Assembly: GCA_001787405.1 (NCBI GenBank) | Contig: MFWV01000011.1 | Location: 1-48,856 of the forward strand | Length of the DNA: 48,856 nucleotides | Direction of reading: 5' to 3' | Origin: Candidatus Pacebacteria bacterium RIFOXYA1_FULL_38_18 | GTDB lineage: Bacteria; Patescibacteriota; Microgenomatia; UBA1400; PJMF01 | In this document: positions 1 to 48,856 of the stretch, in pieces | Layout of the letters: the number at the start of each line of letters is the position of its first letter | How positions within the stretch are numbered: the first letter of the stretch is position 1 | Program-made: the position numbers and the translations under genes | The notes under the pieces: generated by a model | Databases searched by the model: none | Seen by the model: only the letters and a program-made list of their open reading frames with translations | What the model was told of the DNA's origin: nothing

Positions 1-3000
1 ACGTCCCTCAGAGCTTCCAGTGCTTCGGGACTGTCTATCTATGATGATGGAACTAATCTAGCCATCTTTGTTGCAGATTCTGGAAGTGTCGGAATTGGCA
101 CTGCTTCTCCCGAAGAGCTTCTCACTGTAGGGGGTAATCTGCAATTGGGTACTACTGACGCTACTCGTTACATCTACTTTGATAACGGTACTGCTAATAA
201 TTCTGGCTTTAGGTATAACTCTACTAGTGACGTGATGGAGTACTCTGATGATGGAGTGACTTGGGTTTCTTTTACCAGTCTTGGGAGCACTAGCTTTTTC
301 ACCAACACAAATTCCGCAGTAACCTCAGGTTCCTATTTGGAAGTCTCTCACAATCAAAATACCGTCAACCTCCTTACCACTGCCTGGATCCACAATGGCA
401 CCAACTGGGTAGAGATCGATGACATGGGAAGAATTTCTCATAATATTTATGATCCCAATCTCGTTGCTTGGTATAAAACTGAGGAGGCTAGCGGTGATCT
501 GGACAACGCCGAAGGTACTTCTTCCAGAGATTTGATTGATAAAGGCGCACCCACTTACGCCCAAGCTGGAAAAATCAATGACGCCATTTCTCTAGATGGC
601 ACTGATGATTTCTTCTGTACTGGTTCTGGAACTACTTGCGCTGACAACGACGATTTTGATTTTGGGACTGCCTCTTTTACTATTGGCGGTTGGTTTAAAC
701 ACGACACCATCGTCACCGATCCAGATTATATGATGGTCAAATATTCTTCTGATGTTTCAGGTGGTTATAAACTCTACATGAACCCTGCCGGAAACTTTGT
801 TTTTGGCATTGATGATGATGCAACATCTTTTCCTGCTGACTCTGCCACCAGCGCTTCTGACGCTTATGATGATAATGGGTGGCACCATGTAGTAGCAGTT
901 AAAAAAGGAACTGAGTACATTCAATTATTTGTTGATGGAAAAGAAGTAGCCGGAGATTATTCTCTTACTGCTACTGGAGCACTTGCCAATGCAGAACCAT
1001 TTTATCTGGGCGTAGATGCAGATGCTTCCAGTAACCCCTGGGCTGGGCTGTTTGATGAGCCCTTTGTTTATTCTCGCGCCCTCTCTCCTGGTGAAGTAGA
1101 AGAACTTTATCAGGCAAACACTTCTTTCAAAATAGAAATCGTGGACAGTAACATTGCCCGGCTTTACAACAATTCTGGTGATACAGCCAATCTTAAATTA
1201 AATGTCGTCACTGACGTAAATACCGAAGGACCATTAAATTACTGGAACCTGAGTGGTAGCGATATAAATTATGTTGCCGGCAACGTGGGCATTGGTACTG
1301 CCAGCCCTAATGATCTGCTGGAATTACTCTCCACTACAGATGTTCAATTAAGATTGGCTTATGATACTTCTAATTACCATACTTTACAGGTAGCTAGTGA
1401 TGGTGGTTTAAGTTGGCTTGCTCTTGGAACAGATGCTGATTTAAATTTTAACTTTTCCGGAGCTACTGATGGAGACTTTTCAATAAATACTGATGATTTC
1501 TTTGTAGATACTAGTACTGGCTATGTGGGCATTGGCAACACTTCTCCAGGAACCCAGCTCGACGTGAGTGGTGCCATCCGCTCCAACGATCAGCTTATTT
1601 CTACGGTGGCCATCGGCACCTCACCTCTGGCCGTAACTTCCACCACTAAAGTAACCAATCTTAACGCTGATCGCCTTGATGATCTGAGTAGCGCTGACTT
1701 CCTCCGCTCCAACGATACCGACAACTACACCAGCGGTACACTCACCTTTAACGCTGGTACCAGTGTCGACATTAATAGCACCACTCTTACTATTGCTGAT
1801 ACCGATATTGCTCTCGATGGTGCTAGCACTAACTTGGACGCCACTGGAGACTTTTCAATAAATACTGATGATTTCTTTGTTGACAAAACAACCGGATATG
1901 TGGGCATCAACACAACAACTAACGCATTATATCTTTTAGACGTTAATGGAGTCGCTCGAATCGGCAACACTGTTCACGAATCCAACAGAATTGAGATAAA
2001 TGATACCGGCTCTGGCAACCGCTATGCTTACATAGATTTCCATTCAGATGATACTAACACCGACTATGGGTTCCGTATTATCAGAAATAATAGTGTAAAT
2101 GCTACTACAAGCCTACTTAATGCCGGCACAGGCAATATACTTGTAAGAGCCGACACCACCGGAGGTGTTTCATTAACCTCTGGTGCTACTTCCTGGGTTT
2201 CTGCTTCAGATATCCGCCTCAAAGAAAATATTCAACCTCTTGATAACGTTTTAGAAAAAATCAGACAAATTCAACCTATTAAATACAACTTTATCGATAA
2301 TGAGAATAATCTCACCGAAATTGGCGTCATTGCCCAAGAAATCCAACCTCACTTCCCCGAGGTTGTCTTTACTGATGATAACGGCTATCTAAGCGTGGCT
2401 TATGACCGTTTGGGGGCTATCTCGTTTAGAGCTATTCAAGAACAACAACTTCAAATCGAAGATCTTCAGCAAATCTACTTAGATGATACTGGGAGCGTTG
2501 TCTTGACTAAAGATGGCGACACTTACACTGCCTATGACACTGCCACTAGTAAATCTTTGACTGGGGTGGCCGGCTTCTTGGATGCGGTGATTGCTAACTT
2601 GCGTGTGGGGTCACTGAAAACTCAGGAATTAATTGCTGATAGTATCACCATTGCTGGACAATCTTTGCGAGATTATATTCAAAACATCGTCGATCAAACT
2701 ATTGCTAGTTTGCCAGAAAATTCTTTGGGTGGTAATAGCGAATTACTCTCTCCTCTTCCAGGTGATGACTTGACTATCAAACTAGATGAAACAATTGAGG
2801 GAGACGCCAGTACTTTGCAAATTACCAATCAAGAGGATGAGACTGTCTTGACTATTGACAATCAGGGCAATCTTTCCACCCTGGGTAAAATCTCGGCAGA
2901 AAGTATTGAAGCAACTGGTAGTTCTAGGCTAAATGATTTGTTGATAGCTGGTGAAGCTACTGTTTCCGGCACCCTGACTGCTAATGAAATTAATGCTGAA

Positions 3001-4089
3001 CAATTCAATGCCACTTCTTCTCGCTTGGCTTATCTGGAGGGACAAATTGCTCAATTTGAAGAAGTCAAGGCTCGTACTCTTCAAGTTACAGAGGCTACTG
3101 TATCTGGCACTCTCTATGCTGAAAGTATCAATAATTTTGATCAATTGGTGGCCAGTGCTTTTGAAGAACCATCACTACTCAACACTATTTTGGGAAATAT
3201 TGACGAAACAGAACCTTTTAATGGTTTTGATCTGGATACCGCCAGTGCCGAAGCTCTCAATCTCACTTTGGCAGATTTGAATCTGGATGTTAAAGACATA
3301 GCCATCAATGCCTCAGCGCTATTTATCAATGATTACTTCAAAGTGAATGGTTCAGGCTACATTGCTGGTTCTTTGGGTATCGGTCAAAACTTGGTAGTCG
3401 GTGATGGCATTCAGATAGGCAATGGCGCCATTGCCTATCGACCCAGCGTAATTGATGAAAATACTGTTTTTTACATTCAGCCAGAAAGAACGGGCACCCT
3501 GTCACTGTTTGGTAACCTCATGACTCTCACGGCAGACGGCAGAGTTACCATCAATGGTGATTTAAGAGTAGCCGGTGACGTAGATATTGCCGGAGAAACT
3601 AAGGTGGGAACTTCTTTACTGACCAATTTACTCAAGCCATTGGATCCAGATCAACCTTTCCAAATTCAACTGGCCAACGATGCTACTGAGTCTGGCCAGG
3701 TCAATAATTCTAGATTTGAAATAGTCGATGAGCTGGGAACACCGGTAGCTACTATCTCTGCCACTGGTCAGGCCAACTTCTCTGATGGAGTGGGTGTGGA
3801 TACCGGCAACATTGAAACTACCAGTCCAGGAGTTTTCGTCACTACCAAAACCGCCGGCAAAGCTTACCTTCCAGCTGGATTAACTCAAGTAGTTATTCGC
3901 TCAGAAAAGATTACTGATAAAACACTAATCTATGTTACTCCACTGGGAAGTACCAATAATCAAACACTTTACATCAAACAACAAACCGCAGAGGATCCCC
4001 TCACTCTTACTAAAGAAGGCAATTTTGTAATCAGTCTGGACTTTCCATTGACACAAACCGTAGAGTTTAACTGGTGGATGGTGCAGTAA
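1..4089 (+). CDS. Giant surface/adhesin-like protein (5' truncated by window edge): repeated GNVGIGTASP-type motifs, LamG/concanavalin-like domain, internal S74 intramolecular-chaperone-like domain, long C-terminal repeat region
   Basis: Frame 1 is open from base 1 (TSLRASSASGLSIYDDGTNLAIFVADSGSVGIGTASPEELL...), so the TTG at 145 is not a real start. LamG-like ISLDGTDDFF...GWHHVVAVKKG...LFDEPFVYSRALSPGEVEELYQ. S74-like SDIRLKENIQPLDNVLEKIRQIQPIKYNF...IGVIAQEIQPHFPEVV. Confidence 0.88.
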   Translation, partial: TSLRASSASGLSIYDDGTNLAIFVADSGSVGIGTASPEELLTVGGNLQLGTTDATRYIYFDNGTANNSGFRYNSTSDVMEYSDDGVTWVSFTSLGSTSFFTNTNSAVTSGSYLEVSHNQNTVNLLTTAWIHNGTNWVEIDDMGRISHNIYDPNLVAWYKTEEASGDLDNAEGTSSRDLIDKGAPTYAQAGKINDAISLDGTDDFFCTGSGTTCADNDDFDFGTASFTIGGWFKHDTIVTDPDYMMVKYSSDVSGGYKLYMNPAGNFVFGIDDDATSFPADSATSASDAYDDNGWHHVVAVKKGTEYIQLFVDGKEVAGDYSLTATGALANAEPFYLGVDADASSNPWAGLFDEPFVYSRALSPGEVEELYQANTSFKIEIVDSNIARLYNNSGDTANLKLNVVTDVNTEGPLNYWNLSGSDINYVAGNVGIGTASPNDLLELLSTTDVQLRLAYDTSNYHTLQVASDGGLSWLALGTDADLNFNFSGATDGDFSINTDDFFVDTSTGYVGIGNTSPGTQLDVSGAIRSNDQLISTVAIGTSPLAVTSTTKVTNLNADRLDDLSSADFLRSNDTDNYTSGTLTFNAGTSVDINSTTLTIADTDIALDGASTNLDATGDFSINTDDFFVDKTTGYVGINTTTNALYLLDVNGVARIGNTVHESNRIEINDTGSGNRYAYIDFHSDDTNTDYGFRIIRNNSVNATTSLLNAGTGNILVRADTTGGVSLTSGATSWVSASDIRLKENIQPLDNVLEKIRQIQPIKYNFIDNENNLTEIGVIAQEIQPHFPEVVFTDDNGYLSVAYDRLGAISFRAIQEQQLQIEDLQQIYLDDTGSVVLTKDGDTYTAYDTATSKSLTGVAGFLDAVIANLRVGSLKTQELIADSITIAGQSLRDYIQNIVDQTIASLPENSLGGNSELLSPLPGDDLTIKLDETIEGDASTLQITNQEDETVLTIDNQGNLSTLGKISAESIEATGSSRLNDLLIAGEATVSGTLTANEINAEQFNATSSRLAYLEGQIAQFEEVKARTLQVTEATVSGTLYAESINNFDQLVASAFEEPSLLNTILGNIDETEPFNGFDLDTASAEALNLTLADLNLDVKDIAINASALFINDYFKVNGSGYIAGSLGIGQNLVVGDGIQIGNGAIAYRPSVIDENTVFYIQPERTGTLSLFGNLMTLTADGRVTINGDLRVAGDVDIAGETKVGTSLLTNLLKPLDPDQPFQIQLANDATESGQVNNSRFEIVDELGTPVATISATGQANFSDGVGVDTGNIETTSPGVFVTTKTAGKAYLPAGLTQVVIRSEKITDKTLIYVTPLGSTNNQTLYIKQQTAEDPLTLTKEGNFVISLDFPLTQTVEFNWWMVQ

Positions 4090-4206
4090 AGTTGCCAAAA
4101 ATAATAACGTAATACTATCAGCTTTGACTTGCCAAAAGGATTGCTGATGCTTTAGGAAAAATATCAAAAAAATCGAGATTTAAAAAACTAAAAAATAACT
4201 AATTTA

Positions 4207-4728
4207 CTAATCACAAATATAATATGCTCCACTAATCGGTGCACTGACGCTACAGCGACTGACGCTTTCTGCAATATCTCCATCAGAAGTATTTTCCAAA
4301 ATTACATACAAAATATAACCATCACCGTCATCAACTCTAGTGTAGTTAAAATTCTCCGGTAATTCTTTCATGTAAGTTACTCCATTAACTCCACTGGTGG
4401 CAAAATTGGTGCTACACGCTGAAGTTTCTGGAGAGTCAGCTGGACCACAACCCGCAAGTGCCCCAGTGCTAGAATTTCGCGGATAATATTGATAGTCGTT
4501 ATAAAACAAGCGCAGAGCATTTTTCATTTGGGATAGGCTGGCTTTGGCATGAGTATCTCTAGCCCTTTCCCGAATTCCCAATAAGTTGGGCAATAATATC
4601 GCCACCAAGATACCAATGATTGAAATCACTACCAAAACCTCTACCAAAGTAAATCCCAAATTAAATACCTTTCGTTGGTTACTTTTTTGGCTCTGATCTG
4701 AGCGATAATTTGGTTGATTCATAATCAA
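4207..4728 (-). CDS. Prepilin / type II-IV pseudopilin (PulG-like); likely start ATG at 4722
   Basis: GFTLVEVLVVISIIGILVAILLPNL class III prepilin signal, then RARDTHAKASLSQMKNALRLFYNDYQYYP. Confidence 0.9.
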   Translation of the reverse strand: MIMNQPNYRSDQSQKSNQRKVFNLGFTLVEVLVVISIIGILVAILLPNLLGIRERARDTHAKASLSQMKNALRLFYNDYQYYPRNSSTGALAGCGPADSPETSACSTNFATSGVNGVTYMKELPENFNYTRVDDGDGYILYVILENTSDGDIAESVSRCSVSAPISGAYYICD

Positions 4729-4765
4729 TGCCTCGTTTAGATAATACTTAAAAAACTTTCTGTTT

Positions 4766-5287
4766 TTATTCTGTTACTAAAGCATGTCCGCTGGTTGGAC
4801 CAATGTTGGTGCTGGCGATACCATAATTACAAGCACTTATTACGCAATCGGTTCCAACATAAACCATTACATTATCAGCTTCATCTTTGGTGAGGTCTGA
4901 ATCATTTTCGTTTTCCAAATAGGCATAAAGCTGAAAATACGAACCATCTGTTGATTCATAGAAATAGGAAAAGTCATTGGGATCTGTGGGCAAAACATTC
5001 ATGTACAAAGCTCCACCAGCAACGTCTGGATCTACAAAGGGACCTCCCCAAGCTTGGCCAATGATTCCAGTATTACCTGTAGAAATAGGATATTCACCCT
5101 TGTCGTTGTAATAAACTTCCAAAGCCTTGGCAATATTTTGCAAATCAGCTTTGCGACGAGAATCACGAGATTTAATTTGAGATGAAGCAAAACTACCCAA
5201 ACCAATGGTAGTCAAGATCGCTAAAATCACGATCACAATCAATAATTCAATCATGGTAAAACCTGGTAAAAATTGATTTTTTTTCAT
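4766..5287 (-). CDS. Prepilin / pseudopilin; internal ATG 5287 (MKKNQFLPGFTMIELL) preferred over the ORF-track start 5311
   Basis: GFTMIELLIVIVILAILTTIGLGSF prepilin motif, RDSRRKADLQNIAKALEVYYNDKGEYP. Confidence 0.88.
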   Translation of the reverse strand: MKKNQFLPGFTMIELLIVIVILAILTTIGLGSFASSQIKSRDSRRKADLQNIAKALEVYYNDKGEYPISTGNTGIIGQAWGGPFVDPDVAGGALYMNVLPTDPNDFSYFYESTDGSYFQLYAYLENENDSDLTKDEADNVMVYVGTDCVISACNYGIASTNIGPTSGHALVTE

Positions 5288-5418
5288 TTTTTCTCTTTGC
5301 TCAAAACTCAAACTTTTTTATAAATCTTTCAATCTTCTTGGTTCAAATTTTTTTACTTAGCAAGATTCGAATTTTTATCTAGTACATTTTAAGTTTTTGC
5401 CCAACAAATCTCAAGTTT

Positions 5419-6237
5419 TTATCTAGTACACCTCAAGCTCAAGGGCACCTCTTCTTCTGTGCAAGAATTTGAACAACCGCTAACTGCAAAACACTCTACA
5501 TAGGTTCCGTAGGCAGTAGGACAGCCAGCAGTTTGATAGTAATCATCAGAATAACAGCTACAAGTTCCATTAGGAGAAATTACCCATTGGCCGGAACAGA
5601 CATCTGGAGTTGGAGTCGGGGTGGGAATGGGAGTTGGTGCCAACTCACCTTCTTGAACCCAATTATTGCCCGTCAAGGTTCCTCCCATGGCAATACCCAG
5701 ATTGTAAGCCGGATCATCCCAGTAACAACCATCAATAGCATTACAACCAGCATTTTCGATGCTCGCATCATTGATGTTTTCCAAAGCCACTAGCACTCGA
5801 TAGCCATGGCATTGATTTCCTCCCAATGAAAAATAAATATATGGTTCATTGGTTTCAGGATCGCAGGGAATTTCTCTCAAATAAGGAGAGAGCTCACCTC
5901 CGCCACAATTTTCCAGAATAGCTAGCTCGGGATAACAATTGTTGTCATTGTAATAATCCTCAAAAGCTACTTGAATTTTGAATAAGTCATCTTTTCGGTG
6001 AGTATCTCTGGCTTTGCTCATTTGTCTGGAAAAACCAAACATCACCATCATGGCCAGAACTGCAATAATCGCTACTACTACCAGAATCTCGATTACGGTC
6101 ATGCCCTGATGATTGATTGGGGAGAATTGGTGCGAAGAGTTTTGTTGGGTAAATTTGAAACTAAATCGACTAAGCTTGCTATGCAACCAATTTGATCTAG
6201 AAAGTAAACTTATTTTCGGGTATTGTTTTGCTTTCAT
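5419..6237 (-). CDS. Prepilin-like protein with Cys-rich C-terminus and PTPIPTPTPTP linker
   Basis: GMTVIEILVVVAIIAVLAMMVMFGFSRQMSKARDTHRKDDLFKIQVAFEDYYNDNNCYPE; P/T linker; several Cys at the C-terminus. Confidence 0.87.
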   Translation of the reverse strand: MKAKQYPKISLLSRSNWLHSKLSRFSFKFTQQNSSHQFSPINHQGMTVIEILVVVAIIAVLAMMVMFGFSRQMSKARDTHRKDDLFKIQVAFEDYYNDNNCYPELAILENCGGGELSPYLREIPCDPETNEPYIYFSLGGNQCHGYRVLVALENINDASIENAGCNAIDGCYWDDPAYNLGIAMGGTLTGNNWVQEGELAPTPIPTPTPTPDVCSGQWVISPNGTCSCYSDDYYQTAGCPTAYGTYVECFAVSGCSNSCTEEEVPLSLRCTR

Positions 6238-6330
6238 TTTGTGATCTTTGAGTTTTTTTTATCTTTCCTCTTTACTATTCTTTCACTTCACTTTAAACTC
6301 TTAGTACATGGTTGAATAATGACGAAACAC

Positions 6331-6384
6331 ATAGTTATTCAACTATAAATATAAGAATTTATAGTTATTCAACTATAAATATAA
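6331..6384. repeat. Two exact 24-nt direct repeats (ATAGTTATTCAACTATAAATATAA) at 30-bp period, each containing the dyad ATAGTT-ATTC-AACTAT
   Basis: Copies at 6331-6354 and 6361-6384, read directly. Confidence 0.93.
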
Positions 6385-6415
6385 ACTATTATTAAGTAAC
6401 TATTAACTGCCAACT

Positions 6416-8467
6416 ATGAAAAATAATTCTGTCCTAGTTATCATTACCAAGTTTGTTCAATTTATTCTATTTGCTTTATTATTTTTAACTCCTCTGTTGG
6501 TTATTCCTTATACTCGCAACTTGATTGTTGATGCCAAGTTATTTCTACTGTTTTTTGTTGCTATTATCGTCATGATTAGTTTTGCAACCAAAACTTTAGT
6601 AAAAAAACGTTGGGAAATTGCTATTTCTCCGCTCACCAAACCCTTGTTATTTTTTGGCTTGGCAGTTTTGTTTTCTACCCTGTTGACCAATCGCTATCCA
6701 GTAGAAGGCTTGTTGGGCATGGGTGGAGCTTATCTGGGATTCGTTTTAATCGGGATTTTTGGTAGTTCCTTGATTAAAGGTGACCATACAAAAACCATCA
6801 TCAGATTGCTGGGCATTAGTGGCGCTCTGCTGAGTGTGTCTATGTTTTTACAACACTGGGGTTGGGGAGCAAATAAACTATTTAATGCCATTTCTGCTTT
6901 TAATTTGCCAAATAATTTACTGTTTAATCTTAGTGGCTCTTCTCTGGTAGCTATGCAGGTAACTGCTTTGGCTTTGGTGGGAATAGTAAGCTTAATAAAA
7001 TTACAAAAAAAGGCAACCATCATTGAATGGGTATTGGGAACTCTTAACTTGGCTGGTTTTGGACTTGGGCTTTGGTCAATTTTGCCTGGAAAAATAGCTG
7101 TCATTACCCTGCTTCCTTTCCGAGCTAGTTGGACTGTCATGTTGAGAAGCTTGGAGAGCTGGCAGACTGCTCTTATCGGTTACGGCCCAACAGCCTATTC
7201 CAATGCCTTCACCATGCTCAAGCCTTTGTGGATTAATGGTAAAAATTACTGGCAAGTAAATTTCGGCTCAGCCACTAACACTCCTCTTACCTTAATAGTA
7301 ACTTTGGGTGTTATTGGTTTGGCAACTTGGTTATTTCTAGCTATCCAAGTAATAAAACAGAGGAAAAATACTGACAAAGAAACCCAGCCTTTACTCTGGA
7401 TGCTGATAGGTTCTTTCATTATTCAATTATTGATACCAAATAATCTAGTGCTTTTGACTCTACAAGCTGGGTTGTTGGTTTTCTTGATTGCTGCCAATCA
7501 AAAACGCTTCTCACTATTGCGTTTTCAATCAATAAAACTGAATACCAATTCAACTGGTAGGTTTGAATTTTTGAAACGTTTATTCAAAAAAGGCGATTGG
7601 CTGGTCAAAGTAACAGCCATTTTGTTAATTATCATCGCTTCTGGATTTGCTTATGGCGTGGGACGTGCTTATGTTGCTCAACACCTATTATATAAAGCTG
7701 ATAAAGCACTCACTGAACAAAACATAGTTCAAAGCTATGACTATCAACGTCGTGCCGTAGCTACTAATCCCTATTTAGATAGTCTGCGCCGCAATTATGC
7801 ACAAACCAATTTACAAATAGCCATTGCTTTATCAAATAAGGTTGATATCACTGAGCTAGAAGCTCAACAAATAACACAACTAATTGAGCAAGCGGTTGGA
7901 GAAGGCCGCGCCGCTACGATACTAGACAAACTTGATGTCGAAAATTGGTTCGTGCTGAGTGGAATTTACAGTAATTTGATCGGCGCGGCCGATGAGGCTG
8001 ACACTTGGGCGATCAATACTTTAGTAACCGCAAGGCAAATCAATCCCACCAATCCCTTCATCTTCTTGGAGTTGGGCCGATTGACCTTGATCAATGATAA
8101 GCCACAGGAAGCTGTGCTATATTTCTCTCAAGCTGTGGAGCTTAAACCAGACTTACCAGTTGCTCATTATCAGCTAGGTGTAGCTTTCCAAGCTCTTGAT
8201 CAATTAGAAAATACCAGAATTGCTTGGCAGCAAGCTCTGCAATTATTACCAGAAACTACAGAAGATTATTTAACACTGAGCCAGCAACTGGAGGCTTTGG
8301 AAGAAATCATGCTGGAAAGAGCAGCAAATTCTGCAGAAACAATCAAAGTTGATGAAACTACTTCTACCCCCAATATCACTCAACAAAATGTTTCACAACA
8401 AGAAAGTGATCTGGTAAAACCTGGCGATGATGCTTTATTGGAGCTGGAAACTGAACCAAAAAACTAG
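6416..8467 (+). CDS. O-antigen-ligase-like polytopic membrane protein with C-terminal TPR region
   Basis: Multiple TM segments; C-terminal TPR-like NPFIFLELGRLTLINDKPQEAVLYFSQAVELKPDLPVAHYQLGVAFQALDQLENTRIAWQQALQLLP. Confidence 0.75.
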   Translation: MKNNSVLVIITKFVQFILFALLFLTPLLVIPYTRNLIVDAKLFLLFFVAIIVMISFATKTLVKKRWEIAISPLTKPLLFFGLAVLFSTLLTNRYPVEGLLGMGGAYLGFVLIGIFGSSLIKGDHTKTIIRLLGISGALLSVSMFLQHWGWGANKLFNAISAFNLPNNLLFNLSGSSLVAMQVTALALVGIVSLIKLQKKATIIEWVLGTLNLAGFGLGLWSILPGKIAVITLLPFRASWTVMLRSLESWQTALIGYGPTAYSNAFTMLKPLWINGKNYWQVNFGSATNTPLTLIVTLGVIGLATWLFLAIQVIKQRKNTDKETQPLLWMLIGSFIIQLLIPNNLVLLTLQAGLLVFLIAANQKRFSLLRFQSIKLNTNSTGRFEFLKRLFKKGDWLVKVTAILLIIIASGFAYGVGRAYVAQHLLYKADKALTEQNIVQSYDYQRRAVATNPYLDSLRRNYAQTNLQIAIALSNKVDITELEAQQITQLIEQAVGEGRAATILDKLDVENWFVLSGIYSNLIGAADEADTWAINTLVTARQINPTNPFIFLELGRLTLINDKPQEAVLYFSQAVELKPDLPVAHYQLGVAFQALDQLENTRIAWQQALQLLPETTEDYLTLSQQLEALEEIMLERAANSAETIKVDETTSTPNITQQNVSQQESDLVKPGDDALLELETEPKN

Positions 8468-8637
8468 CACATCAATAATCTTCTGCTAGCTAAATAAAGA
8501 TATTCTATAGAGATTTGTTGCGTACTTGGTTTTGGCTTTTGAGTTTGAACTTTTGGTCCCCGCTCTTGATTTTTAGCCGTAACTTATTTCAAGCCAACTT
8601 TTTCTCAAATCAATTTTCCCAATCGATTTTTCTCAAA

Positions 8638-9828
8638 TCAATTTTTTTCCAAGCCAGTTTTTTTCCAAGCCAAACTCGCCACTTGTTTGGTTAATTCTGC
8701 CAAGCCCTCTCCGGTAAAACCGCTGAAGGGTAAAATAGTTTGCTGGGCTTTTTGAAAGCGCGAAGTGATTGCTTTAATCAATTCTGCAGGATAGATATCA
8801 ATCTTATTCAACGCAATCAATGAAGGTTTTTGCAACATTTCTGTTTGGTACGCTGTTAATTCACTGCATAAATGTTGGTATTGTTGCCAAACCAAATCGG
8901 CTTTGGTTTTGGAAGTGACATTGACATCAGACACAATATTTTCCTCCAAAAACAAAATAAATAACAACACTCTAGTATTTTCAATATGTCGCAAAAAGTC
9001 ATAACCCAAGCCTTTGCCACTATGCGCTCCTTCGATCAAGCCAGGAATATCTGCCACAACCAAATCTTTACCCTCTGGCAAGGTCAATACGCCTAGATTG
9101 GGCTCGATTGTGGTAAAGGGATAATCGGCTGTTTTGGGATTGGCACGAGTGATTTTGCTCAATAGAGTAGATTTGCCTGCATTGGGATATCCCACCAAAC
9201 CAATATCTGCCAAAAGCTTTAATTCCAAAACAACTTTTTTATGCTCCCCAGTGGAGCCATATTCCACTTCCAGAGGGGTGGTATTTATTGAGCTTTTGAA
9301 AGAAACATTGCCTCGTCCCCCAAAACCACCTTGGCAAAGCACTACTTTTTGCCCTTCTTCCAAGATTTCCACTAATTTAATTTTCTCTGGTAAAAACTTC
9401 AGTTCTCCAACATCTGGTGAGGAAGGTTGCTCTGTTTCTTTTTGAGCAACATATTTTGTCATCTCTATTTCTGCTTTTGCCAGAGTATGCTCCAAACTGT
9501 ATTTGTTGCGACGCCTAATACTCACTTCATTTTCTGCCATCAGCCACACTACCGTGCCCAGTGGTACTTCCCAAATCACATCATCACCTTTGGCACCGGT
9601 TTTTTTACGAGCGCCACCCACACCGCCTGCTGGAGCAGTAATTTCCTTGACACCAGAAAAGTGTTGAAGAGTATTGCGATGCTTGCTACCCATCAAGATA
9701 ACACTACCGCCATCACCACCCTGACCACCATCAGGACCCCCTTTGGGCACATATTTTTCTCTTCGAAAAGATATTCTGCCATTGCCACCACTGCCGGCCT
9801 TGATCGTTAATGAAACTAAATCAATCAT
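8638..9828 (-). CDS. obg: Obg/CgtA GTPase
   Basis: Glycine-rich Obg fold (KAGSGGNGRISFRREKYVPKGGPDGGQGGDGGSV), GYPNAGKSTLL G1, DIPGLIEGAHSGKGLG G3, NKID G4. Confidence 0.97.
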   Translation of the reverse strand: MIDLVSLTIKAGSGGNGRISFRREKYVPKGGPDGGQGGDGGSVILMGSKHRNTLQHFSGVKEITAPAGGVGGARKKTGAKGDDVIWEVPLGTVVWLMAENEVSIRRRNKYSLEHTLAKAEIEMTKYVAQKETEQPSSPDVGELKFLPEKIKLVEILEEGQKVVLCQGGFGGRGNVSFKSSINTTPLEVEYGSTGEHKKVVLELKLLADIGLVGYPNAGKSTLLSKITRANPKTADYPFTTIEPNLGVLTLPEGKDLVVADIPGLIEGAHSGKGLGYDFLRHIENTRVLLFILFLEENIVSDVNVTSKTKADLVWQQYQHLCSELTAYQTEMLQKPSLIALNKIDIYPAELIKAITSRFQKAQQTILPFSGFTGEGLAELTKQVASLAWKKTGLEKN

Positions 9829-9904
9829 GAAGTTATTATCTCATGGAAAAATCATAAAATTAAAAACGTAAAATTTGAGGTTATTTTGGCAGATTGAAAA
9901 TCAA

Positions 9905-11029
9905 TTACCTCAAGAAAGTAAGCGGATTCAAAAGTGCTCCACCCTGGCGAATCTCAAAATGTAGGTGCACTCCAGTAGAGCGACCAGTAGAGCCCATCTG
10001 TCCTAGCACATCACCGCGATTGACTCTTTGGCCCACCCTCACCTGAACTACGCTCATGTGAGCATACAGTGTTACAAAACCATTGCCATGATCAATTACT
10101 ACTCGATTGCCATAACCAGAATTGTCCACCCAGCCAGCAGTGACTACTACTCCTGAATCTGCAGCCAAAATTGAGCCACCACCTCTATTCGAAATATCAA
10201 TTGCCTTATGATAAAACTGGTATCCCTGACTAATTTGTCCAGCAGTTGGCCAAATAAAGGCACCAGAAGCGGACACACTCCCTGCATCAGGAGTCAAGAT
10301 TCCTACAGCAGTTCTACCCACAGAACCCGTAGCTGTCGGTTTCACTCCCTGAGGTACCATCAAATACTGACCAATTACCAACTCAAAAGTTTCATCATTT
10401 AAAAATTCATTAAATGGATAGTCAACAATCACCTGAGTTTGAGCTTCATCAAGACCATAGCGCTTACCAATAGAATAAATAGTTTCTCCTCTGGCAACTT
10501 TGTGTCTTACTCCATCTACTGGCAAAATTTTGAGCTCTTGACCTGGTTTAATTTTGGAAGTTTCAGTCAAATTATTTTCCCAAAGAACAGTATCTACTTG
10601 TAAACCATAACGAGCTGCAATGCTGGAAAGAGTTTCTTCTTCTTCCACTACATGAATAATAATTTCTCCACCACGATATTGCTGAACTTCCTCTGCTTGA
10701 AGAGTGTAAAAATCTGGAGCATAGGCAGTAGCCGTATTCAAAATGGGACCAATTGCTCCTCGCTCTTCTTCGTTATTTTCTTGCAAAATCAGTGGACCAG
10801 CTGTAATTAACAAAAAAACTAAACCAATAGTGCCAAAATGTAAAAATGGCCGAGCGTAACGACCGCGTTTTCTATATAACAAATCAACTAAAAAATCTTT
10901 CCCCATTTCCAGTCGAGCAAACCAATTATAACCACGCAGTCGAAAATACATGCGTAAAAAAACACCGTACTCGTGCCAGTCTTCCAAAAATTGAGATTTA
11001 GTAAAAAAAGAAAAAAAACTTTTTTTCAT
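9905..11029 (-). CDS. LysM-containing M23 metallopeptidase; start ATG 11029 (MKKSFFSFF) preferred over 11050
   Basis: Two LysM-like segments (VEEEETLSSIAARYGLQVDTVLWENNL; VARGETIYSIGKRYGL) and M23 GNRVVIDHGNGFVTLYAHMS...GSTGRSTGVHLHFEIR. Confidence 0.94.
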   Translation of the reverse strand: MKKSFFSFFTKSQFLEDWHEYGVFLRMYFRLRGYNWFARLEMGKDFLVDLLYRKRGRYARPFLHFGTIGLVFLLITAGPLILQENNEEERGAIGPILNTATAYAPDFYTLQAEEVQQYRGGEIIIHVVEEEETLSSIAARYGLQVDTVLWENNLTETSKIKPGQELKILPVDGVRHKVARGETIYSIGKRYGLDEAQTQVIVDYPFNEFLNDETFELVIGQYLMVPQGVKPTATGSVGRTAVGILTPDAGSVSASGAFIWPTAGQISQGYQFYHKAIDISNRGGGSILAADSGVVVTAGWVDNSGYGNRVVIDHGNGFVTLYAHMSVVQVRVGQRVNRGDVLGQMGSTGRSTGVHLHFEIRQGGALLNPLTFLR

Positions 11030-11067
11030 AATTGGACAGTGAGAAACCATTGTACCAGGAGTGGTAA

Positions 11068-11172
11068 AATTTATGAAACTACTCGGCTAATTTGTAAAAC
11101 TACCCAACCAACTTGTGAAGCTTCCCAATCAATTCATGAAATTACTCAATCAACTTGGCCAACTTAGCCGAA
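11068..11172. repeat. Degenerate 21-bp tandem repeat, about 5 units, intergenic
   Basis: aatttatgaaactactcggct / aatttgtaaaactacccaacc / aacttgtgaagcttcccaatc / aattcatgaaattactcaatc / aacttggccaacttagccgaa at exact 21-nt phase. Confidence 0.85.
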
Positions 11173-11216
11173 TGTTTAGTCGAGACGTCAACTTTGAGAG
11201 CCCAACTTTCTGACTT

Positions 11217-12581
11217 TTACCCCGTCTTGAGACTAGCTAAAAAGTCTTTATTGGAATTGGTGCGCTTCAATTTATCGATCAGCGTCTGAGTTCGCTCATC
11301 TTTGCCAAGCATATCCAACATTCTGTGTAGAGTCATAATTGATTGATAGGTAACCGAATCAATCATTAGATCATCTCTTCTAGTACCAGAGCGTTGTACG
11401 TCAATGGCTGGATAAACACGTCGCTCGGCCAAAGAACGTTCTAGATGCACTTCTTGATTACCTGTTCCTTTAAATTCCTCATAAACCAAGTCATCCATTC
11501 TAGAACCGGTATCAACTAAAGCCGTACCCACAATCGTTAATGAGCCTGGAATTTCAAAATTTCTAGCTGCTCCAAAAAATTTCTTGGGCGGGAAAAGAGC
11601 TGCCGGATCAAAACCACCAGACAGAGTTCTACCAGATGTAGGCATGGCTAGATTGTAAGCTCGAGCCAATCTAGTAATGGAATCCAGCAAAATCAAGACG
11701 TCCCGACCACTTTCCACCAATCTTTTTGCTCGTTCCAAAGCTAACTCGGCCACTCTCACTTGATCTTGAGCTGATTCGTCAAAGTTGCTAGCTGCCACTT
11801 CACCCTTACCTTTGGTAATATCTTCTATATGACGCTTGATATCAGTCACTTCCTCTGGACGCTCTCCCACTAAGACAGCCATGACATGAATGTCTGGATT
11901 GTTCTGAGCTGCTCCAGTAGCAATGTTTTTGAGAATCGTGGTTTTACCAGCCTTGGGCGGAGAAACCAATAAACTGCGCTGACCTTTGCCGATTGGCGCT
12001 ATCATATCGATAATACGCAAAGCCAATGGTTCTTTGCCTATTTCCAACTTAATCTGCTCATCAGGATAAACAGGAGTGAGGTTACCAAATTTTTGTCGGT
12101 CTAATTTCATAAATTCACTTACTGGCTGGTCATTAACTAGCTCTACTTGTAATAAGCCCCAATAGCGCTCATTTTCTTTGGGACGACGAGCTGGACCCTC
12201 CACCACATCACCGGGACGTAAACGAAAACGGCGAATTTGAGAGTTGGAAATATAGGCATCGCGATCATCTTCAGAAAAAGAAACTCGCAAAATTCCATGT
12301 CCATCTCTGGAATTATCCAAAACACCTCTAATCATTTCTGTATCAGAATTCATTTTTCTAACTGGAGAAGCATGACGGGAATCAAAAGAATTTCTAATTG
12401 ACGAACCTGGTTCAACACTCGCTGAAGAATCAGCTGTCTCGGGAACTTCGCTTTCGGTAGAAACAGTTTTTCCAACAGAAGCAGCCTCCTTGCTTGGAGT
12501 GGTTTTTTTGACTGAGTCGGTTTCTTCTTTAGTTGAAACATTTTCAACGACTTGGTCGGCATAAATTTTGCTTTTTGGCAT
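11217..12581 (-). CDS. rho: Transcription termination factor Rho with extended N-terminal region; start ATG 12581 preferred over TTG 12590
   Basis: [40 protein letters not shown]-like [53 protein letters not shown]. Confidence 0.97.
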
Positions 12582-12834
12582 AAAATACAAGCCCTTTCTC
12601 GGCTTAATTGATTATTTAATTACGATTGATTGTTTAATCACTAACTTGATTGATTCTCTCTTTATTCATCCCTGATTGTGGGGTTGTAGGTTCTTAACTT
12701 GTTATCCTTAATCTTTGTCATTAATCATTTAACTACTAACTTTGTTGGAGTTGGGAAATATGCAAAAGAAAACTACATTGAGAAAACTAAGCAATATTAT
12801 ACAAGTCACTGCAAATTTGTCAAAGAAAGTCTGT

Positions 12835-13764
12835 TTACAGTTTATTCAATAAGGAATTTTCTTCAGTAGGTATTAGCCTAGCATAACGGAAAATTCGAAT
12901 AGGAGAATCTAGATGTTTGCAAGTGTAAACAATTAAATCCGCCTGGTAATCTGTAATCTCGGTTCCTTCTTCGCCAAAATATATTTCATAAACATATTTA
13001 CGTTTATCAGCAATGATTTCTACGGTATCCCCTGGTTCTAAATCTGGTAAAAGATAAAAAGAGTGATAACGCCAATAATCATTTTTCCACCACCATTTAA
13101 AACCAAAACGGTGCCCGGCAACAATTATGGGTAATTCTTGATCGCCTGGTTGACCAAAATCAGGCACCAACCATACTCCGGTTTCCAAGGCCTCATTGTA
13201 ATCTTTGGTTGCTTGTAATAAAGAACGCACGCCGATGCGAGGAATAATTAGCCAATCCCCCTCTGGTAAATTTTTATTATAAGGTGGGCGAAAATTGGTT
13301 TTTGTAGGAGTGGCTTTCCGAGCATCAATCTCCTGTTGATTGATGGTTAAATCAAAATTGCCCTGCAATTCTCCCTCTTGTTTTTGAGCTTCTTGAGGCT
13401 GGCTAGCTGCCAATAATGAACTGGGTTGATTATCAGACGATTCTGCTGATTGGGCTGAGTTGGTTTGTTGAGGCGGGAAAATAGCAAAATACCATTTTGG
13501 TCCAAACCAAACCAAACTGATTGCTAAACTGGCAATCATTATTAGATTGAGCGCTGTTTTGAGAGCTTTAGTCCAAAGTTTTTTTAGCTTTTTTACTAGT
13601 TTTTTATACCAAACGTACCATTTTCTCCCAAGTAAGCTTCTTAAATGATGTTTCTGGGACTTTTTCTGAGAACGCTTGCCCAGTTCTCCCAGCCAAAGCT
13701 GTCGAACATTTGGAAAACGAATCAGAACTGGTCGGAATGCTAGTGATGCTGAATATTCTTTCAT
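12835..13764 (-). CDS. Sortase (class E-like), N-terminal basic/TM segment
   Basis: IPRIGV, IIVAGHRFG (catalytic His), DLIVYTCKHLDSPIRIFRYARL (Cys and Arg). Confidence 0.88.
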   Translation of the reverse strand: MKEYSASLAFRPVLIRFPNVRQLWLGELGKRSQKKSQKHHLRSLLGRKWYVWYKKLVKKLKKLWTKALKTALNLIMIASLAISLVWFGPKWYFAIFPPQQTNSAQSAESSDNQPSSLLAASQPQEAQKQEGELQGNFDLTINQQEIDARKATPTKTNFRPPYNKNLPEGDWLIIPRIGVRSLLQATKDYNEALETGVWLVPDFGQPGDQELPIIVAGHRFGFKWWWKNDYWRYHSFYLLPDLEPGDTVEIIADKRKYVYEIYFGEEGTEITDYQADLIVYTCKHLDSPIRIFRYARLIPTEENSLLNKL

Positions 13765-13921
13765 ATTATAAGATGAGGGGTATTCTAGCTTATAAAAGCC
13801 AAAAACTCAATATTATGGGATTATCGATCTGGATTAATTTGCAATTAGTTAACTAAATAAGTTTAAATAATTGAATGGTTGAATAATTAAATTAAGTTAA
13901 AAAAAATTTGAAAACCTCAAA

Positions 13922-13989
13922 AAAAGCCTGAAAAATTTAAAAGCCTGAAAAATTTAAAAAACTGAAAACTTTAAAAAAGCCAAAAACCA
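13922..13989. repeat. 17-bp tandem repeat: two exact units AAAAGCCTGAAAAATTT plus two degenerate units
   Basis: 13922-13938 and 13939-13955 identical; 13956-13972 and 13973-13989 degenerate in the same phase. Confidence 0.85.
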
Positions 13990-14015
13990 GAAAAACCGCG
14001 CAAGTCTGAAAAACC

Positions 14016-14070
14016 TTGAGCACTGGGTAGAAGTTCGGCAGCCTGCCCAACCGACCGAACTTCAACTCAA
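14016..14070. other. Long interrupted inverted repeat: TTGAG...GAAGTTCGG-N16-CCGAACTTC-aa-CTCAA
   Basis: GAAGTTCGG 14030-14038 pairs with CCGAACTTC 14055-14063; outer TTGAG 14016-14020 pairs with CTCAA 14066-14070. Confidence 0.8.
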
Positions 14071-14237
14071 CGCTCGATTGTTAACCTTTTACTATGTTTT
14101 AACTATGTTTCTAAATCTCAATAATTGAACTCATTTATTATACAACCTTTACCTATTTTTATCTATTATTAATCATTAATAACCATTAATATGCTGTTTA
14201 CCTCACCCGACAAAAATGCTATCTTAAGTTTATCTTA

Positions 14238-14362
14238 TTGGGCCTAGCCCAAAAAAGAACGGCAATATTATTTGTGGTTTATCCAGCGGTAATATTGCAC
14301 TTTATCCACCTTGTTTGTAGTCTGCCTGCCATGTTTCAGACACTGCAAACAGGTGGATTTTT
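14238..14362 (+). other. Three consecutive hairpins ending in an imperfect ~20-bp stem plus T-tract; candidate structured ncRNA/terminator
   Basis: TTGGGC-CTA-GCCCAA (14238-14252); GCAATATTA (14262-14270)/TAATATTGC (14290-14298); ATCCACCTTGTTTGTAGTCTG (14304-14324)/CAGACACTGCAAACAGGTGGAT (14337-14358), then TTTTT. Confidence 0.6.
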
Positions 14363-14363
14363 A

Positions 14364-14379
14364 ATAGTTACTCAACTAT
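14364..14379. promoter_or_regulatory. Dyad ATAGTT-ACTC-AACTAT, third copy of the motif seen at 6331 and 6361
   Basis: Same two half-sites and same 4-nt spacer length as upstream of the 6416 gene. Confidence 0.6.
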
Positions 14380-14604
14380 AACTCTTTTTTTACAACTTTG
14401 TCAACCTATAGTTTTTTTAAATGTTAAAACTCAATGTCTTATAAAACTAATTTCTAGGTAAATCCAGGCTTTAAATAAAAGTTTTCAACACCAATCACTC
14501 AAAAACCCTTTTGTTTGGAAAACTTGGGAAAACTCTTTTCATTCTCCCAAACACTCTTCTTCTTTACTCTCCTAGGTGCTCTTGAGTTATACTAAATAAA
14601 CACT

Positions 14605-16788
14605 ATGACAACTCATACTTTGCTTGAGCTTCGAATCGGTCGAGATGCAGAACACACTCCAGAAACAGCGACTCAGCTTTTTTCTACTCTACCTCATTTG
14701 CACAACAATCTTTTTTATCAATTGATTGGCAAACAAGAATATTTAAGTTTTGAGATTTTTGTTCGGCGACAAGTTATTTATTTTGGAATATTTGTACCCA
14801 CTCGCCTGGAAGAATATTTGCGAGGGACGATTTTGGCTAGTTATCCAGAGGTAATGATTATTGAACCCACCTCAGATCCTCTACTAGATTTCTTTACAGA
14901 AAATGGAAAATTAATCTCTCCCAATTTGGTCAAAACCGGTAGTTTGGGATTAAATAACGCCGATTATTTGCCCATGAAGACTTATCTAGATTTCAAAGAA
15001 ATAGATCCATTAGCCTCTCTTCTAGCCTTTTTATCCAAAAGCCAACCAGATGATCTGGTGCATATTCAATATCTGGTTGATGATGAAGGAGAAAATTGGA
15101 AAAACAGAGGTTGGGGACAAATTCAAGGAAAATCTAGTGATGATAGTGCCGGCACTTATCACCGACAAAAAGCTCTTATCCAAGAAAAACTAGACAATAA
15201 AGGTTTGCGAGTTGCCATCAAAATAGCCGTTCAAAGCAGTTCCCCCTCTAGAAGTAAGTTAATTCTGGAAACGCTGGCTGCTACTTATAGCTCCATTTCC
15301 AAGAGTGAAGGCAATTCTTTGGTTTTGCGCAAAAATTACTTCAGCAAACAAATTTTTATCAAGAAAATGATGAAAAGAGTTTTCAATCAGTTTATTTGGC
15401 AAAAAATGCATCTGTCTTTAAATGAATTGGCCACCCTTTATCATCTTCCCAATAAAAAACTGGGAGTAATTCCAAATATAGCCTGGGGTAAAAACTTATT
15501 GGGCGAACCACCAGAAAATCTACCCGTAGTTGCGCACGATACTCCGGCCGAAATCAAAGACCACATCAATGTTTTTGCCGAGACTACCTTTAGAAATCGC
15601 TTGGTTAAATATGGCTTAAAACATACCGATCGCCGTCGTCACATGTATGTAATCGGAAAAACCGGTACCGGCAAATCTACTCTGCTGGCCAATATGGCTA
15701 TTAATGATCTTAAGCAAAACGAGGGACTGTGTGTTATCGATCCGCATGGCGATCTAGTCGAGATGCTTCTCAATTACATTCCCTCTCATCGAATCAATGA
15801 TGTAATTTACTTTGATCCGGCTGATCCTGAACGTACTGTGCAGATCAATCTTTTTGAAGGAGAAAACGTGGTCCATCGAGAGCTAATTGCCTCTGGTATT
15901 ATCTCTATTTTCCAAAAACTATACGGTTATTCTTGGGGTCCTAGATTGGAATATATTTTACGCAATGCCCTTCTCACTCTTCTCAAAAGTGATAATGCTA
16001 AATTATCAGACATTCTGGAATTATTGACCAATCGCAAATTTCGCGATAAATACGTTGAAAAATTGAATGATCCTATCCTCAAAGGTTTCTGGGTTGATGA
16101 ATTTAATAAAATGCAGGACCGACAAAGAACCGAAGCAATTGCTTCTATTCTCAATAAGGTGGGGCAATTTGTCTCCTCTCCTCTGGTGCGTAACGTGGTT
16201 AATGCTCAAAAAAGCTCTTTTAGTGTAGAAGAAATCATGGATAAAGGAAAAATTTTGCTAGTAAATCTTTCTCAAGGACGCCTGGGAGAAGACAATGCTG
16301 CTCTATTGGGAGCCATGATGATTACCAAAATTCAATTGGCCGCCATGAGTCGTGTGCATATTGATGAAGAAAAACGTCGTGATTTTTACTTGTATGTTGA
16401 TGAGTTCCAAAATTTTGCCACTGAGGCTTTTATCAAAATTCTCTCCGAAGCCCGCAAATATCGACTTAATTTAACTCTGGCTAATCAATATATTGCTCAA
16501 ATTCCAGAGGAAGTGCAAAAGGCCATCTTTGGTAACTGCGGAAGTATTGCTAGTTTTGTCATGGGAGCAGAAGATGCTGCTCTTTTTACCAGAGAATATG
16601 GAGAACACTACTCTCCTGAGGAGTTGGTATCTCTAGAGAGATATCAAATTATTAATAAACTATCGATTGATAATATTATTAGCCCTCCTTTTCCGGCTAT
16701 TACTCTGGGGTTGGCTAAAAGCAGTAATAATAATCGAGAAAAAGTAATTCGAGTTAGTCGAGAACGATACTCCAAAAAAAGAGAGTAA
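14605..16788 (+). CDS. VirD4/TraG-like (HerA/FtsK-superfamily) type IV secretion coupling ATPase
   Basis: MYVIGKTGTGKSTLLANMAINDL (Walker A), CVIDPHGDLVEMLLNYIP, DFYLYVDEFQNFATEAFIKILSEARKYRLNLTLANQYIAQIPEEVQKAIFGNCGSIASFVMG. Confidence 0.88.
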   Translation: MTTHTLLELRIGRDAEHTPETATQLFSTLPHLHNNLFYQLIGKQEYLSFEIFVRRQVIYFGIFVPTRLEEYLRGTILASYPEVMIIEPTSDPLLDFFTENGKLISPNLVKTGSLGLNNADYLPMKTYLDFKEIDPLASLLAFLSKSQPDDLVHIQYLVDDEGENWKNRGWGQIQGKSSDDSAGTYHRQKALIQEKLDNKGLRVAIKIAVQSSSPSRSKLILETLAATYSSISKSEGNSLVLRKNYFSKQIFIKKMMKRVFNQFIWQKMHLSLNELATLYHLPNKKLGVIPNIAWGKNLLGEPPENLPVVAHDTPAEIKDHINVFAETTFRNRLVKYGLKHTDRRRHMYVIGKTGTGKSTLLANMAINDLKQNEGLCVIDPHGDLVEMLLNYIPSHRINDVIYFDPADPERTVQINLFEGENVVHRELIASGIISIFQKLYGYSWGPRLEYILRNALLTLLKSDNAKLSDILELLTNRKFRDKYVEKLNDPILKGFWVDEFNKMQDRQRTEAIASILNKVGQFVSSPLVRNVVNAQKSSFSVEEIMDKGKILLVNLSQGRLGEDNAALLGAMMITKIQLAAMSRVHIDEEKRRDFYLYVDEFQNFATEAFIKILSEARKYRLNLTLANQYIAQIPEEVQKAIFGNCGSIASFVMGAEDAALFTREYGEHYSPEELVSLERYQIINKLSIDNIISPPFPAITLGLAKSSNNNREKVIRVSRERYSKKRE

Positions 16789-16910
16789 GTTTGAGGAAAG
16801 CTAGTTGCATAAACTAGGTTCTTGAGGAATAGATCCTTGAGAAATTGATTTTGAAGAATGGGCTCTCAGAAAATGTTTTTGATAAATAAAACAATCAATA
16901 AGGTTTTGAA

Positions 16911-18392
16911 TTAAAGTAAGTCGAGTTGTTGTAACACTTCCCTCACTGAGCGAGCATTTTCTCTGGAAATAATCTTGGTAAAACCAAGTCTCTTGGCTTC
17001 TTTTATACGTCTATCCAGAAAATTAACTTTACGAATTTCGCCCAACAATCCAACTTCTCCAATAAAAATTGTTTTTTGAGGTACTTTTTTGTTCTTTAGA
17101 GAGCTAGCTATGGCTACAGCCAATCCTAAGTCGACTGCTGGTTCTGTTACTCGGAATCCACCCGCCGCACTGAGGAATACGTCATTTGTGCCCAGTGGTA
17201 AGCGAGCGTGCTTTTGTAATACTGCACTCAAAACTTGAATGCGGGATAATTCTATGCCTCTACCCACTCTGCGAGGCATTGCTAGCTGTGAACTGGTAAC
17301 CAAAGCTTGTACTTCAATCAAAAGTGGTCGGGTGCCTTCCATAACACAAACCGTGGCACTGCCTGGTACATTAGTTTCTTGATCCTCCAAAAATAGTTCG
17401 CTGGGATTGGTTACTTCTGCCAAACCATATTCCACATGCTGAAAAACTCCCACCTCATCAGTAGCTCCAAAGCGATTTTTAAGCGCTCTAACCAATCTAA
17501 GTTGATCTGATCTTTCGCCACTAATTTCTATAACTGAATCAACAATATGTTCAAGTACCTTTGGACCGGCAATTACTCCGTCTTTCGTCACATGACCCAC
17601 TAAAAAAATAGGAATGTGTAAAGCCTTTGCCGTTTGAGCCAATCGTTCGGTACATTCACGCAACTGTCCCACACTACCACTGGCTCCGGTTAAATCAGTC
17701 GTACTCATTGCTTGGATACTATCTACTATCACCAATCTGGGTCTCTTTTTGAGAATGACCTCGATCAATTCATCAATATCTGTAGAAGTGACAAAAACCA
17801 AATCTTCCAAAAGTTGAGTTGTTTTTTTGGAATAATCAGTTTTTTTTGATTGAGTTGTTTTTGAACTAGTTTGCTGTTCTTTTGAAAGATATCTATTGAT
17901 GCGCAGGGATATTTGTCTTGGACTTTCTTCTCCTGCTATATAGAAAATCGGCCAGTGATTGTCATCCATGCCATCAACTGATTTGGTGCCGTTAACTAAT
18001 TTGGTGCCGTCAACTAATTTGGAATTGTTTTTTCTTGCTGGATTTTTTAAAAGTAAATTGGTGGCTACCTGTGTTAAAAGTGTAGATTTACCGATTCCCG
18101 GCTCCCCACCAATTAGTACTACTGCTCCCGGCACCAAACCCCCACCCAACACCCGATCTAACTCCTCAAAAGTAGTAGAAAAACGCTTTTTGCCGTCTTC
18201 TGCGAGATCCACATCTGGAAAAGATGTCAAAATTTCACCAGTTTCTCGTAATTTCATTTGTTTGCCGGGTTTCACCACCGCTTCTTCCACCAAAGTATTC
18301 CATTCTCCACATTCCGCACAGCGACCCAGCCACTTTGGATAAGTTGCTTCGCATTGTTGACACACAAATTTGGTCATGCTTTTGGACATCAA
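16911..18392 (-). CDS. radA: RadA DNA repair protein (start possibly ATG 18377)
   Basis: Zn finger CQQCEATYPKWLGRCAECGEW, GGEPGIGKSTLLTQ, HVTKDGVIAGPKVLEHIVD, KNRFGATDEVGVF, Lon-like C-terminus. Confidence 0.96.
   Translation of the reverse strand: MMSKSMTKFVCQQCEATYPKWLGRCAECGEWNTLVEEAVVKPGKQMKLRETGEILTSFPDVDLAEDGKKRFSTTFEELDRVLGGGLVPGAVVLIGGEPGIGKSTLLTQVATNLLLKNPARKNNSKLVDGTKLVNGTKSVDGMDDNHWPIFYIAGEESPRQISLRINRYLSKEQQTSSKTTQSKKTDYSKKTTQLLEDLVFVTSTDIDELIEVILKKRPRLVIVDSIQAMSTTDLTGASGSVGQLRECTERLAQTAKALHIPIFLVGHVTKDGVIAGPKVLEHIVDSVIEISGERSDQLRLVRALKNRFGATDEVGVFQHVEYGLAEVTNPSELFLEDQETNVPGSATVCVMEGTRPLLIEVQALVTSSQLAMPRRVGRGIELSRIQVLSAVLQKHARLPLGTNDVFLSAAGGFRVTEPAVDLGLAVAIASSLKNKKVPQKTIFIGEVGLLGEIRKVNFLDRRIKEAKRLGFTKIISRENARSVREVLQQLDLL
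17972..18025. repeat. 18-bp in-frame tandem repeat x3 inside radA
   Basis: catcaactgatttggtgc / cgttaactaatttggtgc / cgtcaactaatttggaat; encodes KLVDGT-KLVNGT-KSVDGM. Confidence 0.9.
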
Positions 18393-18458
18393 TCAATCTC
18401 TCTTTAATTTATACTTCCATTTATAACTTACTCCACTTACCCAACTCCAAGTGTAACA

Positions 18459-18935
18459 CTACTTTTTCTGATCACCAATCAATCTTGTTGAAGAAACTAT
18501 TGGATTGTATTGATAGACTATCCGCAATTCGCCACCAATCAAACCCATTGCTCTCGCTTTTTCTTGAAGATGTTTGGTGTGTGACGAAACGGCCAAAATA
18601 TTTGGTTGTAAAGTTTTAATTAACTCTTCGTGTTGACTGGGTAATTGAAAATTTTCTGGCAAAATAAAGACTGCATCAGCAATTCTCCAGGCCTCCAGCT
18701 TGCTTTTTCTGGCTTCCTGACTATTGATTGGTCGATCGGCTCCTTTGATCGCTTTTACACGCCGATCAGACTCAATGCCCACCAACAACACATCTCCTGT
18801 CTTTTGAGCTGCTTGTAAAAAATGGCGATGTTCTTTGTGTAATACGTCAAAAACACCAGTAACCAAAACCAAGATTTTTCCTTTTTCTCTGGTATCTTTG
18901 GCTCGTTGAATTAAATGTGGAGGAAGGTTGATCAT
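18459..18935 (-). CDS. Cytidylyltransferase-like nucleotidyltransferase (RfaE-C/TagD fold); start ATG 18935 preferred (ATGA overlap with upstream gene)
   Basis: LVTGVFDVLHKEHRHFLQAAQKTGDVLLVGIESD; the stop of the upstream gene (TGA 18934-18932) overlaps the ATG. Confidence 0.85.
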   Translation of the reverse strand: MINLPPHLIQRAKDTREKGKILVLVTGVFDVLHKEHRHFLQAAQKTGDVLLVGIESDRRVKAIKGADRPINSQEARKSKLEAWRIADAVFILPENFQLPSQHEELIKTLQPNILAVSSHTKHLQEKARAMGLIGGELRIVYQYNPIVSSTRLIGDQKK

Positions 18936-19867
18936 TTCTGGAGTGTTTTTTGATAAAGTTCTTGCCAATTTTTAAAGATTCTTTCTCTGGTTTGAGTTGG
19001 GTGGAAAAAAGCACTGTGTCTGTCCGCCCTTTGTGGACCATGGCGTAAGCTACGATAGCCTATTTGAATAATCATTGCTAGCTCATTTAAACAATTCCAA
19101 AATAAATTGACAGCTAAATTCGCATCGGTTGGTTGATGAATTGGTTTTTGAGTTTTGAGGTTTTTCCCAGCCTGTTGCCAATTTTGCAAATATTCGGCAA
19201 CCCAAAGATTGGCGGATAAAAAACGATGACGGGTTTGCTGACGATCAAACACCCAACGAGTTTGCATGATTTCATAAGCTTCATAAACAGTGTGTTTCGA
19301 GTTAGGTAGAGCGAGCCGAGTTTCGTCCAACCAAAAGTTTAGATCCCAGCTATGACTAATGTCTCCGTCTGGCAGGAGCGGGCGCCGACCTCGGCGAGCT
19401 GATTGGAATAGCAACCATAAACGAGTCAGCCACAAACAATTTTTTTGAGTAATTATCAAAAAATCAACATCATCATTGCTATCACTAGCTACTGCGTGAG
19501 AACCAGTAATTGCCACTCCCAAAACCCAAGGAATACTTTTGGCCAACTCAACAAATTCTCCAATGATGAGAGATTTCTCTTTTTGAATTGCTTGGGAATT
19601 TTGGCGCTTGGCAAAGGCAGTAGCTTGATTTGTTATCGCAAAAAACTCACCTTGTTTAAAAATTTTCTGCTGAACAACCAATGATTTTAAAGCCTGATTA
19701 ATTTTTTTCAGATCAAGTGGTTGCTCTATTTTCAGCTTAGAATTAACTAATCGCAAGCCCTTCTCCGTCAACATTCTTTCAAAAATTTCTATAGCTGTTA
19801 GAGGATGACTGAACTGACCGCTGTAAGCTAATATTGTCAAAACTATTTTTTCCGACCTGGTTACCAT
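18932..19867 (-). CDS. Nucleotidyltransferase-domain protein (NTP_transf_2-like)
   Basis: VLGVAITGSHAVASDSNDDVDFLIIT (GS...DxD signature). Confidence 0.75.
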   Translation of the reverse strand: MVTRSEKIVLTILAYSGQFSHPLTAIEIFERMLTEKGLRLVNSKLKIEQPLDLKKINQALKSLVVQQKIFKQGEFFAITNQATAFAKRQNSQAIQKEKSLIIGEFVELAKSIPWVLGVAITGSHAVASDSNDDVDFLIITQKNCLWLTRLWLLFQSARRGRRPLLPDGDISHSWDLNFWLDETRLALPNSKHTVYEAYEIMQTRWVFDRQQTRHRFLSANLWVAEYLQNWQQAGKNLKTQKPIHQPTDANLAVNLFWNCLNELAMIIQIGYRSLRHGPQRADRHSAFFHPTQTRERIFKNWQELYQKTLQK

Positions 19868-19921
19868 AAGTGTATTCTAAATGAGGGTGGGATTTGTCAA
19901 AAGAGCCGATATAATTTACCC

Positions 19922-20899
19922 ATGGCAAAAATCATAGCGGTCGGTGGTGGAACAGGAACTCCGGTAATTTTACGGGGCTTGAGAAAAAATTCAAATCACC
20001 AGCTTAGTGCCGTAGTAACAGTAACTGATTCTGGTGGCTCTACTGGTAGATTACGTCAAGAGTTTGGGTTTCTTCCAGTCGGAGACCTTCGTCAATGCTT
20101 GGCAGCCCTAGCGGATAATCAACTCTCAGACGAACTATTTAATTTACTATTTTATCGATTTGGCGGTAAAGGCAGTCTCAAGGGCCATAGTTTGGGCAAT
20201 CTTATTTTGACCGCTTTTGAAGATATCAAAAAATCTCCAGGAGAAGCCGTGGCAACCGTAGCAAAAATCTTTCGCGTGCAGGGCAACATTTATCCTGTTA
20301 CTGAAGATATTGCAGATCTTGTCATCAAATATGATGACAACTCTCAAGTGATTGGTGAACATATCTTGGATGATCACACTACTGGAGGAAAAACCATCGC
20401 TAAGCTGAGTCTTACTCAAAAAACCAGACTTTATCAACCAGTCAAAACAGCACTCATGGAAGCCGACATGATTGTTCTGGGTCCTGGTGACCTTTATGGC
20501 AGTTTAATTCCCCATTCCCTGGTTGAAGGCTTTAATCAAACTCTTCAACAAACTTCCGCCAAGTTTGTTTATGTCATCAATCTTATGACTCATTTTTCAC
20601 AAACTCATCAAATGAGCGCCAATGACCATCTAAATACAGTTACTCAATATTTTAAACGACAACCAGATTATGTTATCGTAAACAACGGAGCAATTTCTAC
20701 TGAACTTCTCAGGGTTTATGCAACTGAAAAAGAATATCCTGTGGAAAATAATTTGCCAAACAATGGAATGACCAAAATTATTCATGGAGATTTTGTCGCG
20801 CAAGTTTCTATCAAATTAGATTCAAATGATGAAGTAAAACGTAGTTTGTTGCGTCACGACGCAGACAAACTTGCTGCTCAATTAGAAAAATTAATTTAA
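19922..20899 (+). CDS. yvcK: YvcK/CofD-like gluconeogenesis factor
   Basis: IIAVGGGTGTPVILRGLRK, VTVTDSGGSTGRLRQEFGFLPVGDLRQCLAALA, GPGDLYGSLIPHSLVEG. Confidence 0.94.
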   Translation: MAKIIAVGGGTGTPVILRGLRKNSNHQLSAVVTVTDSGGSTGRLRQEFGFLPVGDLRQCLAALADNQLSDELFNLLFYRFGGKGSLKGHSLGNLILTAFEDIKKSPGEAVATVAKIFRVQGNIYPVTEDIADLVIKYDDNSQVIGEHILDDHTTGGKTIAKLSLTQKTRLYQPVKTALMEADMIVLGPGDLYGSLIPHSLVEGFNQTLQQTSAKFVYVINLMTHFSQTHQMSANDHLNTVTQYFKRQPDYVIVNNGAISTELLRVYATEKEYPVENNLPNNGMTKIIHGDFVAQVSIKLDSNDEVKRSLLRHDADKLAAQLEKLI

Positions 20900-20917
20900 A
20901 AAAATCTACCAATCAGC

Positions 20918-22723
20918 TCAAAGTCCATATTGTCTCAATTCTTGTTTCACTCCCTTTTCTAGAGTTAGCAATATCTCATCCATGTCTTCTCCGTCCAGAG
21001 TTGCGTTTACAGCAGTACGATAATAATCAATGATGTTGTCATTGATGCCGTTGTCATGAGTGGCAGAGCTCATATACCAACCACTTGCTATAGGCGCATC
21101 TTGCAAGACTGCTCCCACATAGGGATCTTCTTGTAAGCTACTAGCCAAATCTTGTCTGGAATAAGGTTCTCCAAATGTTCTTACCTGACTCTGAGCAGAA
21201 TAAAGTTTTTGCATTACTTCAGCACTGGTTAGATATTTTAAGAAATTCCAAGCGGCAGTTTTATTAGCACCTCTTTCATTCACGCCCTCTGCCCAATAAT
21301 TTGCCCAGGTCACTACTTCTTCGGATAACTGTGGCAATGGAGCGGTGGCAAATTTCAGTTGTGGATTGAGGTCTTGAATTTCATGAGCTCTCCAAGAAGG
21401 AGCAAACATCATTGCCACATCACCTCTGGCAAAAGCTATCGTAGAGTTTGGCAGACTATCATCCCAAACCAAATCTGCTTTGACAAAATTTGTATAAAAT
21501 TCCAAAGCACCGCTTACTTCAGCAAAAGCCGGTTCAGTCAAATCTCCACCATTTTGTAAAATAAGAAGCGCCAAAATGTCAGAAAAGTGATCAACGTTGC
21601 TGGCATTACCGATTGCTAAACCAGCTCGCTGGATACCATCATTACTTCTGTCAGTTTTATTGGCTGGTACGGTCAGTTCGTTGGCCAATTGTCTAATTTC
21701 CGACCAAGTGCCGGGAGGCTCCACTCCAGCAGTTTGTAAAATTTGAGTGTTGTAGTAAAGCACCAACCCGTCATACATAATCGGCAAACCAACGATTTTC
21801 CCCTCCAGTTGAAGTTGCTGAGCAGTAACTGGATAAAAAGTGTTTTGAAATTCTTGAGCAGTCATTACATTCGCTGGCAAAACAGCTAAATCTTGAGCAA
21901 GCATTGGCACCCAGGTTGCGTGATAACGAAAAATATCAGGGCCATTTCCAGAGGCAATTGCTGTTTGCAATCGCTCACGATAATCTTTGTGAGATTGCAC
22001 ACGATAATCAATTTTCATGCCAGGATTTGCTTTTTCATAATCACTAATTACCTCTTCCAAAACTGCCGTAGGTTCCCATAAACCCCAATAAGTGAGAACT
22101 GTTTGTTGAACTGGCGCAGTGGTTTGATCATTAGATTTGGTGGGAGCGGACTGATTGCCCAAAATACGACTAATGAAAAAGATCAATAATCCCACGCCCA
22201 ATAATGCTCCTAAAATAATTATTATCCATTTACGTGGGTTTTCCTTAATTTGAGCAACAAAAGGTTTTTTGACTATTGATGAATCAGCTGGTTTTTTACC
22301 TGCAAAAACTGGGGCCTGCTGGGGCTTTGCTGGTTGAGCTGGGGAGTCAGATTGAGCAATTGGTGCAGCTGGTTTGGGAGCCAAGGCTGGATTGATGTTT
22401 GGTTTTTCTATCGAAGTAGAATCGGTGGCTGGCTTTTGAGGTACGGGAATATTTTTACCACCCAATTGTACTTGTTGACCGGGAGGAACTGGTGGAGTGA
22501 GGCTTGGTTGAAGGCCTGGTTTGGCAAAACCTGGTTTGGAGGCTGCTACTGGTGGAGATTGTTGACTGACAGATTGAGAAGACGAAGTAGACAAAGGTTT
22601 GGAAACAGTGGGGTCAGTCGACAGACTGGCTTTAAAAACTGTTTGAGCTGAAGAGCCTACTTTACCAGATTGATTGCTCGTTTTTGCAGTAGGATTGGTG
22701 GGTTTGGGTAACGGATCGCTCAT
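20918..22723 (-). CDS. Family 1 extracellular solute-binding protein with long P/S/Q-rich cytoplasmic N-terminus and TM anchor
   Basis: P/S/Q-rich ~165 aa then KWIIIILGALLGVGLLIFFIS TM, then LTYWGLWEPTAVLEEVISDYEKANPGMKIDYR...PDIFRYHATWVPMLAQDLAVLP; WNFLKYLTSAEVMQKLYSAQ. Confidence 0.9.
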   Translation of the reverse strand: MSDPLPKPTNPTAKTSNQSGKVGSSAQTVFKASLSTDPTVSKPLSTSSSQSVSQQSPPVAASKPGFAKPGLQPSLTPPVPPGQQVQLGGKNIPVPQKPATDSTSIEKPNINPALAPKPAAPIAQSDSPAQPAKPQQAPVFAGKKPADSSIVKKPFVAQIKENPRKWIIIILGALLGVGLLIFFISRILGNQSAPTKSNDQTTAPVQQTVLTYWGLWEPTAVLEEVISDYEKANPGMKIDYRVQSHKDYRERLQTAIASGNGPDIFRYHATWVPMLAQDLAVLPANVMTAQEFQNTFYPVTAQQLQLEGKIVGLPIMYDGLVLYYNTQILQTAGVEPPGTWSEIRQLANELTVPANKTDRSNDGIQRAGLAIGNASNVDHFSDILALLILQNGGDLTEPAFAEVSGALEFYTNFVKADLVWDDSLPNSTIAFARGDVAMMFAPSWRAHEIQDLNPQLKFATAPLPQLSEEVVTWANYWAEGVNERGANKTAAWNFLKYLTSAEVMQKLYSAQSQVRTFGEPYSRQDLASSLQEDPYVGAVLQDAPIASGWYMSSATHDNGINDNIIDYYRTAVNATLDGEDMDEILLTLEKGVKQELRQYGL

Positions 22724-22830
22724 TTTATTTTATGATTATTTAAAAGCTAAGATTAAGTTACAATTAAAACTAAACTAGATTAAGTTTAAAATTTATTTAT
22801 AACAGAACTATTTTAACTTCCTTATCCATT

Positions 22831-24729
22831 ATGCAGTCTTTTACCACCCCTATCAAGCAGTTATTCTTCAAATTTTGGTCAAAAAATGAACAATCAAGTA
22901 AACTGCCGATAAAAAAACCAACAATTAAACTGATTGATTTAAGAAAAACCAGTAGATTCTTGAGAACAAGCGGAATAATTCTATTATTAATCATCGGTTT
23001 ATTGCTTTATGGCTTCATCAAAGATTCACAAACCAAGTTTTTGCCTCAAACTACTATCGCCAATCAAATAGTTGGTGGATTAACTATAGAAGAAAGTCTG
23101 ACATTATTGACTAGTAAACAATTGATTCCTCCAGAGCACACTGTGGAGCTGATTACTTCCACGGCTAGCATTGCTTCTTCTAGCGCTCAACTTGAGGCAA
23201 ATTACCAAATAGACCAGCAGATTGAAGAAATATTGGTTACTCAACAAAGTAATTTTGCTGATTGGTTTTATCAACTGTTAGTCAAAGAGATTGCCCAGCA
23301 ATATGAATTACCCATCACTTACAACTCAGAAAAATTGACAGAAATGGTAAATCAGCTCAAAGAACAAATTGCTGACGAACCTCACCCGCCCACTGCAGAT
23401 CTTACTATTTCTGGATCAACTCAGAGCTTGATTATTGATAGAGGAAAAAATGTGTTTGATTTACAGACAGAGGCCACTTTGGATAAATTGGGGAAAGTAC
23501 TAGAAAAAGTTACTGTCAATCAGATTAATCAATTGAATGGTGGCGCGCTGTCGGTTAACGCAGTCACTACTACTTTGAGCCAACAACTAACTGATGAGCA
23601 AACAGATCAGGCCAGACAGCGCGCCACCAACCTTGTAGGTAAAAAAATAGTCCTGGGCGAACAAGAAACAAAACGAACTCTATCAGACATTCAATTAATT
23701 GCTTTTTTACAATTTCCAGAGGGATATCGCACTGATTTACTGGATGAGCTATTGACTGAGTGGGAAACAGACCTCAATCGTCCTCCCGCCAATGCCGAAT
23801 TTGAATATGATCCCCAAACCCTCAAAGTTGAAAAGTTTGTTCCTCATCGCAATGGTTTGACTTTAAACAGAGAGGAAATAAAGCAAAATATTTTGAATGG
23901 ACTTGATGAATTGGAACATACCGACCTGGAAAACTTGACCGATGGTACTTTGACCAAAGAATTGGTACTTCACGAAACACCTCCAGAAATTACTCTGGAA
24001 AGCACCAACGATCTGGGTATAAAAGAGCAAATCGGTTTTGGTGAAAGTTATTACTATCACTCTATTCCCAATCGAGTCTATAACGTCTCACTGACCACTA
24101 GTAGAATTAATCTAACCATTGTTCCGCCCGGAAAAGAATTTTCTTTCAATCAAACCCTGGGAGAAGTTTCTAGTGCCACCGGCTTCCGATCCGCTTACGT
24201 TATCAAAGATGGTCGAACTTTATTGGGAGATGGCGGTGGAGTTTGTCAAGTCAGCACTACCCTATTTAGATCCTTGCTTGACGCCGGCCTGCACGTCACC
24301 CGTCGCCTTCAACACAGTTATCGTGTTAGTTATTACGAATTAGATCGCCAGCCTGGTTTTGATGCTACTGTTTATGCTGGCAACGTAGATTTACGTTTTA
24401 TCAATGATACCGATCATCACATTCTCATTTATGGTCAAGCCAATCCGGAGGCACTCTATATGACCATAAAAATTTATGGCACTAGTGATGGACGCACTAC
24501 CGAAATCACCAATTACAAAACTTGGGATGCCAGAGGCCCATTGCCCCCAGAATACATTCCAGATCCTTCTCTAGCTCCAGGAGAATTAAGACAGGTAGAT
24601 TGGGCTGCCAGTGGTATTAAGGCTCAATTTACTCATATCGTCCGCGATCGCAACGGAGAAATAACCAGTGAAAAAACTTATTATTCCAATTATCGCCCCT
24701 GGTCGGCCAAGTTTTTACAGGGCGTTTAA
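22831..24729 (+). CDS. VanW family protein with N-terminal TM anchor
   Basis: PGKEFSFNQTLGEVSSATGFRSAYVIKDGRTLLGDGGGVCQVSTTLFRSLLDAGLHVTRRLQHSYRVSYYELDRQPGFDATVYAGNVDLRFIND. Confidence 0.93.
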   Translation: MQSFTTPIKQLFFKFWSKNEQSSKLPIKKPTIKLIDLRKTSRFLRTSGIILLLIIGLLLYGFIKDSQTKFLPQTTIANQIVGGLTIEESLTLLTSKQLIPPEHTVELITSTASIASSSAQLEANYQIDQQIEEILVTQQSNFADWFYQLLVKEIAQQYELPITYNSEKLTEMVNQLKEQIADEPHPPTADLTISGSTQSLIIDRGKNVFDLQTEATLDKLGKVLEKVTVNQINQLNGGALSVNAVTTTLSQQLTDEQTDQARQRATNLVGKKIVLGEQETKRTLSDIQLIAFLQFPEGYRTDLLDELLTEWETDLNRPPANAEFEYDPQTLKVEKFVPHRNGLTLNREEIKQNILNGLDELEHTDLENLTDGTLTKELVLHETPPEITLESTNDLGIKEQIGFGESYYYHSIPNRVYNVSLTTSRINLTIVPPGKEFSFNQTLGEVSSATGFRSAYVIKDGRTLLGDGGGVCQVSTTLFRSLLDAGLHVTRRLQHSYRVSYYELDRQPGFDATVYAGNVDLRFINDTDHHILIYGQANPEALYMTIKIYGTSDGRTTEITNYKTWDARGPLPPEYIPDPSLAPGELRQVDWAASGIKAQFTHIVRDRNGEITSEKTYYSNYRPWSAKFLQGV

Positions 24730-24800
24730 CCACAAAAAAGACAAAACTAAGATAACGTCTGATTGACCGCCACCTCCTTTTCTATTTATAGTGGAGTCAG

Positions 24801-25145
24801 ATGAAAATTGTTTCCATGAAACAACTAAGACAAAAATTTGCTCCCATTCGTAAATCTCTAGAACGTAATGAGGAGTTTCTGCTGATGTACAGATCAAAGC
24901 CTCTAGCAATCCTTCGTCCTTATTCATCAGCAACTGATGCTAAGTATTTAAACAACTCTGCTAACTCAAACATTGATATCAAAACACCCCCCCTCGTCAA
25001 ACTTCCAGATCCGAAAACTATTTCTTTTAGTTCAAAATTCAACCCAAACGCCAAGATTCCTTCTTTCAAACCCGCAACTCAAACAGAAATCAATCCTTCA
25101 ACTAGACCTCTTGATAAATTCGGAATAAAAAGAGTTCTGGGTTAA
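24801..25145 (+). CDS. Phd/YefM-like antitoxin-domain protein (orphan)
   Basis: MKIVSMKQLRQKFAPIRKSLERNEEFLLMYRSKPLAILRPYS resembles a Phd/YefM N-terminus; GGAG upstream of ATG; no small toxin ORF adjacent. Confidence 0.6.
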   Translation: MKIVSMKQLRQKFAPIRKSLERNEEFLLMYRSKPLAILRPYSSATDAKYLNNSANSNIDIKTPPLVKLPDPKTISFSSKFNPNAKIPSFKPATQTEINPSTRPLDKFGIKRVLG

Positions 25146-25146
25146 A

Positions 25147-26844
25147 TTATTTCTTCTCAATGTTAAACAAGGGACCAACAATTTGAATATTGGCTGGTGC
25201 GCGTAAATTAAACCAATCCTTAAACTCTGAACCACTGAAAGAATGGCCTTCTATAGTAATATTGGTGGTCAAGCCTGTTCCCCAATCCACCCCAGAGATA
25301 CTAGCGTTGGAAACATTGGTTAGAGGAGAAATATTTCTATTCTGTAATTCTTGCCTCACGCGAGCTGCATCCCAAACCTCTCCCCCATATGGATGAGGCT
25401 TATCCGTCTGATACAAATGGTCTTTGGTCGAACCGTCTGCCCGAGCCAACAAAATCACATTCACAATATCCGCCACCTCCTCACCCTTGAGCCAAGCTGA
25501 TTTATTGTATTGACTGCGATATCCCTGAGCCGAGTACATACAGGGAGAGTCTTTATCATAGGCTTTGCTCAATAAATCACCGAAACTGCCCACGTCACCA
25601 TTTGTATCACGCAGACGTTTTGTCCACGGTCGTTGTGATCCACCCCAAACATCACTATTGGTAAAAGTATAGCCACCAGCAGTAGAAGCATACCAAGCAG
25701 AAATAGGCTGGCCACCAGCAATCATTACTTTCCCAGCAGTCTCGCTAACCGCTCCATCCCAATCTCCACCTTTTGGTTCTGTCTTAAAAACTTGGCAATG
25801 TTGATTGGCACAAATCGAATCATTGCCATTATTGGTAACCGCCAGAACATATGAACGAGCAGCAATGGCTTGAGCTTTGAGTGATTCTATAGGCCAACTG
25901 GCCGGAATTTCATAAATTCTCTTGATATATTCTTCCAAACTACCCGTCCAAATTACTTCACCTTGATTGATGCCATTACCATTATTAACTTTAACAGTCA
26001 CACTACCGCGATCTTCATAATTGTCAAAATTGAAATAAGCCCGAAGTATTTGATCAGCTGATTGACCAGCTTGAGCTCTGCCATAGGCTCCATATTGACT
26101 CATGCCCACTCGATGCGGAATACCAAAAGTATAAAAAGCATAAGCATTGCCAAATCCGGGATCAAGTTTGCGATCATCCGTACAATAAAGCGGTCCAGCA
26201 CCCAGACTAGAAGGCAGATTTAAACTGCCAAGTTTCTGAGCAATCAATTGTTGTTGCTGAGCGGTAAGGGAAGCAATTTTACTGGATAAATTCTTTTGAT
26301 ATTCTTTGGCTTTGTCAATTTCTCCAGCAAAAAAATCTGCCTGGGTTGCCAATTGTTTTTCCATGGCAGTCAGGGCTGCTTGGTCTTTTTCCAGCTGAAC
26401 AATTTCTTCTGAGAAACTACGAATCATGCGATTATCTTGAGCTTGCACAGATGAACCATAGGCTATGTTTTTGGTCAAATCACTGGCGGAAGTACTTTGA
26501 AAAAGTAACATCAACAAAGAAAAAGTTCGAGAACGTTTGTATTGTTGAGCTACGCGACCAGAAAGTAACGTGTATTGCACCGCTACATCTTCTTCTCGTT
26601 CTTGGATTTGTTGCTTGGCAACGGCAATGCCATTTCTGGCGTTTTGAATTCTGTTCTCCAAACTAACTAATTCTGTCTCCAAAGGTTTAGTCGCTTCCCT
26701 AGAAGCTACTAGATCATTGGTTAATTTTTCAATTTCTGCTCCGAGCTCGTCAATGGTAACCGCGAAAAGAGCGGCGGGTTTGATAAAAACAAGCCCAACG
26801 CCCAAGATTAAACCAACAATCGATAAAACTATCCTCCGCTTCAT
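25147..26844 (-). CDS. SpoIID/LytB-domain protein with PcsB-like N-terminal coiled coil; start ATG 26844 (MKRRIVLSIVGLILGV)
   Basis: SpoIID-like YIKRIYEIPASWPIESLKAQAIAARSYVLA and AWYASTAGGYTFTNSDVWGG; TATAAT at 26851-26856 (minus) sits 6 nt before ATG 26844, inside the ORF-track extension to 26904. Confidence 0.92.
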   Translation of the reverse strand: MKRRIVLSIVGLILGVGLVFIKPAALFAVTIDELGAEIEKLTNDLVASREATKPLETELVSLENRIQNARNGIAVAKQQIQEREEDVAVQYTLLSGRVAQQYKRSRTFSLLMLLFQSTSASDLTKNIAYGSSVQAQDNRMIRSFSEEIVQLEKDQAALTAMEKQLATQADFFAGEIDKAKEYQKNLSSKIASLTAQQQQLIAQKLGSLNLPSSLGAGPLYCTDDRKLDPGFGNAYAFYTFGIPHRVGMSQYGAYGRAQAGQSADQILRAYFNFDNYEDRGSVTVKVNNGNGINQGEVIWTGSLEEYIKRIYEIPASWPIESLKAQAIAARSYVLAVTNNGNDSICANQHCQVFKTEPKGGDWDGAVSETAGKVMIAGGQPISAWYASTAGGYTFTNSDVWGGSQRPWTKRLRDTNGDVGSFGDLLSKAYDKDSPCMYSAQGYRSQYNKSAWLKGEEVADIVNVILLARADGSTKDHLYQTDKPHPYGGEVWDAARVRQELQNRNISPLTNVSNASISGVDWGTGLTTNITIEGHSFSGSEFKDWFNLRAPANIQIVGPLFNIEKK

Positions 26845-26986
26845 GTCTTCATTATAACCATCGGTTGGTTTGCTGACAGCTTCAGTTCTGTTTAACGGTT
26901 GCAATTACTCAATTTGACCAATCGCCCAACTTCTAACCTGACTAATTCCTCTTTTTTTATCTTCAAGCGCTATGTACAATAGCAGG

Positions 26987-28216
26987 GTGAGAAAATTCAT
27001 TGTATTTTTTTCGTTTTTAGTGTTGTTTTTGGTACAAACGCCTCAAAAAGTTTTGGCCGCTGTTAGTTGTTCTTTTGGTTCAGGCGGATCAAGTGGCTTG
27101 GGAGTTGAGATACCAGATTATACAGATGGAACTTCTCATACTGTAAGTTTTGACATGAGTAATTACGACCAAGAAGAAAAATACGTACTCTATGTCGGCG
27201 AAAATTCTGGAGGAACGTTGCTAGGTGATATCAAATCGGAACCATTTACTTTGGGTGAAAATAAAACTTTTTCAAATAAAAATGGAGTTGTAACTGTTCA
27301 AGGTTCTAAAGTCACTTGGAAAATTACCAACAAAACAGCCTTAAGTCCAAAACCTGCTGGTAATAAAACAAATTATGTAAAAATTTACGAGAATAGACCT
27401 ATCACTGGTGTTTGGAATTATATTTGTACTGCCGGTAGCTTTGAAGTTACTCATGATCCCGATCCCAATGTAGAAACAGATTGCGAAATTTATGTCTGGC
27501 AAGAAAAAAATGGAAAGCGATGTGGCGCCAGCGGTTGTTTGGTTGCGGGTGGAGTTACTACTTATATAGAAGCGAAAAATATCAAATTAAACGACCAGCT
27601 TTTGGATAAAAAAAAGGTGATTTTTGAAATAGGGTCAAATAAGTTGGGAGATGTAGTAGCTGATAAGTCTGTTGATATTCGTAATGGCGCTGGTAAAACG
27701 GATTTTCCAGCTCAAGCTACGGGCACTCACACTGTTTTAATAAAATCATCTTCACCCAATATTCAAACACTCTGTCCCAAAGTTGCTTTTGAAATAAATG
27801 ATACTTGTGGCGATCTTTGTTCACCTGTAACAAATATTTATGATTCTGGAGATGCAGACCAACCTCTCTTTGAATTATGCAATCAAGTCACTGAAGCAGA
27901 TCAAGAAAAATGCCTGGAATGTATAGATAAACCAGGAGTCTGGACTGCCATTGGCTGTATTCCCACCGATCCACAGGGCATTATCAAAACCATGGTTCAG
28001 TTGGGTTTGAGCATCGGTGGAGGGCTAACTTTATTACTCATTCTGGTCGGAGCGTTTCGTTTTTCGGTCTCTTCTGGCGATTCCAAGCAAGTTGAGGAAG
28101 CCAAAGAACAAATTACCTCAGCGGTGATTGGTTTATTATTTATCATTTTTTCCATCACTTTGCTCAGATTTATTGGAGTACAATTTTTACAAATTCCAGG
28201 ATTTGGAGGTTCATGA
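26987..28216 (+). CDS. Secreted protein with C-terminal TM pair resembling T4SS pilin (VirB2-like) domain; GTG start 26987 preferred
   Basis: Signal-like VRKFIVFFSFLVLFLVQTPQKVLAA; C-terminus IIKTMVQLGLSIGGGLTLLLILVGAFRFSVSSGDSKQVEEAKEQITSAVIGLLFIIFSITLLRFIGV; TACAAT 26975-26980 overlaps the ORF-track start 26972. Confidence 0.78.
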   Translation: MRKFIVFFSFLVLFLVQTPQKVLAAVSCSFGSGGSSGLGVEIPDYTDGTSHTVSFDMSNYDQEEKYVLYVGENSGGTLLGDIKSEPFTLGENKTFSNKNGVVTVQGSKVTWKITNKTALSPKPAGNKTNYVKIYENRPITGVWNYICTAGSFEVTHDPDPNVETDCEIYVWQEKNGKRCGASGCLVAGGVTTYIEAKNIKLNDQLLDKKKVIFEIGSNKLGDVVADKSVDIRNGAGKTDFPAQATGTHTVLIKSSSPNIQTLCPKVAFEINDTCGDLCSPVTNIYDSGDADQPLFELCNQVTEADQEKCLECIDKPGVWTAIGCIPTDPQGIIKTMVQLGLSIGGGLTLLLILVGAFRFSVSSGDSKQVEEAKEQITSAVIGLLFIIFSITLLRFIGVQFLQIPGFGGS

Positions 28217-28662
28217 AAAAAATCAATCAACTTAGGTTTGCCAAACTACTCAAAATTGTCTTGACTGGCTGGTTTTTAATAATGATGTTGGTTTCTCCAA
28301 TTTCAATCAATGCACAAGACCCCGCAGAAACTATTGATCCAGATACTTTTCGCGTTACAGATGAAACCCTAGATGAGTTTGATCCCTTATTGGTTGACCA
28401 ATCAAAACAAGCCGAAACACTTTCTACCCCCGGAGGAATCATTAGCAGAATGTTGGAGTTTGCCTTTCCATTGGCCGGCATGGTGATGTTCGTGATGATT
28501 GTGGCGGGAGGATTCCAAATCCTAACTGGTGCTACCGGACAAAAATCAATGGAGGAGGGAAAGAAAAAAATAACGACTGCTATTATTGGTTTCATTTTAC
28601 TTTTTTCTTCATATTGGATCGCTCAAATATTGGAAAAGATTTTTAATATTAGAATTCTTTAA
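28213..28662 (+). CDS. Small T4SS pilin/VirB2-like membrane protein
   Basis: GIISRMLEFAFPLAGMVMFVMIVAGGFQILTGATGQKSMEEGKKKITTAIIGFILLFSSYWIAQIL; ATGA overlap with upstream gene, GGAGG before ATG. Confidence 0.8.
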   Translation: MKKINQLRFAKLLKIVLTGWFLIMMLVSPISINAQDPAETIDPDTFRVTDETLDEFDPLLVDQSKQAETLSTPGGIISRMLEFAFPLAGMVMFVMIVAGGFQILTGATGQKSMEEGKKKITTAIIGFILLFSSYWIAQILEKIFNIRIL

Positions 28663-28726
28663 TTAATTTGCTATTTTGCAAAAATCACCCGATAACGCCT
28701 CCGGCAAAAACCGTTATAATAGTGTT

Positions 28727-31324
28727 GTGAAATCCGTACTTATCAGCCTACGAATTGTTGTGTTTTTCTTGACTTTTGTTTGGTTTATTGGACCAAGTTC
28801 TGTTTTGGCTGCTTCCAGCGATGATGTAATTGATACAAATTACTTGCGTCGCGATCCAGAAGATTATAATTATTTACCGCTAATACTGACCCCCAAAATG
28901 TCCACCGGCAATACCGGTGCTCTCAGAGACATTATTTCTTACAACATGGCCTATGATCAGGGTTATGAAGTGCAATGTGCCAAACCAAATTGGGAAATTA
29001 CTATCCAAACCTACGGCGCTTTGAAAGAATATTTTGAACTATATAGCTCTCCCATTACTCTAAGTAATGATGCTACCTACAATATAGATTTCGGTGGTGG
29101 ACGCATTCCGCTTTTTAGAGGTGATGAAGCTTTAGAGGACACTACCAAAATTTCCTCTTATGAAGGTTTTTTTGGTGCCGATTACCTCAAAGACTCCCCG
29201 CCAGAAACCAACTCTGCCGGAACAGCCAACTTGTTACTTAATCAAGCTGGTCAGTGTGCCGCCAAATATAACAATCTGCGAAGTCTGTTTGGCGAAGGAG
29301 AAATTTGTGCCAAATTATCAAATGACGCTGAGTGCTCACTAAATAGAGATATTGCAGACACTGATTTTACTACCGTTAAACTCTATTCTGCATTGGACGA
29401 ATTATTTAAAAAAGGTAATGGAAAACGACAGTTAAACTGTGGCGACATTGTTGGTGGCTGGAAAGAAGAACTTTTAGAATTTGATATTGATGAACAAGAA
29501 TTTGATAAAGATATCAAGCCTGTAGTTGAAGCGGTGGAAAAAATGCCTCTCAATCTAGATATCTTATATCGCTTGGCCTTTTTGATTATTGCTCCTAAAC
29601 AAGAAACAGTCGTCGGAGATGACGTTTTTCAATTTTTGCAGAATGAATCTCCCTTTCCCAATCCAATCAGCCATACTGCCATCAATGAAAAGCTTCAAGC
29701 CCCAATCGTAATTGGCTTTAAAGTACCTTTTACTGCTACCAATTCTATTTTTAGTCTGCCCAGTCTTCGCGATTCTTCTCTTTTAACTGCTGATTTATCC
29801 AGAGAATTGACTCAAATTGAAAGTCTACAAGATATTGCTCAAAAAAAACGTGAGCAGTTTGTACAGAGAATCGAAGCTAATAAAACCAGCCAGCCTCTAA
29901 TTAAGTGTGAAGGCATGCCTCAATGCATTGGCGAAGATGAGTCTCAAGTCGTATTACGGGCTTTAATCGATCTGATCAATGGTAGCGGAGTAAATTGCAG
30001 TAATTTTAAAGGCCCCTATGAAAATGCTGGAGATTTGGGTTCAGATACTGAAGTTAGTGAAGAAAAAAACTTTCAAAAACCCTACGGCATTTCTATTATG
30101 CCTATTAATAATTCAGCTAAATTTAACTGGACACTGGAAGTGCGCAATGAAGATGTACAACGAGATTTAAATAATGAAAAAATTCCAGTTTCAGCTTATT
30201 TAATTACCCCTTATGGCACTGATTTGGAATACTTGGAAAATTCATTAAAAAGCGTCTTTTTTAGTGACACAACTTTGAGAGAGGGAGATCTATCTGAATG
30301 GGAAAGATTGGTACAAAATAACTGTATTTCTGATTTTAATGGAGAATGTGGCATGATTCCAGAATATCTTGCCCTCAGTTCTATTCTGGCTGATCTAGAT
30401 AGTGGTAGCGATAAATTTAATTTTTTCGCTGGTAGTTCTTCTAAATGTGCCGGTATTACTGATCCCATAGCCAAAACAGAGTGCGAAAAAGATGATACTG
30501 AATCTTTTGGAGCTACCGCTGTAGAAAAACCCAGAGATCCATTGCGCGTTTTGGGCGGAAAAGTGGGTTGGCTGATCAAACAGATTCAGCTCAAACTGCG
30601 TGATGTAAGTACTAAAGCTCACGAATATATTGCCAGTTGCGAGCGAACTGAGGACATGTTCTTGGGTAGATGTTTGGGTTTTCAGGGTACACCTGGCGGT
30701 CAAAGCTCTAACGCCCCCAATTCATGTAATGATTTTCTGGGTCTTACCGTTGATTTGCCTACCATGGATGAATTAAAGAGAATGACCTGCGAAATTGCCA
30801 GAAATGATTCCAATGATGCCCAGCTCCTTTGGGGACTGATGCAGATTGAAGGCAGTCCTTTTTTGAGAAAAATTCGGGCGGGCGATAAAGAAATGAGTTG
30901 CGGTGATATCATTACAAATGACTGTGGTGCCTCGCAGATTGTAGGAGTTTTGATTCCTCAGTGTATTGATCTAAACGGCTGTCCACAAGCTGAAGAATAC
31001 AAAAACGACACCAATGATCCCTGGATTCAAGAAGCGCGAGAAAATCCGGCTATTGCTTGCGATATTTACACCTCCATGAAATATGTTCTACGTAAAAGAA
31101 AAGCAGAAAGAGCTTGGTTGATAGAAGAATATAAAAACGCCAATGGTACAGAACCGTCTACCAAACAACTCTATTACATGATGGCTGGTAGAAATTATGG
31201 AGTGCCTATAGATTACCTGACTAAAGAGGCTTGCGGTGATTATGAAGAAACTTCTGGCTGTGGTGGAGCAAACTATTGTGTCTGCGCTATGGAGACTTTT
31301 CCTTTTAGTTGTGATGACATCTAG
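28727..31324 (+). CDS. Secreted protein with C-terminal lytic-transglycosylase-like region, T4SS-associated; GTG start 28727 preferred
   Basis: Signal-like VKSVLISLRIVVFFLTFVWFIGPSSVLAA; C-terminus DAQLLWGLMQIEGSPFLRKI...CGASQIVGV...YYMMAGRNYG; TATAAT 28715-28720 lies 6 nt before GTG. Confidence 0.7.
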   Translation: MKSVLISLRIVVFFLTFVWFIGPSSVLAASSDDVIDTNYLRRDPEDYNYLPLILTPKMSTGNTGALRDIISYNMAYDQGYEVQCAKPNWEITIQTYGALKEYFELYSSPITLSNDATYNIDFGGGRIPLFRGDEALEDTTKISSYEGFFGADYLKDSPPETNSAGTANLLLNQAGQCAAKYNNLRSLFGEGEICAKLSNDAECSLNRDIADTDFTTVKLYSALDELFKKGNGKRQLNCGDIVGGWKEELLEFDIDEQEFDKDIKPVVEAVEKMPLNLDILYRLAFLIIAPKQETVVGDDVFQFLQNESPFPNPISHTAINEKLQAPIVIGFKVPFTATNSIFSLPSLRDSSLLTADLSRELTQIESLQDIAQKKREQFVQRIEANKTSQPLIKCEGMPQCIGEDESQVVLRALIDLINGSGVNCSNFKGPYENAGDLGSDTEVSEEKNFQKPYGISIMPINNSAKFNWTLEVRNEDVQRDLNNEKIPVSAYLITPYGTDLEYLENSLKSVFFSDTTLREGDLSEWERLVQNNCISDFNGECGMIPEYLALSSILADLDSGSDKFNFFAGSSSKCAGITDPIAKTECEKDDTESFGATAVEKPRDPLRVLGGKVGWLIKQIQLKLRDVSTKAHEYIASCERTEDMFLGRCLGFQGTPGGQSSNAPNSCNDFLGLTVDLPTMDELKRMTCEIARNDSNDAQLLWGLMQIEGSPFLRKIRAGDKEMSCGDIITNDCGASQIVGVLIPQCIDLNGCPQAEEYKNDTNDPWIQEARENPAIACDIYTSMKYVLRKRKAERAWLIEEYKNANGTEPSTKQLYYMMAGRNYGVPIDYLTKEACGDYEETSGCGGANYCVCAMETFPFSCDDI

Positions 31325-32166
31325 TGCTTAGATTTTCTAGATTTTTGTTGCCGTTTAACTACGATGTCTTGAGTTTTTGATTGATTTTTCTTATGAACTT
31401 GATTTATTTTTTGAGATCGTGGATTAATTGATTTTGCTATTTTCTTTGTACGTCGTCCTCCAGAGCGCAATAGTTTGGCTACGATCTCAAAAGTCTCGGC
31501 ATTTGCTGAAAAAGATTGTAAGTTCTGAGTGTTCGTCTCAATCCCCCGCAATAAATCTGTAGCCATTTCTTCATTGATAGGAATTTCCAAACTATCCAAT
31601 AAACCCACCAAAGATTCACTTAGACTGCTAGTACCAGATAAATCAATCTGCACTGTCCCTAGTTCTGGCTGGAAAGAATTGAGCGTTACTACAAAAGCAT
31701 TCTCATAAAGTGATTCATAACCAAAATAGAGTTGACCAAGATCTTCCAAATCATGGACTCCTACTAGAAAAACCAAATCTGCATCAGCGCCAGCATAAGT
31801 AAAATTAACACTATTTTTATCTAGTGGTTTTTTGCCTTTTTGGGGTTTGATAGTCAAATAAAATTTGTTAGTTTCCTCACCAATATGATAGCTGACTTTA
31901 TCGACAGCATCTTCATGATAATCAAATTCTACAATTAGATTTTGCTTTCCCAGTTCAGTTTGAATATTTTGCAAACCAGCAAATGATCCTTCAATTTTTT
32001 TGGGTGCATAAAAACCCACTTCTTTATTCAAATTAATTAAACCCAGGTATAAAGCGCTGGCTACTGCCAGTTGATCATTGGTGGGCTTGGAACTCAATAT
32101 TACCAAGACTGATTGAGCCGTTTGAAGATATTCTTTGAGTGAAGAAACTTGTTCTAGTGCGATCAT
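31321..32166 (-). CDS. DHH/NrnA-like fold protein lacking canonical metal-binding motifs, basic C-terminal tail
   Basis: SLSESLVGLLDSLEIPINEEMATDLLRGIETNTQNLQSF resembles the NrnA region (A..LL.GI..DT..F), but the expected DHH is replaced (VVTLNSFQPELG); tail KKIAKSINPRSQKINQVHKKNQSKTQ...RQQKSRKSKH. Confidence 0.55.
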   Translation of the reverse strand: MIALEQVSSLKEYLQTAQSVLVILSSKPTNDQLAVASALYLGLINLNKEVGFYAPKKIEGSFAGLQNIQTELGKQNLIVEFDYHEDAVDKVSYHIGEETNKFYLTIKPQKGKKPLDKNSVNFTYAGADADLVFLVGVHDLEDLGQLYFGYESLYENAFVVTLNSFQPELGTVQIDLSGTSSLSESLVGLLDSLEIPINEEMATDLLRGIETNTQNLQSFSANAETFEIVAKLLRSGGRRTKKIAKSINPRSQKINQVHKKNQSKTQDIVVKRQQKSRKSKH

Positions 32167-32276
32167 TAGTGGTTAGTATAGACTATCTTTGAATAGTTTT
32201 GAAGTAGTTTTTTCTTCCACTTCCAGCTCAGATAAAGTGTTTTGCATCCAGATCTTTAATGCTACAATATAAAATC

Positions 32277-33971
32277 ATGACGCGTTTCACTAGGATGCTT
32301 AGTTTGTTTGTTTTTTCGCTGTCTCTGTTTTTGGGAGCAGTTAACTCCGTATCAGCCCAAAGGTCTATGTCAGATGAGGCTATCGGTATTTTTAGAAGAA
32401 ATAGTAATATCGAAGAAAATTTAGCCAAAACCATCAATGCTGTGGTCAAATCCGAAAGTGAGGGTTTGCCCTCTAGTGAGAGTTTTGTTGATAGTAATTT
32501 GGGAAGTTTGCAAACCTCTGCTTTTCTTTTCCTGGCCGGACCTCCTGATAGCGTCACTGCCAGCTTATCTGAAGAAGAAAAACGCATTGTTTATCAGCGC
32601 TATGGCAATGGCGTTATTCCCGAAGTCTCCAATGCTATCGCCGCCCTTTTTAATCCTCCAGCCTCAGCTCAAACTTATCTGGCAGACGTGATGGAATCAG
32701 CTCATATCATTCCCAAAGCCCAGGCTCAAGGACTGGGTTTTTCTGCCCTAGATCCTATCTTGAATGTTTGGAAAATTTTTCGTAACGTAGCCTATCTTTT
32801 CTTTGTCATTATTTTTCTCATTGCTGGTTTTATGATTATGTTCCGTCAAAAAATTAGTGGTCAGGCAGTAGTTACCGCTCAGCAAGCCCTTCCCGGTGTC
32901 ATCGTTGCTCTTATTTTTGTTACTTTTTCCTATGCCATTGCCGGCTTTCTCATTGACCTAATGTATCTACTGATGTATTTGATGATCGGTATGTTCCAAC
33001 CCACTGGCGGAACTTCCTGGATTAGTAAGGATATTTTCCGAGCCACCGCCGATGTTCTTTTGGGATCTGGAGATACTGTTTCTGCTTTTTCCTCGGTCAA
33101 TCAAGCCGTAACACAGCTAACACAATCCATTGTTGGCGACCTTGGAGATTCTATCTCTGATTTCCTGGGCTGGATTGGTGGCATTACAGTGGGCTTGATT
33201 GTTTCGGTAGCAGTCCTGATTGCTTCTTTCAAAATCTTTTTTGAGTTACTCAAAACTTACGTTACCCTAGTTCTTTCAATCGCCACTGCTCCTATTATGC
33301 TCATGATGGGAGCCATTCCTGGTAAAAATAATTTTGGTACCTGGATAAAAAACATTGCTGGTAACCTATTGGCTTTCCCACTAGTGCTCATGTCCTTTAT
33401 TATCTATGACATGTTTTCCAGAAATGATCTGAGTACCGGAGGATTTTTGCCTCCTTATCTAATCGGTCAAGGCAATGGTGGAATAATTATTACCATGGTC
33501 GGTATCGGCATCCTACTCATTATTCCAGAGTTAATTACTCAAATGAAAAAGGCCATGGGCGTCGACGGCGGCATCTGGACACAGTTGGGTGGAGATATGT
33601 TGAAGAATGCGAAAGATAATGCAAAAAGTGCAGTTCGTGCGGGTATACCTATTGGAACATATGGGTATAGCTTAGCAGATAGTGCAGTTACTGGAATAAG
33701 ATCATCTTTAGTAGATGATAGCGAAACGGGAAGAACTAAGGTAAATTGGAAAGCCATACCGCAAGCTACAAAACAACGATACGCTCAACAAACTCCTAGT
33801 AGGATGAGAAAGGCAAGAAACATTGTCACTGGGTTTGAGAATTTTGTAGAAGGAAAATGGGTTGATCCTAATAGCTATGAAAATATATTGGTAAGAAATT
33901 ACCTCGCAGATCGCGAGCGAAATGAGAAAGAAGCTCAATCTAAAAAAGCTGAACAAGGAAAACCGGAGTAA
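32277..33971 (+). CDS. VirB6/TrbL-like polytopic T4SS membrane protein; start ATG 32277 preferred over 32259
   Basis: Secretory N-terminus, many TM segments (VAYLFFVIIFLIAGFMIMFRQKISGQAVVTAQQALPGVIVALIFVTFSYAIAGFLIDLMYLLMYLMI), IATAPIMLMMGAIPG. Confidence 0.78.
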   Translation: MTRFTRMLSLFVFSLSLFLGAVNSVSAQRSMSDEAIGIFRRNSNIEENLAKTINAVVKSESEGLPSSESFVDSNLGSLQTSAFLFLAGPPDSVTASLSEEEKRIVYQRYGNGVIPEVSNAIAALFNPPASAQTYLADVMESAHIIPKAQAQGLGFSALDPILNVWKIFRNVAYLFFVIIFLIAGFMIMFRQKISGQAVVTAQQALPGVIVALIFVTFSYAIAGFLIDLMYLLMYLMIGMFQPTGGTSWISKDIFRATADVLLGSGDTVSAFSSVNQAVTQLTQSIVGDLGDSISDFLGWIGGITVGLIVSVAVLIASFKIFFELLKTYVTLVLSIATAPIMLMMGAIPGKNNFGTWIKNIAGNLLAFPLVLMSFIIYDMFSRNDLSTGGFLPPYLIGQGNGGIIITMVGIGILLIIPELITQMKKAMGVDGGIWTQLGGDMLKNAKDNAKSAVRAGIPIGTYGYSLADSAVTGIRSSLVDDSETGRTKVNWKAIPQATKQRYAQQTPSRMRKARNIVTGFENFVEGKWVDPNSYENILVRNYLADRERNEKEAQSKKAEQGKPE

Positions 33972-33974
33972 TAA

Positions 33975-36923
33975 TTAACGCGAAGCATTATTACTAGTAT
34001 CTTTTTCTGCTTTTCCTTTCCAAAATCTTGACGTATCTATAGCATATCCATCTGCATCTCGCTTTCTTAAGCCCACCACATCCCCCAGTATGGAGGGAAC
34101 AAATTTCATTCCAGATTCTAAGCCATGAATAAACCTTCTTGTATGTTTGAATTTCCAGTCTTTATATATTTTGGCATCAATAATATCCTTATTTCTTATT
34201 AGATAGCTTGGAGCTATTACCATTCTAGAAGTAAGTTGTCTATGATTTTTAATAATTTTAGCAACTCCATTCTCATCAACTTCTGTTTTACTGAAACTTG
34301 CTATTATCTCTCTTGATCTATACTCTGGCATTAATAATTTATTTCCAACATATTCTTTGACAATTGGTGGCACACCCCCAGCCTGAAATAATTCGTTTAC
34401 TAAAACAGCAATTTGTTCTTTTACTTTGCTACGCTCTGTAGCTGCACCACCATAATCCATTTGCATTTGAATAAACCTCATCGTCATCGGCCCAAATAAA
34501 AGCCAATGTCTGCCTGGAATAAGCTTTGCTTTGCCTATAATTTTATCTATCCATAATTTAAAGTTTTCCTTTATTTCCGAAGCACTGATATATGTATCTG
34601 GTGGAACTTGCCAAAATTTTTCAAACATAGATCCCATTGCTGGAAATGCAACATTTGTGTACTGATCTAATGTAAGACCCTTTAATTTTTTCAATCCTAC
34701 ACCTTTTATTATTTCTCTGGCTGGTATGTTTTTTCCATTTTCATCTTTTATGATAGTTTTATCTAAATATCCTAGTTGTTTAATTCTCTCAATAAAATCT
34801 AAGATTTGAGCATCGACATCTTTATCATTAGATTTTAAAAGTTGGCGCGATTCATTTTCTATTTTGAGCAAATTAATCACTATCTCACCTGGTAATGGAA
34901 GCATGGATTCATTAAGATTAATTTTATTTTCTGGAACATTGCGATTTTTTCCAGAAACATCAATAATATTTCTCAAATCTTGAACCCAAGAAGGAATCTC
35001 CCCCCATGTGTATTTTCGAAAAAGCTCAGCTCCTTTTGCAATAAATTTTGCCCAAGATATTTTTGCTTTCTCATCTTTTGGAAAAATTTTCTCGATAATT
35101 TCTTCATTGTAAAATAAGTAATCTTCTGAAGTCTCATTTTCAATTGAATCTCCATATCTTTCTCTCGTGTAATGACTGGCGGCGAATGGTTGACAAGCAA
35201 ATAATTCATCAGAAAAATCTTGTTTTCTCATACCAGCCAATGCTAATCCATGACTTCTAGTTGCACCTCTTAATAACCATGGTATATATCCCACTGACAA
35301 TCCAGCCATTACCTCCGTGTACTTAATCACTTCATTTAGCAATTCTTCGTTTAACCCTGGATATTTATCAGTTAAAAATTTTTGATGAAGATGTTTGTAA
35401 AATCTTTTTATTTTATCTCTTCCTTGCAGTGTATGATAAGAAAATTCTTCATCTGATTTTATGAAATCTTCGTTATACAAATTTTTATAATATTCCTCAT
35501 CAGGATCATCATTTAAACCGCCATTTTCAGGAGAATGCTTTATTCTAGCAATAATGTAATCCCACACTGCTATAGCATCCATATTTATCTCTGCTTCATC
35601 CATTTTTTCTGGAGAAGCTAACTCTTCTGGTGGGTCAGGTCTTTTAATAAAAAGCGCTCTGGCAAGATTAATAAACTCAACTCCCTTGTCAGCTAATTCT
35701 TCCATAATTTTGTCAAAGAAAATATCAAAACGAGGCACTCCAGTGTCACCAGCAACAACAATAGCCTGTAATCCCCTCCTTGTTCTATACCAAGATTGAA
35801 GTTGAATATCTTTAACATTATCTATTTTATTAAAATATTGAGCGTTGAGATCTTTAAGACGATCAGTAGGGATTATTGAACCAGAAACTTCATCAATTAC
35901 TTCTGCAATATCCATTGTATAGGGGTTTTTAAGATTCTTTATTAAACCCAAATTTCTCTGATCAGTTTCGCTTACATAAGACTTTAAGTTTTTTACAACA
36001 TTTTGAAAAAGTTCATGAAGAAACAACAATAGATCTTTGGCTTTTTTATAATTTTTTCGTTCAATAAAAATCTCATCTTCCTGATTTGCTCTCTCTGCTT
36101 GCAGAATCTTCTTTGATAAAAAGGGGTCGAGAGGTTTTTTTCTTATCTCAAAATCTGATATGTCAAGAAGTCTGTCTTGAATTCTTTTTTGAAAATTAAA
36201 AATATAATTAAGAGTGGCAGCAACTTGTTCTTTATATTCTTGAGGAATATTATCTACACTAAATTTTTGTTCTTCAAGAGCATCCATTAACGATTTTGCA
36301 CTATGTATGATTTCTTTTACATCATTTCGACCAAGATTTTCGCTTGAACCAACAATTAACTTACTAATATTTAAATATTCTTCCGCCTCTTCAATTTTTT
36401 TCTTCTCTTCTGAAGAACCTAGTTCAGAATAAATACCTTGATCTCCACTCAATGCATCATCTTCAATCTTTTTCTTTGCTTGCGGTTCTACTTTACTTTT
36501 ATCTTCAGCTAATCCCATTCTAAGTCGATCATCAAAAGATAGATAATCTTCCGCACCCTGTAGAAGTTTAACGTAATCACTTATTTTCTTTCGAAGTTTT
36601 TTAGCGCTATTAATTGCTGTCTGTTTTGTTTCTTGATCTGGAAATGGAATTCTATTTATAAGGGCATCTTGAATAAAATTATAAGCAACCTCATCAGAAA
36701 AATTGGCTATTTTTGCAATCGTACTTTTTATTTCTTCGTCTAAATCACTAAAGTTTTTATCTTTACCAATATCTCCAGTAAGATCTTCCATAACTACAAG
36801 AGCCTCCTCAAGTGTCATATGAGCGCTTCTAGTACCACTTTTAATTTCACTTGTAAATTTAAGGAGGTCTGAGCTTGCTATCTCCGTCTTAATTTCATCA
36901 TATCTAAAAGGTTGCTCCGTCAT
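33975..36923 (-). CDS. Large hypothetical cytoplasmic protein (~982 aa), unknown function; start ATG 36923 preferred over 37130
   Basis: Continuous charged ORF; TAAAAT (36931-36936, minus) 7 nt before ATG 36923; the upstream extension overlaps the metK riboswitch. Confidence 0.8.
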   Translation of the reverse strand: MTEQPFRYDEIKTEIASSDLLKFTSEIKSGTRSAHMTLEEALVVMEDLTGDIGKDKNFSDLDEEIKSTIAKIANFSDEVAYNFIQDALINRIPFPDQETKQTAINSAKKLRKKISDYVKLLQGAEDYLSFDDRLRMGLAEDKSKVEPQAKKKIEDDALSGDQGIYSELGSSEEKKKIEEAEEYLNISKLIVGSSENLGRNDVKEIIHSAKSLMDALEEQKFSVDNIPQEYKEQVAATLNYIFNFQKRIQDRLLDISDFEIRKKPLDPFLSKKILQAERANQEDEIFIERKNYKKAKDLLLFLHELFQNVVKNLKSYVSETDQRNLGLIKNLKNPYTMDIAEVIDEVSGSIIPTDRLKDLNAQYFNKIDNVKDIQLQSWYRTRRGLQAIVVAGDTGVPRFDIFFDKIMEELADKGVEFINLARALFIKRPDPPEELASPEKMDEAEINMDAIAVWDYIIARIKHSPENGGLNDDPDEEYYKNLYNEDFIKSDEEFSYHTLQGRDKIKRFYKHLHQKFLTDKYPGLNEELLNEVIKYTEVMAGLSVGYIPWLLRGATRSHGLALAGMRKQDFSDELFACQPFAASHYTRERYGDSIENETSEDYLFYNEEIIEKIFPKDEKAKISWAKFIAKGAELFRKYTWGEIPSWVQDLRNIIDVSGKNRNVPENKINLNESMLPLPGEIVINLLKIENESRQLLKSNDKDVDAQILDFIERIKQLGYLDKTIIKDENGKNIPAREIIKGVGLKKLKGLTLDQYTNVAFPAMGSMFEKFWQVPPDTYISASEIKENFKLWIDKIIGKAKLIPGRHWLLFGPMTMRFIQMQMDYGGAATERSKVKEQIAVLVNELFQAGGVPPIVKEYVGNKLLMPEYRSREIIASFSKTEVDENGVAKIIKNHRQLTSRMVIAPSYLIRNKDIIDAKIYKDWKFKHTRRFIHGLESGMKFVPSILGDVVGLRKRDADGYAIDTSRFWKGKAEKDTSNNASR

Positions 36924-37012
36924 AACCATAATTTTACCACTCTCAAGTGTATTTATTAAGACGAAAGTGAGTTGAGCTTTAAAAAATTTGCATTCGTTTA
37001 ATTTTTCTGCTC

Positions 37013-37018
37013 TAATAT
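37013..37018 (+). promoter_or_regulatory. Putative -10 (TAATAT) for the metK riboswitch transcript
   Basis: TAATAT with predicted TSS about 37024-37026, at the P1 5' strand. Confidence 0.5.
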
Positions 37019-37022
37019 CCTC

Positions 37023-37162
37023 AACATCAAGAGTGGTAGGGAGGGATTTGGTCCTGTGATCTACCCGGCAACCTGTTGATGAAATTAGCCAGGTGGCGAA
37101 ATTTGGCCAAGTAGCTAACAAATCAAACAAGGTGCTTCATCCAACCTGAGGGGAAAGATGTT
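37023..37162 (+). ncRNA. SAM-I (S-box) riboswitch aptamer upstream of metK
   Basis: AACATC...AAGAG...GGGAGGGA...GTCCTGTGATCTACCCGGCAACC...AAGGTGCTTCATCC...GGGAAAGATGTT. P1 AACATC(37023-37028)/GATGTT(37157-37162). P3 TTGAT/ATCAA and TTAGC/GCTAA. Confidence 0.94.
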
Positions 37163-37168
37163 CTAGTG

Positions 37169-37202
37169 GCCTCTCAAAAATTATTAATTAATTTGGAGAG
37201 GC
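37169..37202 (+). promoter_or_regulatory. SD-sequestering hairpin, riboswitch expression platform
   Basis: GCCTCTC (37169-37175) pairs with GAGAGGC (37196-37202), which contains the SD GGAGAGG 5 nt upstream of ATG 37206. Confidence 0.85.
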
Positions 37203-37205
37203 TTT

Positions 37206-38312
37206 ATGTTTACCCCTCATATTTTTACTTCTGAATCTGTTTGTGCTGGTCATCCTGATAAAATTTGTGATCAAATTTCCGATGCTATTTTGGATGCTGC
37301 CCTCAGTAAAGATCCTGCTAGTAGGGTGGCGGTGGAAACCTTGGTAACAGCAGGTCGGGTAGTTATTGCTGGTGAAATTACGACCAAAGCTAAGTTGGGT
37401 TTGGAGAAAATTGCTCGTCAAGAAATCAGACGACTGGGTTATATCAAACCAGAATGGGGATTTGATGATCAGTCAGAAATATTAATCTTGGTTCACCAAC
37501 AATCACCAGAGATTGCTACTGGCGTAAATGGAGATGGGGCCGGCGATCAGGGGATGATGTTCGGTTTTGCTTGCCAAGAAACACCTGAGTTGATGCCTCT
37601 ACCCATCATGTTAGCCCACGGCCTGACCGCCGGCCTCGATCAATTACGGGAAAGCGGGAAAATTCCATACTTACGACCAGACGGTAAATCACAAGTAACA
37701 GTGCGCTATGAAAATAATCAACCAAAAGCCATAGAAACCGTAGTGATAGCCGTCCCCCATGACGAAGAAGTGAAGCTCAAAGAAGTAAAACAAGAGCTTT
37801 ATCAGCAATTGGTAGAACCGCTTCTATATCGATATGGCTATCAAGTGAGTGAAAAGCGCTTAATCGTCAATGGTACTGGCGTTTGGCATCGGGGCGGACC
37901 AGCCTCTGATACTGGTGTTACCGGTCGAAAAATCATTGTTGATAGCTACGGTGGCTACGCTCGCGTCGGAGGCGGTGCTTTCAGTGGCAAAGATGCTACT
38001 AAAGTTGATCGCTCAGGAGCTTATGCTGCACGCTTTTTAGCCAAAAATATTGTAGCGAAAGGATTGGCGGAATATGCTGAGGTAGCTCTGGCTTATAGCA
38101 TCGGCAAGGCACAACCAATAATGAAAAATGTTGAAACTTTTGGTACCAATACCGTCGAACCCAAGTTAATTCACGATTTTGTTGACAATCTACTGGATAC
38201 TTCAGTGCATGGAATTATCAAGGCTTTTGATCTGCAAAAACCAATTTTTCGCCCTACTGCAGCCTATGGTCATTTCGGACGCGAGGACTTTGCCTGGGAA
38301 AAAATCAAGTAA
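37206..38312 (+). CDS. metK: S-adenosylmethionine synthetase
   Basis: TSESVCAGHPDKICDQISDAILDA, GDGAGDQGMMFGFA, GGGAFSGKDATKVDRSGAYAARFLAKN. Confidence 0.97.
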   Translation: MFTPHIFTSESVCAGHPDKICDQISDAILDAALSKDPASRVAVETLVTAGRVVIAGEITTKAKLGLEKIARQEIRRLGYIKPEWGFDDQSEILILVHQQSPEIATGVNGDGAGDQGMMFGFACQETPELMPLPIMLAHGLTAGLDQLRESGKIPYLRPDGKSQVTVRYENNQPKAIETVVIAVPHDEEVKLKEVKQELYQQLVEPLLYRYGYQVSEKRLIVNGTGVWHRGGPASDTGVTGRKIIVDSYGGYARVGGGAFSGKDATKVDRSGAYAARFLAKNIVAKGLAEYAEVALAYSIGKAQPIMKNVETFGTNTVEPKLIHDFVDNLLDTSVHGIIKAFDLQKPIFRPTAAYGHFGREDFAWEKIK

Positions 38313-38349
38313 TTTGCTCAAAAATCATTATTTCTAAACCCATTTGATA

Positions 38350-38355
38350 TATAAT
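38350..38355 (+). promoter_or_regulatory. -10 box TATAAT upstream of the small membrane peptide gene
   Basis: TATAAT 38350-38355; about 58-nt predicted leader to ATG 38420. Confidence 0.55.
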
Positions 38356-38419
38356 GATCACATACGGATCAGTGGCAATTGCGCTACTGCTTCGTAAATC
38401 CATAAAAAGGAGGTGCTAC

Positions 38420-38557
38420 ATGAAAGCCCTTCTTGCTTTACTGGGTGTTATATTGCTCGCTCTCTTCTGTTCCGCGGTGGCTGATCTTGATTTTTGCGGA
38501 GGATTAATGTTTGCGCTCGTTATAGTTGCCTTTATAGCTGTAGGCTTAGGTAACTAG
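38420..38557 (+). CDS. 45-aa hydrophobic peptide (MKALLALLGVILLALFCSAVADLDFCGGLMFALVIVAFIAVGLGN)
   Basis: Strong SD AAGGAGG upstream of ATG 38420, own -10 and downstream terminator; two hydrophobic segments. Confidence 0.7.
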   Translation: MKALLALLGVILLALFCSAVADLDFCGGLMFALVIVAFIAVGLGN

Positions 38558-38592
38558 CGCAATTACGCGACCAAAAAAATAACACCACCCTT

Positions 38593-38623
38593 CTCCCCAG
38601 AGCAATCTGGGGAGATTTCTTTT
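38593..38623 (+). terminator. Rho-independent terminator
   Basis: CTCCCCAG-AGCAAT-CTGGGGAG followed by ATTTCTTTT. Confidence 0.88.
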
Positions 38624-38663
38624 AAAAAGCTTGTATTAAAAAAAATAAAAATTCCTCGAAATC

Positions 38664-39380
38664 CTAAAGCGCCATGGCTGGATTGGGAGCACCCAAATCA
38701 ATCGGTCGTTCAAAAGAGACCAGCGTGGGTAGCTTGGCTTTCAATTTATTAGCCAATTCTTGCCAAGATATTATCGCTGTTAAAATTCCCCTTTTATCTT
38801 CCTCTAGTTTTTTTTCCTCGTCAGAAAAAATCACTACCGATTCATTAGTTCTCTCTCGCATCGTCATTCCAGTAGTTTCAATTGTCTCTAATTGATCAAC
38901 TGCTTGTTGATTGGCTGTTTTTTCTTGCTCCAAACGATTGAGTTCGGCTGCATAAAACAAAAGAGCCTTTTGAATTGCTCGTTCCATGCTGACAATTAAT
39001 GATTGAGTGGCATCAGATTTCTGTTGCACTTCCAATTGAGCAGCCAGCAAATCTTCACTCAACTGAGTAAAAACCGGCACTGCTAATGGAGACTGGGGCA
39101 AACCAAATCTCTCCCATAAGCGCCGGGCGGCCTCTTGTTCTGCTGCCGATTCCAATGTTTCACTGCTCAAATCTGCTAATAACTCCGGTAAGTTGGCTGC
39201 CAAACTTCTAAAATACGCCATTAATTCTGCCGGTAACGCTTGAATTTCCGTTTTTAATTTTCGAGTCTCATCTTGATCGATCCCGGTAGCCAAAGTCACA
39301 GCACTCCCCCCCAGTTCTACTTGTTCGCCAAACATACTGGCCAAAGTTGCTCTTGATTTAGTGCTGATTCTTTCCGACAT
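38664..39380 (-). CDS. Hypothetical helical/coiled-coil protein
   Basis: Long charged helical ORF; AAAGG upstream of ATG. Confidence 0.7.
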   Translation of the reverse strand: MSERISTKSRATLASMFGEQVELGGSAVTLATGIDQDETRKLKTEIQALPAELMAYFRSLAANLPELLADLSSETLESAAEQEAARRLWERFGLPQSPLAVPVFTQLSEDLLAAQLEVQQKSDATQSLIVSMERAIQKALLFYAAELNRLEQEKTANQQAVDQLETIETTGMTMRERTNESVVIFSDEEKKLEEDKRGILTAIISWQELANKLKAKLPTLVSFERPIDLGAPNPAMAL

Positions 39381-39606
39381 TATTGCCTTTCTTTGGACAA
39401 ACTGTCCTGTTTTAATAAAAAAATTACTACTTACTGAGTGTGCCGCTGGAAAGCTAAAGATTTTCTTGGTCGGGGATCAAAAAACTCCCCGGCGGGGAGC
39501 ATCAGTGATTGGTGAAAAACCAAGTTTGATGCTCGTCAAAAAATTGGCTGAAGATCGGACTTTTCTTGAAACTGATCAAGAGCTCACCGTTGCGGCACAG
39601 TGGTAG
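39361..39606 (+). CDS. Possible small hypothetical protein (true start uncertain, likely internal)
   Basis: C-terminal half KLKIFLVGDQKTPRRGASVIGEKPSLMLVKKLAEDRTFLETDQELTVAAQW has protein-like composition; the start overlaps the divergent gene. Confidence 0.35.
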   Translation: MLILSDIIAFLWTNCPVLIKKLLLTECAAGKLKIFLVGDQKTPRRGASVIGEKPSLMLVKKLAEDRTFLETDQELTVAAQW

Positions 39607-39780
39607 ATTTTCACTACCTTCCACAGCTTGATTAAGCTAACATTTCCAAAGAACTAGCACAATACTAAATGTAGATTTACCATCACTCACATTAAATTTA
39701 GAATTCAATTTGAAGCAGTCAAATTAAAAAAGCCAACTAATCTCTCGTGCGTTTCACTCTGGCTGACGATATAATCATTG

Positions 39781-42700
39781 ATGATGGCTGATACTGATTT
39801 TCAATCACCAAATACAACTACCAGAGAGCAAACTCCGGGAAATAAATCAACGGATGCAACCGGTTCTAGCACTGAATATATTTTGCGTCGTCTGCACCCA
39901 GACGCCGACATCTCCACTTTGCGCAGTTTTTTGATTCAACTAACCAGCATTCAAGAAAACAAGCATCTTTCAGTAAGTTTTTCCTCTCTGCTCAAAGATA
40001 CTGTTGCTTTTAGTTTGCGCTATACCAGCCAGTCCCCTTTTGACGATCAATATCCTGCTGAAATGTATTTGTTCAAAAGTGAAATAGCGCTCATTTTTTA
40101 TGATTGGCTCACCCGCCAAAAAAATCTTAAAGAAAATCTTACTACGATTTTAAAAGAAAAGAAGGCAGACGATAAAGCAGCCAATGCCTTGATAACTATC
40201 GCCAATTATTGTCAAAATATCGGAGCTAATGAAACGGTAAAAGTTGACAAGTCTAGAGAAAAACAATTTAGCCAATTATTGGAGCGAAGTGGTTCCGTTT
40301 CTGCGATTGCCAAATTTATTCTGGATTACTTGGATCATCCCCCAGGGGATAAAGCAACTGAGGAAGAAGGAGAGAAAGAGTCGGGTGGATCGGGAGGTGC
40401 ACAAAAAGATGATCTATCGACCGATCAAGCAGAAACTACTGATAAATCTGGTCAAGAAACTGGTGAGGATGAAGGTGGAAGTGAAGATGCAGATGAAAAA
40501 GATGTTCAGCAACCGACCACTCCTCCAGATCAGCTTCAACCCCCACGACCAACCGACACTGATCAAATAACAACCAAACAGCTTTTTAGTTCTGATGTCC
40601 TGCGTGAAACTGCTCGTTTCACTCAAATTGCTCTCATTCAACTGGAAAGATTCCATAATTTACCAGAGGGAACGCTACAAAATTCAGCAGAATTGAGAGC
40701 TCAACTCACCCAAAAAAATCAAGAGTTTTTTGCCACCAAATTGTCCAAGGATCATTTCGCAGAAATATTGCAAGATCCTATGGAAAGATTGAAACTCATT
40801 CGTGAGTTTTACTCTAGTGTGTTACACAGTAACTCTTTACAGCTAGAAACAGCTAGGGCACTTCAACAAGCCGTTACCAATTCAAAAGATCCTCAGCTCA
40901 AAAAACAAATCCTCACAGAAATAGAAAAAGCCAAACGGGGAGAAAATGTTTCGGAATTAATTGGTGGTTTGGCAGAAAATCCAGAAATAACCGAGATTAT
41001 TAAAAAAATCCAAGCAGCCGATCCCCTATTTCAAAATGATTCTGTAGTCATCAACGACCAACTTTCCAAAGAATTATTACAGCGTCTAAAAGAAGCTGGC
41101 GTGCATACAGATCGTGTTCCGCTGGCTTATGAAAATATAATCGGCCGGTTGAACTCCATGGTAGATGGTGGCTTTGATCCCAGGGTTTTAGATCATTTAT
41201 CTGAACAAAATTATAAATTGTTGTTTTCTGAAAATGCGCCATTTAATCCAGAATTTACTGAGTTTCTAAAAGAATTTATTATTCTAAAAAAAGCGATTAA
41301 TAATCGAGCTGAAAATAGTCTGACGGGTGATGAATTGTTTGCTTTGCAAGAAGCACAAAGACTGCTGGATGAAAATAATCCTGAAATTAATCCTCAACAA
41401 TCCCAACAGATTTTTATTCACGGTGTTTTACAACCCACTAATAAAATCATTACAGACAAAAGAGAATTGGGGCTACAGAGTAACCAAACTTTTGCTGAAG
41501 CTAGAAATCTTAGTGAGCAGTGGGAAAAAAATTATCGCGTTTATCTACAGGGATTGTGGGAAGAATTCATTGCCGACCAAAAACAAATCGAGACTTTTCA
41601 ACGCTTTGCTCAATTTGAGGCCGTTCCTCTAGAAGTACCTCAGCAAGAATTTGTAATTTATCTGCAGTCTGCTCAAGCCGGAGCTGATTATCCTCTATTT
41701 GAAGCTGGCGAAGAACGCATGCTCTCTCCTTTGGCCGGCATGTCAGATTTTGGTAATAAAGCTCAGCAATTTAATCAAATTAGCCAATTGTCCAAAGGAC
41801 TAGGTAGAGGATTGTTAAATAGACTAGGTGGCAAAGCAGCAGAAAAAAAGACACAGGAAGCTGTTGGCAAAATTGCGGGAGGTCTTGTAGAAAAAGCTGG
41901 CTCCGCCTTGCCCGGAGGACCGCTTACTGGCAAGGCCTTGGGTTGGTTGGCCAAAAATGCCACCACCAAAGAAGGGCGGAAAAAAATCTTATTGGTTGGT
42001 GGTGGCGGATTGGGATCAGTTTTAATACCGTTAACTACTTGGGGTGGAAGAATTGGTATGGCAATCGGTGGTGGATTGGGCGCTGCTATTGGTAGCCTAT
42101 TTCCAGGCGTGGGTAATGTTTTGGGAGGAATAATTGGTGGAATTGGTGGTGGCTGGACTGGCATGGGAATAGAAAGAGGTTTTAAAAATCTATTTGGTGG
42201 TGATAGCGCTACCTCTATTAGTTTTCAAAGTCCCAATATTGGCAGTAATATTCTAAGAAGCGGTGGGACTATTTCTAGTGGCACAGCTGGCGGAGGACTT
42301 TCTGCAGCCAAAAGCGCTCTAGCAACATCTATGACCGCTACTGCTTCTCAAGCTGTCTTAACCACAATGGGAGTGGTGGGTTCTGTCTTCTTATTTACCA
42401 GCATGAATTTTACCGGTGCTTTTTTGGCGGAGTTTCCGCAAATAGATCCTTTGGGTACTTTTGTGCCTGGTTCACAAGGAAAACTGTCTGAATATGTCAC
42501 TATTGAAAAAAGAGTTTTCATTACTGGCTGTCCAGAAAATAAATGTGAGAATCCTGCTTTTCCTATTAAGGCAGAATATTCCATTATTATTAGACCAAAA
42601 GATAATTATAGTATCGCTATTTTGGATGCCACAGATACTTTGAAAGTAAATCACAGCATAAAATCGTGGGAGGAAGAAGGGAAAACTCCTCCCAATATCC

Positions 42701-43419
42701 CTGAAAGAGTAAAAACCATTGACGACTTTCCAGAACTTTATAAAGATCTCACTATTAACCCTGGAGAAGAACTCGCTTTTTCTTATACTGAAACTTTTGA
42801 TGAAAAATACAATCACGCCTCTATTGTTAATAATTTTGAAATAGAGATATTTTTTAGTGATCCAAGTTCGGGAGCAACGGGTACTGATAATGCTATTACT
42901 GGCGAAGTTATTTACATAGGTAAATATGACCAAGGAGCCGGTTGCTGGCCTACCAATGGTTACATTACTCAAAATCCAACAGGAGAATGGAAAGACTCTA
43001 GTGGTAATTTACACAAAGATGGTACACATTTAAATAAAATGGATGCTTTTGACATCGGAGCCTCAACAGGCTCTCCTGTTTTTGCTCCCTTTGGCGGAAC
43101 AGTTTGTCCAGCCAGTATTGATTCTGGATATGGAATACATGTTATTTTGGATAGCCCCGGAATAGGAAGGTTTCTTTTTGCTCACTTCAGTAATACACCC
43201 ATTAGAAGTTGTATTTCCAATGTTAGTCCGGGAGAAGTTATTGGCTATGTGGGAAGCACTGGTAATTCTACGGGCCCCCATCTTCACTTTGAAATAGAAT
43301 GTAATGGTGGTTGGTTCAGATGTAGTGGCGTGACACAAAAAACTTCTAGCTTGGCACCTCTCATGCCAGACGGACTTTCTATTCCGCTTGGTTCACCTGT
43401 GAGGACATGCAATAATTAA
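39781..43419 (+). CDS. Giant T4SS-associated membrane protein with C-terminal M23 peptidase domain and glycine-rich hydrophobic segment; start ATG 39781
   Basis: GGGLGAAIGSLFPGVGNVLGGIIGGIGGG; M23 THLNKMDAFDIGASTGSPVFAPFGGTV...GYGIHVIL...LFAHFSN...GSTGNSTGPHLHFEIE; TATAAT 39770-39775 upstream. Confidence 0.87.
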   Translation: MMADTDFQSPNTTTREQTPGNKSTDATGSSTEYILRRLHPDADISTLRSFLIQLTSIQENKHLSVSFSSLLKDTVAFSLRYTSQSPFDDQYPAEMYLFKSEIALIFYDWLTRQKNLKENLTTILKEKKADDKAANALITIANYCQNIGANETVKVDKSREKQFSQLLERSGSVSAIAKFILDYLDHPPGDKATEEEGEKESGGSGGAQKDDLSTDQAETTDKSGQETGEDEGGSEDADEKDVQQPTTPPDQLQPPRPTDTDQITTKQLFSSDVLRETARFTQIALIQLERFHNLPEGTLQNSAELRAQLTQKNQEFFATKLSKDHFAEILQDPMERLKLIREFYSSVLHSNSLQLETARALQQAVTNSKDPQLKKQILTEIEKAKRGENVSELIGGLAENPEITEIIKKIQAADPLFQNDSVVINDQLSKELLQRLKEAGVHTDRVPLAYENIIGRLNSMVDGGFDPRVLDHLSEQNYKLLFSENAPFNPEFTEFLKEFIILKKAINNRAENSLTGDELFALQEAQRLLDENNPEINPQQSQQIFIHGVLQPTNKIITDKRELGLQSNQTFAEARNLSEQWEKNYRVYLQGLWEEFIADQKQIETFQRFAQFEAVPLEVPQQEFVIYLQSAQAGADYPLFEAGEERMLSPLAGMSDFGNKAQQFNQISQLSKGLGRGLLNRLGGKAAEKKTQEAVGKIAGGLVEKAGSALPGGPLTGKALGWLAKNATTKEGRKKILLVGGGGLGSVLIPLTTWGGRIGMAIGGGLGAAIGSLFPGVGNVLGGIIGGIGGGWTGMGIERGFKNLFGGDSATSISFQSPNIGSNILRSGGTISSGTAGGGLSAAKSALATSMTATASQAVLTTMGVVGSVFLFTSMNFTGAFLAEFPQIDPLGTFVPGSQGKLSEYVTIEKRVFITGCPENKCENPAFPIKAEYSIIIRPKDNYSIAILDATDTLKVNHSIKSWEEEGKTPPNIPERVKTIDDFPELYKDLTINPGEELAFSYTETFDEKYNHASIVNNFEIEIFFSDPSSGATGTDNAITGEVIYIGKYDQGAGCWPTNGYITQNPTGEWKDSSGNLHKDGTHLNKMDAFDIGASTGSPVFAPFGGTVCPASIDSGYGIHVILDSPGIGRFLFAHFSNTPIRSCISNVSPGEVIGYVGSTGNSTGPHLHFEIECNGGWFRCSGVTQKTSSLAPLMPDGLSIPLGSPVRTCNN

Positions 43420-43423
43420 AAAT

Positions 43424-44389
43424 ATGTTTAAAAAATATTGGTTAAGATATCTTATTCTTTTGGCTGCGATAGGAATTGTTTTGAGTTTTATATTGCGTCT
43501 GCTCACACCCTCACCAACCATTATTTCCAAAACTGATTTCATTACCACTAATAAAAGCGGAGACTCCACTAAATTTTCAAAAATTACCTATGTCGGCTCT
43601 CCTTATACTGAAGTTCCGGAGAAACTTTCTTTACTCACGATTCAACCAAATTCTACAAGTTTGGAGTATGTAAAAAACACCATCATAGAGCAATATGATC
43701 TAGAACAGATCATAAATCTGCCCAATTTATGGCAGGGAACCAATTTCTCTCTTTCTTATAATGAAAATGATGATGAATATGTTTTTTCTTCAAATTATGC
43801 TTCTCCCACTCAAATAGTTGCTTCCCTTCCGCAAGCAATAAATACGTCTCAACAATTTATTGCAAAAATTTTTCCCAATGTTCAGTTTTCTGTTTTGGAT
43901 GAGCAAGTTAAATATTTTGGCGGATCTTTTCAAGTAAATGAAGTAAAGCCAAAAGAAGCAAATATTGTAGAAATTCCTTTTGCTTATTCTTTTGATAATA
44001 TTCCTGTTTATTTAAATCACAAATCTGGATCGGCACTGCGTATTATGGTCAACGGTCTTTATGAAATTCAAAAAGTGATTTTTCAACCAGATATTCTCTT
44101 GCTTATTCCTACTGAAAAAACGATAGGGATTATTTCAGTAGAAACAGCTTTGGAAAATATTAATAATCACAATGAAGCTTCGGTGGTTTCAGCTTTTGAA
44201 ATAAACACTGGTATTTTTACTTTGGAAGAAGTTCGGGAAGGAACTCTTACCTCTGTTTCATTGGAGTATCGTGCTGATTTAAAAACAGGATTTGCCTATC
44301 CTTTTTATCGATTTGTTGGAGAATTGATTAATCAAACTGGGCAAGTTATCCAAGCTGAAATCATCACTCCGGCAGTGCCTACTAAATAA
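43424..44389 (+). CDS. Hypothetical single-TM extracytoplasmic protein in the T4SS-like cluster
   Basis: MFKKYWLRYLILLAAIGIVLSFILRLL then soluble domain; 4 nt after the upstream gene. Confidence 0.75.
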   Translation: MFKKYWLRYLILLAAIGIVLSFILRLLTPSPTIISKTDFITTNKSGDSTKFSKITYVGSPYTEVPEKLSLLTIQPNSTSLEYVKNTIIEQYDLEQIINLPNLWQGTNFSLSYNENDDEYVFSSNYASPTQIVASLPQAINTSQQFIAKIFPNVQFSVLDEQVKYFGGSFQVNEVKPKEANIVEIPFAYSFDNIPVYLNHKSGSALRIMVNGLYEIQKVIFQPDILLLIPTEKTIGIISVETALENINNHNEASVVSAFEINTGIFTLEEVREGTLTSVSLEYRADLKTGFAYPFYRFVGELINQTGQVIQAEIITPAVPTK

Positions 44390-44493
44390 AGTCTAGAAAA
44401 ACTGCGTTTAACTTAAAAAACACTTTATTTTTAGATGCTCTTTTTTATCATCAGGCTTTAAAGTTTCTCTTAGAACCGTTAAGATAGTATCAC

Positions 44494-45663
44494 ATGCAAG
44501 AACATCCAATCCCGCAAGACGTTACGGGTTATAAATTTCATATTGTTGGCAACATGACTTTGAAACAATTTGCTGAAGTGGGAGCCGGTGTTTTGTTGGC
44601 AATAATTATCTATAACACTAACTTGCTTATCTTTATCAAGTGGCCACTGATTGTTCTTGCGGTTGGTTTGGGTGGCATGATGGCTTTTGTTCCTATTGAG
44701 GAAAGACCATTAGATCACTGGATCGTTACTTTTTTTAAAAGACTCTATAACCCCACCAAGTTTTATTGGCGCAGAGAAACAGAATTGCCTTTTGCACTCA
44801 AACCACAAAAAAAGACTACTAAAATAGTTGAGCCAACTTTTGAAATTGATCTCACTCCAGCCAGAACAGAAAGAATTCGTCAATACATTGAATCTGTAAA
44901 ACAACCAACTGCAGAAGAACCCTGGATTAGTGAAGAAAAATCTAGGGTGGCAGAAATTTTAAATACTTTTGAAACCGTTGAAGTAAAATCCGTTGATTCT
45001 CAAAGTCAAAAAATAAAGCCCTCGCTCATTCCCAGAATCAGAAATCTTCTACCATCACAAAAACCATTAACTCATCAACAAACTGTTTTTCAAAGTGAAA
45101 ATTCCATTATCAAGCAAGACTCAATGGGTGAGCTTAATAAAATAAAGCAACCAACAATAGAACAATTAACAGAAGAACCAACTCCCCTATCAGTCTCAAA
45201 ACCAATTGATACTTCTGCAGAAAAAAAAGTTTCGGTAAATAAACAACCCCTTAGCAAAGAAACTACTTTTGAAGATCAACCAGAAGAACAAATGATAAAT
45301 TCTACTCAAGCTAATCAATTTAAACCGCCGGTAGAACTCCAACCCATTCAACCTCAAAATGCAGTTAATACCAATGCTTCACTCCCCTTTCCTAGAAAAG
45401 AACTAGCTCCCAATAAAATCGTTGGTATGGTGATGACCAAAGATAATAAACTGGTAGATCGAGCAGTAGTAACTATCAAAAATGCCAAAGGACAAGTGGC
45501 TGGTGCTTTCAACACCAACGTGCTGGGTCAGTTTTTTGTTTCCACTCCTTTTCCCAACGGAACTTACACTATTTCCGTGGAGAAAGCCGGCCTGGAATTT
45601 CCCCAAGCCTCACTATCTCTGTCTGGAGAAGTAGTAGAACCATTAGAATTGAGAGCTGTTTAA
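44494..45663 (+). CDS. PrgI-family T4SS membrane protein with C-terminal carboxypeptidase-regulatory-like (Ig-like) domain
   Basis: IPQDVTGYKFHIVGNMTLKQFAEVGAGVLLAIIIYNTNL...LIVLAVGLGGMMAFVPIEERPLDHWIVTFFKRLYNPTKFYWRR; C-terminus IVGMVMTKDNKLVDRAVVTIKNAKGQVAGAFNTNVLGQFFVSTPFPNGTYTISVEKAG. Confidence 0.82.
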   Translation: MQEHPIPQDVTGYKFHIVGNMTLKQFAEVGAGVLLAIIIYNTNLLIFIKWPLIVLAVGLGGMMAFVPIEERPLDHWIVTFFKRLYNPTKFYWRRETELPFALKPQKKTTKIVEPTFEIDLTPARTERIRQYIESVKQPTAEEPWISEEKSRVAEILNTFETVEVKSVDSQSQKIKPSLIPRIRNLLPSQKPLTHQQTVFQSENSIIKQDSMGELNKIKQPTIEQLTEEPTPLSVSKPIDTSAEKKVSVNKQPLSKETTFEDQPEEQMINSTQANQFKPPVELQPIQPQNAVNTNASLPFPRKELAPNKIVGMVMTKDNKLVDRAVVTIKNAKGQVAGAFNTNVLGQFFVSTPFPNGTYTISVEKAGLEFPQASLSLSGEVVEPLELRAV

Positions 45664-45821
45664 TTTGAAAAATTAATTAGCTGATCAAGAGATTGGTCAA
45701 GAGAGTGGCACTAATTAGAAATACTGACTTAAATATAACAAGCAATACTACCTCTGGGTAAAAACTGGATTGCACATTGCTAGCTACTAAACAATTCTTG
45801 TAATATGTCCTAAAGAATAAA

Positions 45822-46889
45822 ATGAGTGAAAATCAAGATATTTCTTCTACCACCCAAAAATTCCTAGATATTTTTGATATTACTAGTGATGCCACTGTTC
45901 TGCGTGATGGCACGGTTTCTATCATCTTGGTGGTCAGTGCCATGAATTTTGGTTTATTGGCAGAGGCTGAACAAGACTCAATTATTTATTCTTATGCATC
46001 ACTGCTCAATTCACTCAATTTTCCTATTCAAATCGTGATCAATTCCAAAACCAAAGATGCCACTGCCTATCTTCAACTTTTGGAAAATCAAATCAGCAGA
46101 GAAAGTTCTGAGGCCAAAAAGGCCATGATTAAACGTTATCAAAACTTTGTTGCTCAGCTAATTAAAGAAAGAAATGTTCTAGATAAAAAGTTTTATGTAA
46201 TCATTCCTGCCCAACCCATCGAAGTGGGTATGCTAACAGCTCAAAGCGTTCTTCCTGGTAAACAAGTCCCAGAAATTACTCAGGAACAAAAAACCGCAGT
46301 AATTGAAAAGGGGTTGGGTATTCTGGAACCCAGGCGCGATCATTTAATTGCTCAATTTAATAAAATTGGCCTTTATGCTAGGCAATTGGTTACCCAAGAA
46401 ATTATTGAGATTTTTTACAATAATTACAATCCTGAAGCTTCTGAGGGTCAACAAATCACTGATAGTAAAAACTACACCACCGCAATGGTAAATGCTGGCA
46501 CCACCAAAGCTCCCTCCCTGACTGAAATTCGTCAACAGATTGATGTTAAAACTCAATTGGAAAAACTTTCTGGGCAAGAAAAAGAATCCATTCTTGATAA
46601 AGAAACCGAGCCAATAGGAGAATTGCCACAACTAGATAAATCAACTGATTTACCGATTAATCAGCCAGTTCAGCCAGTTGGTCAAGTAAATCAGCCAATT
46701 AATCAACCCACTCAACCAACTGAGCAAGTGACTCAATCGGTTGGCCAGCCAGCTCAATCAATCGATCAGTCAACCCAGCCGACCGACCAAACAATTCAAC
46801 CAATTCAACCAATCGAACAAGCAAATCAGCCAAGTATTCAACCCATTAAAAATGACGAAGCTCCTCTGCCCCCAGTGGCCGAACTTTAA
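45822..46889 (+). CDS. TraC/VirB4-N-terminal-like protein with C-terminal Q/P repeat tail
   Basis: LDIFDITSDATVLRDGTVSIILVVSAMNFGLLAEAEQDSIIYSYASLLNSLNFPIQIVINSK...KKFYVIIPAQP; tail QPVQPVGQVNQPINQPTQPTEQ... Confidence 0.75.
   Translation: MSENQDISSTTQKFLDIFDITSDATVLRDGTVSIILVVSAMNFGLLAEAEQDSIIYSYASLLNSLNFPIQIVINSKTKDATAYLQLLENQISRESSEAKKAMIKRYQNFVAQLIKERNVLDKKFYVIIPAQPIEVGMLTAQSVLPGKQVPEITQEQKTAVIEKGLGILEPRRDHLIAQFNKIGLYARQLVTQEIIEIFYNNYNPEASEGQQITDSKNYTTAMVNAGTTKAPSLTEIRQQIDVKTQLEKLSGQEKESILDKETEPIGELPQLDKSTDLPINQPVQPVGQVNQPINQPTQPTEQVTQSVGQPAQSIDQSTQPTDQTIQPIQPIEQANQPSIQPIKNDEAPLPPVAEL
46660..46860 (+). repeat. Coding low-complexity QPxx repeat (C-terminal tail of the TraC-N-like protein)
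   Basis: NQPVQPVGQVNQPINQPTQPTEQVTQSVGQPAQSIDQSTQPTDQTIQPIQPIEQANQPSIQPI. Confidence 0.8.
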
Positions 46890-46933
46890 GTCTTTGTTCT
46901 CAATCTGGACAAATACGTTTACAATAAACTTTA

Positions 46934-48856
46934 ATGCCTATGAAACTGCCATTTAAAATTCCATTTTTAAAGAAAACAAAACAGGATGAACCTGTGGCTA
47001 CTAGTCAGGAGCAACAAGAAATAAAAAAACTTGAGGAATTTTCTCGCGGATTAGTCACTATTCAGGATATTATTGCTCCAGAAGCTATTGAAGTAGATTT
47101 TACTTATCAAAAAATAAATTCTACCTATACTAGAACAATTTTTGTTGCTGGCTACCCTCGGGCTGTACCAGCAAACTGGCTTTCACCATTAATTAATTAT
47201 CCCAATCAAGCCAGTATCTCTATGTTTATCTATCCAGTTGATTCATCTGAAGTACTAGATAATTTAAAACGCAAAATTACTGAAATGGAGGCAGAGATTC
47301 AATCAGATGTCCGCGCCGGCAAGATCAGTAATATTAATACCGAGATTAAACTAAGTGATGCTCGTTCTATTCGGGAGCAACTCGCCGCCGGCGCGGAAAG
47401 ATTTTTCCAGTTTGGTTTATACATTACTTTGTCTGCCAAAAGCTTGGATCATTTGGATAAAGTGACAAAAAATGTGCAATCAATGTTGGGTTCACTACTG
47501 ATTGTTTCCAAAAAAGCCACCATGCAAATGGATGAGGGATTTAAAACTACCCTGCCTATGGGAGAAGATAAATTATTGGTTACCCGCAACATGGATACCA
47601 CCTCACTGGCTACTACTTTTCCCTTCACTTCTTCAGAACTGACCATGGAAACAGGCATTTTATATGGCATTAATGAACATAATGATTCTTTAGTAATTTT
47701 TGATCGTTTTAAAATGGAAAATGCCAACATGGTCATTTTTGCTAAATCAGGCGCTGGTAAATCTTATGCAGTGAAACTAGAGATTTTACGTCAATTAATG
47801 TTTGAAACAGAGATAATTGTTTTGGATCCAGAAAAAGAATATGAGGAATTATCCAAGGAGGTAGGAGGAGAATACATTAACTTTACTTTTGGTGGCAAAT
47901 CAAAAATCAATCCCTTTGATCTATCAGCTCTTTATGAAGAGGGCGAAAATGAATTGGGTCAAAAAATTCTTTCTTTGCATGGACTTCTAAAAGTAATGTT
48001 GGGGGAAATGACTCCCCAACAAGAGGCTCTACTTGATCGCGCGCTAGTAGCTGCTTACAAGTCTAAAGGCATTACCCCAGATCCAGCCACTCAAACCAAC
48101 GAACCTCCTCTTATGGAAGATCTTTATAAAGTTCTGATTGGTATGGAAAATAAAGATGCTGATGACTTATCGGCTCGCCTAGAAAAATTCATCACTGGTT
48201 CTTTCCGCGGTATTTTAGACAAACCATCAAATATCAATATCGTCAATCAATTTACGGTTTTTTCTGTTAAAGAAATGGAAGAAGAACTAAGACCAATTGC
48301 CATGTACATTATTCTAGATTTTATCTGGACAAGAGTTAAAAAGGATCTGAAAAAACGCTTACTTATCATTGACGAAGCTTGGTACTTTATGAAACATCCC
48401 GATAGTGCTTCTTTTATTCACTCCATGGCCAAACGTGCCCGAAAATACTATTTGGGAATCACTACCATTACTCAAGACGTTGAAGATTTTTTACACAACG
48501 ACTACGGCAAGGCCATCGTGAGTAATGCCTCTATTCAATTTTTGATGAAACAATCTACTGCTTCTATGCCAGTCCTTTCCGAAACTTTTTATCTTTCTGA
48601 AGGAGAACGTCAATTATTGGTTTCTGCTGATATTGGTGAGGGCATCTTTTTTGCTGGACAAAATCATGTAGCTATTCGTGTCGTAGCCAGTGATGAAGAG
48701 CATCAAGTAATTACCAGTAATCCAGAGGAGATTTTACGTCAGAGAGCAGCTCAAAAAGCAGCTGGCCTGGCCTCTATAGATCAAACAACAATACAGCCAA
48801 GTCAATCAATCAGACCAAGTGTTACTCAAATTAATAAATCTATCAATCAACCAACT
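46934..48856 (+). CDS. VirB4/TraC-like T4SS ATPase (3' truncated by window edge; absent from the ORF track because no stop is reached)
   Basis: MPMKLPFKIPFLKKTKQDEP...; Walker A VIFAKSGAGKSYAVKLEILRQLM; DPEKEYEELSKEVGGEYINF; KKRLLIIDEAWYFMKHPDSASFIHSMAKRARKYYLGITTITQDVEDFL; 641 codons open to base 48856. Confidence 0.93.
   Translation, partial: MPMKLPFKIPFLKKTKQDEPVATSQEQQEIKKLEEFSRGLVTIQDIIAPEAIEVDFTYQKINSTYTRTIFVAGYPRAVPANWLSPLINYPNQASISMFIYPVDSSEVLDNLKRKITEMEAEIQSDVRAGKISNINTEIKLSDARSIREQLAAGAERFFQFGLYITLSAKSLDHLDKVTKNVQSMLGSLLIVSKKATMQMDEGFKTTLPMGEDKLLVTRNMDTTSLATTFPFTSSELTMETGILYGINEHNDSLVIFDRFKMENANMVIFAKSGAGKSYAVKLEILRQLMFETEIIVLDPEKEYEELSKEVGGEYINFTFGGKSKINPFDLSALYEEGENELGQKILSLHGLLKVMLGEMTPQQEALLDRALVAAYKSKGITPDPATQTNEPPLMEDLYKVLIGMENKDADDLSARLEKFITGSFRGILDKPSNINIVNQFTVFSVKEMEEELRPIAMYIILDFIWTRVKKDLKKRLLIIDEAWYFMKHPDSASFIHSMAKRARKYYLGITTITQDVEDFLHNDYGKAIVSNASIQFLMKQSTASMPVLSETFYLSEGERQLLVSADIGEGIFFAGQNHVAIRVVASDEEHQVITSNPEEILRQRAAQKAAGLASIDQTTIQPSQSIRPSVTQINKSINQPT

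Follow-up and report, generated by a model that had tools for sequence, protein, structure and literature searches.

In plasmid ColE1, a short, hairpin-rich antisense RNA, RNA I, lies over the longer RNA II of the opposite strand, and the two recognize each other loop to loop. In Campylobacter jejuni, CJnc190 and CJnc180 are mutually antisense sRNAs, one of which acts in trans while the other is its cis-encoded antagonist (PMC8687705). A locus in the window, a 48,856-nucleotide stretch of DNA from Candidatus Pacebacteria bacterium RIFOXYA1_FULL_38_18 (contig MFWV01000011.1), resembles each of these in part. As with CJnc190/CJnc180, it appears to encode two small RNAs antisense to each other, here predicted from sequence, and promoters, strand-specific hairpins, and terminators for the predicted transcripts are present on both strands. 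It departs from that pair in that the antisense RNA would carry an extra, separate hairpin (hairpin T), whose near-invariant loop is complementary to a loop of the sRNA, and in that the pair is conserved across a whole class; no sequence relation is claimed. Like RNA I and RNA II, the locus combines a short hairpin-rich RNA with a longer overlapping RNA of the opposite strand, and loop-loop recognition is proposed for it too. Unlike them, it is chromosomal and away from the origin, and the loop of hairpin T is a separate element rather than an antisense copy of the sRNA loop.

What might such a pair do? We put the probability at about two in three that the sRNA and the antisense RNA are mutually antagonistic, their loops kissing and the long duplex between them being degraded. 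Comparison of sequences establishes both structures, the strand of each, their promoters, the single copy per genome throughout the class, and the complementarity of the loops. A literature search outside the 2017 survey of 224 RNA motifs from bacteria returned no regulatory RNA of this kind for Microgenomates, and the pair is apparently undescribed. A single-copy RNA pair kept class-wide in small genomes likely matters to the cell, and this one offers a concrete entry to post-transcriptional control in uncultured, ultra-small bacteria, as well as a case of a base-pairing motif that relocates within an RNA while its partner loop stays fixed. If, beyond this, the pair defines the class in the way considered below, it would serve ultra-small bacteria as a core post-transcriptional switch; 6S RNA was not recognizable in the one genome examined.

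The gap and its predicted RNAs

The genome to which the window belongs (G000) spans 832 kb in 13 contigs. The 840-bp non-coding span singled out in the preliminary description is real: positions 13765 to 14604 contain no open reading frame (ORF) of at least 80 aa, and just three ORFs of 26 to 47 aa, each with a TTG start, overlap the stretch from 13960 to 14420. One border is a sortase-like gene and the other a VirD4-like gene, the named relatives of which come from Candidatus Pacebacteria, Woesebacteria, Amesbacteria, and other Microgenomates (Patescibacteria); from these names we take the class to be Microgenomatia. Beyond the gap, the minus strand carries, in order, the sortase-like gene, rho, and the genes for a LysM/M23 peptidase and an ObgE-like GTPase (8638 to 13764). 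We infer that each strand of the gap itself carries an RNA gene and that the two genes overlap, with the following features.

12835 to 13764, minus strand: sortase-like gene, bordering the gap
14007 to 14368, minus strand: putative antisense partner RNA, about 360 nt, its ends placed by promoter P- and the T-run of hairpin T
14018 to 14075, minus strand: hairpin T, 3' hairpin of the antisense RNA, supported by covariation and G-U excess
14197 to 14225, plus strand: predicted sRNA promoter P+, TTTACC-17-TATCTT, at the same place in relatives
about 14233 to 14363, plus strand: putative sRNA gene, about 130 nt, its start placed from the -10 element and its end from the T-run
14238 to 14252, plus strand: 5' hairpin (hpB) of the sRNA, stem-loop TTGGGCCTAGCCCAA, from the fold
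14262 to 14298, plus strand: hairpin A, conserved core of the sRNA, supported by covariation and G-U excess
14304 to 14358, plus strand: hairpin 1, predicted sRNA terminator in the window's genus and some relatives, with TTTTT next
14320 to 14330, plus strand: candidate sRNA recognition loop, GUCUGCCUGCC, which includes CUGYYY, from motif conservation and duplex energy
14375 to 14411, minus strand: predicted promoter P-, TTGACA-18-TATAGT (core 14404 to 14375, 11/12 consensus match), with conserved TATAGG upstream
14605 to 16788, plus strand: gene for a VirD4/TrwB-like ATPase, bordering the gap

The three consecutive hairpins reported in the preliminary description, the last with its TTTTT, are all found at these positions. 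In most relatives hairpin A is followed by a plus-strand T-run and serves as the sRNA terminator. The genus of the window, like some others, has no T-run at hairpin A but has one after a third hairpin; the plus-strand RNA of the window would therefore run from about 14233 to 14363. This supports the earlier suggestion of an independent RNA ending near 14362, with a conserved promoter lying just upstream of the first hairpin. Relatives also have a 5' hairpin at the hpB position, of different sequence, and their predicted sRNAs are about 80 to 130 nt long and terminator-ended. The 167 nt from 14200 to 14366, which take in the three hairpins, have a folding energy of -49.6 kcal/mol, where shuffles average -32.8 (z = -4.1) and none of 200 is as stable; the fold of the sRNA is one of separate hairpins.

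When 16 relatives were read side by side, the layout was constant. Fifteen of these first 16 have P+ as TTTAC[ACT]-N16-18-TAnnnT or close to it, the 16th having a weaker version, and in other families the promoter shifts to a TTGACA-17-TATGTT-like form. A conserved box, AAGATnnAn, abuts the -35 element in the window (14183 to 14196, plus strand) and in relatives, and in the window's family the -10 element is far from consensus; this combination suggests that P+ may be an activated promoter.

P- is the stronger of the two promoters and reads TATAGG-TTGACA-17/18-TATACT or similar in relatives. A promoter matching at least 10 of 12 consensus positions is found on this side in 72 of 108 loci, compared with 9.4% of shuffles, and P- is not recognizable in about a third of loci. 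TATAGG lies 0 to 3 nt upstream of the -35 element in many families, in variable phase (14399 to 14411, minus strand, in the window), and is a possible activator or UP-like element. The RNA predicted to start at P- spans the entire sRNA on the opposite strand and continues to hairpin T, positioned upstream of P+. The arms of this hairpin (14018 to 14038 and 14055 to 14075) are 21 nt each and 81% complementary, enclosing a 16-nt loop that contains GUUGGGCAGGC at 14041 to 14051, with the near-invariant GGGCAGG. They correspond to the GC-richer inverted repeat of the preliminary description, which did not assign it to a further RNA, predicted here on the minus strand and served by a strong promoter of its own. 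The 17-bp tandem repeat reported there (13922 and 13939) exists and is A-rich, but it is not evidently conserved in relatives and is given no weight. A dyad near 14479 to 14525 plays no part in our interpretation.

Overlapping antisense RNAs are also the architecture of type I toxin-antitoxin systems, in which case the minus-strand RNA would encode a small toxin and the sRNA would be the antitoxin. However, the minus strand offers only ORFs of 26 and 42 aa with TTG starts, no common reading frame is evident among relatives of variable length, and the region between the hairpins varies in both length and sequence from one relative to another. A toxin-antitoxin function is accordingly rated as highly improbable.

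Covariation and strand assignment

On which strand does each hairpin act? RNA tolerates G-U pairs, which turn into A-C mismatches when the same hairpin is read from the opposite strand. Over 16 loci, there are 44 G-U pairs against 3 A-C mismatches in hairpin A read in the plus orientation, and 45 against 9 in hairpin T read in the minus orientation. In larger sets the ratio is 38:3 across 40 loci of hairpin A and 263:57 across 90 loci of hairpin T. This asymmetry is strong grounds for assigning hairpins A and T to opposite strands. The idea that the whole gap is a single minus-strand RNA was dropped on this account, and also because the box between the hairpins is a plus-strand promoter.

In a DNA-level search of 38 genomes, it was chiefly the hairpins that proved to be conserved, in many genera of the family. 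In hairpin A, 14 of 18 model pairs have changed on both sides in an alignment fitted to the model (an unfitted alignment gave 8 of 19); 95.9% of cells are paired, and none of 500 shuffles did as well. Hairpin T has double-sided changes at 11 of 18 pairs. The hairpins stand far above chance because they are kept with compensatory changes in dozens of genomes, the kind of substitution that the preliminary description had named as a check on its proposed RNA.

Could hairpins A and T be mere intrinsic terminators of the neighboring genes, with no RNA product of their own? In several relatives, T-runs flank hairpin A on either side, and it could there serve convergent genes. Yet both elements have conserved promoters aimed into them, the stems change while the apical loops and internal bulges stay conserved, there is one copy per genome, and the spacing from P+ to hairpin A stays within a narrow range although the neighbors differ. 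We find the terminator explanation improbable. Neither is the sRNA simply the leader of its plus-strand neighbor, because the identity of that neighbor varies and some families have a convergent gene next to it.

Loop complementarity and its possible function

The preliminary description also missed that the two RNAs have complementary loops. The motif CUGYYY, counted outside the constant stem of hairpin A, is present in 84 of 109 loci, where dinucleotide shuffles give 16.5 (at most 28 over 200 rounds). Its site depends on lineage. Most families have it in the loop of the 5' hairpin, much of the family to which the window belongs has it at the hairpin A apex, and the window's own genus, along with certain other genera, has it in the third hairpin. 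Wherever it stands, it is complementary, with G-U allowed, to the GGGCAGG of the hairpin T loop, and C/U swaps within the motif face a G of that loop, so that pairing survives as either G-C or G-U. The motif lies fully within a predicted hairpin loop in 42 of 86 cases (3.5% of all hexamers do). For its part, hairpin T, loop and stem, is found in 92 of the 109 loci, on the strand opposite the sRNA, and in 91 of 92 folds at least five of the six bases of GGGCAG are unpaired.

Motif and hairpin T tend to occur together (79 loci with both, 12 with neither, 18 with one; Fisher p = 5e-6, a value inflated by the kinship of the genomes). Duplex energies lie between -11.5 and -19.2 kcal/mol for the four loop pairs evaluated, the pairing of the GUCUGCCUGCC loop with the hairpin T loop in the window being the -19.2. 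Among the 4,096 target hexamers that could pair with variable parts of the sRNA, G-U allowed, GGGCAG ranks 16th, and the ranking does not single it out since any run of pyrimidines can pair with a G-rich target. The pairing offers no compensatory proof either, because the hairpin T loop hardly varies. Loop-loop recognition between the sRNA and hairpin T seems likely. A bolder claim is that this is a class-defining RNA pair of the Microgenomatia, with a dedicated, near-invariant loop pair whose match was kept as the motif moved among three hairpins; we judge the odds of this to be even.

How might the two RNAs antagonize each other? We infer transcription of both, and the sRNA may be the effector and the antisense RNA its antagonist. 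(i) P+ would drive a short, terminator-ended sRNA that displays the pyrimidine loop motif CUGYYY. (ii) P- would drive a longer RNA comprising the full complement of the sRNA plus hairpin T, a dedicated docking hairpin presenting GGGCAGG. (iii) The CUGYYY loop would physically kiss the GGGCAGG loop. (iv) The kissing would nucleate a long duplex between the sRNA and the antisense portion. (v) The duplex would be degraded, and each RNA would thereby antagonize its partner.

Other partners for either loop were considered. A search for messenger RNA targets recognized through the seed was negative: complements of the motif were not enriched around the starts of genes across 400 kb of a relative, G005. 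As for additional copies of hairpin T as targets, the hairpin T model, run on 10 whole genomes, found its own locus and otherwise one marginal match (E = 0.97). The sequence TTGGGCAGG has 16 sites in the genome, and among those listed and folded only the one at the locus lies in a hairpin T-like fold. Thirteen of the 16 are on the reverse strand of the genome, and two lie 490 bp apart on one strand (G000:C3:70798 and C3:71288).

The main rival to mutual antagonism is cis-attenuation of a sortase-rho operon, with P- as its distal promoter, hairpin T as a conditional leader terminator, and the sRNA setting the level of read-through. Even with short flanks, rho is seen on the minus strand beyond hairpin T in 33 of 109 loci and the sortase gene in 19 (in the window the sortase gene comes first and rho next). 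Among 20 loci with longer flanks, five show rho no more than about 3.3 kb away and a further three show the sortase gene, and many loci have a T-run at hairpin T. However, neither gene was found within about 4 kb in representatives of families f11, f20, f22, f30, f37, f42, f46, and f3, and two of these, f11 and f3, retain the sRNA and hairpin T although rho and sortase were not found nearby. In some loci, moreover, a separate promoter-like site can be seen by eye between hairpin T and the gene. On balance, attenuation is an unlikely explanation, if less so than any other alternative discussed here.

Distribution and identity of the sRNA

How widespread is the sRNA? Two covariance models were used, R2, which covers P+ to hairpin A, and R3, a wider one. 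R2 finds the sRNA in 72 of 88 genomes of the order, at essentially one locus each, the lone double match being the same place on both strands. R3 finds it in 223 of 374 genomes of the class Microgenomatia (the Candidatus Pacebacteria/Woesebacteria group), or 189 of the 300 good genomes. In a phylum-wide sample of 380, R3 gave 25 matches, all within the class, and none in the other classes of Patescibacteria sampled. The conservation among relatives that the preliminary description proposed to look for thus extends across the order and the class, and it is nearly certain, from the comparative evidence, that the sRNA family exists.

Being near-universal, single-copy, and equipped with a strong promoter, the sRNA could be a divergent housekeeping RNA (6S RNA, RNase P RNA, or tmRNA). 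6S RNA (RF00013) in particular is comparable in being widespread, single-copy, small, and strongly promoted, and no 6S covariance-model match was found in the genome at E of 10 or less, with a model that detects only 8 of 14 controls. The sRNA itself, however, has no match to 6S RNA and lacks its rod-with-bubble structure, its 5' and 3' ends not pairing into such a rod. RNase P RNA and tmRNA are ruled out, as the genome has its copies elsewhere (C1:5113-5475 and C8:2936-3331). Rfam 15 gave no match in the window at the gathering score, and a search at relaxed E of the window and 20 relatives gave only sub-threshold chance matches, plus one tRNA in a flank, a result in line with a new structured RNA. 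A housekeeping identity is therefore very hard to credit.

The locus lies 30 to 35 kb from dnaA in both G000 and G005, and a chromosomal replication origin or control region was weighed as well. In the complete genome G005, though, the cumulative GC-skew minimum (50 to 60 kb) coincides with dnaA (61 kb), about 32 kb from the locus at 28.7 kb, and the gap has no perfect TTATNCACA DnaA box. At this resolution, skew and dnaA position rule out oriC, leaving an origin function a negligible chance, and a ColE1-type RNA I/RNA II system, which would lie at an origin and control priming, fails on the same ground. In G005, the entry L053 (G005:C1:1-20000) has 9,622 bases masked as N, and the GC-skew value there uses about half of the bases.

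Several families lack both the CUGYYY motif and hairpin T. In three loci of one family (L152, L153, and L184), extra terminators stand beside the sRNA, and their loops carry CCGTCTGC, like the apex of hairpin A there; these are perhaps repeated terminator loops or uptake-like sequences.
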